The notes beneath the pieces were generated by a model, which did no database searches, had not been told where the DNA came from, and was given only the letters and a program-made list of their open reading frames with translations. The position numbers were made by a program, and so were the translations under genes. This document shows positions 1 to 64,000 of a DNA stretch of 64,000 nt, piece by piece; the first letter of the stretch is position 1, and each line of letters starts with the position of its first letter. Origin of the DNA: Candidatus Synechococcus spongiarum LMB bulk15M (GTDB lineage Bacteria > Cyanobacteriota > Cyanobacteriia > PCC-6307 > Cyanobiaceae); contig MWLD01000069.1 of the NCBI GenBank assembly GCA_002018045.1, positions 1 to 64,000 of the forward strand, written 5' to 3'.

Positions 1-46
1 TGGACCTCTGGACCTCTGGACCTCTGGACCTCTGGACCTCTGGACC
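1..46. repeat. 8-bp tandem repeat (TGGACCTC, 5 copies plus 6 bases)
   Basis: The unit TGGACCTC is repeated five times without error, followed by the partial copy TGGACC; the array may continue beyond the left edge. The unit length is not a multiple of three, so a change of copy number shifts the reading frame of any overlapping gene. It lies inside the partial minus-strand ORF described next, and neither orientation of the unit creates a stop codon in any frame. Confidence 0.95.
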
Positions 47-208
47 GATTATACTCTGCTCCTTCTCGTACTCCTTCCTGGTTACGAAAGACACGTTTTT
101 AACATTCTTTTCACTGGCCGCCAAATCTCTCCTCCATCCATCCACGCCCCATGGGACATCTTGGGCAAGATGCACCAGCTTCGGATCCAGCTTGTTCATG
201 GAGTTCAT
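1..208 (-). CDS. Hypothetical protein, N-terminal part, runs off left edge
   Basis: Reading the minus strand from an ATG at 208 (a second in-frame ATG is at 199) gives about 69 codons without a stop to the edge of the window. The first 55 residues have mixed, protein-like composition (start MNSMNKLDPKLVHLAQDVPW). They are followed by an eight-residue repeat, GPEVQRSR, encoded by the 8-bp tandem repeat. I do not recognise the family and see no strong ribosome binding site. A plus-strand ORF at 161-436 competes for the same DNA but looks no better. Between 209 and 439 I see no other gene. Real coding here is plausible but unproven. Confidence 0.35.
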   Translation of the reverse strand, partial: MNSMNKLDPKLVHLAQDVPWGVDGWRRDLAASEKNVKNVSFVTRKEYEKEQSIIGPEVQRSRGPEVQRS

Positions 209-439
209 AGGCTCTTGAGGACAAGGAACACGCCCTTAGATCATAAGCCGGAGTTAATCTTCCGTCAAGCCTTCTTCTCACTTCTTACCGATACGGGCCT
301 AGCCAGGCGGAAAGCGCAAGTTTTGGGGCTCCCTATGGCGACAATGCCGGGTTGCGACTGCTGCCTTGAGGCCAGGTTAACGGAGGACCACCCGTCCGAC
401 AAGCCGGGACAAATCGGAATTGGCGGCACCCGCTAGGGT

Positions 440-1570
440 TTGGCCATGGCCATTGTTCCCAGCCCCTCCGGGAAAACGTCCCCGACTCCGTCCCGCAACC
501 ATGGCGCAGCGTCCCGTCCTCCAGGTTCTCCCCATGGTCCGCAGCGGCGCGCAGAGGCCACGGCAGAGGAGCAAGGCCATGCAGACGAAGCCCTGCGCCC
601 GCGTCGCCTGGGGGACTACATCGGTCAGACCGCTCTCAAGCAGGTGTTGCACATTGCCCTGGAGGCGGCGCGGCATCGCCGGGAACCCCTGGATCATCTC
701 CTGCTCTACGGGCCACCCGGTCTGGGCAAAACCACCATGGCCATGGTGTTGGCGGCAGAGTTGACGGCCCGTTGCCGGATCACCAGCGCCCCGGCGCTGG
801 AGCGCCCTCGCGACATCGTCGGTCTGCTCATGGCCATGGAGCAGGGGGACGTGCTCTTCATTGACGAGATCCACCGTCTGCCCCGCATGGCCGAGGAGAT
901 CCTCTACCCCGCCATGGAAGATTTCCGCCTGGATCTCTCCGTGGGCAAGGGAACCACAGCCCGGGCCCGCAGCATTGCTCTGCCGCGTTTCACCCTGGTG
1001 GGCGCCACCACAAAGGCAGGCTCCGTCAGTTCACCTCTGCGGGACCGTTTTGGCATGGTCCATCGCCTGGAGTTTTACACCGGAGCCGAGCTGCAGCAAA
1101 TCGTGGAGCGCTCGGCCCAACTCCTGCAGATGGGGGTGGAGCGCTCCGGTGCTCAAGCTGTTGCCAGCCGTTGTCGCGGCACACCCCGTATCGCCAATCG
1201 TCTGCTGCGCCGTGTGCGGGACTACGCCCTGGTGAAAGCCTGTCCCGCCATTGACGACCAGGTGGTGGCGGATGCCCTGACCATGCACCGCATCGATCCC
1301 CTGGGTCTCGATCCCAGCGACCATCGCCTGCTCCTGACCATTGCCCGGCAATTCGAAGGGGGACCCGTGGGCCTCACCACCCTGGCCGCAGTTCTGGGTG
1401 AGGATGCCGATACCATCGAAACCGTGCTGGAACCCTACCTTCTCCAGATCGGTTTCTTGCAGCGCACACCCCGTGGCCGCCGCCTGGCGCTCCCGGCCTA
1501 CAAGCACCTTGGCTTGTGCCCGGCGCCCACGGCCGATCAAGCGTCGGGCGGGCAACTGCCTCTCCTCTAG
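440..1570 (+). CDS. ruvB: Holliday junction branch migration ATPase RuvB
   Basis: Hexameric AAA+ motor that, with RuvA, drives branch migration of Holliday junctions in recombinational repair. Visible motifs are Walker [10 protein letters not shown] (residues 91-99), Walker B LFIDEIH (139-145), sensor-1 GATTKAG near 188 and the SSPLRDRFG arginine-finger region near 197-205. The C-terminal winged-helix DNA-binding domain follows ([11 protein letters not shown] onward). The start is a TTG at 440 or an ATG six bases later. The first roughly 50 residues are a low-complexity, Pro/Arg-rich extension, so an internal start is also possible. ruvA is in this window too (49255-49911) but unlinked. Confidence 0.95.
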
Positions 1571-1642
1571 GGGCCTCCAGCCAACAAAACCCTGCGCTTG
1601 TATTGACGGGACGTCCTTCTCTGCTGCTCTACACTGGCCAGT

Positions 1643-2173
1643 ATGCGCACCACTCCCTTGACGGGCCGTTTATCGCCATGGCTTGTCATGGCTTTGATCC
1701 TGCTCTTCGGTTGCTGGTCCCCGGGTCCGGCTTTGGGGAATTCCCTGGCCGCCGACCCGGACCCGGTGAAGGCGGAGGCTACTGCCCTCTACAACCTGGG
1801 TGCAGTGCAAGGGGCGCGGGGCAACTGGCAGGGGGCGCGCTGTAGCTACGGTGCTGCTGCCCGGATCCAACCCGATTTGATCCTGGCCCGATCCAGTCGG
1901 GCGTTGGCCGCCATGGAGTTGGGCGAGTTGGCTGTTGCGGAGGAAACGCTCCGCCGACTGATTCGCCGTCATCCCCTTTTTGCCGATGCCCGCGCTGCTC
2001 TCACGGCACTGCTCTGGCGTCGTGGTCTGCAGGGAGAGGCGGAGAGTCACTGGGCCGCCAGTGCCGGGCTGGACGATCGCTACGCTGATGCCCGATGGTT
2101 GCTGGCAACGCGCCAATGGCCCCCGGGACCAGTGCAGGATCTTCAACAATTCCTGGCGTCGCGGACGTCCTGA
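1643..2173 (+). CDS. Exported TPR-repeat protein
   Basis: A 176-residue protein with an N-terminal hydrophobic signal (residues 13-24) ending in LLFGC, which could be a lipobox, or a type I signal cleaved near residue 32. The rest contains tetratricopeptide-like helices: an N-terminal unit with ALYNLGAVQGARGNWQGA and further helical pairs to about residue 150. Such proteins usually mediate protein-protein contacts in the periplasm or on a membrane. Its TGA stop overlaps the ATG of the downstream amidohydrolase (bases 2171-2175), so the two are probably translationally coupled. Function is otherwise unknown. Confidence 0.75.
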   Translation: MRTTPLTGRLSPWLVMALILLFGCWSPGPALGNSLAADPDPVKAEATALYNLGAVQGARGNWQGARCSYGAAARIQPDLILARSSRALAAMELGELAVAEETLRRLIRRHPLFADARAALTALLWRRGLQGEAESHWAASAGLDDRYADARWLLATRQWPPGPVQDLQQFLASRTS

Positions 2174-3381
2174 TGGGCATGACCAGCTTGCTTGCCCTCG
2201 AAGAGCTTCGCCGGCAGGTGCAGGACCTGCAACCGGACCTGGTAAAAATTCGCCGCCACATCCATGCCCATCCGGAGTTGAGTGGTCAGGAACAACAAAC
2301 CGCCGCCTTTGTGGCCGGCGCCTTGTATCAGTTGGGCTTCGATGTACGGGAAGGGGTTGGCGGCGCCGGTGTTGTGGCGGAGCTTGGCGGTGGTCCCGGT
2401 CCCTGCATCGGCCTGCGGGTGGATATGGATGCCTTGCCCATCGAGGAGCGCACCGGATTGCCCTTTGCATCCCGTCGTCAAGGCTTGATGCATGCCTGTG
2501 GCCACGACATCCACACCACGGTGGGGATTGGGGTGGCCCACCTGATGGCCCCCCTCGCCCGCCGGTTACCGGGCACGTTGCGGCTCCTGTTCCAGCCGGC
2601 CGAGGAGATCGCCCAGGGGGCAAGCTGGATGGTCAGGGCCGGGGCCGTTGAGGGGTTGGACGCACTGTTCGGAGTTCACGTGCATCCTCCACTGGCGGTT
2701 GGCAAGGTGGGGGTTCGTGCAGGAACCTTCACGGCCACAGCGGATGAGTTGATTGTCGAGATTCTGGGGGAAAGTGGCCATGGGGCCCGTCCCCATGAAG
2801 CCCTGGACGCCATCTGGATTGCCAGCCAGGTGGTCACCGGACTCCAGGAGGCGGTCAGCCGCCGCATGGATCCCCTGCACCCTGTGGTCATCAGCTTCGG
2901 TCAGGTTCAAGGGGGCTGTGCCTTCAACGTCATTGCCGACCGTGTCTTGCTGAAGGGCACGGTGCGCTGCCTGCACCCGGACACCCACCAGTTGCTCTCC
3001 AGTTGGATCGAGGGGGTCGTTCAGGGAATTGTGGGGATCCATGGCGCACGGTCCCATGTGAGTCTCCGCGCCATCACACCGTCCGTGTTCAACGACGTAA
3101 ACCAGACCCGCTGCCTGGAAAAAGCGGCTCGCGCCGTTCTGGGGGACGACAACGTGGAATATCTTGCCCAACCCTCCCTGGGCGCGGAAGACTTTGCCGA
3201 GATGCTCAAGCACGTACCCGGCTGCATGTTCCGCCTTGGCGTGGCCGGTCCCGAGGGCTGCTATCCCCTCCACCACGGTTGCTTCAACCCTGACGAGGGC
3301 GCCATTGCGACGGGGGTGGAAGTGCTCGCTTTCACCTTGCTGCAACGTTTTGACAGACCCGTGGATTCCGTCTCACCCTGA
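2173..3381 (+). CDS. M20-family amidohydrolase (N-acyl amino acid / IAA-amide hydrolase type)
   Basis: Zinc-dependent amidohydrolase of peptidase family M20D, which removes acyl groups from amino acids or conjugates. Characteristic metal-site segments are DMDALPIEE, GLMHACGHDIHTT, FQPAEE and a C-terminal ligand region at LGAEDFAEML; a small dimerisation domain lies between. Length (402 residues) is normal for the family. The ATG at 2173 overlaps the preceding TPR gene's stop codon; a longer in-frame reading to 2095 would lie inside that gene and is less likely. The true substrate cannot be told from sequence. Confidence 0.9.
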   Translation: MGMTSLLALEELRRQVQDLQPDLVKIRRHIHAHPELSGQEQQTAAFVAGALYQLGFDVREGVGGAGVVAELGGGPGPCIGLRVDMDALPIEERTGLPFASRRQGLMHACGHDIHTTVGIGVAHLMAPLARRLPGTLRLLFQPAEEIAQGASWMVRAGAVEGLDALFGVHVHPPLAVGKVGVRAGTFTATADELIVEILGESGHGARPHEALDAIWIASQVVTGLQEAVSRRMDPLHPVVISFGQVQGGCAFNVIADRVLLKGTVRCLHPDTHQLLSSWIEGVVQGIVGIHGARSHVSLRAITPSVFNDVNQTRCLEKAARAVLGDDNVEYLAQPSLGAEDFAEMLKHVPGCMFRLGVAGPEGCYPLHHGCFNPDEGAIATGVEVLAFTLLQRFDRPVDSVSP

Positions 3382-3383
3382 TT

Positions 3384-3623
3384 GTGAACACACCTCCCCC
3401 TCATCCCTTCTCGCGGCTGGTCACCCTGGCGGCACCGGCCATGGCGTGCCTGGGTTTGCTGGCCAGCCTGCAACGAACCGACAGCGAAAAGCTGCAAACC
3501 ATCCCCATGGTGGTGATTGGCGCCGGGCTCACCATGGCGGCCTGTGTGCAATGGATCTATCACCGCTACCGGATCCTGCGGGCACTGCGCCGGCGAAAAT
3601 ACCTGCACAACCACAGGCCTTGA
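3384..3623 (+). CDS. Small cyanobacterial membrane protein (DUF3188-like)
   Basis: A 79-residue protein starting at GTG 3384, two bases after the amidohydrolase stop. It has two hydrophobic segments (about residues 11-27 and 40-57) and a strongly basic C-terminus (HRYRILRALRRRKYLHNHRP), suggesting a hairpin in the membrane with a cytoplasmic positive tail. The pattern resembles small cyanobacterial proteins annotated DUF3188, but I give that name from memory only. It probably forms a unit with the two preceding genes. It faces the methyltransferase gene, leaving 6 bp between stops. Confidence 0.65.
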   Translation: MNTPPPHPFSRLVTLAAPAMACLGLLASLQRTDSEKLQTIPMVVIGAGLTMAACVQWIYHRYRILRALRRRKYLHNHRP

Positions 3624-3629
3624 GTGTGG

Positions 3630-4571
3630 CTAACCTCGCCCGTCTGCACGCTCGGCGCGAAACACCCCGAAACGCAGCAGCCCACGCCGCCACGCCCAGG
3701 CCATGAGAAGAATGGTGGGCACTTCCCGAAGACCCTGGAGCACCGCTGACGGACCCAGGGAGAGCACAGCCCACGGTCGCCTGAAACCTTCCCGGATGGC
3801 CTCCGGCCATGCCGGGAACGTGGCCCGGCTCCAATCCGCGGTGTGCAGGTTGACGCAGCCATAGGGGCTGGCTTGCAGGTGCTCCTGGACAGCTTCCATG
3901 CTGGCAAAGGCGGCATGACCCCACTGCTCCAGCAGAACGTTCAAAACCATCTGCTCCGGACGACGCAATGGTTGGTGGCGGGGATCCCGCTGATTCCAAT
4001 CCGCCATCACCAATTGGCCACCTGGTTGCAGGAGGCGCAGGAGTTCGTTGGCGAAGCGCTGCTTGTCGGCAATGTGGGGCGCCGCTTCCACGGTCCAGAT
4101 CGCGTCGAAAGATCTGTCTTCCATGGGCATGGCCAGGGCGTCCATCACGGCAAAGCGGCAGGAGAGGTGGGCCGGTGTCAATGCACGGGCACGGTCGATT
4201 TGCCGGCTGCTGACGCTGATGCCCAGTACGTCGAAGCCGTAATCCCGGGCCAGGATCCGTGCACTGCCCCCAATGCCGCAACCCACGTCCAGGAGGCGAC
4301 TGCCGGCAGGCAACCTGTGAAGACCGGCCCAGTGGACCATTTCATGGACCAGTCTCGCTTTGCTGGCCCGGAAATCCTGGGGCTGGGGAGGATCACCGTA
4401 GTAGCCGAGGTGGATGTGGTCTCCCCAAAGGCGCTCCAGAAGACCGTCACGGGTCCAGTTGTCGTAATTGGCGGCAACACTTCGTGGGGATTGATAGGGA
4501 CGCTTGCCGGCAAGATAGGCAAGGAACGTCAGGACCAGAGCAACGCTGATCAGGAGCGGGAACCAGGGCAT
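3630..4571 (-). CDS. 2-methyl-6-phytyl/solanesyl-benzoquinone methyltransferase (VTE3 type)
   Basis: SAM-dependent methyltransferase acting on the aromatic ring of MPBQ/MSBQ in tocopherol and plastoquinone synthesis. The sequence closely follows the pattern I know for the cyanobacterial enzyme (Synechocystis sll0418): an N-terminal membrane anchor (residues 1-22), YDNWTRDGLLERLWGDHIHLGYYGDPP, the SAM motif LLDVGCGIGGSARILA, VEAAPH, and the C-terminal VREVPTILLM-like stretch (LREVPTILLM). The start ATG at 4571 is preceded by AGAGGA. A longer reading to 4661 would overlap the upstream Lon-domain gene. It ends the ribosomal-protein/elongation-factor gene run on this strand. Confidence 0.92.
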   Translation of the reverse strand: MPWFPLLISVALVLTFLAYLAGKRPYQSPRSVAANYDNWTRDGLLERLWGDHIHLGYYGDPPQPQDFRASKARLVHEMVHWAGLHRLPAGSRLLDVGCGIGGSARILARDYGFDVLGISVSSRQIDRARALTPAHLSCRFAVMDALAMPMEDRSFDAIWTVEAAPHIADKQRFANELLRLLQPGGQLVMADWNQRDPRHQPLRRPEQMVLNVLLEQWGHAAFASMEAVQEHLQASPYGCVNLHTADWSRATFPAWPEAIREGFRRPWAVLSLGPSAVLQGLREVPTILLMAWAWRRGLLRFGVFRAERADGRG

Positions 4572-4581
4572 GAACGGTCCT

Positions 4582-5229
4582 CTAGTTTCTGGTTCCCTGT
4601 TCCAGATCCTTGAGCACTGTTCGTGCAGCCAGTTGTCGGCGCGCTTTATCCAGCAGCGCATACTCCTGTTGTAGACGTTCGGCTGTATCCGTTATCTCCA
4701 GGAGATGCTGCTGGACTGCCGTTGCATGATCCAGACGGGAGGCAAGCCAGAACGACACCTCCTCGGGACCGAACGGAATATCCTCGGGCAGGCGAAAACT
4801 TTTACCGGAGAGCTTGGCAGAAAGCTTGACAACGTCACCAAGGGCGCTATGCACGTTCCGGACAAGGTCCGTGAGATCCGCTTTGGGCGGAGCGTCTTCG
4901 AGCCAACTGACGAGACCAATGCAGAAGGGGGTGTCCCGGACCCGATTCAAGACGCGGAAACGTTGCTGTCCCCTGGTCACAATGGCGCTGCGGTCACCCT
5001 CCATGGAGTGGTGCTGGAGGATTTCCGTACAACAGCCCACAGTGTTTGGCTCACCGGTCTCGGGATCGCAACTGATCACGCCAAAGCGCTGATCGGTCTC
5101 CAGAACCGTCTTCAGCATGATTCGGTAGCGGTACTCGAAAATGTGAAGGGGGAGCACTTCACGGGGGAACAGCACGACTCCGGACAGCAAGAACAGGGGA
5201 AGCTCCCTAACCGCCAGTGGCGTAGTCAT
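4582..5229 (-). CDS. Lon N-terminal (LAN)-domain protein
   Basis: 215 residues carrying only the substrate-recognition domain of Lon protease (ELPLFLLSGVVLFPREVLPLHIFEYRYRIM), without ATPase or protease domains. Such stand-alone LON-domain proteins are common in cyanobacteria, with unknown function and a suspected role in protein quality control. The C-terminal third is predicted helical. In picocyanobacteria this gene typically sits just downstream of rpsJ, as here (57 bp away), with the quinone methyltransferase 10 bp further on. Confidence 0.85.
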   Translation of the reverse strand: MTTPLAVRELPLFLLSGVVLFPREVLPLHIFEYRYRIMLKTVLETDQRFGVISCDPETGEPNTVGCCTEILQHHSMEGDRSAIVTRGQQRFRVLNRVRDTPFCIGLVSWLEDAPPKADLTDLVRNVHSALGDVVKLSAKLSGKSFRLPEDIPFGPEEVSFWLASRLDHATAVQQHLLEITDTAERLQQEYALLDKARRQLAARTVLKDLEQGTRN

Positions 5230-5253
5230 GGCTATAGGGCAGCAAGTGGTTTG

Positions 5254-5271
5254 ACCCTAGACAGCTAGGGT
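5254..5271. promoter_or_regulatory. Small hairpin between rpsJ and the Lon-domain gene
   Basis: ACCCTAG-ACAG-CTAGGGT is a perfect 7-bp stem with a 4-base loop, located 16 bp after the rpsJ stop and 25 bp before the next start. No T-run follows on the transcribed minus strand, so it is not a classical terminator. It could stabilise the 3' end or attenuate transcription. Its role is inferred only from position. Confidence 0.35.
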
Positions 5272-5286
5272 TTGATGTGTGGTGGC

Positions 5287-5607
5287 CTAAAGTTTGACCT
5301 CGATGTCCACCCCACTGGGCAGGTTGAGCTTCATGAGGGCGTCGATCGTCTTTGACGAGGGGTTGTAAATATCGATCAGCCGCCGGTGGGTGCGGGTTTC
5401 GAAGTGCTCCCGCGAGTCCTTGTCCACATGGGGAGAACGCAATACACAGTAGATCTTCCGCTTGGTGGGCAGAGAGATGGGCCCAATGGCCGTGGCTGCC
5501 GTGCGGTCCGCGGTGTCGATGATCTTCTCGCAGGAGATATCCAGCATCCGTCGATCAAAGGCTTTGAGGCGAATACGAATCTTCTGCTGCGCAAGAGTTC
5601 TGGTCAT
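5287..5607 (-). CDS. rpsJ: 30S ribosomal protein S10
   Basis: Full-length S10 (106 residues): [14 protein letters not shown] at the start, [22 protein letters not shown] in the middle and the [22 protein letters not shown]-terminal region. Component of the 30S head and transcription partner of NusB. As in cyanobacteria generally, rpsJ follows tuf in the str operon rather than heading an S10 operon. 122 bp separate it from tuf, with a hairpin in between. Confidence 0.98.
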
Positions 5608-5675
5608 TGCAAGGGTTCAAGGGTGGAGGCGTAGGCCATGAGGAGGTTGAGTTGTCAAGTTGCAAGAGCGGCAAG

Positions 5676-5710
5676 GAGGGCTGATCCGGTTGATGCGGTC
5701 AACAGCCCTC
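5676..5710 (-). terminator. Bulged hairpin between tuf and rpsJ (possible terminator/attenuator)
   Basis: GAGGGCTG (5676-5683) pairs with CAGCCCTC (5703-5710). Inside, GTTGA pairs with TCAAC around the loop TGCGG, leaving a small bulge on one side. It lies about 20 bases past the tuf stop codon. No T-tract follows, so partial termination or RNA processing between tuf and rpsJ is as likely as full termination. Seen in sequence; function is inferred. Confidence 0.4.
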
Positions 5711-5729
5711 TCCGGGTTGGATGATTGTC

Positions 5730-6959
5730 TCAGGCGAGGATCCTGGATACCACGCCAGCGCCAATGGTGCGACCTCCTTCGCGAATGGCAAAGCGCATGC
5801 CCTTCTCGATGGCCACAGGCACAATCAACTCACCGGTCATCTTGATGCGATCACCAGGCATCACCATTTCCGCTTTGGATCCATCGTCAGCGGTGAACTG
5901 GGTGATCTGGCCCGTCACGTCCGTGGTGCGGATGTAGAACTGGGGACGGTAGCCAGCGAAGAAGGGCGTGTGGCGGCCGCCTTCTTCCTTGGTCAGCACA
6001 TAAACCTCCCCTTCGAACCTGGTATGGGGGGTGATGGAACCGGGCTTGACAAGAACCATGCCGCGCTCCACTTCGTCTTTCTGAATGCCGCGCAGGAGCA
6101 GGCCGACGTTGTCCCCGGCCATGCCCTCGTCCAACAGCTTACGGAACATTTCCACGCCGGTGACCGTGGTCTTGCGGGTGTCCTTCAAGCCAACGATTTC
6201 CACTTCTTCGTTGACCTTGACCACACCACGCTCAATGCGGCCTGTGGCCACGGTGCCGCGCCCCGTGATGGAGAACACGTCCTCGACGGCCATCAGGAAA
6301 GGCTTGTCCACTTCCCGCTCCGGCTCGGGGATGCTTTCGTCCACGGCATCCATGAGGTCCAGGATGCCATCAACCCATGGATCCTTGCCACGCTCACCCG
6401 TGGCGCCACCCTGGACGGCTTCCAGCGCTTTCAAGCCGGATCCCGTCACCACCGGGATGTCGTCGCCAGGAAATTCGTACTTGCTGAGGAGTTCCCGGAT
6501 TTCCAATTCTACCAACTCCAGCAGTTCTTCATCGTCAACCATGTCTTTCTTGTTGACGAAGACCACCAGCGCGGGAACCCCCACCTGCTTGGCCAGGAGA
6601 ATGTGCTCCCGGGTCTGAGCCATGGGGCCGTCCGTGCCTGCCACCACCAGGATGGCGCCGTCCATCTGGGCGGCTCCCGTGATCATGTTCTTGACGTAGT
6701 CCGCATGACCGGGGCAGTCCACATGGGCATAGTGACGGTTCTCCGTCTCATACTCCACGTGGGCCGTGTTAATGGTGATGCCACGCTCCTTCTCTTCGGG
6801 AGCGCCGTCAATGTCGTCGTAGGCCTGGGCTTTGGCGCTACCACGAGCCGCCAGGACGTTGGTGATTGCAGCAGTCAGCGTAGTTTTGCCGTGGTCAACA
6901 TGGCCGACGGTGCCGATGTTGACGTGGGGCTTGTTCCGCTCGAACTTCTCGCGTGCCAT
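5730..6959 (-). CDS. tuf: Elongation factor Tu
   Basis: GTPase delivering aminoacyl-tRNA to the ribosome. G1 [10 protein letters not shown] lies near residues 18-27, followed by the effector-loop [14 protein letters not shown]3 DCPGHADY, G4 NKKD and the two C-terminal beta-barrel domains ending in [10 protein letters not shown]. At 409 residues it is cyanobacterial length. It lies 42 bp downstream of fusA in the str operon. The start ATG at 6959 gives the canonical [20 protein letters not shown] beginning. Confidence 0.98.
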
Positions 6960-7001
6960 TGATGGAAAGAATCGGGGAGGTTTTCAGTTGAGGGATGGAG
7001 A

Positions 7002-9077
7002 TCAGGACTTGCCCTGATTCTTGGCGATAATCGCCTCAGCGACGTTGCGAGGAGCTTCCTCGTAGTTGCTGAATTCCATCGAGAATAGACCCCGACCCTG
7101 TGTCATGGATCGGAGTTCTGTAGCGTAGCCAAACATCTCGGAGAGGGGCACCTTGGCGGTGACTTTGCCGATGCCGTCTTCTATGGTCTGGCCTTCCACC
7201 ATACCACGACGAGACGACAGGTCGCCAATGACGGAACCGAGGAAATCGTCCGGGATCTCCACGTCCACTTTCATCATGGGCTCCAGCAGCGCCGGACTGC
7301 ATTTGTTCACTGCATCCTTGAACGCCATGGAACCGGCAATCTGGAAGGCCATTTCGGAGGAGTCCACATCGTGGAACGACCCGTCCACCAGCGTGCATTT
7401 CACGTCGATCATGGGATAGCCCGCCAGTACACCGGATGCACAGGTCTCCGCCATGCCTTTTTGAGCCGGGTTGATGTATTCCTTGGGAACAACCCCACCG
7501 ACAATCTTGCTCTCGAAGGCAAAACCCGAATTGGGTTCTCCCGGCTCCATCTCGATGACGACATGGCCGTACTGGCCCTTACCGCCGGACTGGCGCACGA
7601 ATTTGCCTTCGCCACGGGCCCTGGCGCGAATGGTTTCCCGGTAGGCCACCTGGGGAGCCCCTACGGTGGCTTCCACTTTGAACTCCCGCAGCATGCGGTC
7701 CACCAGGATTTCCAGATGGAGTTCACCCATGCCGGCGATCACCGTCTGGTTGGTTTCGGGATCCGTGCTGACCCGGAAGGTTGGGTCTTCTTCGGACAGA
7801 GACTGGAGAGCCTTGGAGAGTTTTTCCATATCTCCTTTGGTTTTGGGCTCCACGGCCACGGAGATCACAGGATCGGGAACAAAAAGGGTTTCCAGGACGA
7901 TGGGTTTCTCCTGGACGCAAAGGGTATCCCCTGTGGTGGTGTCCTTGAGTCCCACAACGGCTCCCAGATCTCCCGCCCGCAGCTCATCCACCTCTTCCCG
8001 CTCGTCGGCCTTGAGCACCACCAGGCGAGAAATGCGCTCTTTCTTGCCCTTGGTGGAGTTGAGCACATAGCTGCCCTTGCTCAGGATACCGGAATAGATG
8101 CGCAAAAAGGTGAGCTTGCCATAGGGATCGGCCATCACCTTGAAGGCCAGGGCACTGAAAGGTTCTTCATCGTCCGAGGCGCGCACGGTTGTCTCGCCGC
8201 TGTCCAGCACACCTTGAATGGGGGGGACGTCTATGGGCGCCGGCAAGTAATCCACGACCGCATCCAGCAGCAACTGGACCCCCTTGTTCTTGAAGGCGGA
8301 ACCGCAGAGCATGGGCACCAGGCCATGGTGGAGAACCCCGTCACGGATGCCACGGACGAGTTCCTCCCGGCTGAGTTCGCCGTTCTCCAGAAACGCTTCC
8401 AGGAGCTCCTCGCTGGACTCCGCCACCGCCTCCATCATCACGCTGCGCCAGGTTGCCGCCTGATCGGCCATGGAATTGGGGATGGGTGCTTCAACGATGT
8501 TCTTCCCCAGGTCGTCCTTATAGAGGTAGGCCGTATTGCGCACCAGATCCACAATGCCGCTCAGGTCCCCTTCTGCGCCGATGGGCAGTTGGATGGGGAA
8601 GGCATTGGCCCGTAGGCGGGATTTGATTTGCTCATGGACACTCAGGAAGTCGGCGCCGGTGCGGTCCATCTTGTTGACAAAGACCATGCGGGGCACCTGG
8701 TAGCGGTCCGCCTGGCGCCAGACTGTTTCCGACTGCGGTTGAACGCCGCCCACGGCACAGAACACGGCAATCACTCCATCCAGAACCCGCATGGAGCGCT
8801 CCACCTCAATGGTGAAGTCCACATGGCCGGGGGTGTCGATGATGTTGATGCGGTGGTCTCGCCAACTGGTGGAGATGGCGGCGGCAGTGATGGTGATGCC
8901 CCGTTCTTTCTCCTGGGCCATCCAATCCGTTGCGGCAGCGCCGTCGTGGACCTCTCCCAACTTGTGAACCACGCCGGAATAGAACAGGATCCGCTCCGTG
9001 GTGGTTGTCTTGCCGGCATCGATGTGGGCGGCAATGCCAATGTTGCGAACGTGGTCCAGGGAGACATTGCGGGACAC
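7002..9077 (-). CDS. fusA: Elongation factor G
   Basis: Translocase GTPase, 691 residues. G1 [34 protein letters not shown] and NKMD are all visible, followed by domains II-V ending in [21 protein letters not shown] choose the GTG at 9077 as the start because CGGAGG lies 6-7 bases upstream and the product then begins like other EF-G proteins. The longer reading to 9179 would translate a perfect inverted repeat (9104-9167). Part of rpsL-rpsG-fusA-tuf-rpsJ. Confidence 0.97.
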
Positions 9078-9103
9078 GGAAAACCTCCGAAGTGTGTGCT
9101 TCT

Positions 9104-9167
9104 TACCGCGGGCGGGGGCAACTCTACAGACAAAATCCTCCGCTTGGCGTTGCCCCCGCCCGCGGTA
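9104..9167 (-). promoter_or_regulatory. Perfect 18-bp inverted repeat in the rpsG-fusA leader
   Basis: TACCGCGGGCGGGGGCAA (9104-9121) and its exact reverse complement (9150-9167) are separated by 28 bases. The RNA hairpin would be very stable. It sits 29 bp after the rpsG stop and ends about 15 bp before the fusA ribosome binding site. It could insulate transcripts, attenuate transcription, block or time fusA translation, or be a ribosomal-protein feedback site. The repeat is read directly; the role is inference. Confidence 0.7.
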
Positions 9168-9196
9168 TTCGGAGGACAACGCCAGGGGTACGGCAG

Positions 9197-9667
9197 TCAG
9201 TAGCGGTAGTGGGCAAAGGCTTTGTTGGCTTCCGCCATCTTGTGGGTTTCTTCCCGCTTGCGGACGGCGCTGCCGGTTTCGTTGGCGGCATCCATCAACT
9301 CCCCTGCCAGCTTCTGTGACATGGAGCGACCGGAGCGGGCCCGAGAGTAGTTCACCAACCAGCGCAGGGCCATGGCTGTGCCCCGCTCCGGTCGCACCTC
9401 CATGGGGACCTGATAGGTGGCGCCGCCCACGCGCCGAGCGCGCACTTCCACAAGGGGGGTGATATTACAAACGGCAGCCTCGAACAGGGTAACGGGATCG
9501 CTGCCGGTACGCTCACTCACCAGATCCAGGGCTTCGTACAGAATCCTCTGCGCCGTGGACTTCTTGCCGCTTTTCATGAGTCTGGCCACCAGCATGGCAG
9601 CCAGACGGTTATTGAAACGTGGGTCAGGCGTAACGGGACGCTTCTCGGCACTATTGCGGCGGGACAT
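9197..9667 (-). CDS. rpsG: 30S ribosomal protein S7
   Basis: 156 residues, standard length, with the S7 signature segments [30 protein letters not shown] near the start, [21 protein letters not shown] in the middle and the helical C-terminus [20 protein letters not shown]. Nucleates assembly of the 30S head; in other bacteria S7 autoregulates the str operon. It lies between rpsL and fusA, with a strong hairpin just downstream. Confidence 0.98.
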
Positions 9668-9737
9668 GGGACGGAGAGAGAGTGAAAAAGTTCAGTGGGA
9701 AGGTGGACAACAACGGGGAGGCAGGCATCGGGTCGGA

Positions 9738-10112
9738 TCACTCCCTGGGCTGTTTTGCTCCGTACTTGGAGCGGGATTGGCGACGGTCCTTGACCCCTGC
9801 CGTATCCAGGGTGCCGCGAATGATGTGGTAACGCACACCCGGTAGATCCTTGACCCGTCCCCCGCGAATCAGCACTACGGAGTGTTCTTGCAGGTTATGG
9901 CCCTCGCCGCCGATGTAGGCTGTCACCTCGAAGCCCGAGGTGAGACGCACCCGCGCCACCTTCCGCAGGGCGGAGTTGGGCTTTTTGGGTGTGGACGTGT
10001 ACACCCGGGTACACACCCCACGACGCCCGGGGCACGACCGCAGTGCGGGGGATTTGGTCTTGTCTCTCAGCCGAGAGCGCTCCGTACGGATGAGTTGTTG
10101 GATCGTGGGCAT
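9738..10112 (-). CDS. rpsL: 30S ribosomal protein S12
   Basis: 124 residues beginning [15 protein letters not shown], with the decoding-site loops [17 protein letters not shown] and [28 protein letters not shown]. The lysines at the classical streptomycin-resistance positions appear wild type. A longer in-frame reading to 10148 is rejected because S12 always starts at this Met. First gene of the str operon on the minus strand; 70 bp to rpsG. Confidence 0.98.
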
Positions 10113-10165
10113 TGAGGCCTGGCGATAAACCGCTGCGTGGTTGCACAATCTACAACTTTACCGCA

Positions 10166-10522
10166 TTACTGCCCTGGACCAGCGTCCCCGGATGGACGGC
10201 TGAAGGAAACGCCACAGGTGCAAAACTGCACATCCTTGGGACCACGAAGGATAAAGCCGCCGCCGCGCAGGTCATGGTGATGGTCCAGATGCATGGATTC
10301 CAGTTGGTTGGCCGTATCCTGGCGCGCCCAAAGGGTCATGCCGTCCGTTCGCGCCATGGGCTCGCCCACAACGACACCGGCACGGATGATCAATACCCGG
10401 CTCTGGCATCTACCGGGTTGCAGTTCCAGACTGGCAACCCCTGGGCGGGACGTGAGAGCGGCCTGGCGGCTGAGTTCCGCAGCGGCCTGCGGGGTGATCC
10501 GGAACGGGGCGTGTCTGGCCAT
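10166..10522 (-). CDS. HesB/IscA-like A-type Fe-S protein (divergent)
   Basis: 118 residues starting ITPQAAAEL after a short leader, as A-type Fe-S carriers do, and ending QFCTCGVSFSRP, which keeps the C-terminal CxC pair. The first conserved cysteine may be the one in PGRCQSRV. The central part departs from the usual pattern, so it may be a specialised or scaffold-like member rather than a general carrier. Located between rpsL and the phosphodiester glycosidase gene, same strand. Family call is moderate; function inferred. Confidence 0.65.
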   Translation of the reverse strand: MARHAPFRITPQAAAELSRQAALTSRPGVASLELQPGRCQSRVLIIRAGVVVGEPMARTDGMTLWARQDTANQLESMHLDHHHDLRGGGFILRGPKDVQFCTCGVSFSRPSGDAGPGQ

Positions 10523-10543
10523 GGTGATTGCTCGGTTGCTGCT

Positions 10544-12433
10544 CTATGAACCATTCTCGCCTGGCGGCTGTCGAACCATTACACCCAAGCCGTTATGGAC
10601 GCGGGAATCCACACCCCGTCCACGCACAGCCGTGACACCCCGGAATACCAAGGTGGTGGAACTGCCCCCATCGAGATTGAGGGCATCCTCCATGCCCAAC
10701 TGCTGGACCAACCGGGCGGTTTCCTTGAGGTCGGGTCCGGAATTGCCAAGACCTTGAACCGTGAGGAGCCACAGTTGATCTTTCCCCCAGGCCACCACAC
10801 TGCGTGGCGCCTTCTGCCTTTGGAATTGGCTGCTGAAGCGCTCCAGGCCCACATTCAGCACTATCCGACCGCCTTGCAGGAGCAGGGGACCTGCCCCCAG
10901 AACGTGGGGCTGCCGTCCAAAAACCCCTGGGGTCAGCCGTTGATCGAGTTCAACGTAATCACCAAGGCGCAGCGGCAGAGTGGCGCCATAGCGAGCCACC
11001 AGTAGCCAGCTTTCGGGCGCAAGCGCAACACCGCCGTCAAGCTGGAAGGAGGCAAAGTGGCGCACCACCCGGTTGCCTTGCACTAAAATCCCGGTCTCGC
11101 CTTGGGTTAAGGGCAGATAGTGACGGCCCCAACGGTGGGTATAGCGCGCCACCCCTTTCTGCACGTAGCCACTGTTCAGATGACTGATGGGGAAGAAACC
11201 TCCGGGTCCTGTCACCGTTTCCTGCATCACCAACCGCCCGAACACGGGACGCTCTCCTGATCCCCATCCAATCGCTCCCCGACCCAGAATTGGCCCGGAA
11301 AGCCATTGGCCTTCCCGCTTGATGGCGCCCAGCGGAAGCTTGCGAATGCGGTTGAAATAGCCTCCGTTGATGGCCAGCTCCGCTTGCCAGCCGTTGGCCA
11401 GAGCGCGGAGAGGATTGAGCCCGTCCATGCCAGCGGAGCTGGTTAAGGGCAGCATGGTGACGGCTGGATTGGTGACGTCCAGGGCCACGCTGTGGAGACG
11501 AAACTTCCTCGCATCGAGAGCCATGACCCTGGTGGTCAATTGGAACTGCTCGAGGGGAGGGAGAACATCCTGTTTTGTTGGTCCTGGAATCCGAAGAGCG
11601 AGAAAGTCTTCATAGGACAGATCCAGAACGAGGCGCTCCGGACGACCGAGGGTGAGGATCCGACGATCAGGGCCGAGGCCTGCCGTGTTCAACCGCAGCA
11701 GACCAGGTGTCCACTGGTGAGGAATGCCGAGGGTCTCCATCTCCCGCAGGTGCAGATCCCGGGAGCGCATCTCCACCAGTAACACCCCATCCTGGAGACG
11801 AAAAGGAGCCGGGCCCAGGAAGTCCAGCACAATCCGTACCCGTTCAGCGGATTGCCATAGCCGCACGTTGATCAGTTGTGGTGGTGGAACCTGGAGATTC
11901 AGCCGAGAAGCAACGGGTCTGAACCGCCAGCGAAAGCGCTGCACCAGGGGCGTAATGTCCAGAGCGGGCACTCCTTCCAAAGAAGAAGGGGTCTCCTCAA
12001 GAGGAACAACGTGACCAAACCAGACCAGTTGCCGGCCGCCTGGTCCGGGACTGACCTTGGCCCCCAACCGATGGATCAGGACGTCGGTCGGTACAAAAAG
12101 GCGTTGGCTGGAGCCCGACTCGCCTTCAAGACGCCATGGAGCCTGTAGCGCAGCGCCGTTCAGCACAACGGTGTCCCCGGTGACGACCGGAGAGCCGGTC
12201 TGCCCAGCTTGCGGCTGCTGCAGGGGTGGCAGCGTGGCCGGGAGCGACTCGGTCCGAAACAGCTCGGTGTGCTCAGCGGGAAGCGGTGACGGAGCCGCCG
12301 TGGCCGTTGGGCTCTGTCCTCCATGAGCCGGAGCAAACAGGCCAAACGGCAAAGAACTTAAAAGGCTCAGCGCTGCAAATCGTCCAACAGCAGCAGGCAT
12401 TGACCGGACAACCGAAATCGAAGACGCCGTCAT
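10544..12433 (-). CDS. Exported phosphodiester glycosidase (NAGPA domain) protein
   Basis: 629 residues. An N-terminal signal peptide (about residues 12-40, ending near PAHGG) is followed by a Pro-rich linker. A beta-rich region around residues 185-290 (INVRLWQSAERVRIVLDFLG) resembles an AMIN-type cell-wall-binding domain. The C-terminal half has the phosphodiester glycosidase domain, seen from ELAINGGYFNRI to the diagnostic NLDGGSSTTLV near residue 590. Such proteins remove alpha-linked sugar phosphodiesters or act in exopolysaccharide/envelope metabolism. It is divergent from gltS, with 47 bp between starts. An alternative start is ATG 12400. Confidence 0.85.
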   Translation of the reverse strand: MTASSISVVRSMPAAVGRFAALSLLSSLPFGLFAPAHGGQSPTATAAPSPLPAEHTELFRTESLPATLPPLQQPQAGQTGSPVVTGDTVVLNGAALQAPWRLEGESGSSQRLFVPTDVLIHRLGAKVSPGPGGRQLVWFGHVVPLEETPSSLEGVPALDITPLVQRFRWRFRPVASRLNLQVPPPQLINVRLWQSAERVRIVLDFLGPAPFRLQDGVLLVEMRSRDLHLREMETLGIPHQWTPGLLRLNTAGLGPDRRILTLGRPERLVLDLSYEDFLALRIPGPTKQDVLPPLEQFQLTTRVMALDARKFRLHSVALDVTNPAVTMLPLTSSAGMDGLNPLRALANGWQAELAINGGYFNRIRKLPLGAIKREGQWLSGPILGRGAIGWGSGERPVFGRLVMQETVTGPGGFFPISHLNSGYVQKGVARYTHRWGRHYLPLTQGETGILVQGNRVVRHFASFQLDGGVALAPESWLLVARYGATLPLRLGDYVELDQRLTPGVFGRQPHVLGAGPLLLQGGRIVLNVGLERFSSQFQRQKAPRSVVAWGKDQLWLLTVQGLGNSGPDLKETARLVQQLGMEDALNLDGGSSTTLVFRGVTAVRGRGVDSRVHNGLGVMVRQPPGENGS

Positions 12434-12480
12434 TTCCGTCTTCGGGGCTAGCCTGGAATCCTACAGCCCAGCCATTGTTA

Positions 12481-15400
12481 ATGTCCACACCGTTCCGCTC
12501 TTCCGCCTCGCCTCACCGGGATTCTGCAGGACCGGGCTGGCTGGAACGGGAGCGAGACGGTTGTGGCGTTGGTTTTCTGGCCCGGCTGGACGGCCGGGCC
12601 AGCCACTGGCTCTTGCAGCAAGCCCTGCGCGGCCTGGCTTGCATGGAACACCGGGGCGGCTGTGGCGGCGACCGGGACTCCGGAGACGGAGCAGGTGTGC
12701 TCTGTGCCATTCCCTGGCCGCTGCTGAGGAGGCTCTGGCCTGCGGTGGCGGCGCTGCCGGATGGGGACATTCCCGCCTTGGGCATGGCTTTTCTGCCCAA
12801 GGACGACGATGCGCGCTCCACGACGCGCCGCCTTTGCGAGGAGCAGGCTGCCCAACTGGGACTCCGCAGTCATGGGTGGCGCGTGGTGCCCGTTGATCGG
12901 GAGGTTCTGGGTCCCATGGCAGCCGACAGTTGTCCGGTGATCGAGCAGTGGCTTCTCTCCATGGATCAGCGCCATGGGGATCAGGAGGAGTTGGAACGCT
13001 TGCTGTTTCGTTGCCGTCGCCGCATTGGCGCCCAACTGGGTGAGGTATTGGGGACGGCGTTGAGTCGCCATGTCTCCTTTGCCTCCTTGAGCACCCGTAC
13101 GGTTGTCTACAAGGGCATGGTGCGCTCCGAGATACTGCCGGTCTTCTATCGGGACCTGCAAGACGAGCGCTTTGCCGTTCCTTACGCAGTGTATCACCGG
13201 CGCTTCAGCACCAACACCTTGCCCCGCTGGCCGCTGGCCCAGCCCATGCGCCTGTTGGGCCATAACGGCGAAATCAACACCCTGCTGGGCAACATCAACT
13301 GGGCACTGGCTTCCCAGGACGGCCTCAAGCGGGTCTGGGGGGCCGCCGCGTCGGATTTGCATCCCGTAGTGAATCCCGCCTTCAGCGATTCCGCCAACCT
13401 GGACGGGATGCTGGAGTTGATGGTGCGCAGCGGTCGCCCCATCATCGAAAGCCTCATGACCTTGGTGCCGGAAGCGTTTCAGCGGCAACCGGAGCTTGAG
13501 GGTCGCCAGCAACTGCAGGACTTCTATACCTATTGGGCCGGCATTCAGGAAGCCTGGGACGGACCTGCTCTGCTGGCGTTCACCGACGGGCGCTGGATTG
13601 GAGCCTGTCTTGATCGCAACGGACTGCGCCCGGCGCGCTACTGCGTCACCCGGGACGGCCTGGTGGTCATGGGGACCGAGACCGGTGTGGTGGAACTGGA
13701 TGAGGCCGCCGTTGTGGAGAAAGGCCGCCTGGGTCCTGGTCAGATGCTGGCCGTTGATCTGGAGAAGGGCCGCCTGCTGCGCAACTGGGAGGTCAAGGAA
13801 GAAGCTGCCAGCCACTATCCCTACGACCAATGGCTGCAACTGCGTCAACAGCTTGCTCCGGAAGCGTGGTGTACGGAGCCGCAGTTCGGTACCTTGGAGC
13901 TGCTGCAATTGCAGACCGCTGTCGGCTTCACCGCCGAGGATCTGGACCTCATCATCGAGGACATGGCCGGCAAGCGAAAGGAGCCCACCTTCTGCATGGG
14001 TGACGACGTTCCCCTGGCTGTTCTCTCCGGCAAGCCTCACCTGCTGTACGACTACTTCAAGCAGCGGTTTGCCCAGGTCACCAATCCCCCCATTGATCCC
14101 CTGCGGGAAGAGCTGGTGATGAGCCTTGCGGTTCACTTGGGGGCCCGTGGATCGGCACTGGAACCGTCGGTCGATGGAGCGCGCCGCCTGGACCTCCCCT
14201 CGCCGTTGCTCAACGAGGCGGAGTTGCGTCAATTGCGCGCATCCGACCGGAACTGCCAACACCTCGGCACCCTGTTTCCCGTTGCCAACGGTCCGGGCGG
14301 TTTGCAGGAGGCAGTGCAGCAACTCTGCCGGCAAGCGGAGCAAGCGGTGCGCCGCGGTGCAGAGATTCTCATCTTCTCGGACCGTCGGGACGGTGGTCCG
14401 GACCCCATGCGCAGCATCGTTCCGCCGCTGCTGGCCACGGGTGCTGTCCACCACCATCTGATTCGCGCAGGCTTGCGACTGCGGACGTCCCTGGTTGTGG
14501 AGACGGCACAGTGCTGGACCACGCATCACCTGGCTTGTCTGATCGGATATGGCGCCAGCGCCGTTTGTCCGTGGCTCACGTGGGAGACCACACGCCACTG
14601 GCGCAACCATCCCCGCACCGTCAAGCTCATTGAGCGCGGCAAGCTGCCCGCCATGGACGCTGCCCAGGCCCAAGCCAACGTGCGCTATGCGCTGGAGGCG
14701 GGCCTGCGGAAAATCCTCTCGAAAATCGGCATCTCCTTGCTGTCCAGTTATCACGGCGCCCAGATCTTCGAAGCCGTGGGTGTTGGGGCCGATTTGATTG
14801 CCACGGCCTTCCGTGGCACCACCAGCCGTGTGGCGGGTCTGAGCTTTGCAGAATTGGCGAGTGAGACCCTGGCCTTCCACAGCAAGGCCTTCCCGGAGTT
14901 GAGCCGCAGCAAGTTGGAGTTCATGGGCTTTGTGCAATACCGCACCGGGGCCGAATATCACCTCAACAGTCCGGATATGGCCAAGGTGCTCCACAAGGCC
15001 ATTGCCCAGGGACCCGACTACGACCACTTCACCACGTACCAGCAACTGCTGGAGCAGCGCCCCGCCACCACCCTGCGGGATCTTCTGGAGTTCCGTGTTG
15101 CACCGTCCCCAACCCCCCTGGAGGAGGTGGAAAGCGTTACCGCCATCTGCCGGCGCTTCTGTACCGGTGGCATGAGCCTGGGCGCCCTCTCCCGCGAGGC
15201 CCATGAAACCCTGGCCATTGCCCTCAACCGCATTGGCGGCAAGAGCAACAGTGGGGAAGGCGGGGAAGATCCGGTGCGCTATGGCGTGCTCAACGACGTG
15301 GACGAGGCGGGTCACTCTCCCACCCTGCCCCACCTGCGGGGCCTGCGCCCTGGCGATACCGCCTGCTCCGCCATCAAACAGGTGGCGTCCGGGCGCTTTG

Positions 15401-17124
15401 GCGTCACTCCGGCCTATCTGCGCTCCGGCCAGCAATTGGAAATCAAGGTGGCGCAAGGGGCAAAACCCGGAGAAGGGGGTCAGCTTCCTGGAACCAAAGT
15501 GGACGTCTACATTGCCGGGTTACGCAACAGCAAGCCCGGGGTGCCCCTCATCTCGCCCCCGCCCCACCACGACATCTATTCCATCGAGGATCTGGCCCAA
15601 CTCATTCACGACCTCCACCAAGTTCATCCTGCTGCGAAGGTGTCGGTCAAGCTGGTGGCGGAGATTGGCATTGGCACCATTGCTGCCGGGGTTGCCAAGG
15701 CCAATGCCGATGTGATTCAGATCTCCGGCCATGACGGCGGCACCGGCGCCTCACCCCTCAGCTCCATCAAGCATGCCGGTGTTCCCTGGGAACTGGGCCT
15801 GGCGGAGGTGCATCGATGCTTGCTGGACAACGGTTTGCGCCAGCGGGTGATCCTGCGGGCTGACGGTGGCCTGAAAACCGGATGGGACGTGGTGATTGCT
15901 GCCTTGCTGGGCGCTGAGGAGTTTGGATTCGGCTCGGTGGCCATGATCGCCGAGGGTTGCATCATGGCCCGGGTGTGTCACACCAATACTTGCCCCGTTG
16001 GCGTGGCCACCCAGAAAGAAGCCCTGCGGCGTCGGTTCGTGGGGCTGCCCGAGCACGTGGTCAACTTCTTCCTCTATGTGGCCCAAGAGGTGCGCCAGCT
16101 CATCAGCCGCCTGGGCCTGCGGTCCATGGACGATCTGATTGGCCGTGTGGATCTGCTGGCAGTCCGCAACGTCACCCTGCACAAAACCCGCGGGGTGGAC
16201 ATGAGCAGCTTGCTGAAACCCATGCCCCATGCCCATGACCGCAGTTGGCTGGCACATGATGCCGAAGCCCACGGCAACGGACCCATCCTGTTGGATGAGC
16301 TGTTGACGGACCCCACCCTGCAGCAGGCCGTGGCCCAGCATGGTTCCATGGCCGTGGATCTGGAGATTGCCAACACGGATCGCAGCGTGGGGGCACGCCT
16401 GGCTGGTTTGATTGCGGCACGGCATGGGAACCGGGGATTTGGCGGTCAGTTGCAGTTACGTTTCCTTGGCTGTGCGGGACAGAGCTTTGGCGCTTTTTGC
16501 ATCCAGGGCCTGGAGATGGTCCTCCATGGTGAAGCCAACGATTATGTGGGCAAGGGCATGAACGGCGGACGCCTGGTGATCGTGCCCCCCGGAAATTCCA
16601 GCCTGCAAGCGGGCAATCACGTGATCCTGGGCAACACCTGCCTTTATGGAGCCACGGGGGGACAACTGTTTGCCCATGGCCGGGCCGGTGAGCGCTTTGG
16701 GGTGCGCAACAGTGGCGCCCAGGCCGTGGTAGAGGGCGCCGGGGATCACTGCTGCGAGTACATGACCGGTGGGGTAATTGTGGTGCTGGGTCCCACGGGA
16801 CGCAACGTGGCCGCCGGGATGACGGGCGGGGTGGCCTACTTGCTCCAACAGGACGCCACCACAGCCGTGCGCATCAACAGGGACACCGTGAAGCTGCGCA
16901 GCTTGGCGGAATCCACGGCGTTGGCGAGCCAGCTCAAGACTCTCCTGAACGCTCATCTTGTGGCCACAGGCAGTCCCAGGGCGGGAGAGATTCTGGCGCA
17001 GTGGGCTGAGCGGCAATCCCGTTTCATCGCTCTGGTTCCCCCTGCCGAGGAGGAAGGCTTGGGATTATCCCCGGATTCTTTCCAGGCTGGCGCGATCGTT
17101 GCCGATGCCCATGTCCGAGGCTGA
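12481..17124 (+). CDS. gltS: Ferredoxin-dependent glutamate synthase (large, single-subunit)
   Basis: 1547 residues making glutamate from 2-oxoglutarate and glutamine (GS-GOGAT cycle). The start at ATG 12481 leaves a 27-residue propeptide before the N-terminal nucleophile Cys28 in GCGVGF. The class-II glutamine amidotransferase domain is followed by the central and FMN-binding synthase domains (GGKSNSGEGGEDPVRY, GHDGGTGASPLSSIKHAG). The 3Fe-4S cysteines in CIMARVCHTNTCPVGVATQ are present, as is the C-terminal beta-helix (GGRLVIVPPG). No small gltD subunit adjoins, so electrons probably come from ferredoxin. A 992-codon antisense ORF here is a composition artefact. Confidence 0.96.
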   Translation: MSTPFRSSASPHRDSAGPGWLERERDGCGVGFLARLDGRASHWLLQQALRGLACMEHRGGCGGDRDSGDGAGVLCAIPWPLLRRLWPAVAALPDGDIPALGMAFLPKDDDARSTTRRLCEEQAAQLGLRSHGWRVVPVDREVLGPMAADSCPVIEQWLLSMDQRHGDQEELERLLFRCRRRIGAQLGEVLGTALSRHVSFASLSTRTVVYKGMVRSEILPVFYRDLQDERFAVPYAVYHRRFSTNTLPRWPLAQPMRLLGHNGEINTLLGNINWALASQDGLKRVWGAAASDLHPVVNPAFSDSANLDGMLELMVRSGRPIIESLMTLVPEAFQRQPELEGRQQLQDFYTYWAGIQEAWDGPALLAFTDGRWIGACLDRNGLRPARYCVTRDGLVVMGTETGVVELDEAAVVEKGRLGPGQMLAVDLEKGRLLRNWEVKEEAASHYPYDQWLQLRQQLAPEAWCTEPQFGTLELLQLQTAVGFTAEDLDLIIEDMAGKRKEPTFCMGDDVPLAVLSGKPHLLYDYFKQRFAQVTNPPIDPLREELVMSLAVHLGARGSALEPSVDGARRLDLPSPLLNEAELRQLRASDRNCQHLGTLFPVANGPGGLQEAVQQLCRQAEQAVRRGAEILIFSDRRDGGPDPMRSIVPPLLATGAVHHHLIRAGLRLRTSLVVETAQCWTTHHLACLIGYGASAVCPWLTWETTRHWRNHPRTVKLIERGKLPAMDAAQAQANVRYALEAGLRKILSKIGISLLSSYHGAQIFEAVGVGADLIATAFRGTTSRVAGLSFAELASETLAFHSKAFPELSRSKLEFMGFVQYRTGAEYHLNSPDMAKVLHKAIAQGPDYDHFTTYQQLLEQRPATTLRDLLEFRVAPSPTPLEEVESVTAICRRFCTGGMSLGALSREAHETLAIALNRIGGKSNSGEGGEDPVRYGVLNDVDEAGHSPTLPHLRGLRPGDTACSAIKQVASGRFGVTPAYLRSGQQLEIKVAQGAKPGEGGQLPGTKVDVYIAGLRNSKPGVPLISPPPHHDIYSIEDLAQLIHDLHQVHPAAKVSVKLVAEIGIGTIAAGVAKANADVIQISGHDGGTGASPLSSIKHAGVPWELGLAEVHRCLLDNGLRQRVILRADGGLKTGWDVVIAALLGAEEFGFGSVAMIAEGCIMARVCHTNTCPVGVATQKEALRRRFVGLPEHVVNFFLYVAQEVRQLISRLGLRSMDDLIGRVDLLAVRNVTLHKTRGVDMSSLLKPMPHAHDRSWLAHDAEAHGNGPILLDELLTDPTLQQAVAQHGSMAVDLEIANTDRSVGARLAGLIAARHGNRGFGGQLQLRFLGCAGQSFGAFCIQGLEMVLHGEANDYVGKGMNGGRLVIVPPGNSSLQAGNHVILGNTCLYGATGGQLFAHGRAGERFGVRNSGAQAVVEGAGDHCCEYMTGGVIVVLGPTGRNVAAGMTGGVAYLLQQDATTAVRINRDTVKLRSLAESTALASQLKTLLNAHLVATGSPRAGEILAQWAERQSRFIALVPPAEEEGLGLSPDSFQAGAIVADAHVRG

Positions 17125-17198
17125 TAAGCTGATGCTCCCCACAGACCTCTGCCTGGATTTTTCTTGCCCATGATGTTGTCTCTCACCATGGATCAACC

Positions 17199-17462
17199 AT
17201 GATTGAAACCTCTGGCGTGATTGAACGTGAACAAGGCAACGGCTTTTACATGGTGACCCTTGACAAGCCGGAAGGACACCAATGCCTCTGCCGCGCTGCC
17301 GGCAAGCTCACCAAGTTCCGCATCAAGCTCCTGGCTGGGGATAAGGTGACCGTAGAGATCAGCCCCTATGACCTCACCCGTGGCCGCATTACCTATCGGG
17401 AGCGCAACATGGGTGCGCCGCGCTCCGGAGGAGGGCACCGCCCTGGCGGCCGACGCCGTTAA
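17199..17462 (+). CDS. infA: Translation initiation factor IF-1
   Basis: 87 residues with the S1-like OB fold: IETSGVIEREQGNGFYMVTL, the loop AAGKLTKFRIKLLAGDKVTVEISPYDLTRGRITYRER, and a cyanobacterial Gly/Arg-rich tail. Binds the ribosomal A site during initiation. It stands alone after gltS. Its TAA stop (17460-17462) overlaps the stop of the convergent NTRC gene in the sequence TTAA. Confidence 0.96.
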   Translation: MIETSGVIEREQGNGFYMVTLDKPEGHQCLCRAAGKLTKFRIKLLAGDKVTVEISPYDLTRGRITYRERNMGAPRSGGGHRPGGRRR

Positions 17463-18838
17463 TCACCGAGGGCCAGCACCTTCTCCAGTTCAGCGCGGAT
17501 CATCCGCCGCTGCTTGACGCCACGCCACTGGTAACGGAGTTCTTTTTTGTAAAACACCTGGATGGTGGGGGTTCCTGAAACACCAGCCTGCCGGGCAATT
17601 TCGGGATCCGCTTCAATGTTGATCTCGACGGTGTGCATCCGACCGTCCAGATCCTCCACCACCCGCCTCAGTTGCGGCTTGAGCACATGGCAAGGGCCGC
17701 ACCCCGGTGCGGTGTAAATCACCACCAGCGGGTCCGGGCTGTCATGGTAAAGGCGACGCAGAGCGTAGCTGCCTTGCTGCCAGAGGGCTGTTGGGGAATA
17801 GGTCTCTTCCGTGGCGGGGCTCACCTTTTGGGGCGTTGGGGCCGGTTCCGGTTGCGGCGGCTTGCGGGATACGGGGACAGCCAGGTTTTGCTCCGTCAGC
17901 CATTCCTCGGCAGCGAGCGCTGCTTGACAACCTGTAGCCGCCGCCGTGACGGCCTGTCGCCAGCGGCGATCCGCCACGTCCCCGGCCCAGAAGACACCAG
18001 GGATAACCGTGTCCGGCTGTCCCGGCTGTTGAGGCGTCAGATAGCCTTCCCCATCCAAGGGAAGTTGCCCTTGGACCAATCCCGTGTTGGGGGTATGACC
18101 GATGGCATAAAAGAGCCCGCGCACCGGCAGGATCCTTATGGAGCCGGCAAGACGGTGTCGCAGTTCAACCGTCGCCAGCCAGTCGTCCCCTTGCAGGGCC
18201 ACCACCTCATGCTCCCAATGGACGGTGATTCGATCGTTGGCCAGCACCCGATCCGCCATGGCCTTGGAGGCCCGCAACCGGTTTCTGCGCACAATCAGAT
18301 GCACGTGGGAACCGTATTTCGTCAACGCATGGGCCTCTTCACAGGCGGAGTCACCACCTCCCACCACGGCCAGGGGCTCATGGCGAAACTGGGGTGTGGC
18401 CCCATCGCACACGGCACAAGCACTGATGCCACGACTCCAGAACCGCCCTTCCCGGGGCAGGTGAAGGCGATTGGCGCGGGCGCCCGTGGCCAGGATCACC
18501 GCATGGGTGCGCAAATCCTGCCCCTGGGCCTGAACAGTGAACGGGCGCCGTCTCAGGTCCAACCAATCAGCGTCGGCCTCCAGCAGACGGGTTCCCCAGC
18601 GCACGGCCTGGGCCTTCATGCGGTCCATGAGTTCAGGACCCGGAATGCCCTGGGGAAACCCGGGAAAGTTCTCCACATGGGTGGTGGTCATCAATTGACC
18701 GCCAGGGATGCCACCCTCCTGAAAACCGGTGATCAGCAGTGGAGCCAAGTTGGCACGGGCAGCATAGAGGGCAGCCGTATAACCTGCCGGCCCTGAACCG
18801 ATCACAACCAGGTTTTCCGTCGTGGAGGGGGAGACCAT
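17459..18838 (-). CDS. trxB: NADPH-thioredoxin reductase fused to thioredoxin (NTRC type)
   Basis: 459 residues. The N-terminal flavoprotein has the FAD site VVIGSGPAGYTAAL (11-24), redox pair CAVC (141-144) and NADPH site VVGGGDSACEEA. A Pro-rich linker (about 320-340) leads to a thioredoxin domain with active site CGPC (379-382) and cis-Pro in GTPTIQVF. This architecture is the NTRC of plants and cyanobacteria, which reduces 2-Cys peroxiredoxins and tunes chlorophyll synthesis using NADPH. It shares its stop region with infA. The name trxB is used because ntrC would be confused with the nitrogen regulator. Confidence 0.95.
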   Translation of the reverse strand: MVSPSTTENLVVIGSGPAGYTAALYAARANLAPLLITGFQEGGIPGGQLMTTTHVENFPGFPQGIPGPELMDRMKAQAVRWGTRLLEADADWLDLRRRPFTVQAQGQDLRTHAVILATGARANRLHLPREGRFWSRGISACAVCDGATPQFRHEPLAVVGGGDSACEEAHALTKYGSHVHLIVRRNRLRASKAMADRVLANDRITVHWEHEVVALQGDDWLATVELRHRLAGSIRILPVRGLFYAIGHTPNTGLVQGQLPLDGEGYLTPQQPGQPDTVIPGVFWAGDVADRRWRQAVTAAATGCQAALAAEEWLTEQNLAVPVSRKPPQPEPAPTPQKVSPATEETYSPTALWQQGSYALRRLYHDSPDPLVVIYTAPGCGPCHVLKPQLRRVVEDLDGRMHTVEINIEADPEIARQAGVSGTPTIQVFYKKELRYQWRGVKQRRMIRAELEKVLALGD

Positions 18839-19177
18839 GGGATTAACAAGGCGAGAGGACTTGCTTGCTTAACTTTCTGCAATAAGCTAGCTGACCGGAA
18901 GACTTCCAAGGGCGTCTTTTTCAGTTCTCGGCATGTTGCCGTGTACGTCCCCTTAAGAACACCCGGATCGCGATATGTCCTCTTCAATCATCTTTTGATT
19001 CCTGCTCAGGATCGCGCAAAATATCCTCCAAGCGTTGCCATGTGGTTCAACGGCTCCTGGAAGCGGAAGCTCAATCCGCAAACCAGGTTGAGTTGATCCG
19101 TGTTGCCCAGCCGTGGTGCGGCAAGAGCGACGGAGAGTCGCCACCGCCCAAGCATCGCAAGGGTGGTGACCGTGACG
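18839..19177. other. Intergenic region without a convincing gene
   Basis: About 340 bp between the divergently oriented upstream end of NTRC and the end of the RRM gene. Short ORFs exist on both strands but none has a family pattern or a good ribosome binding site. The part next to 18838 should hold the NTRC promoter. I see no strong inverted repeat. Confidence 0.5.
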
Positions 19178-19525
19178 TCAGCCCTGGCTGTCGGCATCGG
19201 CATCCCCCGCGTCATCGGGGCTGTGACGTTCCCCCGTGGAAGTAGGGCGATCACTGCGACGGGGGCGGTCCGAGGAATTGCCCGCGCGGGGCTCCGCCTT
19301 GCGGACACGGATGGCGCGCCCCATCCACTCCACGTCCTGAAGGTCGTCGATGGCTGACTGCTCGTCACCCTCGTTGACCATGTCCACAAAAGCGAACCCG
19401 CGCTTTCGGCCTGTGTCCCGGTCGAGGGGAAGGCTCACACGGGCCACTGCGCCGTAGTAGGCAAAGAGCTCCTGGATGTCCTCCTTCTCGGCCGTGAAGG
19501 GAACGTTGCCGACGTAAATACTCAT
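19178..19525 (-). CDS. RNA-binding protein with one RRM domain (cyanobacterial Rbp)
   Basis: 115 residues starting at ATG 19525 (MSIYVGNVPF). The RRM has RNP2 IYVGNVPF and RNP1 RGFAFVDM, followed by a hydrophilic tail rich in Arg, Asp and Ser instead of the usual Gly-rich tail. Cyanobacterial Rbp proteins bind mRNA and are often cold-induced or involved in mRNA localisation to thylakoids. The longer reading to 19633 is rejected because it adds an unrelated leader. Confidence 0.92.
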   Translation of the reverse strand: MSIYVGNVPFTAEKEDIQELFAYYGAVARVSLPLDRDTGRKRGFAFVDMVNEGDEQSAIDDLQDVEWMGRAIRVRKAEPRAGNSSDRPRRSDRPTSTGERHSPDDAGDADADSQG

Positions 19526-19718
19526 GAAACAGGCGGGCTGAAACCGCAGAAAAGAAGGCTGCCACCCGAAAGGAGCAACAGCCATCTCCACCTTAAGACC
19601 ATGGCCGCCGCCAAGCCCCTCCTCCCAGTACAAACAGAGGCTTCAACAGGTGGGGTCACCCGAACCTCGCGCCCTCTTCATCACGGTGTAAAGTTTTGTT
19701 GCACACGTGGATGTTCCC

Positions 19719-19919
19719 ATGACCTCGACTTCCTTTTCTTTCCCAGCCAACTCCAACCATCAGTGGTTCCAGGAAACCGCCGCCGCCCAAATCCGCCAGG
19801 AGCGCTTGGCCAAGGCCGAGAAGCTCAACGGACGGGTGGCCATGCTGGGCTTTCTTCTGGCCGTCCTCACCGAAGCCCTCAGCGGTTACGGCATCCTCGG
19901 TCAACTGCACATCGGTTGA
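19719..19919 (+). CDS. hli: High-light-inducible protein (single-helix chlorophyll-binding family)
   Basis: 66 residues (70 if the ATG at 19707 is used). The single transmembrane helix carries the Chl a/b-binding motif EKLNGRVAMLGFLLAVLTEA, with the Glu and Asn/Arg that ligate chlorophyll and form the salt bridge. Hli proteins dissipate energy and accompany PSII assembly and chlorophyll synthase. Stand-alone gene, transcribed away from the RRM gene. Confidence 0.92.
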   Translation: MTSTSFSFPANSNHQWFQETAAAQIRQERLAKAEKLNGRVAMLGFLLAVLTEALSGYGILGQLHIG

Positions 19920-19960
19920 GACGGTCCACCTCCTCAGCCCCTGGACTGCGCAGTAGCGCC

Positions 19961-20230
19961 CTACAAGAAGGCTCGCAGCGCCTGGTTCAGGATGCCCTGA
20001 ACCAGGCGCAACACAACAAATGCCAGGATCGGAGAGAAGTCCATACCACCCAACAGGGGGACGATCCCCCGGAACAACCTCAGATAAGGCTCGCTCAACT
20101 GGGCCAGGATGCCCCCAACTACCGAGTGTCTGAGCTGGGGAATCCAGGTGCCGAGAATGTAGAGGATTAAAATCCATCCATAGAGCCCGAACAGTCGGTT
20201 GACGCTCTGGATCAGAAGTGCAGCAGACAT
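19961..20230 (-). CDS. YggT/Ycf19-family membrane protein
   Basis: 89 residues from ATG 20230 (a GTG at 20242 is possible). Two hydrophobic helices flank the family pattern YILGTWIPQLRHS, PYLRLFRGIVPLLGGMDFSPILAFVVL. Ycf19/YggT proteins are linked to thylakoid organisation and coping with osmotic or pH stress in phototrophs. It follows the CAAD-domain gene on the same strand by 41 bp, suggesting a thylakoid-related pair. Confidence 0.88.
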   Translation of the reverse strand: MSAALLIQSVNRLFGLYGWILILYILGTWIPQLRHSVVGGILAQLSEPYLRLFRGIVPLLGGMDFSPILAFVVLRLVQGILNQALRAFL

Positions 20231-20271
20231 GGGCGAATCCACAGGACAACGGAGACAGGGAGCCGTCCGTC

Positions 20272-20694
20272 TCAGCCAAACGTATCGTTCAACAACGTGT
20301 TAATGCGCTTGCGCAGGTTCTGTCTGTCCGACTGGCGCAGCAGATTGTGACGGGTGAAAACGGCGATCTGCACTAGGCCCACCAGCATGAAGGTGTTCCC
20401 CAAAAGGGGAATACGGTTCAACGCCTCGGCAACACCGCTCACCAGTTGGAACACCACCAGAGCGGCAATCAGGAGGAACAGGTTGCGAATGGGGCGTCCA
20501 AGGCTTTTCAGGGACAGGCTCCAGCCCTGCTGATCCACCCAACCCTGCAAGAGGTCAAGCAGAGCCTGGAATTCCCCACCCTCTCCATTGCCGTCCCCAA
20601 CCTGCTCGGTGGCGCCTGTTGGAGCTGCTGACGTGGTGTCGGATGGCTGAGGAGTGGCTTGAGCTTGCTCAGGCATATCCTTCATGTCCTGCAT
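20272..20694 (-). CDS. CAAD-domain / CURT1-type thylakoid protein
   Basis: 140 residues: a charged, Pro/Thr-rich N-terminus, an amphipathic stretch (about 43-65), two transmembrane helices (about 70-90 and 98-115) and a short amphipathic C-terminal helix. This is the CAAD layout shared with the thylakoid curvature protein CURT1. IRNLFLLIAALVVFQLVSGV and LLGNTFMLVGLVQIAVFTRH are the two helices. Such proteins shape thylakoid margins or anchor enzymes to membranes. Several Met codons near the start (1, 4, 7) leave the exact start open. Confidence 0.85.
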   Translation of the reverse strand: MQDMKDMPEQAQATPQPSDTTSAAPTGATEQVGDGNGEGGEFQALLDLLQGWVDQQGWSLSLKSLGRPIRNLFLLIAALVVFQLVSGVAEALNRIPLLGNTFMLVGLVQIAVFTRHNLLRQSDRQNLRKRINTLLNDTFG

Positions 20695-20805
20695 CGCTGT
20701 TGTTGGGCTCGGGACCGTGCTCGTGGAGGGAAGCAGAAGATCAGACTCTCTGTGCGCCTCAACAGGCAGAACTCAGAAGATCCACTCACTGCATGCCAAT
20801 CAAGA

Positions 20806-21990
20806 CTAGCTGTTGACGGGTGTCAAGGTCGCTTTCTCCGGAAGGGACTGGAAGGGGGTCACCAGAGGGAAAGACCCTTCACGTAGTTTCTCCGCCAGAG
20901 CGGTTGTGATGTCGTCGGTGAGACGCAGGCTTGTGGCAGATGCTGTGGAGACGGTATGTCCCTTAATGGTGATCTGCCCACCGAGAAGGTCTTTGTAAGA
21001 GACACGACCAAATCCGGGACGCACCCGTCGGGGAATGGAAAAATCCAGCACAGGCGCTTGGAGTTCATGGTCTCCCAGACCTGCTGCCGCCGCATCCCTG
21101 ACGGTCAGGAGGGGCACAGGGGCGGCCAAGGCCACCATCACCCCTGCTCCCAACTCCCCAAACCAGCAAGGACGCAGCCAGGCGGGCTGGATGTGTTCCG
21201 CATCGGCACTGACCGCCGCCGTGGCTCCCGGTGCAAGAGCATGGCCGCTGGGCAGCCGGTTGCAGTGGGGTTGATGGCCAATACCCACACCCACAACCAC
21301 CCCGACGGCGCCAGCCACAAAGACGGGAGATCCCACACCCAGGCACTGCAGACGAGGGCTACTCAAGCCAATGCTGCGCCCTCCAGGCGCAGTGAACACC
21401 GCGTTTCCCAGCCGTTCCAGCAGTGGTCCATGGAACGACCAGATTCTCATCTCGCCACTGTTGACCGCCACAATGCCGTTTTCGCTGATGGCCCGTGGCA
21501 GTAGAAGACGGGTCATGCCCAGGCCGGCCAAATCCAACCGGGTCACCAACTCCTGCCGTGGAAACTGAGGCTGCTTCTCCCCGGACGCGACAAACGACAC
21601 GGAAGCCCCCTTGAGCAAGGTCTGCAACACAGCCGCGCCGCTGCGTTCCGGGCGGTCCCCCGCACCAAGGGGCATGGTCAGGCTGTTGTTGCTGCCGTGA
21701 CATTGCAGCCGAACGCCTGCCAACTCGGCCCGTTGAATGCGAATCGGGGGGTCACAGGGACCCGGACCAATGGTGAGGCTGGCCTGGGTGCTGATGCTGC
21801 AGCCACCTGCAGCCAGAACGTCCGTCCTGGCAAACGCCTTCTGCAAGCCCATCACGGCCACGTCTGCACGAAATTGCGCACTGGTGCATACCCGCAGATC
21901 ACCCGCAGCCTGCCGGTGTTGCAACTGCTCCATGGTGCGGCGTGGGGACGAGGACACGGGACCGGCGCGGGAGCACTTCGCTAAACTCAT
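20806..21990 (-). CDS. DUF39/COG1900 homocysteine-biosynthesis-type protein
   Basis: 394 residues that I did not expect here but whose pattern fits COG1900. The fit covers a GGCS segment (Cys64) followed by CDPPIRIQRAELAGV, then GGRSIGLSSPRLQCLGVGSP, a VVVGVGIGHQP turn, VPLLTVRDAAAAGLGDHEL, and a C-terminal VSYKDLLGGQITIKGHTV followed by FPLVTPFQSLP. In methanogens and some anaerobes this family inserts sulfide into aspartate semialdehyde to give homocysteine, using an essential Cys at the position of Cys64. In a cyanobacterium its role is unknown. The start may be ATG 21933, since family members begin near MEQLQHRQ. Confidence 0.75.
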   Translation of the reverse strand: MSLAKCSRAGPVSSSPRRTMEQLQHRQAAGDLRVCTSAQFRADVAVMGLQKAFARTDVLAAGGCSISTQASLTIGPGPCDPPIRIQRAELAGVRLQCHGSNNSLTMPLGAGDRPERSGAAVLQTLLKGASVSFVASGEKQPQFPRQELVTRLDLAGLGMTRLLLPRAISENGIVAVNSGEMRIWSFHGPLLERLGNAVFTAPGGRSIGLSSPRLQCLGVGSPVFVAGAVGVVVGVGIGHQPHCNRLPSGHALAPGATAAVSADAEHIQPAWLRPCWFGELGAGVMVALAAPVPLLTVRDAAAAGLGDHELQAPVLDFSIPRRVRPGFGRVSYKDLLGGQITIKGHTVSTASATSLRLTDDITTALAEKLREGSFPLVTPFQSLPEKATLTPVNS

Positions 21991-22053
21991 CCCATGGTGG
22001 CTGTCACCCTGCGCATCTGCTGCCGGTGAATCGTCTGCTCCAGCTTCTGCGGC

Positions 22054-24639
22054 ATGCCTGAATCCATTGAATTTCCCTCTCCAGGGATCGGCCCGAACAG
22101 TGAAGGGCGCATTGTGCCCACAGACTTGCGGAGCGAGATGTCACGCTCCTATCTGGAATACGCCATGAGCGTCATTGTGGGCCGGGCTTTGCCCGATGCC
22201 CGCGATGGTCTCAAGCCGGTGCATCGGCGCATCCTCTACGCCATGTATGAACTGGGTCTTACGGCTGAGCGGCCGTTCCGGAAATGCGCCCGGGTGGTGG
22301 GGGAAGTGCTGGGTAAATATCACCCCCACGGTGAGGGCGCAGTTTACGACGCCCTGGTGCGCATGGCCCAGAATTTCTCCATGCGGGCGCCACTCATTAA
22401 CGGCCATGGCAATTTCGGCTCCGTGGACAACGATCCGCCTGCCGCCATGCGGTATACGGAGTCACGCCTGCAGGCACTGACCACCAGTGCCCTGTTGGAG
22501 GACATTGAAAACGAGACCGTTGATTTTCTCCCCACGTTTGACGGCTCCCAGCAAGAGCCCACGGTGCTGCCTGCGCGCATTCCCCAACTCCTGCTCAACG
22601 GTTCCGCCGGGATTGCCGTGGGCATGGCCACCAATATCCCCCCCCACAACCTGTCTGAACTGATTGCCGGTTTGGATGCCCTTATCGATGATCAGCAGTT
22701 GAGTGATCAGCAGTTGCTCCAGCTCATTCCCGGGCCTGATTTTCCAACCGGCGGTCAAATCCTGGGGCGCCGCGGCATCAAGGAGACCTATCGCAGTGGG
22801 CGCGGCTCCATTGCCGTGCGCGGTGTGGCCACTGTGGAAACCTTGCACGCCAAAGGCCGCCCTGATCGGGATGCGGTGATCATCACCGAGCTTCCCTACC
22901 AGGTGAACAAAGCGGCCTTGATTGAACGCATTGCCGAGTTGGTGAACGAGAAAAAGCTGGAAGGCATTGCCGATATTCGCGATGAGAGCGACCGGGACGG
23001 GATGCGGGTTGTCATTGAGCTGCGTCGGGATGCCTATAGCCAAGTGGTGCTCAACAACCTGTTCAAGCTCACCCCTCTGCAGGCCAACTTCAGCACCAAC
23101 ATGGTGGCGCTGGTGAAGGGTGAGCCCCGGCTCCTCAACCTGCGCCAGCTACTGGATACGTTCCTGACCTTTCGCGTCGAGACCATTGAGCGGCGCACCC
23201 GCCACCTGCTCCGCAAGGCCGAGGAACGGGACCATGTGTTGCAGGGTTTCCTCATCGCCCTGAGGGACCTGGATGAAGTGATCCGCCTGATTCGTGCTGC
23301 TGCCGATACCCCCACGGCCCGCAGCCTGCTGGAGGAGCGTCTGGGTCTCGGTCCACAGCAGTCCGAGGCAATTCTGCAGATGCAACTGCGGCGCCTCACG
23401 GCTCTGGAGGCGGACAAAATCCGCCTGGAGCATGAGGATTTGCTGGGGAAAATCACGGACTACCGCGACGTCCTGGCGAGCCGTGAACGGGTCAGCGGCA
23501 TTATTCGCACGGAACTGGATCAACTGCGCTCCCGCTTTGCCACGGAACGACGGACCGTGATCCTTGACGGTGAGGGAGACCTGGAGGACATCGATCTCAT
23601 TGCCAATGAGCGCTCCGTGGTGCTGCTCACCAGTGGTGGCTACCTGAAGCGCATGCCCGTGCGTGAGTTTGTCGCCACCAACCTGGGGACCCGAGGCAAG
23701 GCTGGAACCCGCAGTGAAAGTACGGAACAGGTGCGTCTGTTCATCAGTTGCAACGACCACGACACCCTGCTGCTGTTCAGTGATCGGGGCGTTGTCTATG
23801 CCTTGCCTGTGTACAAGGTGCCCATCGCCAGCCGCACGGCCAAGGGCTCTCCCATTGTTCAACTCTTACCCGTTTCTCGCGAGGAGGACATCACGTCCCT
23901 GCTGGCCTTGCCCGACTTCAGCGAAGACCGGTATCTGCTCATGTTGACGCAGGCGGGATTTATCAAGCGCACACCCCTCAGCGCCTTTGCCAACATTCGC
24001 GTCAACGGTTTGATTGCCATCCACCTGGAATCCGGTGACGCCTTGCGCTGGGTGCGCCTGGCGCGGGTGGGAGACAGTGTGCTGATTGGCTCCCGGTCGG
24101 GGATGGCCATTCACGTGCCTATCCACGACGACCAACTGCGTTCCATGGGACGCACAGCCCGCGGTGTCCGGGCCATGACTCTGCGGAAGGGTGATCGGGT
24201 CATCGGGATGGACGTGTTAGCGGAGGACACGGAGGCTGAATCAGCGCCTTGGGTCCTGGTGGCCTCTGCCCACGGTCGCGGCAAACGGGTGGCCATGGAG
24301 GAGTTCCCCTTGCAGAGGCGAGCCGGCATGGGACGCCGTGCCCTCAAGTTTCGCGGCCCTGACGACGCCCTCATCAGCCTCCGCATTCCGGGGGATGCGG
24401 AGGAGGTGCTGCTGGTGAGCGAACAAGGGGTCATTGTGCGCCTGCAGACCAACCGGATCTCCCGACAATCTCGCGCGGCAACCGGCGTCAAGCTACAGAA
24501 ACTGGCGGCTGAAGATCGTCTGGTGGAGGTGGTGCTGGTGCCACCGGACTCCGGGAACGGGGAAGACGAAAGCGTCAATCAGGACACCGTGGCGCTGGAA
24601 CGACCGGCCCTGACGGCTGAACCCGAGGTGGACCCTTGA
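22054..24639 (+). CDS. gyrA: DNA gyrase subunit A (GyrA/ParC family)
   Basis: 861 residues. Catalytic Tyr134 lies in AMRYTESRL. The quinolone region reads [19 protein letters not shown]: Glu94 replaces the usual Asp, Gly95 replaces Ser/Thr, and Asp99 is kept. The C-terminal beta-pinwheel has a GyrA-box-like QRRAGMG instead of QRRGGKG. With GyrB it introduces negative supercoils; a ParC-like decatenase role cannot be excluded from this degenerate box. The stop overlaps the ubiX TTG start. A short duplication at 22693-22715 encodes [10 protein letters not shown]. Confidence 0.93.
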
Positions 24640-25277
24640 GCACCACGGGGCCACTTGTCATGGGGGTGACGGGTGCATCGGCTCAACAGTTGGCTGTGCG
24701 TGCTCTCCAGTTGTTGCTCAATGCGGGCGAACAGGTGGAGTTGGTGGCCAGCCGGGGTTGCGCCAACGTGTGGCGGGATGAGCAGGGGTTGATCCTGCCC
24801 CGTTGCCCTGATGCCCAGGAGGCGTTTTGGCGTCAGCAGTGTGGCTGCCAAGGTGGCCGGTTGCGCTGTCACCCATGGAACGCCCTTGGAGCCACCATCG
24901 CCAGTGGCAGCTATCCGGTCCGGGGCATGTTGATCCTGCCCTGCACCATGGGAACCGTGGCGCGCTTGGCGGCCGGGGTGTCGTTGGAGTTGCTGGAGCG
25001 GGCTGCGGACGTACAACTCAAGGAGCGCCGCCCCCTGATCATTGCCCCCCGGGAGATGCCCTGGACACTGATCCACCTGCGTAATCTCACGCGGTTGGCG
25101 GAGGCAGGCGCCCACATCGCACCTCCTATTCCTGCCTGGTATCAGCGCCCGGAGTCTCTCAAGGACATGGTGGATTTTCTGGTGATCCGCATCCTGGACA
25201 ACCTGGGCTATGACCTGGGCCGGCAGTTGCGGCGTTGGCAGGGGCCCATGCCTCTGGCAGTGGGGTCCGGCTCATGA
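24636..25277 (+). CDS. ubiX: Flavin prenyltransferase UbiX
   Basis: 213 residues. [16 protein letters not shown] is the N-terminal nucleotide-binding turn, [18 protein letters not shown] the phosphate-binding region, and [20 protein letters not shown] plus [19 protein letters not shown] the C-terminal signatures. It makes prenylated FMN for UbiD-type decarboxylases, here most likely in plastoquinone synthesis. The TTG start overlaps the gyrA stop; ATG 24660 is the alternative. Coupled to the next gene by an ATGA overlap. Confidence 0.92.
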
Positions 25278-25741
25278 AGCGCGCCTTGCTGATCCTTGTG
25301 CTGCTCAGCCCATGGCTGGCGGCGGTGTGGGTGGGGCTCCACAATTTGCGTCAGCCGCGCCAACTGCAACTGCTCACCGCAACCACCCCCGCTCTCCCCA
25401 TTGGGGGTTGGCTGCTGCTGAGTTCCAGTCTTGGTGCGGCGTTAGGGGCCACTGCTGTTGGCGTACTGCTCCGGACGGAACACGCGCCGCGCCGTTCCCG
25501 CTTGTCACAGGCCGACCTGGAGGACAACATCCAGGACGACGGGGGCACAGGAGAGGATCCCAACCCCGACCCGGAGCATTGGGGAGGCGCTGAATCCAGC
25601 CTGGGAGGTCCACCCCCCGTCATGGATGTGCCGTTCCGGGTGGTGCGTGCAGCGCGGATCCCCGATCCTGCCCCTGAACCCTCCCCATCTCCCACCGATA
25701 ACGACGATGATTGGCAGCCGCCGGAGTCCGAGACCTGGTGA
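25274..25741 (+). CDS. Conserved small membrane protein, LapA-like topology
   Basis: 155 residues beginning [24 protein letters not shown] 25274 overlaps the ubiX stop (ATGA). Two transmembrane helices (about 3-22 and 44-67, the second GWLLLSSSLGAALGATAVGVLL) are followed by an acidic, Pro-rich soluble tail ending DDWQPPESETW. This resembles LapA/DUF1049-type hairpin proteins, but I cannot name it firmly. The intergenic stretch 25742-25940 holds no gene. Confidence 0.65.
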   Translation: MKRALLILVLLSPWLAAVWVGLHNLRQPRQLQLLTATTPALPIGGWLLLSSSLGAALGATAVGVLLRTEHAPRRSRLSQADLEDNIQDDGGTGEDPNPDPEHWGGAESSLGGPPPVMDVPFRVVRAARIPDPAPEPSPSPTDNDDDWQPPESETW

Positions 25742-25940
25742 ACGGGAGCACAAGCCTTTCCTTCCCTTCGGTCTGTTCCGCATTAGCCCATAAGGCATTC
25801 CCGATCACCCAAACCGACGGGCTTTTTCCTGTCCGGCAATTCCGCTCCGCCACCAGGTTGCACCGGAAGCGCTTGACAACTGCGCCCTGAAGGATGTCCG
25901 TTCTCGTCTAGTCTCCCATCAATCTCAAGCCCCTCGTCCA

Positions 25941-26348
25941 GTGGCTGAACCAGAAGCGACGACCAAGACACCGGCCAGGAAGAAGCCGCAACCGGAGGAC
26001 CAACCCTTTGCCGAGTTTGTCCCGAGACTGCTGATGCCGGCCATGACCCAGGCCTGCGCCACCCATGGGGGATCCGCACCAGCGCTCCAACTGCAGGAGG
26101 CCCCCATGCCCGTGGTGGGTTGTCGGTGCTGGCAAATCCAGGGGGAATTGCCGGGGCCGCGCCGTTTCTGGCTCTGCTTCGAACAGCCGGACATCAACAG
26201 CCGTAAAACCTTTGCCCTGGCAGAGTCCGGGCAAGAACCTTCTCTTCTGGAGCCTTTTCTCATCGACGAGAAGCGCACGTCTCTGGCCCTTCTGGTTGCA
26301 CGCCTGGTGCAGCGCCTCGACGGCCAGAAATGGCTCGGACCCAACTGA
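25941..26348 (+). CDS. DUF2996-family protein
   Basis: 135 residues from GTG 25941. A charged N-terminus ([20 protein letters not shown]) precedes a compact domain with [40 protein letters not shown] and a final [13 protein letters not shown]. These match the cyanobacterial and plastid family DUF2996 as I remember it; its function is not established. Located 128 bp upstream of acsF, same strand. Confidence 0.75.
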
Positions 26349-26372
26349 ACATCCGGCCTCGTCCCGGCTGTC

Positions 26373-26391
26373 CGACTCTGTTACAGAGTCG
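26373..26391. promoter_or_regulatory. 8-bp inverted repeat upstream of acsF
   Basis: CGACTCTG-TTA-CAGAGTCG is a perfect 8-bp dyad with a 3-base centre, 24 bases after the DUF2996 stop and 85 bases before the acsF start. It could be an operator for a dimeric regulator or a short terminator stem without a T-run. Seen directly; role unknown. Confidence 0.4.
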
Positions 26392-26476
26392 AAACCCCTG
26401 CCACCGGGTCAGTACACTGAAGGGAAAAGGGTACCCATTGTGGGAGCGCCACTTTCTTTCCTCCGCCTGTCTTCAC

Positions 26477-27562
26477 ATGGTTAGTACTGCCCCAGCACCC
26501 ACCGTCTCCGATTTTGAAGAGCTTCGCCCTGGCGTGAAGGCGCCGATCAAGGACACCATCCTCACCCCCCGCTTCTACACCACGGACTTTGATGCCATGG
26601 CCTCCATGGATCTGCGGCCCAACGAGGCGGAGCTGGAAGCCGTCTGTGAAGAGTTTCGTAAGGATTACAATCGCCACCATTTTGTCCGCGACCAGGAATT
26701 TGAAGGCGCCGCGGACAAGTTGGATCCCGATACCCGGCGCGTGTTTGTGGAGTTTTTAGAGCAGAGTTGCACGTCGGAATTTTCCGGTTTTCTTCTCTAT
26801 AAGGAGTTAAGTCGCCGCATCAAGCAAAAAAATCCGCTGCTGGCAGAGTGCTTCCAGTATATGTCCCGTGACGAGGCGCGTCATGCAGGTTTTCTGAACA
26901 AGTCGATGGCAGACTTTGGGTTACAGCTTGACCTGGGTTTCCTCACCGCCAACAAGGATTATACGTTTTTCCAACCAAAATTTATTTTCTATGCCACCTA
27001 TCTCTCGGAAAAAATTGGCTATTGGCGATATATTACAATCTTTCGTCATCTTGAAAAGTATCCGGAGAGTAAAATCTTCCCCATTTTTAATTTCTTTGAA
27101 AGATGGTGCCAAGATGAAAATCGCCATGGAGACTTTTTTGACGCCTTAATGAAATCTCAACCGGATACAGTGCGCGGCCCGATAGCCCGTCTCTGGTGTC
27201 GTTTCTTCCTGTTGACCGTCTTTGCCACTATGTATGTGCGGGATGTGGCCCGTAAGGAATTTTACCAGGCCATTGGCTTGGATGCCCGTGATTACGATAA
27301 GCTTGTTATTGCCAAAACCAATGAAACCTCCGCACGGATCTTTCCGGTTGTTCTGAATGTGGATCATCCGGATTTTTACACCCGTCTGGAGCGAATTGTG
27401 GGCAACAACAAGCGTCTCTCCGATACCGATGTCGATCAGGCTTCCGCGGTGGTGAAGGTGTTGCGCAAACTTCCCTTCTGGGTGGCCAACACATGGGAAA
27501 TGGCCCGATTGTTCCTTCTCAAGCCCATTGTCTCGGAGGATCTGCAACCCGCTGTTCGGTAG
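26477..27562 (+). CDS. acsF: Aerobic Mg-protoporphyrin IX monomethyl ester cyclase
   Basis: 361-residue diiron oxygenase that forms the fifth (isocyclic) ring of chlorophyll with O2. Metal-ligand motifs DEARH (132-136) and DENRH (213-217) are intact, with the upstream Glu ligand region [11 protein letters not shown] near 95-105. I take ATG 26477 because the protein then begins as the known cyanobacterial enzymes do; the longer reading to 26330 adds an unrelated leader. The middle of the gene (about 26930-27130) is visibly richer in A+T than its surroundings. Confidence 0.96.
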
Positions 27563-27664
27563 CCCTTCGCCAGAAGCGGCAAGACTCCCTTAAGCTGTCC
27601 AACACGTTTTCGAGACACATCCTGTCTCAATCGGAGGCGTCTCTTTTGCTCTGCTGCTCAGCTT

Positions 27665-29101
27665 ATGCCTTCCCTTTGTCTTGACGCACCTGTCACCTCC
27701 CGACTGGATCAAAGCTGGCGGTCTCGCCTGGAAGAGCTCCTGGCGGTGGGAATGGCGGCCGGTGCGGACCTGGTGGAGGTTTTTGTGGAGCGCAATGACC
27801 AACTCGGTGTGTTGGCGGAGCAGGAGCGCATCACCAGCGTGAGTCCCGTCATGGGATGTGGTGCTGGAATCCGTGTCTTCAAGGGGCATTGTGACGGCTT
27901 TGCCGCCACCAACGACCTCGGCGGTCCTGCCCTGTTGACAGCTCTGGAGCAGGCCCTCGGTATGCTGGGGCTTTGTCGGAGCATCCGAGCCGGTGGTTGG
28001 CAAGGCCTGGCAGAGTTCCAGGACTACGGCAGCGGTAAGGAGCAATGGCTCAAAGGCTGCCCTGCCGTACCGGACAGTGCGGAACGTTTGCGGGAGGCTA
28101 CGGCTGCTCTGGAGCGCCATGGTCGCCATCTCCAGGCCCGGCGAGCCAGCTACGCCCGAGACTGGCAAGAGGTACTGGTGGCCGCCAGCGATGGAACCTT
28201 TGCCCGTGACCTGCGCCTCCATCAGACCACAGGACTCACCCTGCTGGCAGCCGATGGGGACCATCGCGCAACCATCAGCCGCCGTGACGGGCGCGCGGAC
28301 GATCCCGACTTTCTGGCCAACTGGCCCGTGGAGGACGTGGCCGTCTCTGCTTGCCAGAGCGCCGGCAACATGCTTTACGCCGACGTTGTGAAGGCCGGCG
28401 ACTATCCCGTGGTTCTGGCCAACCGCTTCGGGGGCGTCATTTTTCATGAAGCCTGTGGCCATTTGCTGGAGACGACCCAAGTGGAGCGGGGCTCCACCCC
28501 CTTTGCCGACAAGCTTGGTCAAACCATTGCCCACCCTGCGGTCACAGCCATTGACGAGGGACTCAGCAACAACAGTTTTGGCTCCATGGCCATGGATGAC
28601 GAGGGCATGACGCCCCAGCGCACGGTCTTGATTCAGGACGGTGTTTTGCAACGCTTCCTGAGTGACCGTGCCGGCGAGATGCGCACGGGACATCCCCGCA
28701 CAGGCAGTGGTCGGCGACAGAACCATGGATTTGCGGCAGCCAGTCGGATGCGCAACACCTTCATTGCCCCCGGCCCCCACAAGCCCGCGGAGTTGATCGG
28801 CTCCATTGACCACGGCCTCTATTGCAAACAGATGGGGGGCGGCAGTGTGGGACCCACCGGCCAGTTCAACTTCGCTGTGGAAGAGGCCTATTGGATCGAG
28901 AACGGCTGCCTGCGGGAGGACAAGCCCGTAAAGGGGGCCACCCTGATCGGTGATGCCGAGACGGTTCTGCCCGGAATCTCCATGTGCGCCGACGACAACG
29001 CCCTTGCTGCCGGCTTCTGTGGCTCCGTCAGCGGCAGTGTCTACGTCACCGTTGGCCAACCCCACATCAAGGTGGACCACATGACCGTTGGCGGCCGCTG
29101 A
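27665..29101 (+). CDS. tldD: Metalloprotease TldD
   Basis: 478 residues. The zinc motif HEACGH (261-266) lies in FGGVIFHEACGHLLE, followed by conserved GSMAMDDEG, the glycine-rich [13 protein letters not shown] and a C-terminal GNPGK-like region. TldD is the active subunit of the TldD/TldE heterodimer that degrades or matures small peptides. Its normal partner lies directly downstream but is broken here, so TldD may act alone or be on its way to loss. Confidence 0.95.
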   Translation: MPSLCLDAPVTSRLDQSWRSRLEELLAVGMAAGADLVEVFVERNDQLGVLAEQERITSVSPVMGCGAGIRVFKGHCDGFAATNDLGGPALLTALEQALGMLGLCRSIRAGGWQGLAEFQDYGSGKEQWLKGCPAVPDSAERLREATAALERHGRHLQARRASYARDWQEVLVAASDGTFARDLRLHQTTGLTLLAADGDHRATISRRDGRADDPDFLANWPVEDVAVSACQSAGNMLYADVVKAGDYPVVLANRFGGVIFHEACGHLLETTQVERGSTPFADKLGQTIAHPAVTAIDEGLSNNSFGSMAMDDEGMTPQRTVLIQDGVLQRFLSDRAGEMRTGHPRTGSGRRQNHGFAAASRMRNTFIAPGPHKPAELIGSIDHGLYCKQMGGGSVGPTGQFNFAVEEAYWIENGCLREDKPVKGATLIGDAETVLPGISMCADDNALAAGFCGSVSGSVYVTVGQPHIKVDHMTVGGR

Positions 29102-29105
29102 ACCC

Positions 29106-30243
29106 ATGACAGCATTATCTCTTGTGGCTCCGGATCCCGCGACGTTGCGGCAGCACATGGCGGAGGCCACCTCCCGCATGGGAATTGCAACCTGGGATCT
29201 GGGAATCACCTGTGGCGACGACACGTCCGTTCAAGTGGATCGTGGTGAGCCCAAGCAACTGAAGGCCCGCCAGAGCACAACCGCCATGGTGCGTGTCTGG
29301 AACGGGCAGGGCCTGGTGGGTATCACCAGCACCAACGATCTTTCCCGGTCAGGGTTGACGGCGGCCCTGGAGGGCGCCAGACAAGCCAGCGCCTTCGGTG
29401 ATGCCCAAAGTCCACCCCGGCTATCTCCCCAGGCCCAGGATCCCCTCACACCCCTCAACCGGCCCCGGCATCCCGCACGTCCCGTTCAGGTGCTTCTGGA
29501 ACGCCTCCTGGATACCGAAAGGCAAGTGCTGAATTGCCATCAGGCCATCTCCACCGTGCCCTACAACGGCCTGGCCCAGGCTCACCGGGAGCGGTTGTAC
29601 ATCAATAGTGCCGGTGCGTTGCGCAACCAGAGCACCACAAGCGCCACCCTGTGGCTCTACCCCCGCGCCGAAGAAGCTGGCCGCAAACCCCGCAGTGCCG
29701 GAGCAGTGCGGTTGGCGCCAAGTGTGGATGCCCTGGATCTGGAGGGCTGCATTGCCGAGGCCACGGAACGCACCATCAGCCATCTGGACTATGCCCCCGT
29801 TGACACCGGTGTCTACACCGTCTGCTTCAGCCCTGAAGCCTTTCTGGATCTGCTATGGGCATTTGGCAGCATGCGGCTCGGTGGCCACGGGTCATGCCGC
29901 CATGGGGGCAAAAGTCACCCTGAGTCCCCAGTGGTTGGACGTGGCAGGCCGGCGGGGTGATTCATCCCTCAGCCGCCAGGGCAGCAGTGGGGTGGTGCTC
30001 ATCGACTCCCTCTCCGCGCTTCACGTGGGCGTCAAGGCCAGTCAGGGTTCCTTTTCCCTGCCGTTTGACGGTTGGCTGCTCTCCGGAGGGGAACGACGCT
30101 CGATTGAGGCGGCGACCGTTGCCGGGGACATCCGCTCCACGCTGCGGAACATCGTGGCCTGTGAAGGGGAACCCCACTGCACCCCCAGCGGTCGCTCTCC
30201 CCACGTCTGGGTCGAGGGACTCACCGTCACCGGTGAAGCCTGA
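29106..30243 (+). pseudogene. tldE: tldE (pmbA) with internal deletion and frameshift
   Basis: From ATG 29106 the N-terminal two thirds of TldE read normally to about 29870 (CFSPEAFLDLLWAFGSM). The match then jumps, in another frame, to ATGHAAMGAKVTLSPQWLDV (from about 29888), which in intact relatives lies some 70 residues further on. The first frame stops at 29958-29960 and the second runs to the normal C-terminus at 30243. A deletion plus a frame change therefore disrupts the gene. The size of the loss is an estimate from family length. The gene is four bases downstream of tldD. Confidence 0.85.
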
Positions 30244-30254
30244 GGGCTTGCCCC

Positions 30255-31247
30255 ATGCGGATTCTCTTCTGGGGCACCCCCACCTATGCCGTCCCCTGCC
30301 TTGATTCCCTGGTTGCCACGGGCCATGAGGTGGTGGGTGTGGTGAGCCAGCCGGATCGACGCCGTGGCCGTGGCGCTCGGTTGCAGCCTTCACCCGTGAA
30401 ATGCCAGGCCATGGAGTTGGGCCTGCCCGTTTGGACGCCCCCATCCCTCCGCCAGGACAGCATCCTGGCGCAACAATTGGCAGAACTGGCAGCCGATGTG
30501 TTTGTGGTGGTGGCCTTTGGGCAGATCCTGCCGCCAGAGATTCTGGCCCAACCCGGATTGGGGTGCTGGAACGGCCATGGCTCACTTCTGCCCAGATGGC
30601 GTGGCGCAGCACCCATTCAGCGGGCCTTGTTGGCCGGTGACGAGTGGACCGGCGTCAGCATCATGGCCATGGAAGAGGGTTTGGATACGGGGCCGGTGCT
30701 GCTGGAGCGCAGCTTGCCCATTGGCCTCTGCGACAATGCCGACACCATGGCGCAGCGCCTGAGCCGGCTCACAGCCGATTTGATGGTGGAGGCCATGACC
30801 TTGCTGGCTGCTGGTCCTGCCCCAACCCAAGCTCAGCCGACCGAGGGAATCACCATGGCTGCCAAGGTGAAGAAGGAGGAACTCTGGCTGCCCTGGCATG
30901 AGACTGCCCTGCGCTTGCATCGTCGGGTGATGGGCTTCTATCCCCGAGCCGTGACCCGGTGGCAGGGGCAGCGGCTCAATCTATTGGCCACAGTTCCCTT
31001 GCTGCCGGAGCGAGCTGAAGAGTTGGGCGCTATCTGTGGCAACCCGATGATGGCATGGGCACAAACACCATGGCCCACCGGCCAGCCAGGTCAGGTTGTG
31101 GCTGTGGCACCCGGTGAGGGATTGATTGTGGCTACCGGAGGAGGAAACCTGCTTCTTCGGGAGGCCCGGTTGGCCAGCAAAACACCCTGCCGAGGCACAC
31201 GCCTGCTACAGGTACTCAAGGCTGAAGTAGGGCAGCGTCTGGGCTAG
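30255..31247 (+). CDS. fmt: Methionyl-tRNA formyltransferase
   Basis: 330 residues. Formylates initiator Met-tRNA. The catalytic loop WNGHGSLLPRWRGAAPIQ (Asn106, His108) and the SQPDRRRGRG tRNA/folate loop are present, as is a C-terminal OB-fold domain. The last roughly 13 codons plus 15 downstream bases occur again, diverged, at 32470-32522 (see the repeat entries). The start ATG is 12 bases after the broken tldE. Confidence 0.95.
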   Translation: MRILFWGTPTYAVPCLDSLVATGHEVVGVVSQPDRRRGRGARLQPSPVKCQAMELGLPVWTPPSLRQDSILAQQLAELAADVFVVVAFGQILPPEILAQPGLGCWNGHGSLLPRWRGAAPIQRALLAGDEWTGVSIMAMEEGLDTGPVLLERSLPIGLCDNADTMAQRLSRLTADLMVEAMTLLAAGPAPTQAQPTEGITMAAKVKKEELWLPWHETALRLHRRVMGFYPRAVTRWQGQRLNLLATVPLLPERAEELGAICGNPMMAWAQTPWPTGQPGQVVAVAPGEGLIVATGGGNLLLREARLASKTPCRGTRLLQVLKAEVGQRLG

Positions 31248-31262
31248 GTGGTGGCTGGTGGA
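31210..31262. repeat. Direct repeat copy A (fmt 3' end)
   Basis: 53 bp covering the end of fmt and its TAG stop. It matches 32470-32522 at 46 of 53 positions by my count, all differences being transitions. A separate 14-bp segment inside fmt (31069-31082) is matched exactly by 32456-32469. The two copies bracket the toxin-antitoxin island. Confidence 0.85.
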
Positions 31263-31729
31263 AAGAACAACGGCAACAGCCCTTTGTGATTACTGAAATT
31301 GGCTCCAAATCGGACCCATCTCACGAAGATCCTGCTGGAGCATCTCCCTGACTTTAACCATCACCCAATGCGGGCCTGTAGCTCATCAACATTGGATACT
31401 CGCAGGAGTTGTGCTGCCAAGAGAGCAAGCGCCACATCACCTCGCTTGTAAAAGATTCAGTGCATGGGACCAGGTGGAAAAGCTTGCGGACCTGGACTCC
31501 TTGTACACTCCTGCGTCTGTCCAGTCTGTGGAAATACGACTCAAACTCCCACAGACAGCGAAAACTCCCAGTAGCGAACCGGAACTAGAGTTTACCACAT
31601 GAGCGAGTAGAGGCTCGTGGAGCTTACAGGATGCTATGGAAGTTATGGCAATGCGCGGGCGACAAACCGGCCGCCTCGTGTTCATTGCCACCACCGTTAC
31701 TGGCTGGTGACGCGTCTAGTTCCAGGAGG
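31263..31729. other. Non-coding or decayed stretch left of the PIN toxin
   Basis: No intact gene is evident. On the minus strand, short open pieces look like worn coding sequence: one near 31600-31694 reads RRPVCRPRIAITSIA, reminiscent of the C-terminal part of PIN-domain toxins, and one near 31370-31440 ends DVALALLAAQLLRVS and further hydrophobic residues. Both are interrupted by stops. I regard them as possible relics only. Confidence 0.3.
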
Positions 31730-32137
31730 TCAACGACGAACCCTGGAGTAAACGGTCACGCTGGGGTAGCGCTCCAACTCCTTGTCACAGGTGAGTAGCT
31801 CCATCCGTTCTGTTTGACTCTGGGCAACCAGTAGGCGATCAAACGGGTCCCGGTGCTTTTTGTCCAGCTCCAATGCCGCCACTTCCAGGATATGTGAATT
31901 CTGGAGTTGGAGCCAGCAAAATCCCTGAAGCGGCACCTGCTGCGCCAACTCCCCTGGTTCTCCCTTGATCTCAAGCTTCCCCAGCGCCACCTTGATAGCC
32001 ATCTCCCACAGGGAGACTTGGCTGATGTGCGTCTTCACGTTCTCCACTTGCACCTGACTCACGACTTCCTCGGGCAGGCATGGATCATCATTCAGCCACC
32101 AGAGCAGCAAACGGGTATCCAGCAACAGACGAGTCAA
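31730..32137 (-). CDS. vapC: PIN-domain toxin (VapC type)
   Basis: 135 residues. The four acidic positions of PIN ribonucleases are recognisable: LLLDTRLLLWWL (first Asp), SLWEMAIK (Glu), RDPFDRLLVAQ (Asp) and LLTCDKEL (Asp). VapC toxins cut tRNA or rRNA. The TTG start at 32137 overlaps the antitoxin stop (TTGA), which is typical coupling for toxin-antitoxin pairs. The usual LLDTH has become LLDTR; activity is otherwise plausible. Confidence 0.88.
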   Translation of the reverse strand: MTRLLLDTRLLLWWLNDDPCLPEEVVSQVQVENVKTHISQVSLWEMAIKVALGKLEIKGEPGELAQQVPLQGFCWLQLQNSHILEVAALELDKKHRDPFDRLLVAQSQTERMELLTCDKELERYPSVTVYSRVRR

Positions 32138-32379
32138 GACTTGATCTCAGGAGACAGTGTAAGTGGGGCATCAAAGTCTTCACTGATAACGATCCGGCCC
32201 CGCATCGCTCCGGGTGGCTTTACTGGCTTACTACGGGCCTCTTCAGAACCCACCACAGACTGAGCGGCGTTCACCAAAATTGGGGCTTGACCGGTGGCGG
32301 AGTCAAAGTCAAGAGGAACGCTGCCATCATGACCGTAGACCGCATGAATGTGGTGAGGTTGATGACCTTTGCCATCCAT
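32134..32379 (-). CDS. Phd/DUF2281-like antitoxin paired with the PIN toxin
   Basis: Taking ATG 32379, 81 residues. The C-terminal part PPGAMRGRIVISEDFDAPLT carries the G-x-I-x-I-x-x-DFDAPL signature that ends many antitoxins located just upstream of PIN toxins. The N-terminal half (MDGKGHQPHHIHAVYGHDGS) is less like a Phd or AbrB DNA-binding domain; another frame nearby reads KVINLTTF, so an N-terminal frameshift is possible. A longer in-frame start exists at 32451. Function is inferred from position and the C-terminal motif. Confidence 0.6.
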   Translation of the reverse strand: MDGKGHQPHHIHAVYGHDGSVPLDFDSATGQAPILVNAAQSVVGSEEARSKPVKPPGAMRGRIVISEDFDAPLTLSPEIKS

Positions 32380-32455
32380 AATGATGACCTGACAACATGG
32401 ACTGACCCTAGCAGGTTTATCCCATGGCTGAACGTGCTGTCTCCATCGCACCTCA

Positions 32456-32522
32456 CATGGCCCACCGGCAAGTGCTTAAGGCTGAAGTGGGGCAGCGTCC
32501 GGGCCAGGTGGTAGCTGGTGGA
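32456..32522. repeat. Direct repeat copy B: relic of fmt 3' end with internal deletion
   Basis: Bases 32456-32469 equal fmt 31069-31082 exactly. Bases 32470-32522 follow at once and match 31210-31262 with seven transitions. The copy therefore lacks the intervening 127 bp of fmt. The fmt stop TAG reads CAG here. Its reverse strand encodes the last residues of the neighbouring minus-strand ORF. Confidence 0.85.
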
Positions 32523-32910
32523 TGGTGGGCGACACAAGAAAGCTGAGTTGGTTTCCCGTTTCCGATTTCACATGGAGGCGCTGGCGGCCGTCTTCCAGTT
32601 GCAAGACCTGGCTGACGCGCCCCCGCTTGTTGTGATTCAGGATGACCTTTGCCCCCACCTTCATGGATCCGTCACTGAGGAACCAGACACTGGTGATGTC
32701 CCCATCCGGCCAATGAATCAACACCGTGTGATCCGGCAGGTCGGAAGGATCCTCCGGGAAGGACACTACACAGGACTTCACCTCCCCGTTGTACGTGCAA
32801 TCCGGGGTGGCCTGAGGATAGCCGGCAGGGACGAGCCAGACGGCCGTAGCCTTGGCCAGAGCAAGAGTCCCCGCGATAGCCGGGATGAAGTTGCGTAGCA
32901 TTCCGGTCAT
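32476..32910 (-). CDS. Hypothetical exported protein
   Basis: 144 residues from ATG 32910, whose bases overlap the BI-1 stop. A signal peptide (about residues 1-25, PAIAGTLALAKATAVWLVPA) precedes a small domain with two cysteines (DCTYNGEVKSC) and beta-strand pattern (HTVLIHWPDGDITSVWF, KVILNHNKRGRVSQVLQLED). I do not recognise the family. The last 15 or so residues (HQLPPGPDAAPLQP) are read from the reverse strand of the fmt relic, so the original C-terminus was probably replaced. Confidence 0.6.
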   Translation of the reverse strand: MTGMLRNFIPAIAGTLALAKATAVWLVPAGYPQATPDCTYNGEVKSCVVSFPEDPSDLPDHTVLIHWPDGDITSVWFLSDGSMKVGAKVILNHNKRGRVSQVLQLEDGRQRLHVKSETGNQLSFLVSPTIHQLPPGPDAAPLQP

Positions 32911-33635
32911 CAATCTCTGCTACTGCCACTCAGCGCAATCACCAGGCGCAGAATGAAGATAAACAGATTGATGTAGGTGAGATACATGCTCAGGGCACCG
33001 GCCAGGTACTGTTCATCCCGGTAGGTGCGCGGCATGGTGTAGAAGTCCAGAAAGGCCGCACCGGTAAAGAGGACCGTGCCGAAGCCGGCAATCATCAACT
33101 CGAAGCCGGTCCCGCCAAAACCCGGTAGGAACAGGCCCCCCACCAGTTGGATCACCAGGGCAATGAGGAGGCCGATGATGCCCAGGCCCACCACCTGGGA
33201 TAGGGCTTGGCCCACGCTGTCGCTCATGCGACGCCCGTAGACCGAGGCAATCAGAAAGGTGGCGCCTGTGGCCAGGGCGGCGGTGCCCACGCCACCAATA
33301 CCTGCGGCGTTGATTGCCATGTTCACCAATCCACTGAGGGTGAAGCCGGTGATCAGGCTGTAAAGGGCCAGCAGGGGAAGAGCTGTGCTGTTGTTGCCAC
33401 GGCTGGCTACACCCTGTGCCACAAAGAAGAGTGCAAAGTTGCCAATCAAGGCAACCCAGAACAGGGGCGCGAAGGCGGGGGAGCCGACCATGGACAACCC
33501 CCCGAAGGCGCCCACAGCGGTAAGGATCATGCCGCCGCCCACGAAGGGCAGGGCCTTGTTGACAACGTTGGGTCCCACAAGGGCGCTGGCTTGCGCCGCG
33601 CGGATGGCGTCTTGAAAGTTGCTTTGCGCAGGCAT
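32910..33635 (-). CDS. Bax inhibitor-1 / YccA-family membrane protein
   Basis: 241 residues with seven hydrophobic helices and the family end TGAAFLDFYTMPRTYRDEQYLAGALSMYLTYINLFIFILR. BI-1 (TMBIM) proteins are pH-sensitive ion-leak channels or modulators; YccA interacts with FtsH. Located between the accessory island and the rpsP-phoH gene; ends overlap the downstream hypothetical gene by one base, suggesting co-transcription. Confidence 0.9.
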   Translation of the reverse strand: MPAQSNFQDAIRAAQASALVGPNVVNKALPFVGGGMILTAVGAFGGLSMVGSPAFAPLFWVALIGNFALFFVAQGVASRGNNSTALPLLALYSLITGFTLSGLVNMAINAAGIGGVGTAALATGATFLIASVYGRRMSDSVGQALSQVVGLGIIGLLIALVIQLVGGLFLPGFGGTGFELMIAGFGTVLFTGAAFLDFYTMPRTYRDEQYLAGALSMYLTYINLFIFILRLVIALSGSSRD

Positions 33636-33725
33636 GTGACCTCTAGAAAGCGTGTCTCAATCTTGCCAGGAATTTCGGAGAAGGAGAGGATGGGGTTTCC
33701 CGCCAGCGGGGTGCAGTGCGCCAGC

Positions 33726-34865
33726 TCAGCGTCGTCGCCGCTCAACGAAGCGACCTGCAGTGACCAATGCCTGGCGGTTTTGCTGGTCAAAGCGCCCATA
33801 GGCTTCCACAATGTGCTGCACCAGAGGATGACGGACCACATCAGCGCCGGTGAGCTCGATCATGGCCACCCCCTCCACTCCTTTGAGGACAGCTTTGGCT
33901 TCGTCAATTCCACTGCGCTGGTGACGGGGCAGGTCCGCCTGGGAGGGATCCCCTGTTATCACCATGCGGGAGTTGTCCCCCAGGCGCGTGAGCACCATGC
34001 GCATCTGGGCGGGGCTGGTGTTTTGCGCTTCGTCCAGAATGATGAAGGCATCCGGGAGGGTGCGGCCCCGCATGTAGGCCAGGGGCGCTACTTCAATGAT
34101 CCCTTTCTCCAGCAACGTCGCAGTGCGCTCCTGCCCCAGCAGCATGTGCAGGGCGTCGTAGAGGGGGCGGAGGTAAGGGTCTACCTTCCGCTGCAGATCT
34201 CCCGGTAGGAACCCCAGTCGTTCCCCCGCCTCCACGGCTGGACGCGTGAGGATCAAGCGCTCCACCTTGCGGGCGTTCAGCATCTGCACCGCCAGAATGG
34301 TGGCCAGGAAGGTTTTACCCGTACCGGCAGGGCCAAGGGCAAAGGTGAGGGCATGACCTTCAATGGCCTCCACGTAGGCCTTCTGCCGCAGGGTGCGGGG
34401 ACGGAGGAGTCGTCCCGCCTGGGAGCGGGCCAATACGGTATTGCCCAGGTCCTGGTGCTCCTGGCCGCGGCCCGTGTCCAGTGCGGTCAGCGCTGTGGTG
34501 AGATCGGTTGCGGTGACGGGTTCTCCCGTGCTCCATAGGGGCCTGAGCAACTCCACCAACTGGGCGGCGCGTTGCACTTGCGACGGTCTTCCCTGAATGT
34601 GCAGGGCCAGGCCGACGGGCCGTTCAGGCTTGGGCAGCAGACCACCACGTTGCAGCAGATGGCGCACGGTTTCCGTGGGCTGGGCCCCCTGTTCCAGTCG
34701 CCGCCGAATCGCTTCTGTTTCCAGGCGTGTTTCTTTGTTGCGGGGATTGTAGAAGCCCAGCACCTCCAGGGGACGTCCTTCACGACGCACTGAAGCTTCC
34801 ATGGCCACCAATCGAAAACTGGCTTCCTGCTTTTTGCCAAAGCGCTTCAGGCGGAGTTTGATCAT
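33726..34865 (-). CDS. Fusion of ribosomal protein S16 with PhoH-family ATPase
   Basis: One uninterrupted 379-codon frame. Residues 1 to about 82 are a complete S16 core ([40 protein letters not shown]). From about residue 86 ([20 protein letters not shown]) to the end it is PhoH: Walker [10 protein letters not shown] (178-186), [19 protein letters not shown], Walker B ILDEAQN (276-282) and [12 protein letters not shown]. In related genomes rpsP and phoH are separate neighbours. Here the S16 tail, the spacer and the PhoH N-terminal region (usually some 60-80 residues) are missing, as if one deletion joined them. No internal ATG with a ribosome binding site near the junction would restart PhoH. 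Confidence 0.9.
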
Positions 34866-34985
34866 GGACGGTGATTGTGAAAGACGGGAAAGGTGAGCTG
34901 TTCCCGATGCGAAGCATTATTCTAGTCTGCCATGGGCTGTGGCGAAGGTCAACCGAAGCACCCGTGGTTTACCCCAGCCGGTGGC

Positions 34986-36461
34986 TCAGAGATCGGCAAA
35001 TCCCTTGCGTTTGCGGCCTGCTTTGGGGCGCGAGCGCACAGCCACATCCCCTTTTCCGCGGCCGCTCGTCCTGGCCCTGGACGGCGGCGGCAGGCCTGGC
35101 CCACCTCCCAGGCCGGATTGCGGCAGGCCGGGAAATCCTCCACTAGGCCCCCCCGGGAAGCCACCGCCGCGGCTCATCTTTTGCATCAAACTGCGCATGC
35201 GCTGGAAATCCGCCAACATCCTGTCCACCTGTGCTGCAGTGTGGCCACTGCCGGTGGCAATGCGGCGGCGGCGGCCGGGATTGGCAGCCAACAGGTCGGG
35301 TTCCTTCCGCTCTGCTTCGGTCATGGAACTGATCATGGCCTCAACCCGTTTGATCTGAGCTTCCCCTTGGCGCAGCAGGCCGTCGTCAATTTTGGCCATG
35401 CCCGGGATCATTTTCATTAAGGACCCCAACGACCCCATGCGCTTGATCAGGCGCATCTGCTGCAGGAAATCCGCAAAATCAAAGCGCGCCTCCATCAATT
35501 TTTTCTGCATCTTTTCCATATCCGCCACCTTCACTTCCTTCTCGGCCTTCTCAACGAGCGTCAGCACGTCTCCCATACCCAGGATGCGGCTGGCCATGCG
35601 TTCAGGGTGGAACGGCTGCAGCGCTTCCACCTTCTCGCCGGTGCCAACGAACTTGATGGGCGCTCCGCTCACCTGGCGGATGGACAAGGCGGCGCCACCG
35701 CGGGAATCCCCATCCAGCTTGGTGAGGACTGCGCCGGTGATGCCCACCTTCTCGTGAAAGGCGCGGGTCAGTACAGCCGCCTCCTGGCCAATCATGGCGT
35801 CCACCACCAGCAAGACCTCATGGGGGTTGGTGGCGGCACGGATGCGCACCATTTCGGCCATCATCTCCTCGTCGATTTGCAGGCGACCGGCGGTATCCAC
35901 CAAGACCATGTCAAAGCCTTCGTCCCGAGCCTTGCGCACACCTGCCGAGGCAATCGTCTCCGGCCGTTCCTCCGGGCCAAGACTGAACACGTCCACACCA
36001 ATCTGGCTACCCAGGGTATGGAGTTGATCAATGGCTGCAGGGCGATACACATCGGCAGCCACCAGCAAAGGTCGCAGGCGCTTCTCCTTCAGGTGGAGTC
36101 CCAGCTTTGCTGCTGCCGTAGTCTTCCCGGCCCCTTGCAACCCTGCCAGAAGGATAATGCCGGGACCCGAGGGCGGCTGATCGAGAGGGACGTTGGCCCC
36201 ACCCATCACCTCCACCAGTGCTTGATGGACCAGCTTGATGAATTGCTGGTCGGAACTCACCCCACGCACCACCTCTGCACCCAGGGCCTGCTCCCGCACC
36301 GTGGCCAGGAAGGGTTTCACCACAGACAAGCTCACGTCTGCCGCCAGCAAGGCCCGGCGCACGTCCTTGAGGGCCGTCTCGATATTGGTCTCGCTAATTT
36401 TATCCTGGCCCCGCAAGCTCTTGGCGGCGGCTTCAAAGCGCTGGCTGAGTTCTTCGAACAT
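34986..36461 (-). CDS. ffh: Signal recognition particle GTPase Ffh (SRP54)
   Basis: 491 residues from ATG 36461 (MFEELSQRFEAAAKSL). N-domain helices precede the G domain (G1 GLQGAGKTTAAAKLG, DTAGRLQ, TKLDGDSRGGAA). The Met-rich M domain binds SRP RNA and signal sequences, and the tail is Gly/Pro- and Arg-rich. The reading to 36488 adds nine unconserved residues. Upstream of the rpsP-phoH fusion by 120 bp, the order (ffh-rpsP-phoH) typical of picocyanobacteria. Confidence 0.96.
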   Translation of the reverse strand: MFEELSQRFEAAAKSLRGQDKISETNIETALKDVRRALLAADVSLSVVKPFLATVREQALGAEVVRGVSSDQQFIKLVHQALVEVMGGANVPLDQPPSGPGIILLAGLQGAGKTTAAAKLGLHLKEKRLRPLLVAADVYRPAAIDQLHTLGSQIGVDVFSLGPEERPETIASAGVRKARDEGFDMVLVDTAGRLQIDEEMMAEMVRIRAATNPHEVLLVVDAMIGQEAAVLTRAFHEKVGITGAVLTKLDGDSRGGAALSIRQVSGAPIKFVGTGEKVEALQPFHPERMASRILGMGDVLTLVEKAEKEVKVADMEKMQKKLMEARFDFADFLQQMRLIKRMGSLGSLMKMIPGMAKIDDGLLRQGEAQIKRVEAMISSMTEAERKEPDLLAANPGRRRRIATGSGHTAAQVDRMLADFQRMRSLMQKMSRGGGFPGGPSGGFPGLPQSGLGGGPGLPPPSRARTSGRGKGDVAVRSRPKAGRKRKGFADL

Positions 36462-36555
36462 GGAGCAAACAGGGCTGGAACTCCACACTAGGGTGCATCA
36501 GAGTTGGGTTTTGTGTCGGTGTTGTCGGTGGGGATCCCCTGATGCGGTACGAGCT

Positions 36556-38670
36556 TCAGGGTGGCGAAGGAGAAAACCGGAGCAATTTCCATCCCTGTTG
36601 CCCGCGAATAAACGTATAGTCGTTCCTTAAAGTTGTTGGCCCAAAGGTGTTTGTGGCGAGTCCTTCGGTATTGTGTGTGCTCTCGGTATAACTCAAGACA
36701 ACACGGGCACTCACCTGGCTGGGGCTCCGGGTGAGCAGGGACACGTCATCCAGTGTGGTGCGAACTTGTAGCTGCTCGCCGCGCTCCCGCAAATACCGGT
36801 GTTGATCCAGTACGGCCGTAGACTGCCCAGGCACAGCCAACAGCGCCAGTGCATCCAGCGTTTCCGGGCCGATCCGGGTGGTGGGGCTGTTGGCGAGCAC
36901 GGCGGACTTGACGTCGAGCCAAGCCTGGAGGAGGGTTTTGATACCCACAAGATCCAGAACCTCGGCCTCCTGCACCCTCTGAAGCTGTACATGATCCCAA
37001 GGGACTGGAGTGTTTGCCAAAGACGGCAGCAGGGGAGTGGCATCATTGCCGACCGCTTCATCCGGAGGAGACAACGGACGCGGCGGCGGGTTCGGCGTCC
37101 CGGCTGTGGTCAGCAGGGACCAGGGGCGCAGGACCACCAGAATCGTGACGACACCCACCACCAGGGCACTTTTTGTGGCAAGGGGCCACAGGGTTTGACG
37201 TGGCGGCGAGGCGGGATCGGCATCCGCCACCTTGCTATCTCCGGCGGCAGGTCTGGCGCCGCCGGGACGTTCACCTGAAACCTGTGGAGAGGGCGCCACC
37301 CCCAGGGACCCGGATGACCGGGGCACGTCGGGCCAGGGGGCGGGAGGTGGCGCCGACAAGGACTCGCGCTGTCGTGCTTGCCGAGGTCGGGGCTCGGGCG
37401 GGGCGGGGGTGAACAAGTCAAGGCCTTTTGTTTCTTTTGTCGTTGCGTTTCCATTGGGCCTGCTCTCCAACGGCCCATGATGTGGTGCCGGGCGAGAATC
37501 CCTTTCCTTGATGTAGCGCTGAACTTCGGGATCCAGGAAATAAGCGTCCAGATCAACCTTGGTGTGAGGATCCACATCCCGATAACAGGGCAGGACATGC
37601 TGCTCCAGCCACTGGCTACAAAATCTGCACAAGCCAAGGAGGCTGTCGGACGTGGATGGATAAGATGCAAGCCACTGACAGAGGCGGGGATCCTGGCAGG
37701 ACTGCACCATATCCTGGGCTGCATCCGGCTGCCCCAGCAGCAACAGCAAACAGGCTTTCTCGGGCTCCAGCCCTTCTGCCTCCACGGCCTCCATGGCGGT
37801 CAGGGCTGCATCAATGTGGGCTGGCTGGCGACGCTGAAAGCCCATAGCTGCCCTGGTGTAGGCCAGGAGAAAAGTAGCGGTTGATCCTTCCTGGCGGCTG
37901 TAGCCCTCAAAAAGCTGTAACTGCTCATCGATGGTCAGGCAGGGACGGATCTGCTTGAAGAAGTCCTGGAACAGGATGGGGGAGCGTTGCTCGTCATCGT
38001 CTGCATCCAGACCACCACGCTGGTCAATCAATGCCTTGAGGCTGCTGAGACTCCGCTGCCGCTCCATTGCACTGCAAGAGTCCGTGCCGAGGAGATCCAG
38101 GATGCGGAACGGGGCAATTTTGTTCAGATCATCTTCCAGTATTGCTTTGCGCCTGGCCTGGGAGGCATGGTCTGCCAGCAGTTGAATGGCGCGCTCCAGG
38201 GTTTGTGCGGATTGGTCATAGAGGCGCTTTGTCCACATCCGATGTGAAGCGCGGCGTGCTGCCAGGGCAGCCATCAGCAATAGATCCGTCTGCTGACGGC
38301 CGTGAGACTCTGCCGCTTCCCTTCGCCGAGACAACAACTCCAGGACCAGTTCAAAGGCTTTGAGGTTCTCCTGGGCTTCCATCAGCAGCAGAGGGGCAGC
38401 CGTCTCCTGGTCGGGTTCAAGCTCGATCCCGGCAAAACCGCCCTCGTCAGGAGTGGTCTTCAACTGCTGCTGATGGGCTTGGTAACGCTGCTCATCCATG
38501 AGGAAAGCGCCACTGGCTCGCAATAGTTCGGCGCGAGCATCCAGTGTCTCCGGGGCGTAGCCTTCGGACGGCGGGTTCCTCAGACGCTCAACGAGCGCCT
38601 GCTCAATTTCTGATCTGGTGGCCCCTGACGTGACCCCAAGCAAGCGAAAGTGGTCAAGAGGCAGCTTCAC
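36556..38670 (-). CDS. ftn2: Cell division protein Ftn2/ZipN (ARC6 homologue)
   Basis: 704 residues. The N-terminus has the degenerate DnaJ-like domain LPLDHFRLLGVTSGATRSEI. A long alpha-helical repeat region follows (to about 390), then a Pro-rich linker, one transmembrane helix (about 503-522, LVVGVVTILVVLRPW) and the C-terminal ARC6 (DUF4101/IMS-like) domain (LLQAWLDVKSAVLAN, LRNDYTFIRGQQGWKL). It tethers FtsZ to the membrane in cyanobacteria. Divergent from pdhA with about 160 bp between. Confidence 0.93.
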   Translation of the reverse strand: MKLPLDHFRLLGVTSGATRSEIEQALVERLRNPPSEGYAPETLDARAELLRASGAFLMDEQRYQAHQQQLKTTPDEGGFAGIELEPDQETAAPLLLMEAQENLKAFELVLELLSRRREAAESHGRQQTDLLLMAALAARRASHRMWTKRLYDQSAQTLERAIQLLADHASQARRKAILEDDLNKIAPFRILDLLGTDSCSAMERQRSLSSLKALIDQRGGLDADDDEQRSPILFQDFFKQIRPCLTIDEQLQLFEGYSRQEGSTATFLLAYTRAAMGFQRRQPAHIDAALTAMEAVEAEGLEPEKACLLLLLGQPDAAQDMVQSCQDPRLCQWLASYPSTSDSLLGLCRFCSQWLEQHVLPCYRDVDPHTKVDLDAYFLDPEVQRYIKERDSRPAPHHGPLESRPNGNATTKETKGLDLFTPAPPEPRPRQARQRESLSAPPPAPWPDVPRSSGSLGVAPSPQVSGERPGGARPAAGDSKVADADPASPPRQTLWPLATKSALVVGVVTILVVLRPWSLLTTAGTPNPPPRPLSPPDEAVGNDATPLLPSLANTPVPWDHVQLQRVQEAEVLDLVGIKTLLQAWLDVKSAVLANSPTTRIGPETLDALALLAVPGQSTAVLDQHRYLRERGEQLQVRTTLDDVSLLTRSPSQVSARVVLSYTESTHNTEGLATNTFGPTTLRNDYTFIRGQQGWKLLRFSPSPP

Positions 38671-38832
38671 ATCAACGCTTCAGTGGATGCGTGTTTGTAG
38701 CGTTACGCTGTGGAGTCGAGCACAGGCATCATAGCGGAACAGCAGGTCACCAACTGTTGCGTGTGCCAGCGTCTCCCTTGATTGATTTTTGCCTGTGAAG
38801 CGGGCGCTTAGGATTCACTGTGTCGTTCAATC

Positions 38833-39909
38833 ATGCAGCAGCAGGCAGCGAAAATGGTTCAGGAACTGGCAGAAACGACCCATGGCGCACAGCGTGAGGT
38901 TGGACGGCAGACCCGTGTCGGGAATCTCTCGCAGGACGTGGGGCTGGCCCTCTACCGAGACATGGTGCTGGGCCGCTGTTTCGAGGACAAATGTGCGGAG
39001 ATGTACTACCGGGGCAAAATGTTCGGTTTTGTCCATCTTTACAACGGCCAGGAGGCTGTGTCTACAGGTGTGATTCAGGCTCTGCGACCGAAGCATGATT
39101 GGGTTTGCAGCACGTACCGTGACCACGTGCATGCCTTGAGCGTGGGTGTGCCTGTGCGGCAAGTGATGGCCGAACTTTTTGGCAAGGAAGCCGGATGCAG
39201 CAAGGGACGTGGCGGCTCCATGCATCTGTTTTCCAAAGAACACCACCTGCTGGGGGGTTACGCGTTTATCGGTGAGGGAATCCCCGTGGCTCTGGGCGCC
39301 GCCTTTTCCAGTCGTTACGGTCGCGACGTGCTGGGCAATACCGGCAGTGATGCCGTGACCGCTGCCTTCTTTGGAGATGGCGCCTGTAACAACGGACAGT
39401 TCTTCGAGTGTCTCAATATGGCCCAACTCTGGAAGTTGCCCATCCTCTTTGTTGTTGAAAACAACAAGTGGGCCATTGGTATGGCCCATGATCGGGCCAC
39501 CAGCAATCCGGAGATCTACCGCAAGGCAGCAGCCTTTGGCATGGTGGGAGAGGAAGTGGACGGCATGGACGTGTTGGCCGTCCGCGCTGCGGCCCAGCGT
39601 GCGGTTGAACGGGCCCGCTCCGGCGAAGGACCCACGTTGTTGGAGTGTCTCACCTATCGCTACCGTGGCCACTCCTTGGCGGATCCGGACGAGTTGCGGG
39701 ATGAGCAGGAGAAGACCTTCTGGGCGCAACGGGATCCCATTGCCGCCCTGTCGGCCCAACTGACCCGCCATGGCCTGGCCAGCTCCGGGCGCTTGGCCGC
39801 CATCGACAAGGAGGAGGAAGCCCGGGTTGCGGATGCGGTGGAATTTGCGCTTGCGGCCCCGGAACCCCGGCCCTCTGAGCTCAAGCGTTACATCTGGGCC
39901 GAAACCTGA
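38833..39909 (+). CDS. pdhA: Pyruvate dehydrogenase E1 component, alpha subunit
   Basis: 358 residues. The thiamine-diphosphate motif runs from [12 protein letters not shown] (181-192) to the paired Asn at 210-211. Phosphorylation-loop region [19 protein letters not shown] is conserved. With the beta subunit, E2 and E3 it makes acetyl-CoA for fatty acids and the incomplete TCA cycle. The ATG at 38833 gives a leader of about 30 residues before the conserved core. Confidence 0.96.
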
Positions 39910-39981
39910 AAGACCCCCTGGAAAATCCCACAACGGTTCCCCTCGCGTCATGAGCCTTTGCCAGGCTATGGCGTAGCCGAT

Positions 39982-40533
39982 TCACATCAGCGAACCTGTG
40001 GTCTGTCGCAGCAAGGCCGCCGGTGTGAGTTGTTCGTAACGCTCGAAGGGCTGGAGAATCCAGGGACTGGCCGGCAACTCCATGGCCCAGATGTCGGGGC
40101 GCACGGCACTGTGCCGTTTCAGCCAGAGCACGGCAGTGGTGAGGGAGTCCGGGTTGATGGATTGGCGCAGCCATGTGGTTGCAGCGCGCAAAGTGTGGCC
40201 CCGATCCGCCAGATCGTCCACCAGCAGAAGGCGAGTTCCAAGACAGGGACACGTGTGGGCCAGGCTTTGCCCTACGCGCACACAGCCCTGCTCCCGACCG
40301 TTCATGCCCCCATAGCTGCTGGCCGCCATCACCACGAGGGGTCGGTTAAAGAGTCGCGAGAGCGTGTCCCCCACACGCAGGCCACCACGGGAGAGGGCCA
40401 CCACCTGGTCGAAGGGACAGCCGCGGTCGTGAACGAGCAGGGCCAGATGCTCGATCAGGGCATGGTATTGGTCCCAACTCACCACCAGCTCCCCGGCGGC
40501 GGGATCAATGAAGGGTTTCACTGCTTTGGGCAC
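39982..40533 (-). CDS. Purine-type phosphoribosyltransferase
   Basis: About 183 residues from GTG 40533 (GTG 40521 is another choice). The PRPP-binding motif is LLLVDDLADRGHTLRAA; FDQVVALSRGGLRVGDTLSR and LVVMAASSYGG are the conserved N-terminal pieces. Resembles xanthine/guanine or COG2236-type transferases that salvage bases; substrate uncertain. It overlaps the end of the uracil-DNA glycosylase gene by 29 bases. The upstream extension to 40677 only re-reads that gene. Confidence 0.82.
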   Translation of the reverse strand: MPKAVKPFIDPAAGELVVSWDQYHALIEHLALLVHDRGCPFDQVVALSRGGLRVGDTLSRLFNRPLVVMAASSYGGMNGREQGCVRVGQSLAHTCPCLGTRLLLVDDLADRGHTLRAATTWLRQSINPDSLTTAVLWLKRHSAVRPDIWAMELPASPWILQPFERYEQLTPAALLRQTTGSLM

Positions 40534-41188
40534 TTGTCTCCAGTGTATCCAGGCGGGCGCGTACGGTTTTGAAATCTTCCCAGGTGAGCCATTTGGGTTG
40601 CCCTTTTTGCCGTGATGCGTTGCGCAGAAGAAACGACGGGTGGAAGACGGGCATATAGGCCCTGCCTTCCTGTTCAATCCACTGTCCCCGCATCTTTGTG
40701 ATGCCGGTTTTGATGCCCAGCACCCCCGTCATGGCGGTGGATCCTGCCAGCAGCACCACAGCCGGGTTCACCAGCTCGATCTGGCGCTGAAGCCATGGAC
40801 GACAGTGGGCCGTTTCTTCAGGTGTGGGCTTGCGGTTGCCGGGAGGGCGGCACTTCACCACGTTACAGATGTAGATGTCCTGCTCCGGGTCAAGCCCCAC
40901 GCTGGCCAGGATCTGATCCAGCAGTTGACCGGCGCGCCCCACAAAGGGTAACCCCGTTTCATCTTCGTGCTGGCCGGGTCCCTCCCCAATGAGCATGAGC
41001 CGCGCCAGGGGATTGCCACGACCGACGACCACATGGGTCCGTGTGGCAGCCAGTTCACAGCGGCGGCAGCCCAGACATTCCCTGGTCAGTGCCTCCAGGC
41101 TATTCCGGCCCTGGCTTGCGGTTTCTCCCGTTCGGGGAACCACTGCGCCCGCAGAGAAAAGATCGAGCTGGCTACGCTGGGTGCTCAT
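40505..41188 (-). CDS. udg: Uracil-DNA glycosylase, family 4 (Fe-S)
   Basis: 227 residues removing uracil from DNA. Four Fe-S cysteines: CRRC (41, 44) and two in the C-x15-C of [20 protein letters not shown]. Active-site motifs are [17 protein letters not shown] and [10 protein letters not shown]. Family 4 enzymes replace or supplement Ung in many cyanobacteria. The start ATG at 41188 lies nine bases from the VOC gene's stop, on the same strand. Confidence 0.95.
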
Positions 41189-41197
41189 GGACCCAGT

Positions 41198-41608
41198 TTA
41201 GGCTGCGGGTTCCATGAAGTCCGTGGGGGGGTCTTCCCACAGCAGTACACGGTTCTCTTCCGGATCCAGCAGCCATTGCTCCCGCCCGAACGCTTCCGTG
41301 CGGACAGGCTTCAACACCTTGGCGCCCAGGCTGACGGCCCGTTGGCGTGTCCCCTCCAGGTCGGCACAGCGCAGGCAGAGGGCCAGGCCATTGCTCTGCC
41401 GGAGTTGTGAGCACGTGTGCGAGCGCTGGTACAGCACCATCTCCGTTCCCGTGGGCAGATGGACGGTGACGGCCCCTGCCGGAGTAGTGGTGACAGACTC
41501 ACCCCCAAAAAGATCCGTGTAAAAGCCAGCCAGGTGATGGGGATTCTCGCTGGCCAACACCAGGCAACAGCGTGGCCCTGCGCCATAGGGATGGACATCC
41601 TCAACCAT
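41198..41608 (-). CDS. Glyoxalase/VOC-superfamily protein
   Basis: 136 residues with the beta-alpha-beta-beta-beta repeats of VOC proteins: [20 protein letters not shown] at the start, [14 protein letters not shown], and the C-terminal [16 protein letters not shown] that resembles the DPdGN motif of the family. Could be a lactoylglutathione lyase-like or antibiotic-type dioxygenase-fold enzyme. Substrate unknown. Divergent from the aminotransferase gene. Confidence 0.82.
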
Positions 41609-41682
41609 GAACGATTTCGTGGTGGTGGGGACGGCCGGATTATACTGAAAACACGTGTCACGCCATATGGTCGCGAAAACAC

Positions 41683-42849
41683 ATGAAGCTCGCCGAGAGA
41701 GCCCAGCAACTCCAGCCTTCCCTGACTCTGGCCATCAACGCCAAGGCCCGTGACTTACAAAGGCAGGGGGAAGACATTTGCAGCCTCAGCACCGGTGAGC
41801 CGGATTTCCCGACACCGTCTTTCATTCGCAGGGCCGCTGAAAAGGCCATGGAGGCCGGACACACGCGCTACGGTCCCGCAGCAGGGGAACCTTCCCTGCG
41901 GGAGGCCATCGCCAACAAGCTTCAACAGGACAACAAGCTGACCTACGGCCCGGATGAAATCATGGTCGGCAACGGCGCCAAGCAAGCGCTGTACACCCTC
42001 TTTCAAGTGCTGCTGGATCCCGGTGACGAGGTGATTCTTCCAGCGCCCTATTGGCTCAGCTATCCCCCCATGGTCCACCTGGCCGGTGGCCGCTGCGTGA
42101 CGGTTCCCACCCGCCAGGATCGGAACCACCAACTCAGCGGTACGGCCTTGGCGGCGGCCATCACGCCCCGCACGCGGCTGCTGGTGCTCAATAGCCCCGC
42201 CAACCCGACGGGTACGGTCTATCCGGAGCAGGCGCTGGCGGAACTGGCCCGTGTGCTGCGCCAGCATCCCCACGTGGCGCTGGTCAGTGACGAGATCTAC
42301 GAATACATCCTCTATGAGCAAAGCCGTCACGTGAGCTTTGGAGCCGTGGCCCCGGACCTGGCGGAGCGCACCTTCGTGGTCAACGGCTTTTCCAAGAGTT
42401 GGGCTATGACCGGGTGGCGGCTGGGCTACCTGGCGGGTCCTCCATCCGTCTTGCGCAAAGCCGCGGCGCTCCAGAGCCAGAGCACCAGCAACGTGTGCAG
42501 CTTTGTCCAATACGGGGGCCTGGCGGCGCTCCGTGGCTCACGGGAGTGCGTACATACGATGGTGGCGGCTTTTGCCCAGCGGCGCCAGGTGTTACTCCAG
42601 GCCCTGGGATCCATGAAGCACGTCCATGGCCTGGCGCCGCAAGGCGCCTTCTACGGTTTTCTCAACATTGCAGCCACCAACATGAGTTCCGTAGTGTTTT
42701 GCGAGCGCCTTCTGGCGGAAGCCGGTGTGGCCGTCGTACCCGGCGCCGCCTTTGGCGATGACCACTCCGTCCGCCTCTCCTTCGCCACGGACATACCCAC
42801 CTTGAAGCGTGGGTTGGAACGGTTGGAGGCATTTCTGTCCAGGCTTTAA
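41683..42849 (+). CDS. aspC: Aspartate aminotransferase (class I, PLP)
   Basis: 388 residues. The PLP lysine is Lys238 in GFSKSWAMTGWRLGYLAG; NSPANPTGTVY and DEIYEY are the other cofactor contacts, and a C-terminal substrate Arg lies in HSVRLSFATDI. Interconverts aspartate and oxaloacetate, possibly also acting as prephenate aminotransferase as some subgroup 1b enzymes do. The product starts MKLAERAQQLQPSLTLAINA, as in relatives. Confidence 0.94.
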   Translation: MKLAERAQQLQPSLTLAINAKARDLQRQGEDICSLSTGEPDFPTPSFIRRAAEKAMEAGHTRYGPAAGEPSLREAIANKLQQDNKLTYGPDEIMVGNGAKQALYTLFQVLLDPGDEVILPAPYWLSYPPMVHLAGGRCVTVPTRQDRNHQLSGTALAAAITPRTRLLVLNSPANPTGTVYPEQALAELARVLRQHPHVALVSDEIYEYILYEQSRHVSFGAVAPDLAERTFVVNGFSKSWAMTGWRLGYLAGPPSVLRKAAALQSQSTSNVCSFVQYGGLAALRGSRECVHTMVAAFAQRRQVLLQALGSMKHVHGLAPQGAFYGFLNIAATNMSSVVFCERLLAEAGVAVVPGAAFGDDHSVRLSFATDIPTLKRGLERLEAFLSRL

Positions 42850-42940
42850 AAATCCATCTTTTAGAGGATGAGTTTTCAGCATTTGGGAGGATGCTGTTGG
42901 CTCCACATTCGTAGACCGTAAATATGCTTGCATCGCTTTC

Positions 42941-43810
42941 ATGCCATCCCCTAAGACGGGTGACGTCGTCACGGAGACACGTCAATTATTTACTGTGTTG
43001 ATCCTGAGTCGTCGTCAAAATTGTGATACCTCTTATATACGCAATCGTATTGTTCAAATGAACAGCCGCCTGGCTCAGCAGGTGGCTAGTCGTATGATAC
43101 ATCGTTGCAGTCTGGACTTTGACGATCTGGTCCAGATTGGCCATCTGGGATTAATCAAGGCCGTGGAACGCTTTGATCCAAACACCGGCTATGCCTTCAG
43201 TTCTTTTGCCGTTCCGCTCATCCGTGGTGAGATTCTTCATTATCTCAGGGACCATGTGAGTCCCATTCGTGTTTCACGCCGCTTGCTGGAACTCCACTCC
43301 CGTGGCATCAAACTCCAGGAGACCATGGCAAACCGCTCGGGCCGATACCCCACGGAGTCGGAGCTTTGTGCAGCACTGGAGGTCACCCCGGTGCGGTGGC
43401 AACAGGCCTGTCAGGCGAAGCGTACGCTACGGCTCTCCAGCCTGGATCAACGTGTCCTTGGCCCGGACGACGAGGGCGAATCCCCACGCCTGGTGGATCT
43501 GCTGTCCGCACAACTCAAAGAGGATGACAACTCCGAGCTTTATGCCCACCTGTACTACTTCATCGGGCGCCTGGGAGCGGATGCACAGCGGCTCCTCAAG
43601 TGGCGTGTTTGCGATGGGCTGAGCCATCGGGAGCTGGCGCAGCGGGAAGGCGTCAGTATGCGGGTGATCAGCCGACGGCTCCATGGCATTCTGCAGCAGC
43701 TTCAGCATCAACTCGGACCCATGGTGACCGAGCATCCCTACCCGCGCCCAGCGCGGCGCCGTTGCAACTCAGTGCCAGCCCATCCCCACCGCAGCGCCCA
43801 TGGCCAGTAG
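42941..43810 (+). CDS. sigF: Group 3 sigma factor (SigF type)
   Basis: 289 residues. Region 2 is clear (FDDLVQIGHLGLIKAVERFD, GYAFSSFAVPLIRGEILHYL), then region 3 and a C-terminal helix-turn-helix (LSHRELAQREGVSMRVISRR). The lack of region 1.2 and the RGEILHYLRDH pattern place it with SigF/SigB-type alternative sigmas. In cyanobacteria SigF controls pili and some stress genes. The first 40 codons are A+T-rich and less conserved, so ATG 43058 could be the start. The end overlaps the convergent VTE6 homologue by 42 bases. Confidence 0.88.
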   Translation: MPSPKTGDVVTETRQLFTVLILSRRQNCDTSYIRNRIVQMNSRLAQQVASRMIHRCSLDFDDLVQIGHLGLIKAVERFDPNTGYAFSSFAVPLIRGEILHYLRDHVSPIRVSRRLLELHSRGIKLQETMANRSGRYPTESELCAALEVTPVRWQQACQAKRTLRLSSLDQRVLGPDDEGESPRLVDLLSAQLKEDDNSELYAHLYYFIGRLGADAQRLLKWRVCDGLSHRELAQREGVSMRVISRRLHGILQQLQHQLGPMVTEHPYPRPARRRCNSVPAHPHRSAHGQ

Positions 43811-44530
43811 GGCGGCCACCGTGGTGAGAACAGCGTTGACCAGTTCATTGGTCAGCCACGGGACGCGCCCTTGCCATGTGGCCCCAATCCAGCTCTCCAC
43901 CATGGTGGCCATGGTGGCTGCGACGCCCAGGAGCCCAAGCTGTGCCAAGGGACCGGGACCAATGGACGGCCTCAGCAGTGCCAGTGCCAGTGCCGTATAG
44001 AGGACAACGGCCACTACGCCGGCGACCGTACCGGTGAGACTGACGGCCCCCTCCGTTCCTGCCGGCACCGGTTGGAAGGTGGTCATGAGCAGGGTGCGTC
44101 CCCCCCAACGTTTGCCGATCTCGCTGCTGCATGTATCCCCCAGCTTGGCGGCAAAACTGGCCACAAAGCCCAAGGTCAGCAGCGGCCTTGCCCCGGCAGG
44201 GGCCATGGCCATGAGCACAGCCAGGCTCAAGCCCGTTGCCGCAGATCCCCAGAGGTTCCGTGGACCACGACGCCCCCCACGGGCTTCCGCCAACTGGAGC
44301 GCCTGCTTTTGCTTGAGGCCGAGGCGGGTCACCGCCGAACCCGACACCAGGTAGAGGACAACCATTAGCCAGCCAGGCCAGCCCATGGTTCCCCAAAGCA
44401 CGGTGCCCAACGCCCCCCCATGGAACCAGCCTCGGACGGTGAGAACCGGCAGGCGATGAACCAGAAGGATCAGCCCCCCGTTCACCAGCAGTCCCGCCCA
44501 CCAAGGATTGAGAGATGCAACTGAGACCAT
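43769..44530 (-). CDS. DUF92 membrane protein, phytyl-phosphate kinase (VTE6) homologue
   Basis: 253 residues, about seven transmembrane helices, with the DUF92 signature AAKLGDTCSSEIGKRWGGRT followed by GTEGAVSLTGTVAGVVAVVL. The plant member VTE6 and its cyanobacterial relatives phosphorylate phytyl phosphate, recycling phytol from chlorophyll for tocopherol and phylloquinone. This fits the MPBQ methyltransferase elsewhere in the window. 142 bp separate its start from that of dnaE (divergent). Confidence 0.9.
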   Translation of the reverse strand: MVSVASLNPWWAGLLVNGGLILLVHRLPVLTVRGWFHGGALGTVLWGTMGWPGWLMVVLYLVSGSAVTRLGLKQKQALQLAEARGGRRGPRNLWGSAATGLSLAVLMAMAPAGARPLLTLGFVASFAAKLGDTCSSEIGKRWGGRTLLMTTFQPVPAGTEGAVSLTGTVAGVVAVVLYTALALALLRPSIGPGPLAQLGLLGVAATMATMVESWIGATWQGRVPWLTNELVNAVLTTVAALLAMGAAVGMGWH

Positions 44531-44672
44531 GGCGCCAGTGTACGAGTAATCACGGGATGAACGGAGACCCCATCGGCTTCATGGGCCTTGGGACAGTTTT
44601 TGCTTCTGGCGGTTGAGGGGTTCTCGACCCCGTGATTGGCCCTACCATTCCCGGACCTATGCAACGCCTGAT

Positions 44673-47600
44673 GTGAGCTTCGTTGCGCTGCACAACCACA
44701 GTGACTACAGCCTCCTGGACGGAGCCTCTCAACTCCCCCAACTGGTGGAGCGTGCCAAGGAGCTACGGATGCCCGCCTTGGCCCTCACCGACCATGGGGT
44801 TATGTATGGAGCCATTGAATTACTGAAACTTTGCCGCCAAGCGGGCATCAAACCGATTATCGGCAATGAAATGTATATCATCAACGGCTCTATTGCAGCA
44901 CCACAGCAAAAACGAGAGCGACGTTATCATTTGGTAGTACTGGCAAAGAATGATCAAGGCTATCGTAATTTGGTCAAGCTAACCAGCATCAGCCACCTGG
45001 AAGGAATGCGTGGCAGGGGAATCTTTAGTCGACCTTGTATTGATAAGAATTTATTGGAAAAGCACAAAGAAGGACTCATGATTGCCACGGCGTGTCTTGG
45101 GGGTGAAATTCCACAAGCAATTTTACAGAGACGATTGGATGTGGCGCGCGCGGTGGCCACCTGGTATCGGGATTGCTTTGGAGATGACTTCTACTTGGAA
45201 ATCCAGGACCATGGCTCCCATGAAGACAGGATTGTGAATACGGAGATTGTCAAAATTGCCCATGAGCTCGGTATTGAGATCATTGCAACAAACGATGCCC
45301 ATTACCTGAGCAATAAAGATGTGGAGGCTCACGATACCCTGCTCTGTGTTCTCACGGGCAAGATGGTGACAGACGAGAAACGGCTACGTTATACAGGGAC
45401 GGAGTATCTCAAGTCGCCAGAGGAGATGGCGTACTTGTTTCAGGATCACCTGGAGCCGGAGGTGATTGCGAAGGCTCTGGCCAATACCCTGGCTGTGGCT
45501 GCAAAGGTGGAAGACTACGATATCCTTGGCAAATGTCGTATGCCGAATTTTCCGCTTTTGCCTGAGCAGACCACGCCGATTCACCATCTCCGCGACGTGA
45601 GTCGTGATGGCCTTCAAGAGCGTCTTCAGCAGCCCAACTGGGATGCCGTTATCTCCAAGTACAGCACCTACGCGGAGCGACTGGAACGGGAACTGGAGAT
45701 CATTGAGCGCATGGGATTTCCCACCTACTTCCTGGTGGTGTGGGACTACATCCGCTTTGCGCGCCTTCAGGAAATTTCCGTCGGCCCTGGCCGTGGCTCT
45801 GCAGCAGGTTCTCTGGTGGCCTTTGCCCTGAAAATTACCAGTATCGACCCTGTACACCATGGCCTTCTGTTCGAACGTTTCCTGAATCCCGAGCGCAAGT
45901 CCATGCCTGATATTGATACGGATTTCTGTATTGAACGCCGCAGCGAGGTGATTGACTACGTCACCCATCTCTACGGAACTGATCGTGTGGCTCAAATCAT
46001 CACATTCAACCGCATGACCTCCAAAGCAGTTCTCAAAGATGTGGCCCGGGTTCTGGACATACCCTATGGGGACGCAGACCGGCTTGCAAAGTTGATTCCT
46101 GTGTTTCGCGGAAAACCTGCAAAGCTCCAAGTCATGATCGGGCCTGAGAGCCCAGTGCCGGAATTTCGAGAGAAATACAACAAAGATGAGAAAGTGCGGC
46201 GCTGGATTGATCTGGCCCTGCGCATTGAGGGAACCAACAAAACCTATGGCGTCCATGCTGCTGGTGTGGTAATTGCTGCAGATCCCCTCGACGAGCTTGT
46301 GCCCCTGCAGTACAGCAACGAGCGTCAGGTGATTACCCAATACCCTATGGACGACGTGGAGTCTATGGGACTTCTCAAGATGGATTTTCTGGGCTTGAAA
46401 ACCCTGACCATGATTGGCAAAGCCATAGAGTTAATTCAACAAACCCAAGATAAACAGCTCGATCCATATAATCTTCCCCAGCAAAACGAGGCCACCTATA
46501 GTTTGTTGTCCAAAGGGGATCTGGAAGGCATTTTCCAGTTGGAATCCAGTGGCATGCGCCAAGTTGTGCGTGACCTACGACCGTCCTCGTTAGAAGATAT
46601 TTCATCCATCCTGGCCCTGTATCGACCAGGCCCGCTGGACGCAGGACTCATTCCCAAATTTATCAACCGTAAGCATGGGCGTGAAGACACTCGTGTTGTC
46701 CATACCAAGCTTCAGCCCATTCTGGAAGAGACCTACGGCATTATGGTCTACCAGGAGCAGATCATGCGCATTGCCCAGGATCTTGCGGGATACTCCTTGG
46801 GACAGGCCGACCTGCTGCGCCGAGCCATGGGCAAAAAGAAAATAACGGAGATGGAAAAACATCGCACCATCTTCACCAGTGGTGCCAAAGACCATAACGT
46901 GGATGAACGTATCGCCAGTCAATTGTTCGATCAGATGGTTCTTTTTGCTGAGTACTGTTTCAACAAGAGTCATTCAACAGCCTACGGTGCCGTAACCTAT
47001 CAAACAGCATATCTCAAGGCAAATTATCCTGTTGCCTATATGGCAGCTCTGCTGACGGTTAATTCCGGAAGTAGCGACAAGGTACAGCGTTATATTGCCA
47101 ACTGCAATGCAATGGGGATTGAAGTATTGCGGCCTGATATCAACGAATCAGGCCTGGACTTCACGCCCGTTGGCCGGCGGATCCGTTTTGGCCTGGGTGC
47201 TGTGAGAAATCTGGGAGAAGGAGCCATTCAGAAAATCCTGGCCAGCCGTAGCCGGGATGGGGCGTTCCAGTCCCTTGCTGATCTTTGTGACCGGTTGCCC
47301 ATGGGGTTGCTCAACAAGCGCGCTCTGGAAGCCCTCATTCACAGTGGCGCCCTTGATGGCCTTGAGCCTCAGGGCAATCGGGCCCAGTTGATGGCTGACA
47401 TGGAGTTGGTGGTCAGTTGGGCCAGCGACCGGGCCAAAGACCGGGCCAGCGGTCAGGGGAGCATCTTTGATCTTGCCGCCACCAGTTCTTCCATCACACA
47501 CCTGGAGCGTGCGCCCAAAGCTCCGGCTACCCGGGAATATGACCTGCGCCAGAAACTGCGCCTGGAGAAGGAGATTGTGGGCTTTTACCTCTCGGATCAT

Positions 47601-48194
47601 CCCCTGAAGCCGCTGCTCAAGCCCGCCCGCCTGCTTGCTCCCGTCAGCCTGGCCGAACTGGATCAATTGCCGGACAAACGCAAGGTAAGCGCCATTGTCA
47701 TGCTGTCGGCGCTCAAGATCGTCACCACCCGCAAAGGAGACCCCATGGGAGTGTTGACCGTGGAGGATTTGAGCGGAAGCTGCGAAGCGGTGGTGTTTCC
47801 AAAAACCTATGCCCAACTGAGTCAACACCTGAATCAGGACACCCGCCTTTTACTGTGGGCCACTGTGGATCGCCGTGACGAGCAGGTGCAGTTGATCATT
47901 GACGACTGCTCTGTCGTAGAGGACCTGAACCTGGTTCTGGTGAAGCTGGAGGCCAGACTTGCCGGTGATCTTGCCTACCAGACAAAGCTGCGCACGTGTC
48001 TACAAGGTCAAAGTGGCCAGGAGCGGGTTCCGGCCAAAAGCCCGGTGGTCCTTGAACTGCGCGACCAGAGTGATCAACGCTATGTGCGTGTTGGTCACCA
48101 GTTTCGTGTCTGCGATCCCGATGCAACGGTCAAGGCACTCAACCAGGCACAGTTCGAGGCGCGCCGCGAGTCCCTCATGAAGGTCCTGGCTTAG
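44673..48194 (+). CDS. dnaE: DNA polymerase III alpha subunit
   Basis: 1173 residues from GTG 44673 ([20 protein letters not shown]). The PHP domain comes first (HNHSDYS). The polymerase active site is [27 protein letters not shown] and the Zn/finger regions follow, then the tandem HhH and an OB-fold near the end ([20 protein letters not shown]). Some stretches (44860-45340, 46960-47150) are clearly more A+T-rich than flanking genes, as in acsF. The frame is intact throughout, without the intein split known from some cyanobacteria. Confidence 0.97.
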
Positions 48195-48324
48195 GAGGAA
48201 CGGCCAACGGATTACTGAACACGTTCTAAACACAATGTATCAAGACAGCGGATCAAGGGCTGCTCCGGCCTCCGGATGAGGCATGGGACGGCAAAATAGA
48301 AACGAACCTGCGTGACCATCTCCC

Positions 48325-48459
48325 ATGTATACAGACTTCACTGCAGCTATCCTGCTCCTGCTTTCCGCAGTTCCCTTGGCGGCTGTGGTCGTCGCTGCCG
48401 GCTATTGGGCCTATCGGCAGAGAAAGCTGGGCAACGAGAAGGTCTCGGAACAGCGCTGA
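48325..48459 (+). CDS. Small single-helix membrane protein (44 aa)
   Basis: An ATG at 48325 opens a 44-codon frame, MYTDFTAAILLLLSAVPLAA onward, with one transmembrane helix (about 7-28) and a basic tail ending KLGNEKVSEQR. Length and topology resemble the many small subunits of photosystems or NDH complexes in cyanobacteria, but I cannot match it to a named one. No good ribosome binding site is visible, so confidence is limited. Confidence 0.45.
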   Translation: MYTDFTAAILLLLSAVPLAAVVVAAGYWAYRQRKLGNEKVSEQR

Positions 48460-48501
48460 GAGGGTCCATGGCGCCATCGCCATGGTGGTGGCCGCCTGCC
48501 G

Positions 48502-48933
48502 TTAGCGCCCCTGCTTCATGGTGCGGCTTGAGATACGCAGCCGTTGCAGGTTTTTGCCGAATTGCTCCAACCCCAAGGGAGAACCTGGCGCATCGTCCCA
48601 ACTGGCGGACAGCACGCCGTAGCTGAGGCCCAACAGTCCCAACACAAAAAACACACCCGACACCCCGATGGTGACAACGGGCTCAATGCGCACGATGCCT
48701 CGACTCATCAGGACGTAGCTGAGCACAAACACTCCCATGGCCAACAGGGTGGGGGCGCCGCTCAGCAGGAGAACGCGCCGCACCATCCGTTTGGAGACGT
48801 GATCGGGAACGGCAGAACGTTGCGGAGCCGCTTTCCCCACCGGACCCTTCCGGGGACTCGTCTTCTGCGCTTCCCCTGTGACGTTCTCCGACCCACCAAA
48901 CCCCTTGGAGGGTTCAGGTTCAGCAGTGGCCAT
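48502..48933 (-). CDS. PAM68-family PSII assembly protein
   Basis: 143 residues. A basic, low-complexity N-terminus (QKTSPRKGPVGKAAPQRSAV) is followed by VSKRMVRRVLLLSGAPTLLAMG, two transmembrane helices, and the conserved end GLSYGVLSASWDDAPGSPLG, LEQFGKNLQRLR. This is the DUF3464/PAM68 pattern; PAM68 helps insert chlorophyll into CP47 during PSII assembly. Four bases upstream of the rpsO stop, same strand order rpsO-PAM68. Confidence 0.9.
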   Translation of the reverse strand: MATAEPEPSKGFGGSENVTGEAQKTSPRKGPVGKAAPQRSAVPDHVSKRMVRRVLLLSGAPTLLAMGVFVLSYVLMSRGIVRIEPVVTIGVSGVFFVLGLLGLSYGVLSASWDDAPGSPLGLEQFGKNLQRLRISSRTMKQGR

Positions 48934-48937
48934 GGCA

Positions 48938-49207
48938 CTAGCCTCTGAGCTTCAGGCGTTTGATCAATTCCCTGTACGCCCCCTCGTCCCGCTGGCGGAT
49001 GTAGCTGAGCAGTCGTTTACGGCGACCGATCATCTTCAGCAGTCCCTGGCGGGAGGCGTAATCCTGCTTGTTGCGCTGCAGGTGCCGGCTGAGCTGATTG
49101 ATGCGTTCGCTCAGCATGGCCACCTGCAGCGGCGCCGAACCCGTGTCGGTGCCGTGGATCTGGTAGTCGTTAATCAGGGCCTGCTTCGTGGCCACCGTGA
49201 GGGCCAT
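48938..49207 (-). CDS. rpsO: 30S ribosomal protein S15
   Basis: 89 residues from ATG 49207: DYQIHGTDTGSAPLQVAML, LSERINQLSRHLQRNKQDYA, SRQGLLKMIGRRKRLLSYIR. Binds 16S rRNA h20-h22. The longer reading to 49297 runs into ruvA and is not needed. The PAM68 gene follows 4 bases after its stop, as in marine Synechococcus. Confidence 0.97.
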   Translation of the reverse strand: MALTVATKQALINDYQIHGTDTGSAPLQVAMLSERINQLSRHLQRNKQDYASRQGLLKMIGRRKRLLSYIRQRDEGAYRELIKRLKLRG

Positions 49208-49254
49208 GGAAATCCTTGCGTGAAATGGGATTGGGGTAAAAGCATACAGCACCG

Positions 49255-49911
49255 TCACCCATGGCCTTGCTGGCGGCAGGCCAGCCAACGCAAGCAATCA
49301 CGAATCCAGTCGTCCGAGTTCCCGGCATCCTGATCCATAGCCACTGCCGCCAGCGCCTGATGCACTTCTTCGGGACCGTAGCCCAAAGCCGTCAAGGTCA
49401 GTTCCACATCCTGCCGCAGCGCTCCTGTGGGCAACGGGGCAACATCCATCAGCGCCACCTCCTCTCCCTGGCCAAAGCGCTCGGCCAGCTTGCGGCGCAG
49501 TTCCACCGCCAACCGCTCTGCACTACGTCGCCCAACCCCCGGCGCCTGGCTCAAGCGTTTGAGGTCCGCCTGCACCAGCGCCTGCACCAACTCGGGCAAG
49601 GGGAAAAACCCCAACAACCCGAGAGCCAGTTGAGGACCGATACCACTCACACTGACGAGTTCACGAAACAACTCCCGCTCTGCATCGGTCTCGAAGCCAA
49701 AGAGCAACCAGCTATCGTCACGCACCTGCAAGTGGGTGAACAGGGCCAGTTGCGGGAAACCGTCCGACTGTTGCGGCAGTCCCCTTACATGGCTGTGAAA
49801 GCGCTGGTGCAGCACCACCTCGTAACCAATGCCATGGCAAACCAGAAGCACCCCCTGGCGAGCGCCGCGCTGCCACAATTGGCGCACCTCCCCTTCCATC
49901 CAGCCAATCAT
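49255..49911 (-). CDS. ruvA: Holliday junction protein RuvA
   Basis: 218 residues from ATG 49911 (MIGWMEGEVRQLW). Domain I is an OB fold; domain II has two HhH motifs (VSGIGPQLALGLL and APGVGRRSAERLAVELR); domain III is the small RuvB-binding helix bundle (LRQDVELTLTALGYGPEEV). Tetramers grip the junction for RuvB. The upstream reading adds two residues only. Partner ruvB is at 440-1570. Confidence 0.95.
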   Translation of the reverse strand: MIGWMEGEVRQLWQRGARQGVLLVCHGIGYEVVLHQRFHSHVRGLPQQSDGFPQLALFTHLQVRDDSWLLFGFETDAERELFRELVSVSGIGPQLALGLLGFFPLPELVQALVQADLKRLSQAPGVGRRSAERLAVELRRKLAERFGQGEEVALMDVAPLPTGALRQDVELTLTALGYGPEEVHQALAAVAMDQDAGNSDDWIRDCLRWLACRQQGHG

Positions 49912-50128
49912 GGCCAATTCCAGCCTCGACTCATCCTAGCCGTTTAGCCACGACGGCCTGCCGTGTTGCCGTGTCCGGGACCATCCAGGAACAGGGAAAA
50001 GGCGCGGATCCCGAGACGCTGCACGGATGCCATGGCGGTTGCACAGGCTGGACAGTGAACCAACCGAGTCATGCCCTGGTCTGGAAGGGAGTCCTGGACA
50101 ATCTCGAAAGCAGTGCCGTGCTCAGCGG

Positions 50129-50347
50129 TCATGGCCAACTGTGGGAACAACGACCCGTTTTACCGCAATCAGGTTTGCTGCAATACAGCCTTCCGGAATA
50201 CGGTTCCAGCGTGTTGTCGAGTGCCCCGATCTCGAACCTTGTTTCCTTGATTTCAGCCCTCTGCCCCTCTTCGCTGGCTTCGACTTCGGCTTTCTCCGCA
50301 TCGATGCGCCTGTCGAGCCTGTTGTCCAGGTTATGGAAGGAACACAT
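50129..50347 (-). CDS. Possible coiled-coil protein fragment
   Basis: A 72-codon ORF whose first half reads LDNRLDRRIDAEKAEVEASE and is strongly charged and helical, followed by non-helical sequence. Its upstream neighbour in another frame (50348-50420) continues as helix (DDAVVQQALATQDSLRFL), so this may be a frameshifted relic of a coiled-coil protein. It lies downstream of the receptor pseudogene. The remainder of 49930-50130 shows no gene I can support. Confidence 0.25.
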   Translation of the reverse strand: MCSFHNLDNRLDRRIDAEKAEVEASEEGQRAEIKETRFEIGALDNTLEPYSGRLYCSKPDCGKTGRCSHSWP

Positions 50348-50559
50348 CAGAAATCGCAGGCTATCCTGTGTTGCCAGGGCTTGCTGGACAACTGCATCGT
50401 CAAGGGGACGTTTCCGGAGGCTCCATCTGCCCCTCCTGGACGTCTTCCGTCAAGGATTTCCAGCACTTCCGGTTGTATGGCCTGAAGCAGGAGTAGCGGG
50501 ACTGCTTTGCCGACAGCACCAAGCTGCCAGTCTCCCACACTGCACGCACCAGCCGCAAC

Positions 50560-51789
50560 AGGGTCTTCAAAGGACTGGCAAACCGAGGGTCGCATTCTTT
50601 GGTTAATTCAAGTCCTGTAATCAATGTATGGTGATCATCATTCAAGTCAATATCCTTTTGGAAATTAACCTGACCACCTATAAATGTATTACGAAAATCC
50701 CGATTGAGGACACGAACATTGACACAGACACCTGCACAGCCAAATTCATCATAAAGAACTTTGCCAGGTGGAACGACGCTGCCTCTACTCGTTGTTGATG
50801 TTGTCTGCTCAGGATCAACTTCTCGAATTCCCGGAACTGTCAGGAGATAATGATTTGTTGTGACACCATGGCGGAACTGTGCATTCATTACAAGAGTTTT
50901 AGAAGTATCATAGTCCAATCGAAGTGTTCCAATATTTGCTGTCGTTTTTTGGAAGTCCCGGTCTTTTACTCCATAGAAATTACTACGATCAACATCATAA
51001 GGCCTTCTGTTCGCTGCATCATAAGGGAAACCTCAGACAGGTAGAGAATTGGTATTGAGATGGTAATAATCCAAAGTAAGATTTATCAGATCAGTGGGCT
51101 GAATACTCACAGATGTTGCAAGTCCATAACGCTTATCAAAGATCTCGTCACGACCAGAAACCCGGCCATCGTGAATGAATCCATCGAAACGCACTGCCAG
51201 AGAAGAATTCAGCCCGTTGTTCACATCAAGTGAATCGATTGCTTCCTGTTGTATCAATCTTTGCATCTAACTCTGTAAATTCAGTTTCACTTGGCATTTT
51301 GCTAATGCTATTAATTGATCCTCCAAGGATACCGCGACCACTAATGGTTGAGCTGGGACCCAACAAGATCTCAATTTGCTCTGTTGTAAACGTTTTCCGC
51401 AGGGTGATACCAGGATCCCGTAAACTATCCATGCAAATGTCGTTATGGGCACGGTAGCCACGAATATGGCTTGAACAGTCCTGAGGGGTGTTCAAGAGGG
51501 GCTCCGTCAGTTTTGGCGAAGCTGAGTCGTCAACTTTGTAGGGAGCTTCCGGGTTTGCGTAGGGATCAACCGGGCCACCTGACGTCTCACCACGCACGAA
51601 GATGGGCTGGAGCTGGAGTTCTTCCTCGACTCTTCCCATCCTCGTCCTGACCTGTCAACTTGGCCTCGGCAGGCGGTCCCTGCAAGGACATGGCAGCCAG
51701 CGAGTATCCCGAAGACATTGCAAGGCTCCTGACAGTGAGTTGTTCCGATGCAAGACCGCGCCGGGTGCGAAAGGGCAAAGGAGGATTCA
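50560..51789 (-). pseudogene. TonB-dependent siderophore receptor (catecholate type), decayed
   Basis: Starting at ATG 51789, a signal-like segment (SLAMSSGYSLAAMSLQG) leads, after a frameshift near 51635, into a plug domain (FVRGETSGG; RGYRAHNDICMDSLRDPGIT; EILLGPSSTISGRGILGGSI). A second frameshift at 51226-51270 leads to barrel strands (SSLAVRFDGFIHDGRVSGRD, INLTLDYYHLNT). An in-frame TGA lies at 51033-51035, after which the same frame continues (RRPYDVDRSNFYGVKDRDFQ, TLITGLELTKE) until homology fades near 50570. The second half of the barrel is missing. Intact relatives take up ferric siderophores with TonB/ExbBD. Confidence 0.88.
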
Positions 51790-52216
51790 TGAATCTCAGG
51801 ACACGAGAGGACAATGCAAGCAAAACTCGTGTTGGGCATGAACTTGGCAGACTCACCAGAGATTGCCATACTTTATTGTGTCCTGCCGATCTCCGAATCG
51901 GCACTGTTCCGTGTTGGATTGAAGGCTTCAACCGCTTGGTCACCTTCCCTGGCCGGGTATCCCATCGCCAGAGGCCCGTATGGGGACCTGTGGCACAGAT
52001 CCTGAATCTGGACAGGTTCGGATCTCTTGCTCACGGGCGCCAACGTCTTCCTTCTCGTGAAAGTACGCCATGGGTGGATTTCCGGAAGGTCGTCTCCTGC
52101 CTTCTTCCGGATACCGCTGTGAGCGGGAGGGGTGATGCCTCTCTCCCGCTTCAGGTCCATGGGCCGTAATCCATCGGGTCTCACGCTAGAGTGGAGTCTG
52201 TTGATGCCAAATCCCA
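51790..52216. other. Non-coding stretch between receptor pseudogene and nifU
   Basis: About 430 bp with only shadow ORFs. It should contain the nifU promoter on the right and the dead receptor's control region on the left. An AGGCAGGAGACGACC stretch (minus strand, near 52095-52110) superficially resembles a B12 box, but the rest of a cobalamin riboswitch is not evident. Confidence 0.4.
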
Positions 52217-52462
52217 ATGACCGTGGACACCATGGCCCTCACCAAAGACAACGTGGAAAAAGTGTTGGACGAGGTGCGGCCTTTCCTGCTGGCGGACGGG
52301 GGCAACGTGGAGGTGGTGGAGTTGGATGGCCCCATCGTCAAGGTGCGTCTCCAGGGAGCTTGCGGCAGTTGCCCCAGTAGCACCATGACCCTGAAGATGG
52401 GCATTGAACGCAAGCTACGGGAGATGATCCCGGAAATCAGCGATGTGGTGCAGGTGCTCTGA
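52217..52462 (+). CDS. nifU: NifU C-terminal-domain Fe-S scaffold (Nfu type)
   Basis: 81 residues: [20 protein letters not shown] followed by the cluster-binding [16 protein letters not shown]. Cyanobacterial Nfu assembles Fe-S clusters, notably for photosystem I. ATG 52217 or ATG 52232 may start it. It faces the receptor pseudogene and lies 60 bp upstream of serS. Confidence 0.95.
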
Positions 52463-52501
52463 ACGCAGAATAGAGCGGCGCACAGGCTTTGCTTAGGCTG
52501 A

Positions 52502-55418
<2,917 letters not shown>

Positions 55419-55434
55419 TCATGCTGTTGCCGCC

Positions 55435-56526
55435 GTGATTCATAGTTTGGCAGCCCTGGCTGTGCTCGGGCTTCTCGTTGCCATCCATGAGACGGGACAT
55501 TTTCTGGCGGCCACATGCCAGGGGATTCGGGTGAGCAGCTTCTCCATCGGCCTGGGGCCGGTGCTCGTGGGTTGGCGCCGCCGCGGGATTCGGTTTGCCC
55601 TGCGGGCCATTCCCATCGGCGGCTACGTGGCCTTCCCCGATAGCGAGACCGAGGAAGAGATTCATGCGCAAGATCCCGATCTGTTTCGGAATCGCCCCCT
55701 TCCCCAGCGAGCTCTGGTGATTGCAGCAGGGGTTCTGGCCAACTTGATTTTTGCCTGGGTGGTGCTGTTGGCCCAGGGGGCCATGTATGGCGTGCCCGAT
55801 GGGATCACCGCCTCTGCAGGCATTGTGGTGACGGCAGTCAGCCCTGATTCCCCCGCTGCCGTGGCCGGACTGGAACCGGGGGACCATGTGGTGGCCGTCA
55901 ATGGCCAGCCCCTGGGACAGGGGGATGAGGCCGTGAAAACCATCATCACCGCCGTGCAGACCCACCCCGACATGCCCCTGACCCTCCAACTGGACGGTGG
56001 CGACGGCCCACGGGAGCGTCAGGTGACCCCACGCCTTGACGAGGGGACCAGCCGAATCGGTACCCAACTTCAACCCTATGGCATGAGCCGTTATCGGCCT
56101 GTAGAGGGCGTGGGGGAATGGTTGGCCACGGCAAGCCAGGGCTTCTGGACCATCACGACCAATACCCTGGCAGGCTATGGCCAGCTACTGACCCATTTTC
56201 AGACCACAGCCCGGCAATTGGGGGGACCTGTACGCATTGTGGAGGTGGGCGCCCGGTTGGCTCAGCAAGGTGGGGCCAGCCTGCTGTTGTTTACGGCATT
56301 GATTTCCATCAACCTGGCCGTGCTGAACGCCTTGCCCCTGCCCGCATTGGATGGGGGCCAGATGGTGCTGCTGCTCTGGGAAGGCCTGCGGGGGCAGCCG
56401 TTGCCGGAACGGTGGACCTTGGCAGTGAACCGTCTGGGATTTGCCCTGTTGCTGGGACTGGTGGGCGTGTTAATGGTCCGTGATACCTCCCAACTCGACA
56501 TCCTCAAATCGTGGTTACCCCGTTGA
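55435..56526 (+). CDS. rseP: Site-2 intramembrane metalloprotease RseP
   Basis: 363 residues from GTG 55435. The HExxH zinc motif is AIHETGHFLAATCQG; a PDZ domain sits mid-protein (PAAVAGLEPGDHVVAVNGQP) and the third ligand motif is NALPLPALDGGQM, between transmembrane helices. RseP-type proteases cut anti-sigma factors and signal-peptide remnants in the membrane. The start follows the divergent mqo by 16 bp. nth overlaps its end. Confidence 0.94.
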   Translation: MIHSLAALAVLGLLVAIHETGHFLAATCQGIRVSSFSIGLGPVLVGWRRRGIRFALRAIPIGGYVAFPDSETEEEIHAQDPDLFRNRPLPQRALVIAAGVLANLIFAWVVLLAQGAMYGVPDGITASAGIVVTAVSPDSPAAVAGLEPGDHVVAVNGQPLGQGDEAVKTIITAVQTHPDMPLTLQLDGGDGPRERQVTPRLDEGTSRIGTQLQPYGMSRYRPVEGVGEWLATASQGFWTITTNTLAGYGQLLTHFQTTARQLGGPVRIVEVGARLAQQGGASLLLFTALISINLAVLNALPLPALDGGQMVLLLWEGLRGQPLPERWTLAVNRLGFALLLGLVGVLMVRDTSQLDILKSWLPR

Positions 56527-57200
56527 CGCCAGGTGGGGAGAACCCCGACTGGCCACCACGCCCCCAGCGGGTGGAATCGATCTTTCAAAAGCTGGGCCAG
56601 CTCTACCCGGAAGCCCGCTGTTCCCTGGATTGGCGCAATCCCTTCCAGTTACTGGTGGCTACCATCCTCTCGGCCCAATGCACGGATAAGCGGGTGAACC
56701 GGGTGACACCAGCCCTGTTCGACCGATTCCCGGATGCCGCCAGCTTTGCCGCTGTGGAGCCGGAGCAGGTGGAACCCTATGTGCGCTCCACAGGATTTTA
56801 CCGCAGCAAAGCCCGCCACATTGTGGGCACGTCGCGTCTGTTGTTGGAGCGCCACCAGGGCCATGTGCCCCAGTCGATGGAGGCGCTCCTGCAGTGCCCC
56901 GGAGTGGCTCGCAAAACAGCCAACGTGGTGTTGGCCACAGCCTATGGCCTCAATGCGGGGGTCACGGTGGACACCCATGTGCGGCGGCTCGGCAACCGGC
57001 TCGGCTTGGTAACGGCAACGGATCCGGCCCGTATTGAAGTGGAGTTGATGGCCCTGCTGCCCCAATCCGATTGGGACCTGCTGTCCATCCGTCTCATTTT
57101 CCATGGCCGTGCCGTGTGCAAGGCACGGCGACCAGCCTGTGGCCGCTGCGGCCTGGCGGACCTTTGCCCGTCTTACGCTCCGGAGCCGGTGAGCCGCTAG
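56511..57200 (+). CDS. nth: Endonuclease III (DNA glycosylase/AP lyase)
   Basis: 229 residues starting at GTG 56511, inside the end of rseP. Helix-hairpin-helix LQCPGVARKTANVVLATAYG carries the catalytic Lys; VDTHVRRLGNRLGL holds the catalytic Asp; the 4Fe-4S cluster cysteines are in CKARRPACGRCGLADLC (C-x6-C-x2-C-x5-C pattern). Removes oxidised pyrimidines. The first 20 residues are a Pro-rich leader. Confidence 0.95.
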   Translation: MVTPLTPGGENPDWPPRPQRVESIFQKLGQLYPEARCSLDWRNPFQLLVATILSAQCTDKRVNRVTPALFDRFPDAASFAAVEPEQVEPYVRSTGFYRSKARHIVGTSRLLLERHQGHVPQSMEALLQCPGVARKTANVVLATAYGLNAGVTVDTHVRRLGNRLGLVTATDPARIEVELMALLPQSDWDLLSIRLIFHGRAVCKARRPACGRCGLADLCPSYAPEPVSR

Positions 57201-57231
57201 GGGCAGCCACAACATCGAACGGTGACCCGGT

Positions 57232-58098
57232 TCACATCCTTCGCACGGCACTACGGAGTTTGCGTAGTGCGACTTGGTTGATCTGTAAAGCGTTCTCGGG
57301 GCTGATGGCTAGCTGTCTTGCAATATCCCGGAACGTGACGCGCGGACTCAAGCAGTAGCGTTGCCGCACCACAGCCCATTCCTGGTTCCTCAGCCGAGCA
57401 GTGCCGATGAGCGTGGCCAGGTAGTCGCTCTCCATGGCCTGCATCAGTTTGTCCATGGGCTGGGGGCGCTCGTCAACAAGGAGATCAAGGGGAATCGGGT
57501 CTCCATCAGCATGCATCTGCTGCTCAAGGCTCACCGTGTCGATCAGTTGGGCAGTGCGCCGTAGTTGACGGATCTGGTCCCGGGTCTCTTTGCTGACCTC
57601 AGCCACTTCCGCTACCGTGGGGGATCGCCCCAGCGCGTCGGATAACCGCTGCACCGTGACCGCCAGGCGAGCCAGGCGATCCGCCAAGTGTAACGGCAAA
57701 CGAATGGTGGAGGCTTTCTGGTTGATGGCCCGTTGCAAAGACTGTTTAATCCACCAGTAGCTATACGTGCTAAAGCGATAGCCCTTGGAAGGATCAAATT
57801 TCTCCACCGCCCTCTGCAAGCCCATTGCACCCTCTTGAACAAGATCCTCCAGGGGAAGGCCACGGGCCTGATATTTTTTCGCGAGATGGACGACAAGTCT
57901 GAGATTGGATTGAATCATTTGCTCCCGAGCCTGAAGCCCTGCCTCACGCAACTTGGTTGGAGCAGACTCCGGCCCACCGGGGTAGCTCCGCCATGTATGG
58001 ACGATCTCGCCCAGACCGGTTTCCTCCTCGGAGGTCAACAGCCGAAACTGCGAAATCCTCTGAAGCATCCATGTCAAGGTATTGGTTCCAGCGGTCAT
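57232..58098 (-). CDS. Group 2 sigma-70 factor with altered region 4.2
   Basis: 288 residues. Regions 1.2-2.4 are normal (QSNLRLVVHLAKKYQARGLP, EDLVQEGAMGLQRAVEKFDP, KGYRFSTYSYWWIKQSLQRA), as is region 3. In region 4.2 the recognition helix reads ISPENALQINQVALRKLRS where sigma-70 has V-x-RERIRQIE-x-x-ALRKLR: two of the key -35-contacting arginines are gone. It may read a different -35, rely on extended -10 promoters, or be losing function. It lies 88 bp downstream of a paralogous sigma gene with an intact helix. Confidence 0.9.
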   Translation of the reverse strand: MTAGTNTLTWMLQRISQFRLLTSEEETGLGEIVHTWRSYPGGPESAPTKLREAGLQAREQMIQSNLRLVVHLAKKYQARGLPLEDLVQEGAMGLQRAVEKFDPSKGYRFSTYSYWWIKQSLQRAINQKASTIRLPLHLADRLARLAVTVQRLSDALGRSPTVAEVAEVSKETRDQIRQLRRTAQLIDTVSLEQQMHADGDPIPLDLLVDERPQPMDKLMQAMESDYLATLIGTARLRNQEWAVVRQRYCLSPRVTFRDIARQLAISPENALQINQVALRKLRSAVRRM

Positions 58099-58186
58099 TG
58101 GGCTTGACTACTGTCTTGTGGCAGGAGAACGGGACCAGCTTCCATCTCTTTGCCCTTCCCCATGTCGTTGTGCCGGGTCTCGGGGA

Positions 58187-59200
58187 TCATGGCTTGTACT
58201 GCTTCAGTCGTTCCAGGTCATGGCCGCAATCTGCGGTGTGTGGATGGGGAGGAGAGGGTTCAAGCTGTGACACGCTCTTGATCAACGGGCGCGGTGCGGC
58301 AGATTGCCGTTTCACTGTACGGGGTTGGCAATGGGGGTATCCGCCACGGGCGGCCCGCCGTAGCTTGCGCATGGCGTTCTGCTCGATCTGACGTATACGC
58401 TCGCGGCTGAGGCCCAGGCTGCCGGCAATCCCTTGAAACGGCAGAGGTTGATTGCGACAATGGCGCTGCTTGACCACCTGCCGCTCCCGTGCATTGAGAT
58501 TGGCAGTATCCATCAGCTTTTCTATCTGCGTCAACACATCCACCTGCTCCAAGGCATCCATGGGTTGAGTGCGCTCGTCTTCGATCAACTCGCCAAGGGA
58601 ACTGCTGTCGTCCTCGCTTTTTACCTGGGCATCCAGGCTGGCCCCGCTCAGCAACCGTGCCGTCTGCTCCAACTGGCGAATCTGCTCCTTGGTCTCGTTC
58701 ATGGCAAGACCCGCCTCCTCCAGGCTGGGGGACCTTCCAAGCTGTTGCGTGAGGCGTTGCGTGCAGGCTGTGAGTCGGGCCAGGCGATCCGCCACATGGA
58801 ACGGAAGGCGGATATTGGAAACCTGCTGGCTCACCGCCCGTTGCAGTGATTGTTTAATCCACCAGTAAGCATATGTACTGAAGCGATATCCGGTGGTGGG
58901 ATCAAACTTTTCCGCGGCCCGTTGCAGGCCAAAGCTACCCTCCTGAACCAGGTCTTCAAGAGGTAGGCCTCGGGTTCGGTATTTCTTGGCCAAGTGAACC
59001 ACAAGGCGAAGGTTGGAGCGAATCATTTCTCCCCGCGCCTGAAGACCTGCCTCTGAAACCTCGGCAGGGGCCTTCTCGGGTCCACCGGGGTAGTCCATCC
59101 AGGCACGCACAGTCCGCCCCAGATCCACCTCCTGATCAGGGGCCAACAGACTGGAACGGCCGATTCCGTCCAGCATCCAGCCAAAACAATCCCGTTTCAT
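58187..59200 (-). CDS. Group 2 sigma-70 factor with C-terminal extension
   Basis: 337 residues if ATG 59200 is used; GGAGG lies five bases upstream (ATG 59203 and TTG 59224 are alternatives). Regions 2-4 are typical (GYRFSTYAYWWIKQSLQRAV; recognition helix LSRERIRQIEQNAMRKLRRA). Unusually, some 50 residues follow region 4 (GGYPHCQPRTVKRQSAAPRP onward), rich in Pro, His and Arg. Tandem paralogue of the next sigma gene, probably from local duplication. Group 2 sigmas in cyanobacteria respond to light, nutrients and circadian signals. Confidence 0.9.
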   Translation of the reverse strand: MKRDCFGWMLDGIGRSSLLAPDQEVDLGRTVRAWMDYPGGPEKAPAEVSEAGLQARGEMIRSNLRLVVHLAKKYRTRGLPLEDLVQEGSFGLQRAAEKFDPTTGYRFSTYAYWWIKQSLQRAVSQQVSNIRLPFHVADRLARLTACTQRLTQQLGRSPSLEEAGLAMNETKEQIRQLEQTARLLSGASLDAQVKSEDDSSSLGELIEDERTQPMDALEQVDVLTQIEKLMDTANLNARERQVVKQRHCRNQPLPFQGIAGSLGLSRERIRQIEQNAMRKLRRAARGGYPHCQPRTVKRQSAAPRPLIKSVSQLEPSPPHPHTADCGHDLERLKQYKP

Positions 59201-59239
59201 CATCGCCTCCAAGCTGCTTGGCAATTAAGCTACCGCAAA

Positions 59240-59969
59240 CTACAGAGTCTTCTCGTCCAGGAACGCAGAGTATACATTTTCCTTCAAACTTGTCGCTACC
59301 GTTCTTGGTGCGAATGCCGTGTCGCCATTCGGCCATGCATGGTCTTGCCGCCCCTTACTGCGGTTGCAGCCGGAACACGGCAATTGCAAGTTGTCCGGGT
59401 GGTCCGTACCGCCAGGGAAATGGGTGTCGCATCCTGCACAGATGCCCTCCTGCTCACCATGGAGGCGATGACGGTGGGTTCGGTAGCTGGGCAGATGGCC
59501 AGGATCCGTGCCCTTGGGCGGGGCATCCAAAGCGGTGGCGCCACCCCATGGACCCCGCTCTTCGGCAATGCGTTCATTCACCAGCTTGATGGCCAACGGC
59601 AAAAGATATCAATGCCTGCTTGTCGCTGGAGTCGGTCTGCCGCCACCAGGGCGGTCGCACAACCACGGAAGGGATCCGGCGCCGAGTTCCCCGGTTTGAA
59701 CCGGCTCTGACGATGCGATTCAACTCGGCCGGTTCACCGTGCTCGCACACGTCCACGTCATCCAGGGTCCAGGCATCCTTGAATGCGGCTGCGGCGGATG
59801 TACTGCCGATGGGGGCTTCGTAGTGGCGGTTGGAATTGAAGGAAGGGTCCAGGACAATCAGGTGCATACAGGCGGAGTTCATACCCCGCATGACGTCCAG
59901 GTTTTTGCCAGCCCGGACGTTGCCACTGTCGACGTGGACATGGGCATCAACAGTTGACCTTGCGTACAT
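59240..59969 (-). pseudogene. DNA methyltransferase with HNH domain, heavily deleted
   Basis: The 5' part (frame from 59969) reads NVRAGKNLDVMRGMNSACMH then LIVLDPSFNSNRHYEAPIGS and AAFKDAWTLDDVDV, the start of beta-class N4/N6 DNA methyltransferases whose catalytic motif is DPPF; here it is DPSF. The middle is missing. A shifted frame then gives DPFRGCATALVAADRLQRQ (SAM-binding motif I) and PLAIKLVNERIAEERGPWGG. The HNH-like tail follows (HGEQEGICAGCDTHFP, then GGTDHPDNLQLPCSGCNRSK), itself lacking the segment with the catalytic His. Frameshifts and two deletions make this a dead gene. Confidence 0.85.
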
Positions 59970-60096
59970 GGAAGTCCAGGAGGATGCCCGGACCCGATAC
60001 CGCCGGCGGCTTGAAGGCGTGTCGGAGAAACTGAGAGGATGAAGCGTTGGTAGCCCAGCATGGGCAGGCCCGGAGCGCGTGGCTTTCCGGCCCGTC

Positions 60097-60402
60097 TCAC
60101 GGCTTGGCCGTCAGGCTGTTCTCCAGCAATCGATCCAGCTTGTCGCTCAAGACCCTGTTATCTGCCCTGAGCTCGGCGTTATCTGCTCTCAGTTGGGCGA
60201 CGTCTGCCTTGAACTCCGCTTTGAGCTCCAGCTTGAGATCTTTCAGGTCGGCTTTCTGTTCAGCCCGCAGGTCTTTCATCTCGGCCCGCAGATCTTTCAT
60301 CTCTTTCCAGAAGAAGGCAGCCAGCCCGAATACAACGGTGAACAGGGCGCCGGGTTGGATCCAGTCCGTCAGCAGGGAGGGAGAAGGGGGTGGAAGCACC
60401 AT
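60097..60402 (-). CDS. Membrane-anchored coiled-coil protein
   Basis: 101 residues. One N-terminal transmembrane helix (about 18-31, ALFTVVFGLAAFFW) is followed by a heptad-patterned coiled coil built on duplicated units (EMKDLRAEMKDLRAEQKADL, then further Leu/Asp/Lys repeats) and a short tail. A 21-bp tandem repeat at about 60260-60302 encodes the first two units. Family and function unknown. A decayed second copy of its 3' portion lies upstream at 60561-60690. Confidence 0.6.
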   Translation of the reverse strand: MVLPPPSPSLLTDWIQPGALFTVVFGLAAFFWKEMKDLRAEMKDLRAEQKADLKDLKLELKAEFKADVAQLRADNAELRADNRVLSDKLDRLLENSLTAKP

Positions 60403-60560
60403 GGAGTAGGGATTGACCAGACAAGGAGCTTGTCGTCAGTGTACCCACCATGGCGACAAAGCATTCCGCCGTTCCCCTGCGCCACCATGGTCATGGTTGT
60501 CCGTTGGCGATATAGCTTTTCGGATACCGTCAGCGGCATCAACGACGTGAACAAGGAGGG

Positions 60561-60690
60561 TGAAGCGTAAGCAAGCCCGGAGCGTGTGGCTTTCCGGCTT
60601 GTCTCAAGGCTTGGCCGTCAGGTTGTTCTCCGGCAACCGATTCTGTTCAGCCTTCGGATCTTTCATCAATTCCTTCCACAAGGGAGAACC
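60561..60690. repeat. Relic duplicate of the coiled-coil gene's 3' end
   Basis: Bases 60574-60642 match 60066-60134 closely (CGGAGCG-GTGGCTTTCCGG and TTGGCCGTCAGG-TGTTCTCC are shared). Bases from 60643 then match 60252-60280 (TTCTGTTCAGCC, TCTTTCATC). About 119 bp present in the intact gene is therefore deleted in this copy. TGAAGCGT before each copy is also shared. No ORF of useful length survives. The rest of 60403-60740 shows nothing else. Confidence 0.75.
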
Positions 60691-60740
60691 TTACCCGTGG
60701 GATGTCCTCTCCGAGGACAGCGCTGAAATCCGATGATGGC

Positions 60741-61301
60741 CTAGCCCTGATCCGTGTCCTCGTTTTTGTCGCACTCGGCCAGATCCGGCGTTTGGTGGAG
60801 AAGGCGATTCAGGCGCAAACGGTCGGAGTTGAGAGGATCAGGGGCCAATTCACCGGAAACTTCCCGAAACCTGCATTCCACGGATTCGGGTAACTTGACA
60901 GTGAAGATTCTCTCCAGCAGTGCCTCTACGGAGAAGAGGTAGGCATTGACGTTCTCCAGCTCGGCAATGACGGAATGCTTCTTCCCCATCCCCTGGCTAC
61001 CGGCTGAACCATCTCCACAGGCAATTGCTTGGGCTTCTGCTTCCTTCTGCATCTCCTCCAGAACACGTACCGTCAGGGTACGGAACGATTGCAGGGAGGT
61101 CCAGATCAACTCCTGTTGGTGTCGCAGTGTGGGGTATTCGCGGATCAAGCGGTCATGCTCTCGATAGAATCGCTTACAATCCGGACACTGGCAAAATTCC
61201 TCGGATGGCACAGGCGGATTTCCAACTGGAACTCGTCTTAATCTAGCAAAGAAACGAGATTTACAGCCAAACTCTGACAGAAAAGACAACGTTCCGGCCA
61301 A
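60741..61301 (-). CDS. Hypothetical protein with Cys pair and coiled coil
   Basis: 186 codons. After a basic N-terminus come FCQCPDCKRFYREHD, which could bind zinc, a long helical region (LIREYPTLRHQQELIWTSLQ) and a second helical segment (VIAELENVNAYLFSVEALLE). I do not recognise it. The start is uncertain; an in-frame ATG at 61301 is used. Composition is consistent with a real but lineage-specific gene. Confidence 0.5.
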   Translation of the reverse strand: MAGTLSFLSEFGCKSRFFARLRRVPVGNPPVPSEEFCQCPDCKRFYREHDRLIREYPTLRHQQELIWTSLQSFRTLTVRVLEEMQKEAEAQAIACGDGSAGSQGMGKKHSVIAELENVNAYLFSVEALLERIFTVKLPESVECRFREVSGELAPDPLNSDRLRLNRLLHQTPDLAECDKNEDTDQG

Positions 61302-61370
61302 AAACCGGATTTCCGGCAGTGGGAAGGGAGAATTTCGGACGTTCCGAAGACTGCCGGGCCGGGACCGGGA

Positions 61371-61766
61371 CTACTTGAGATGGGGCATATCTTCGCCAAA
61401 GTGCTCGTGCTCGCTGTGATGGGGGAGCGGAATCTCCTCAGGCAGAGGGATTTCAATTGAACTGACCAGTTGGATTACATCCCGCAAACGCATGGCGTCC
61501 GCAAACCATCCCATGGCCTGCTCCATGTTTCCGCGCTGTTCCGCGTCACTGGCCTGCTCCTCGTGGGCCTCCGCCAGTAGAGCCAGCCAACAGAGGCTCC
61601 GGGCCTGCACCACCGAGAGGTCCAACTCCTCAACCTGCTCATGGATGATGCGGTTACTTTCCTGCTGCACCAGCAGCCTTAGGCGCAGAGCATGAAGCTG
61701 GGTCACGGTCTCACCCGCTAACCGTTCCAGTGTAACGCCATCCGGACCCTTGGCAACGGTTCCCAT
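61371..61766 (-). CDS. Conserved-looking helical hypothetical protein
   Basis: 131 residues from ATG 61766. The longer reading to 61799 would run into the tRNA gene and is rejected. The protein is mostly helix (TLERLAGETVTQLHALRLRL, SVVQARSLCWLALLAEAHEE, RGNMEQAMGWFADAMRLRDV) and ends in a His/Glu-rich tail. The helical hairpin and AMGWFADAMRLRDV resemble a TPR-like unit. It lies directly downstream of tRNA-Arg on the same strand. Function unknown. Confidence 0.6.
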   Translation of the reverse strand: MGTVAKGPDGVTLERLAGETVTQLHALRLRLLVQQESNRIIHEQVEELDLSVVQARSLCWLALLAEAHEEQASDAEQRGNMEQAMGWFADAMRLRDVIQLVSSIEIPLPEEIPLPHHSEHEHFGEDMPHLK

Positions 61767-61775
61767 GGGGTAGAC

Positions 61776-61848
61776 GGGGCTGGAGGGACTTGAACCCACG
61801 ACCTTGGCTTTAGGAAAGCCCTGCTCTATCCAACTGAGCCACAGCCCC
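61776..61848 (-). tRNA. tRNA-Arg (anticodon CCU)
   Basis: The minus strand folds as a 73-nt cloverleaf: acceptor GGGGCTG pairs perfectly with CAGCCCC, D arm GCTC...GAGC, anticodon loop TTCCTAA (anticodon CCT), T loop TTCAAGT. One mismatch each is seen in the anticodon and T stems. The CCA end is not encoded. It decodes AGG. Confidence 0.93.
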
Positions 61849-61916
61849 AGAAGCTTCGGAACGTCACAGGGACGTTACACCAAAAGCATAGAACCAGTTT
61901 ACTCCATAGAATAGTC

Positions 61917-62323
61917 GTGGAAAGGAGGCGAGGCGACCGCGGCACGACCGAGTCCGCTCGGTGCGTGCTGAGGAAAGTCCGGGCTCCCCCATGGCCAGGC
62001 CTGCTGGGTAACGCCCAGTGCGGGTGACCGTGAGGATAGTGCCACAGAAATACACCGCCGATGGCCGCGGCTTTTGCCCAGGCACAGGTAAGGGTGCAAA
62101 GGTGCGGTAAGAGCGCACCAGCAGCATCGAGAGGTGCTGGCTCGGTAAACCCCAGCCGGGAGCAAGGCAAAGAACAAAGGTTGGCCATGTGCCCGTTCTG
62201 CTTAGACATGCCGCTTGAGGCCTGTGGTAACACAGGTCCTAGACAGATGGTCGCCCCTGGAGAGGGAGCCATTCCATGGAGATCTCCCCAGGAACAGAAC
62301 CCGGCTTATGTCCTGCTTTCCAC
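61917..62323 (+). ncRNA. rnpB: RNase P RNA (type A)
   Basis: Conserved elements in order: GAGGAAAGTCCGGGCTCC (CR-I), ACAGAAATACACCGCC, GTAAGGGTGCAAAGGTGCGG and GTAAGAGCGCACCAGC (CR-II/III), CGGTAAACCCC, and CAGAACCCGGCTTATG near the 3' end. The outer helix P1 is formed by GTGGAAAGGAGG at 61917 and TCCTGCTTTCCAC at 62311-62323. It is the ribozyme that matures tRNA 5' ends. The 3' end overlaps the rnc start codon at 62308. Confidence 0.96.
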
Positions 62324-63069
62324 CCTCTTCCCTCAGCCCTGGGCGCCAGGCCCTGCTCCAGGCCCTGCTCCAGCGCCTCGGCCTGGAGTCCCTCCGCGAC
62401 GATCCAGCGCTTGCGTTGGTGGAGGAAGCCCTGACCCACCGCTCCGCAGGGTTGGGATTGGACAACGAGCGGCTGGAATTTCACGGGGATGCCGTGCTCC
62501 GCCTGCTGGCCGCCAGCCTGCTGCGTCATCACTGGCCGGATCTATCCGTGGGTGAGCTGTCCCGCCTGCGCAACCAGTTGGTGAGCGACCGGGAACTGGC
62601 TCGTCTGGGCCAGGCCATTGACCTGCAACCCCTGATCCATATGGGGGCGCAAGCCCGACGCGACCCAACGGCAACGACACCCATCCTGGCGCGAAGTTGT
62701 GAAGCCTTGCTCGGCGCCCTCCATGAAGCCCTGCGGCTTGCTGGAGGGGACGGGTTGCGGGAACTACTGTATCCATGGCTGAAGTCCCACTGGGTGCCGC
62801 TGGTCCAGGAGTTGCTGAGCCACCCTGAGCGCCATCACTGGAAAACAGCGCTCCAGGAATGGAGCCAGGCAGCCCATAGCTGCTTGCCCACATACGTCAC
62901 CGAAGAGGTGGAGCCGGTCCACGGTCACCCCCAGCGGTTTGCAGCCCGGGTGTTTGTGGCGAACGAGCTGTTGGGCCATGGCCGCGGTTCGTCTCGTCGC
63001 CAGGCAGAGCAGGACGCTGCCGCCCAGGCCTGGGCGGCGCTCCATAATCCGCCAGCCTCTCCGGACTGA
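62308..63069 (+). CDS. rnc: Ribonuclease III
   Basis: 253 residues from ATG 62308, the only standard start that includes the N-terminal helices (SPGRQALLQALLQRLGLESL). The first signature reads NERLEFHGDAVLRLL, with His where Leu is usual; Glu54, Glu57 and Asp61 are kept. In the second site, ARSCEALLGAL, Arg129 stands where the metal-binding Asp normally lies, before Glu132. A double-stranded-RNA-binding domain follows (ANELLGHGRGSSRRQAEQDA). A 12-bp tandem duplication (GGCCCTGCTCCA) lies near the start. Confidence 0.9.
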   Translation: MSCFPPSSLSPGRQALLQALLQRLGLESLRDDPALALVEEALTHRSAGLGLDNERLEFHGDAVLRLLAASLLRHHWPDLSVGELSRLRNQLVSDRELARLGQAIDLQPLIHMGAQARRDPTATTPILARSCEALLGALHEALRLAGGDGLRELLYPWLKSHWVPLVQELLSHPERHHWKTALQEWSQAAHSCLPTYVTEEVEPVHGHPQRFAARVFVANELLGHGRGSSRRQAEQDAAAQAWAALHNPPASPD

Positions 63070-63133
63070 TCGGGTTTGCCATGGATGCTGCGCTGCCCAT
63101 GACAGGCTTGTGGTCTTGCCCTTTTGTCTCGCC

Positions 63134-64000
63134 ATGGCCGACGCACCCCTTCTGCTGCTGGTGGATGGCCACTCCCTGGCGTTTCGCAGCTACTACGCAC
63201 TGGCGAAGCGCAACGGGGGACTGAGCACCAGCAGTGGCATCCCCACCAGCGTGACCCACGGTTTCCTCAAAGCGCTGCTGGAGACAGCCCAGGACCTGCA
63301 ACCCCAGGGGGTGGTCATCGCCTTTGACACGGGCCAGCCCACCTTCCGCCACCAACTGGATACGGCGTACAAAGCCAACCGCGGGGACGCACCGGAGGAG
63401 TTCCATCAGGACGTGCATAACTTGCAACACCTGCTCCAGGAGACCCTGAGGCTTCCTGTTTGCATAGCCCCCGGCTTCGAGGCCGACGATGTGATCGCTG
63501 CCGTGGCCGGTCATGCTGTGGAACAGAGTTGGCGGGTGCGCATTCTCAGCGGAGATCGCGACCTGTTTCAACTGGTGGACGACCGGAAGGACGTGGCCTG
63601 TCTCTATATGGGCGGTGGACCCTATGGGGGCCAGGGCATCAGTTTGGTGAATGAGGCGGCAGTGCGGCAGAAACTGGGGGTCGCCCCCCACCAGGTGGTG
63701 GATTTCAAGGCCCTCACCGGTGACAGCAGCGACAACATTCCCGGTGTGCGGGGCATCGGCCCCAAAACGGCCACCACCCTGCTGGCAGAGTATGGAGACC
63801 TGGACGCCATCTACAGCGCTCTGGTGACCGTCAAGCCCAGTCTGGCGAAAAAACTGGACGCTGATCGAGACAGTGCCTTTCGCTCCCGCCAACTGGCCCG
63901 CATCCGTGTCGACGTGCCGCTGGCGGAGCCACTCCAGCTTGCCTTGGAGGGCCTGGATGCCACGGCTCTGGCCAGCCGGTTGCACCAGTTGGAGTTGCAA
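63134..64000 (+). CDS. polA: DNA polymerase I, N-terminal part (5'-3' exonuclease)
   Basis: 289 codons, open at the right edge. The flap nuclease domain is plain: LLLVDGHSLAFRSYYALAKR, FDTGQPTFRHQLDTAYKANR, EADDVIAAVAG, ILSGDRDLFQLV, and the helix-hairpin-helix GDSSDNIPGVRGIGPKTA. The start ATG at 63134 gives MADAPLLLLVDGHS as in relatives. The polymerase domain lies beyond the window. It follows rnc by 64 bp. Confidence 0.95.
   Translation, partial: MADAPLLLLVDGHSLAFRSYYALAKRNGGLSTSSGIPTSVTHGFLKALLETAQDLQPQGVVIAFDTGQPTFRHQLDTAYKANRGDAPEEFHQDVHNLQHLLQETLRLPVCIAPGFEADDVIAAVAGHAVEQSWRVRILSGDRDLFQLVDDRKDVACLYMGGGPYGGQGISLVNEAAVRQKLGVAPHQVVDFKALTGDSSDNIPGVRGIGPKTATTLLAEYGDLDAIYSALVTVKPSLAKKLDADRDSAFRSRQLARIRVDVPLAEPLQLALEGLDATALASRLHQLELQ

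What the first reader, a model, noticed from the sequence alone, without database searches (positions are those of the whole stretch)
57232..58098. Sigma factor with a rewired or failing -35 recognition helix
Core-binding and -10 regions are well kept, but region 4.2 has Pro, Asn and Leu where arginines contact the -35 element in sigma-70 (ISPENALQINQ against VTRERIRQIEA). The neighbouring paralogue at 58187-59200 retains the normal helix. The pair may show division of labour after duplication, with one sigma using altered -35 or extended -10 promoters.
Basis: partly seen in the sequence, partly recalled or inferred. Interest (0 to 1): 0.5.

Follow-up and report, generated by a model that had tools for sequence, protein, structure and literature searches.

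The report
Duplicated sigma factor with rebuilt reading helix
A genus of cyanobacteria that includes sponge symbionts carries a duplicated RNA-polymerase specificity factor whose usual DNA-reading helix has been replaced by a different sequence that is preserved across species, so it probably switches on a different class of promoters rather than being a dying gene.

Summary
The gene at 57232-58098 (-), called X here, is an intact 288-aa sigma-70 protein. Its region 4.2 helix has Pro267, Asn269 and Leu271 where sigma-70 has R584, R586 and R588. Its tandem neighbour Y keeps all three arginines.

X sits beside Y in 10 of 10 genomes of the genus (in one, across a contig break). R588 is replaced by Phe, Tyr or Leu in 10/10 X proteins and R584 by Pro in 9/10. 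Both arginines are kept in 56/56 evaluable other sigmas compared.

This does not look like decay. No X copy has an internal stop, and the 20-codon helix segment has dN/dS about 0.15 (likelihood ratio 42.9 against 1). AlphaFold starts the helix at the new proline, where Y's helix starts at the arginine. E585 is kept in 8/10. X's dN/dS is 2.4 times Y's overall, but region 4.2 is not specially relaxed.

Most likely X is a maintained group-2-like sigma that reads the -35 box weakly or differently and relies on -10/extended -10 contacts or activators. Promoter specificity is inferred; no promoter data were found. It is a new variant of a known kind. In passing, the T440 equivalent is Gln in X and Y, which may shift -12 preference.

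The parts
57232..58098 (-). X: divergent group-2-like sigma-70 factor, 288 aa
   Evidence: open frame; Pfam r2, r3, r4 above cut-off; 10/10 genomes of the genus
57238..57300 (-). X region 4.2 recognition helix, residues 267-287, beginning at Pro267
   Evidence: AlphaFold2 helix H267-287; 10-residue block pLDDT 91, 89 and 75; 20-codon segment 264-283 omega 0.152
57298..57300 (-). codon of Pro267, equivalent of sigma-70 R584
   Evidence: Pro in 9/10 X, Arg in 1/10 X; Arg in 56/56 evaluable non-X
57286..57288 (-). codon of Leu271, equivalent of sigma-70 R588
   Evidence: Phe 6, Tyr 3, Leu 1 of 10 X; Arg in 56/56 evaluable non-X
57733..57735 (-). codon of Gln122, equivalent of sigma-70 T440 (-12 contact); altered in X, Y and Y-type relatives
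   Evidence: Gln in 28/30 and His in 2/30 of the clade; Thr in 33 of 37 other sigmas
58187..59200 (-). Y: paralogue with the standard region 4.2 helix, directly upstream of X on the same strand
   Evidence: R584 and R588 equivalents kept in 9/9 evaluable Y
58099..58186 (-). 88-bp gap between Y stop and X start; no conserved promoter block seen by eye in the alignment, so an operon is possible
   Evidence: sequence; alignment of the gap in the genus

Best explanation
X is a working, selectively maintained duplicate of a group-2-like sigma factor. It binds core polymerase and opens the -10 region, but its sigma-4 domain no longer reads the second half of the -35 box (the -31 contact made by R584). 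It therefore uses promoters with weak or no standard -35 element, with the energy coming from -10/extended -10 contacts and probably from activators that sit where the -35 box would be; Y serves the standard sites. Shown: sequence, distribution, conservation, purifying selection, predicted intact helix. Inferred: core binding (from conserved region 2.2), promoter class, use of activators, division of labour.
For: X has no internal stop in 10/10 genomes and lies next to Y in all ten (in G007 inferred across two contigs). The helix segment has omega 0.152 in X and 0.080 in Y, both far below 1 (LRT 42.9 and 31.4). Region 4.2 of X is 0.228, not higher than the rest of X at 0.300 (LRT 1.53). A shared new sequence replaces the old one: [SKR]P[EDA]x[AT][FYL][QR][IVM][NH]Q in 9/10, together with Trp241 in the same 9. 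The helix starts at Pro267 in X and at the equivalent Arg274 in Y in AlphaFold models. Region 2.2 residues D403, Q406 and E407 and the aromatics F427, Y430, W433 and W434 are kept in 10/10 X. The X helix (265-283) has net charge +2 or +3 in 9/10 (+5 in one) against +5 in 9/9 Y. R584 and R588 mutants alter -35 specificity in E. coli sigma-70 (PMC2613000 passages). Cyanobacteria have -10-only promoters, and Synechocystis SigD but not SigA recognised a -10-only psbA promoter in vitro (PMC2758279 section 35). A strong -35 consensus is missing in S. elongatus and Prochlorococcus MED4 (PMC3219970 passages).
Against: I found no transcript, protein or promoter data for X. Its dN/dS is 2.4 times Y's overall (0.290 against 0.120). 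E585 and most Q589 are kept, so a specific -35 readout may survive. The Y425 equivalent, a melting-region aromatic, is His in 3/10 X. X's extended -10 residues do not differ from Y's. Overall sigma-4 net charge is about the same in X (+6 to +8) as in Y (+7 to +10), so DNA binding by sigma-4 may persist. R588 has no specific base contact in the crystal structure (PMC2613000 passages). The dN/dS fits use my own one-ratio model, one assumed topology and long trees (2.1-5.0 substitutions per codon), so synonymous saturation is possible.
Confidence: 0.52

Rival explanations
1. X reads a different, specific -35 element. The rebuilt helix (Pro at N1, kept Glu at the -33 contact, a new aromatic at R588, Asn at E591) contacts new bases, so X has its own regulon with its own -35 box.
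For: The replacement is a shared sequence under purifying selection (omega 0.152), not random loss. E585 is kept in 8/10. Whole sigma-4 net charge is maintained. An R584A change in E. coli sigma-70 shifts -31 preference to A:T (PMC2613000 passages). RpoH duplicates in alphaproteobacteria were proposed to differ through region 4.2 and the -35 motif (PMC4843759 passages).
Against: Positions 269 (N, H, D, K) and 272 (Q, R) vary among orthologues, which a strict new base code would resist. No regulon motif is known.
Confidence: 0.27
2. X is decaying after duplication: -35 recognition is being lost under relaxed selection.
For: X has a higher omega than Y in every region tested, with region 4.1 of X highest at 0.418. 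Sigma factors erode in strict endosymbionts (PMC8321222 section 17).
Against: 0 of 10 copies have an internal stop. The X helix has omega 0.152, clearly below 1. Region 4.2 is not more relaxed than the rest of X (0.228 against 0.300, LRT 1.53). X proteins of the other nine genomes are only 65-80% identical to the window's, long enough for a neutral gene to break.
Confidence: 0.08
3. X is a competitor or decoy: it occupies core polymerase, drives little itself and so tunes output of Y or SigA.
For: Core-binding residues kept while -35 reading changed; in tandem with Y, downstream on the same strand; the Y425 equivalent is His in 3/10.
Against: The other four -10 melting aromatics checked are kept in 10/10 X, which a pure decoy would not need.
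Confidence: 0.08

Closest known systems
Cyanobacterial group-2 sigma factors (SigB/C/D/E-type and the marine M-type), NCBIfam TIGR02997 as best match
   Same: regions 2, 3 and 4; X and Y both match TIGR02997 best
   Different: both fall below its curated cut-off (242.6 and 263.5 against 384.5 bits); X lacks R584/R588; the clade has Gln (or His) at T440
Synechocystis SigD and SigB acting on type 2 (-10-only) promoters
   Same: precedent for a group-2 sigma that needs no -35 box (PMC2758279 section 35)
   Different: I did not compare their own sequences here; the 33 sigmas from this genome and its relatives that I compared all keep R584 and R588
RpoH1/RpoH2 duplicates of alphaproteobacteria
   Same: sigma duplication with region 4.2 as the suggested site of promoter divergence (PMC4843759 passages)
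   Different: there region 4.2 was under relaxed selection; here it is no more relaxed than the rest of X
Eroded sigma factors of strict endosymbionts (Hodgkinia, Carsonella)
   Same: T440 changed to Leu/Ile in several Carsonella strains, Q437 to His in Hodgkinia (PMC8321222 section 17)
   Different: those show domain losses; X keeps regions 2, 3 and 4 and is an extra sigma in a genome with a standard, apparently primary, sigma (L005, contig 65)

Membership tests
sigma-70 family | regions 2, 3 and 4 recognisable | tested here: met
   Pfam PF04542, PF04539, PF04545 above cut-off; best Foldseek hit is a sigma chain, E 2.3e-14, though whole-chain TM in the listed hits is only 0.34-0.40, presumably because the domain arrangement differs
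sigma-70 family | core-binding region 2.2 and melting aromatics of region 2.3/2.4 | tested here: met
   D403, Q406, E407, F427, Y430, W433, W434 equivalents 10/10 in X; Y425 equivalent Tyr 7, His 3; binding itself not tested
group-2 (primary-like) sigma factors of cyanobacteria | scores above NCBIfam TIGR02997 cut-off | tested here: not met
   X 242.6 and Y 263.5 against 384.5 bits; hence 'group-2-like'
group-2 (primary-like) sigma factors of cyanobacteria | region 1.2 present, region 1.1 absent | tested here: inconclusive
   PF00140 listed for Y only, 19.7 bits, under its cut-off of 22, and not listed for X at E <= 0.001
group-2 (primary-like) sigma factors of cyanobacteria | region 4.2 with R584/R588 equivalents for -35 reading | tested here: not met
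   X 1/10 and 0/10; Y 9/9 and 9/9 evaluable
group-2 (primary-like) sigma factors of cyanobacteria | dispensable for growth | not testable with these tools
   needs genetics

The most novel reading that the evidence does not exclude
X carries a new -35 reading code: a rebuilt helix with proline at its first turn, a kept glutamate, and an aromatic plus asparagine in place of Arg and Glu, together with a clade-wide Gln at the -12 contact. The X/Y pair would then be a natural two-state promoter code evolved by tandem duplication in a lineage that includes sponge symbionts.
Probability: 0.25. Interest if true: 0.6.

Novelty: new variant of a known kind. Interest (0 to 1): 0.42.

Why it matters
R584 and R588 are kept in every other sigma I compared (56/56 evaluable). 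A genus-wide, selected replacement of that helix beside a paralogue that keeps it would be a natural experiment on how promoter specificity changes after duplication, with one genome (G001) holding what looks like an intermediate helix. It also offers a test of why cyanobacterial promoters show little -35 consensus.

Tried and rejected
Decay: opposed by the lack of internal stops and by omega well below 1. Assembly artefact: the pair recurs in 10 assemblies; nth lies on the X side in 10/10, and the whole run nth-rseP-mqo-serS-nifU is seen in 7/10. In G002 and G007 the contig ends inside the run. In G005 only fragments of mqo match and about 1.2 kb beyond them matches none of the window genes searched (the window's own run).

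Timing of the duplication: bootstrap trees disagree. X is sister to the genus's Y without region 4 (93%) and outside Y plus G080 with the full length (96% for Y plus G080, 59% for the next node). AU tests on a reduced set reject none of three placements. I leave the timing open.

Degenerate DNA pattern for the new helix in the phylum: 1 of 386 genomes, in a 687-aa ORF that looks like a phycobilisome linker (my reading of the sequence), no sigma. The pattern does not cover the window's own helix (Leu instead of Phe/Tyr), and no other genome of the genus was in that sample, so there was no positive control. It shows only that the motif is rare.

Shared promoter upstream of Y or between Y and X: a short block upstream of Y, none seen in the gap. 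Upstream regions of 9 Y-type genes in other genera gave no common promoter by eye; the script did not place G100.

Literature: in nine open-library searches no listed title or abstract start names this pair; subscription journals are mostly not held.

The same-omega comparison used a coarse grid of omega values, so its LRTs are approximate; the one for Y is not relied on. The R4.1 and R4.2 spans overlap by 7 codons. AlphaFold models have modest global confidence (pTM 0.49 and 0.40), so only local helices are used.

Full report
WHAT IS THERE. The ORF at 57232-58098 on the minus strand (X, 288 aa) is an intact sigma-70 protein. Its paralogue Y (58187-59200 from the ATG) lies upstream on the same strand, ending 88 bases before X; the two are 55% identical over 282 residues. 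X region 4.2 reads ISPENALQINQ, as reported. The four best solved sequences, three of them cyanobacterial SigA-type by my reading, align there with TRERIRQIE. E. coli numbers (R584 for the first Arg of RERIRQ, and so on) are assigned from the recalled E. coli sequence together with the residue names in PMC2613000; the E. coli alignment itself was not printed. On that basis X P267, N269 and L271 stand at R584, R586 and R588.

WHERE IT OCCURS. The window lies in a 1.5-Mb, 84-contig genome, 74% complete. Three contigs titled Candidatus Synechococcus spongiarum have the same lengths as contigs of G002, G006 and G007 of the same genus, which names the lineage; other contigs of the genus are titled only 'Synechococcus sp.' or 'Prochlorococcaceae cyanobacterium', and I did not establish their habitat. 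X is found in 10 of 10 genomes of the genus, the other nine at 65-80% identity to the window's copy. Y lies beside it in all ten; in G007 the end of Y is on X's contig and the rest on another. nth lies on the other side of X in 10/10 and the whole run nth-rseP-mqo-serS-nifU in 7/10 (for the nine relatives, for the window). Of 400 family genomes searched with Y (at most five candidates scored in each), 36 have a match at E <= 1e-60: the 10 of this genus with two or more, and 26 others with exactly one. Ten of those 26 (E 2.1e-99 or better, 54-65% identity) are Y-type genes; none of the window's flanking genes was found near them in the 7 cases whose wider flanks I searched.

THE RESIDUES. Groups: X (10), Y (10, one cut off), Y-type from other genera (10), and other sigmas (18: four from this genome, 29 from related genomes and four). 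R584: Pro 9 and Arg 1 in X, Arg in 56/56 evaluable others. R588: Phe 6, Tyr 3, Leu 1 in X, Arg in 56/56. E591: Asn 9, His 1 in X; Glu 36 and Gln 1 of the 37 evaluable others. E585: Glu 8, Asp 1, Ala 1 in X. Q589: Gln 7, Arg 3. X also has Trp241 in region 4.1 in the same nine genomes that have Pro267. G001, the most divergent X, has SREKVFQVNQ: R588 and E591 already changed, R584 still Arg, which looks like an intermediate. In E. coli, R584 contacts position -31 and E585 position -33; R584 and R588 mutants have relaxed or altered specificity, but R588 shows no specific base contact in the crystal structure (PMC2613000 passages). So X has lost the -31 contact but mostly kept the -33 contact. The Y425 equivalent is Tyr in 7 and His in 3 X; the other four melting-region aromatics checked are kept in 10/10.

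FOLD. AlphaFold2 with 25 related sequences puts the last helix of X at 267-287, starting at the proline; in Y the equivalent helix is 274-294, starting at the equivalent arginine. Block pLDDT there is 91, 89 and 75 in X and 84, 80 and 45 in Y; global pTM is low (0.49, 0.40). Proline in the first turn after a serine cap is helix-friendly (general knowledge), so the substitution need not break the helix. The helix has lost two or three positive charges in 9/10 X, while the whole sigma-4 domain keeps a similar net charge.

SELECTION. For the 20-codon helix segment, X is 0.152 (LRT against 1 = 42.9; 0.156 without G001) and Y 0.080. In X, region 4.2 and the rest do not differ clearly (LRT 1.53, on a coarse grid). 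X is under weaker constraint than Y everywhere, but its new helix is conserved. Caveats: long trees, possible saturation, assumed topology, one Y truncated.

ORIGIN. Full-length and region-4-free trees place the X branch differently, and AU tests on a reduced set do not separate the placements. Duplication within or just before this genus is the simplest reading, not a proven one.

MECHANISM. Core-binding and most melting residues are kept, so X should form an active holoenzyme (inferred). With a weak or altered -35 contact, promoters must be selected by the -10 and extended -10 elements or by activators. Such promoters exist in cyanobacteria (type 2 promoters; SigD but not SigA used a -10-only psbA promoter in vitro: PMC2758279 section 35), and a strong -35 consensus is missing in S. 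elongatus and MED4 (PMC3219970 passages). X and Y share His and Asp at the two extended -10 contact sites, so X has not visibly gained extended -10 binding. A new -35 code is the main rival.

A CLADE-WIDE -10 CHANGE. The T440 equivalent is Gln in all X and Y and in 8 of 10 Y-type genes (His in 2). In the 37 other sigmas it is Thr 33, Glu 2, Val 1, Ile 1. T440I and Q437H in E. coli suppress a C at -12 (PMC2613000 passages), so this clade may prefer an unusual -12 base.

LITERATURE SEEN. PMC2613000, PMC3219970, PMC4843759, PMC6506613, PMC12879404 and PMC6081418: passages only. PMC2758279: section 35 and passages. PMC8321222: section 17 and passages. PMC11119718: abstract and passages. The passages seen of PMC6506613 and PMC6081418 do not discuss this sigma pair, and PMC12879404 has no occurrence of 'sigma' in its main text.

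VERDICT. New variant of a known kind; interest 0.42.

Noticed in passing
window 57733-57735 (X Gln122) and the equivalent codon in Y: The -12 contact residue T440 is Gln in X, Y and 8 of 10 Y-type relatives (His in 2), against Thr in 33 of 37 other sigmas: a possible clade-wide change in -10 preference.
   Followed up: partly
window 59269-59296 (-), upstream of Y: A short block (T, any, T, two variable, A) is aligned upstream of Y in all 10 genomes, about 70 nt before the ATG in the window. In the window it forms GCGACA-16-TATACT; in 8 of the other 9 the aligned second hexamer reads TCnAAn (TTGAAT in G007). Possible shared promoter of the Y-X pair.
   Followed up: partly
window 42941-43810 (+): A third sigma-like ORF, 289 aa, 29% identical to X over X residues 58-208; looks like a group 3 type, not tested.
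   Followed up: no
window 61921-62323 (+) and 62215-63069 (+): RNase P RNA (Rfam RF00010, 247.7 bits) overlaps the 5' part of the mechanical ORF that encodes RNase III, so the true rnc start is probably downstream of the ORF start.
   Followed up: no
window 59240-59602 (-): HNH-like ORF directly upstream of Y, under the Pfam cut-off (19.7 against 21.4 bits), with relatives beside Y in G005, G007 and G009.
   Followed up: no
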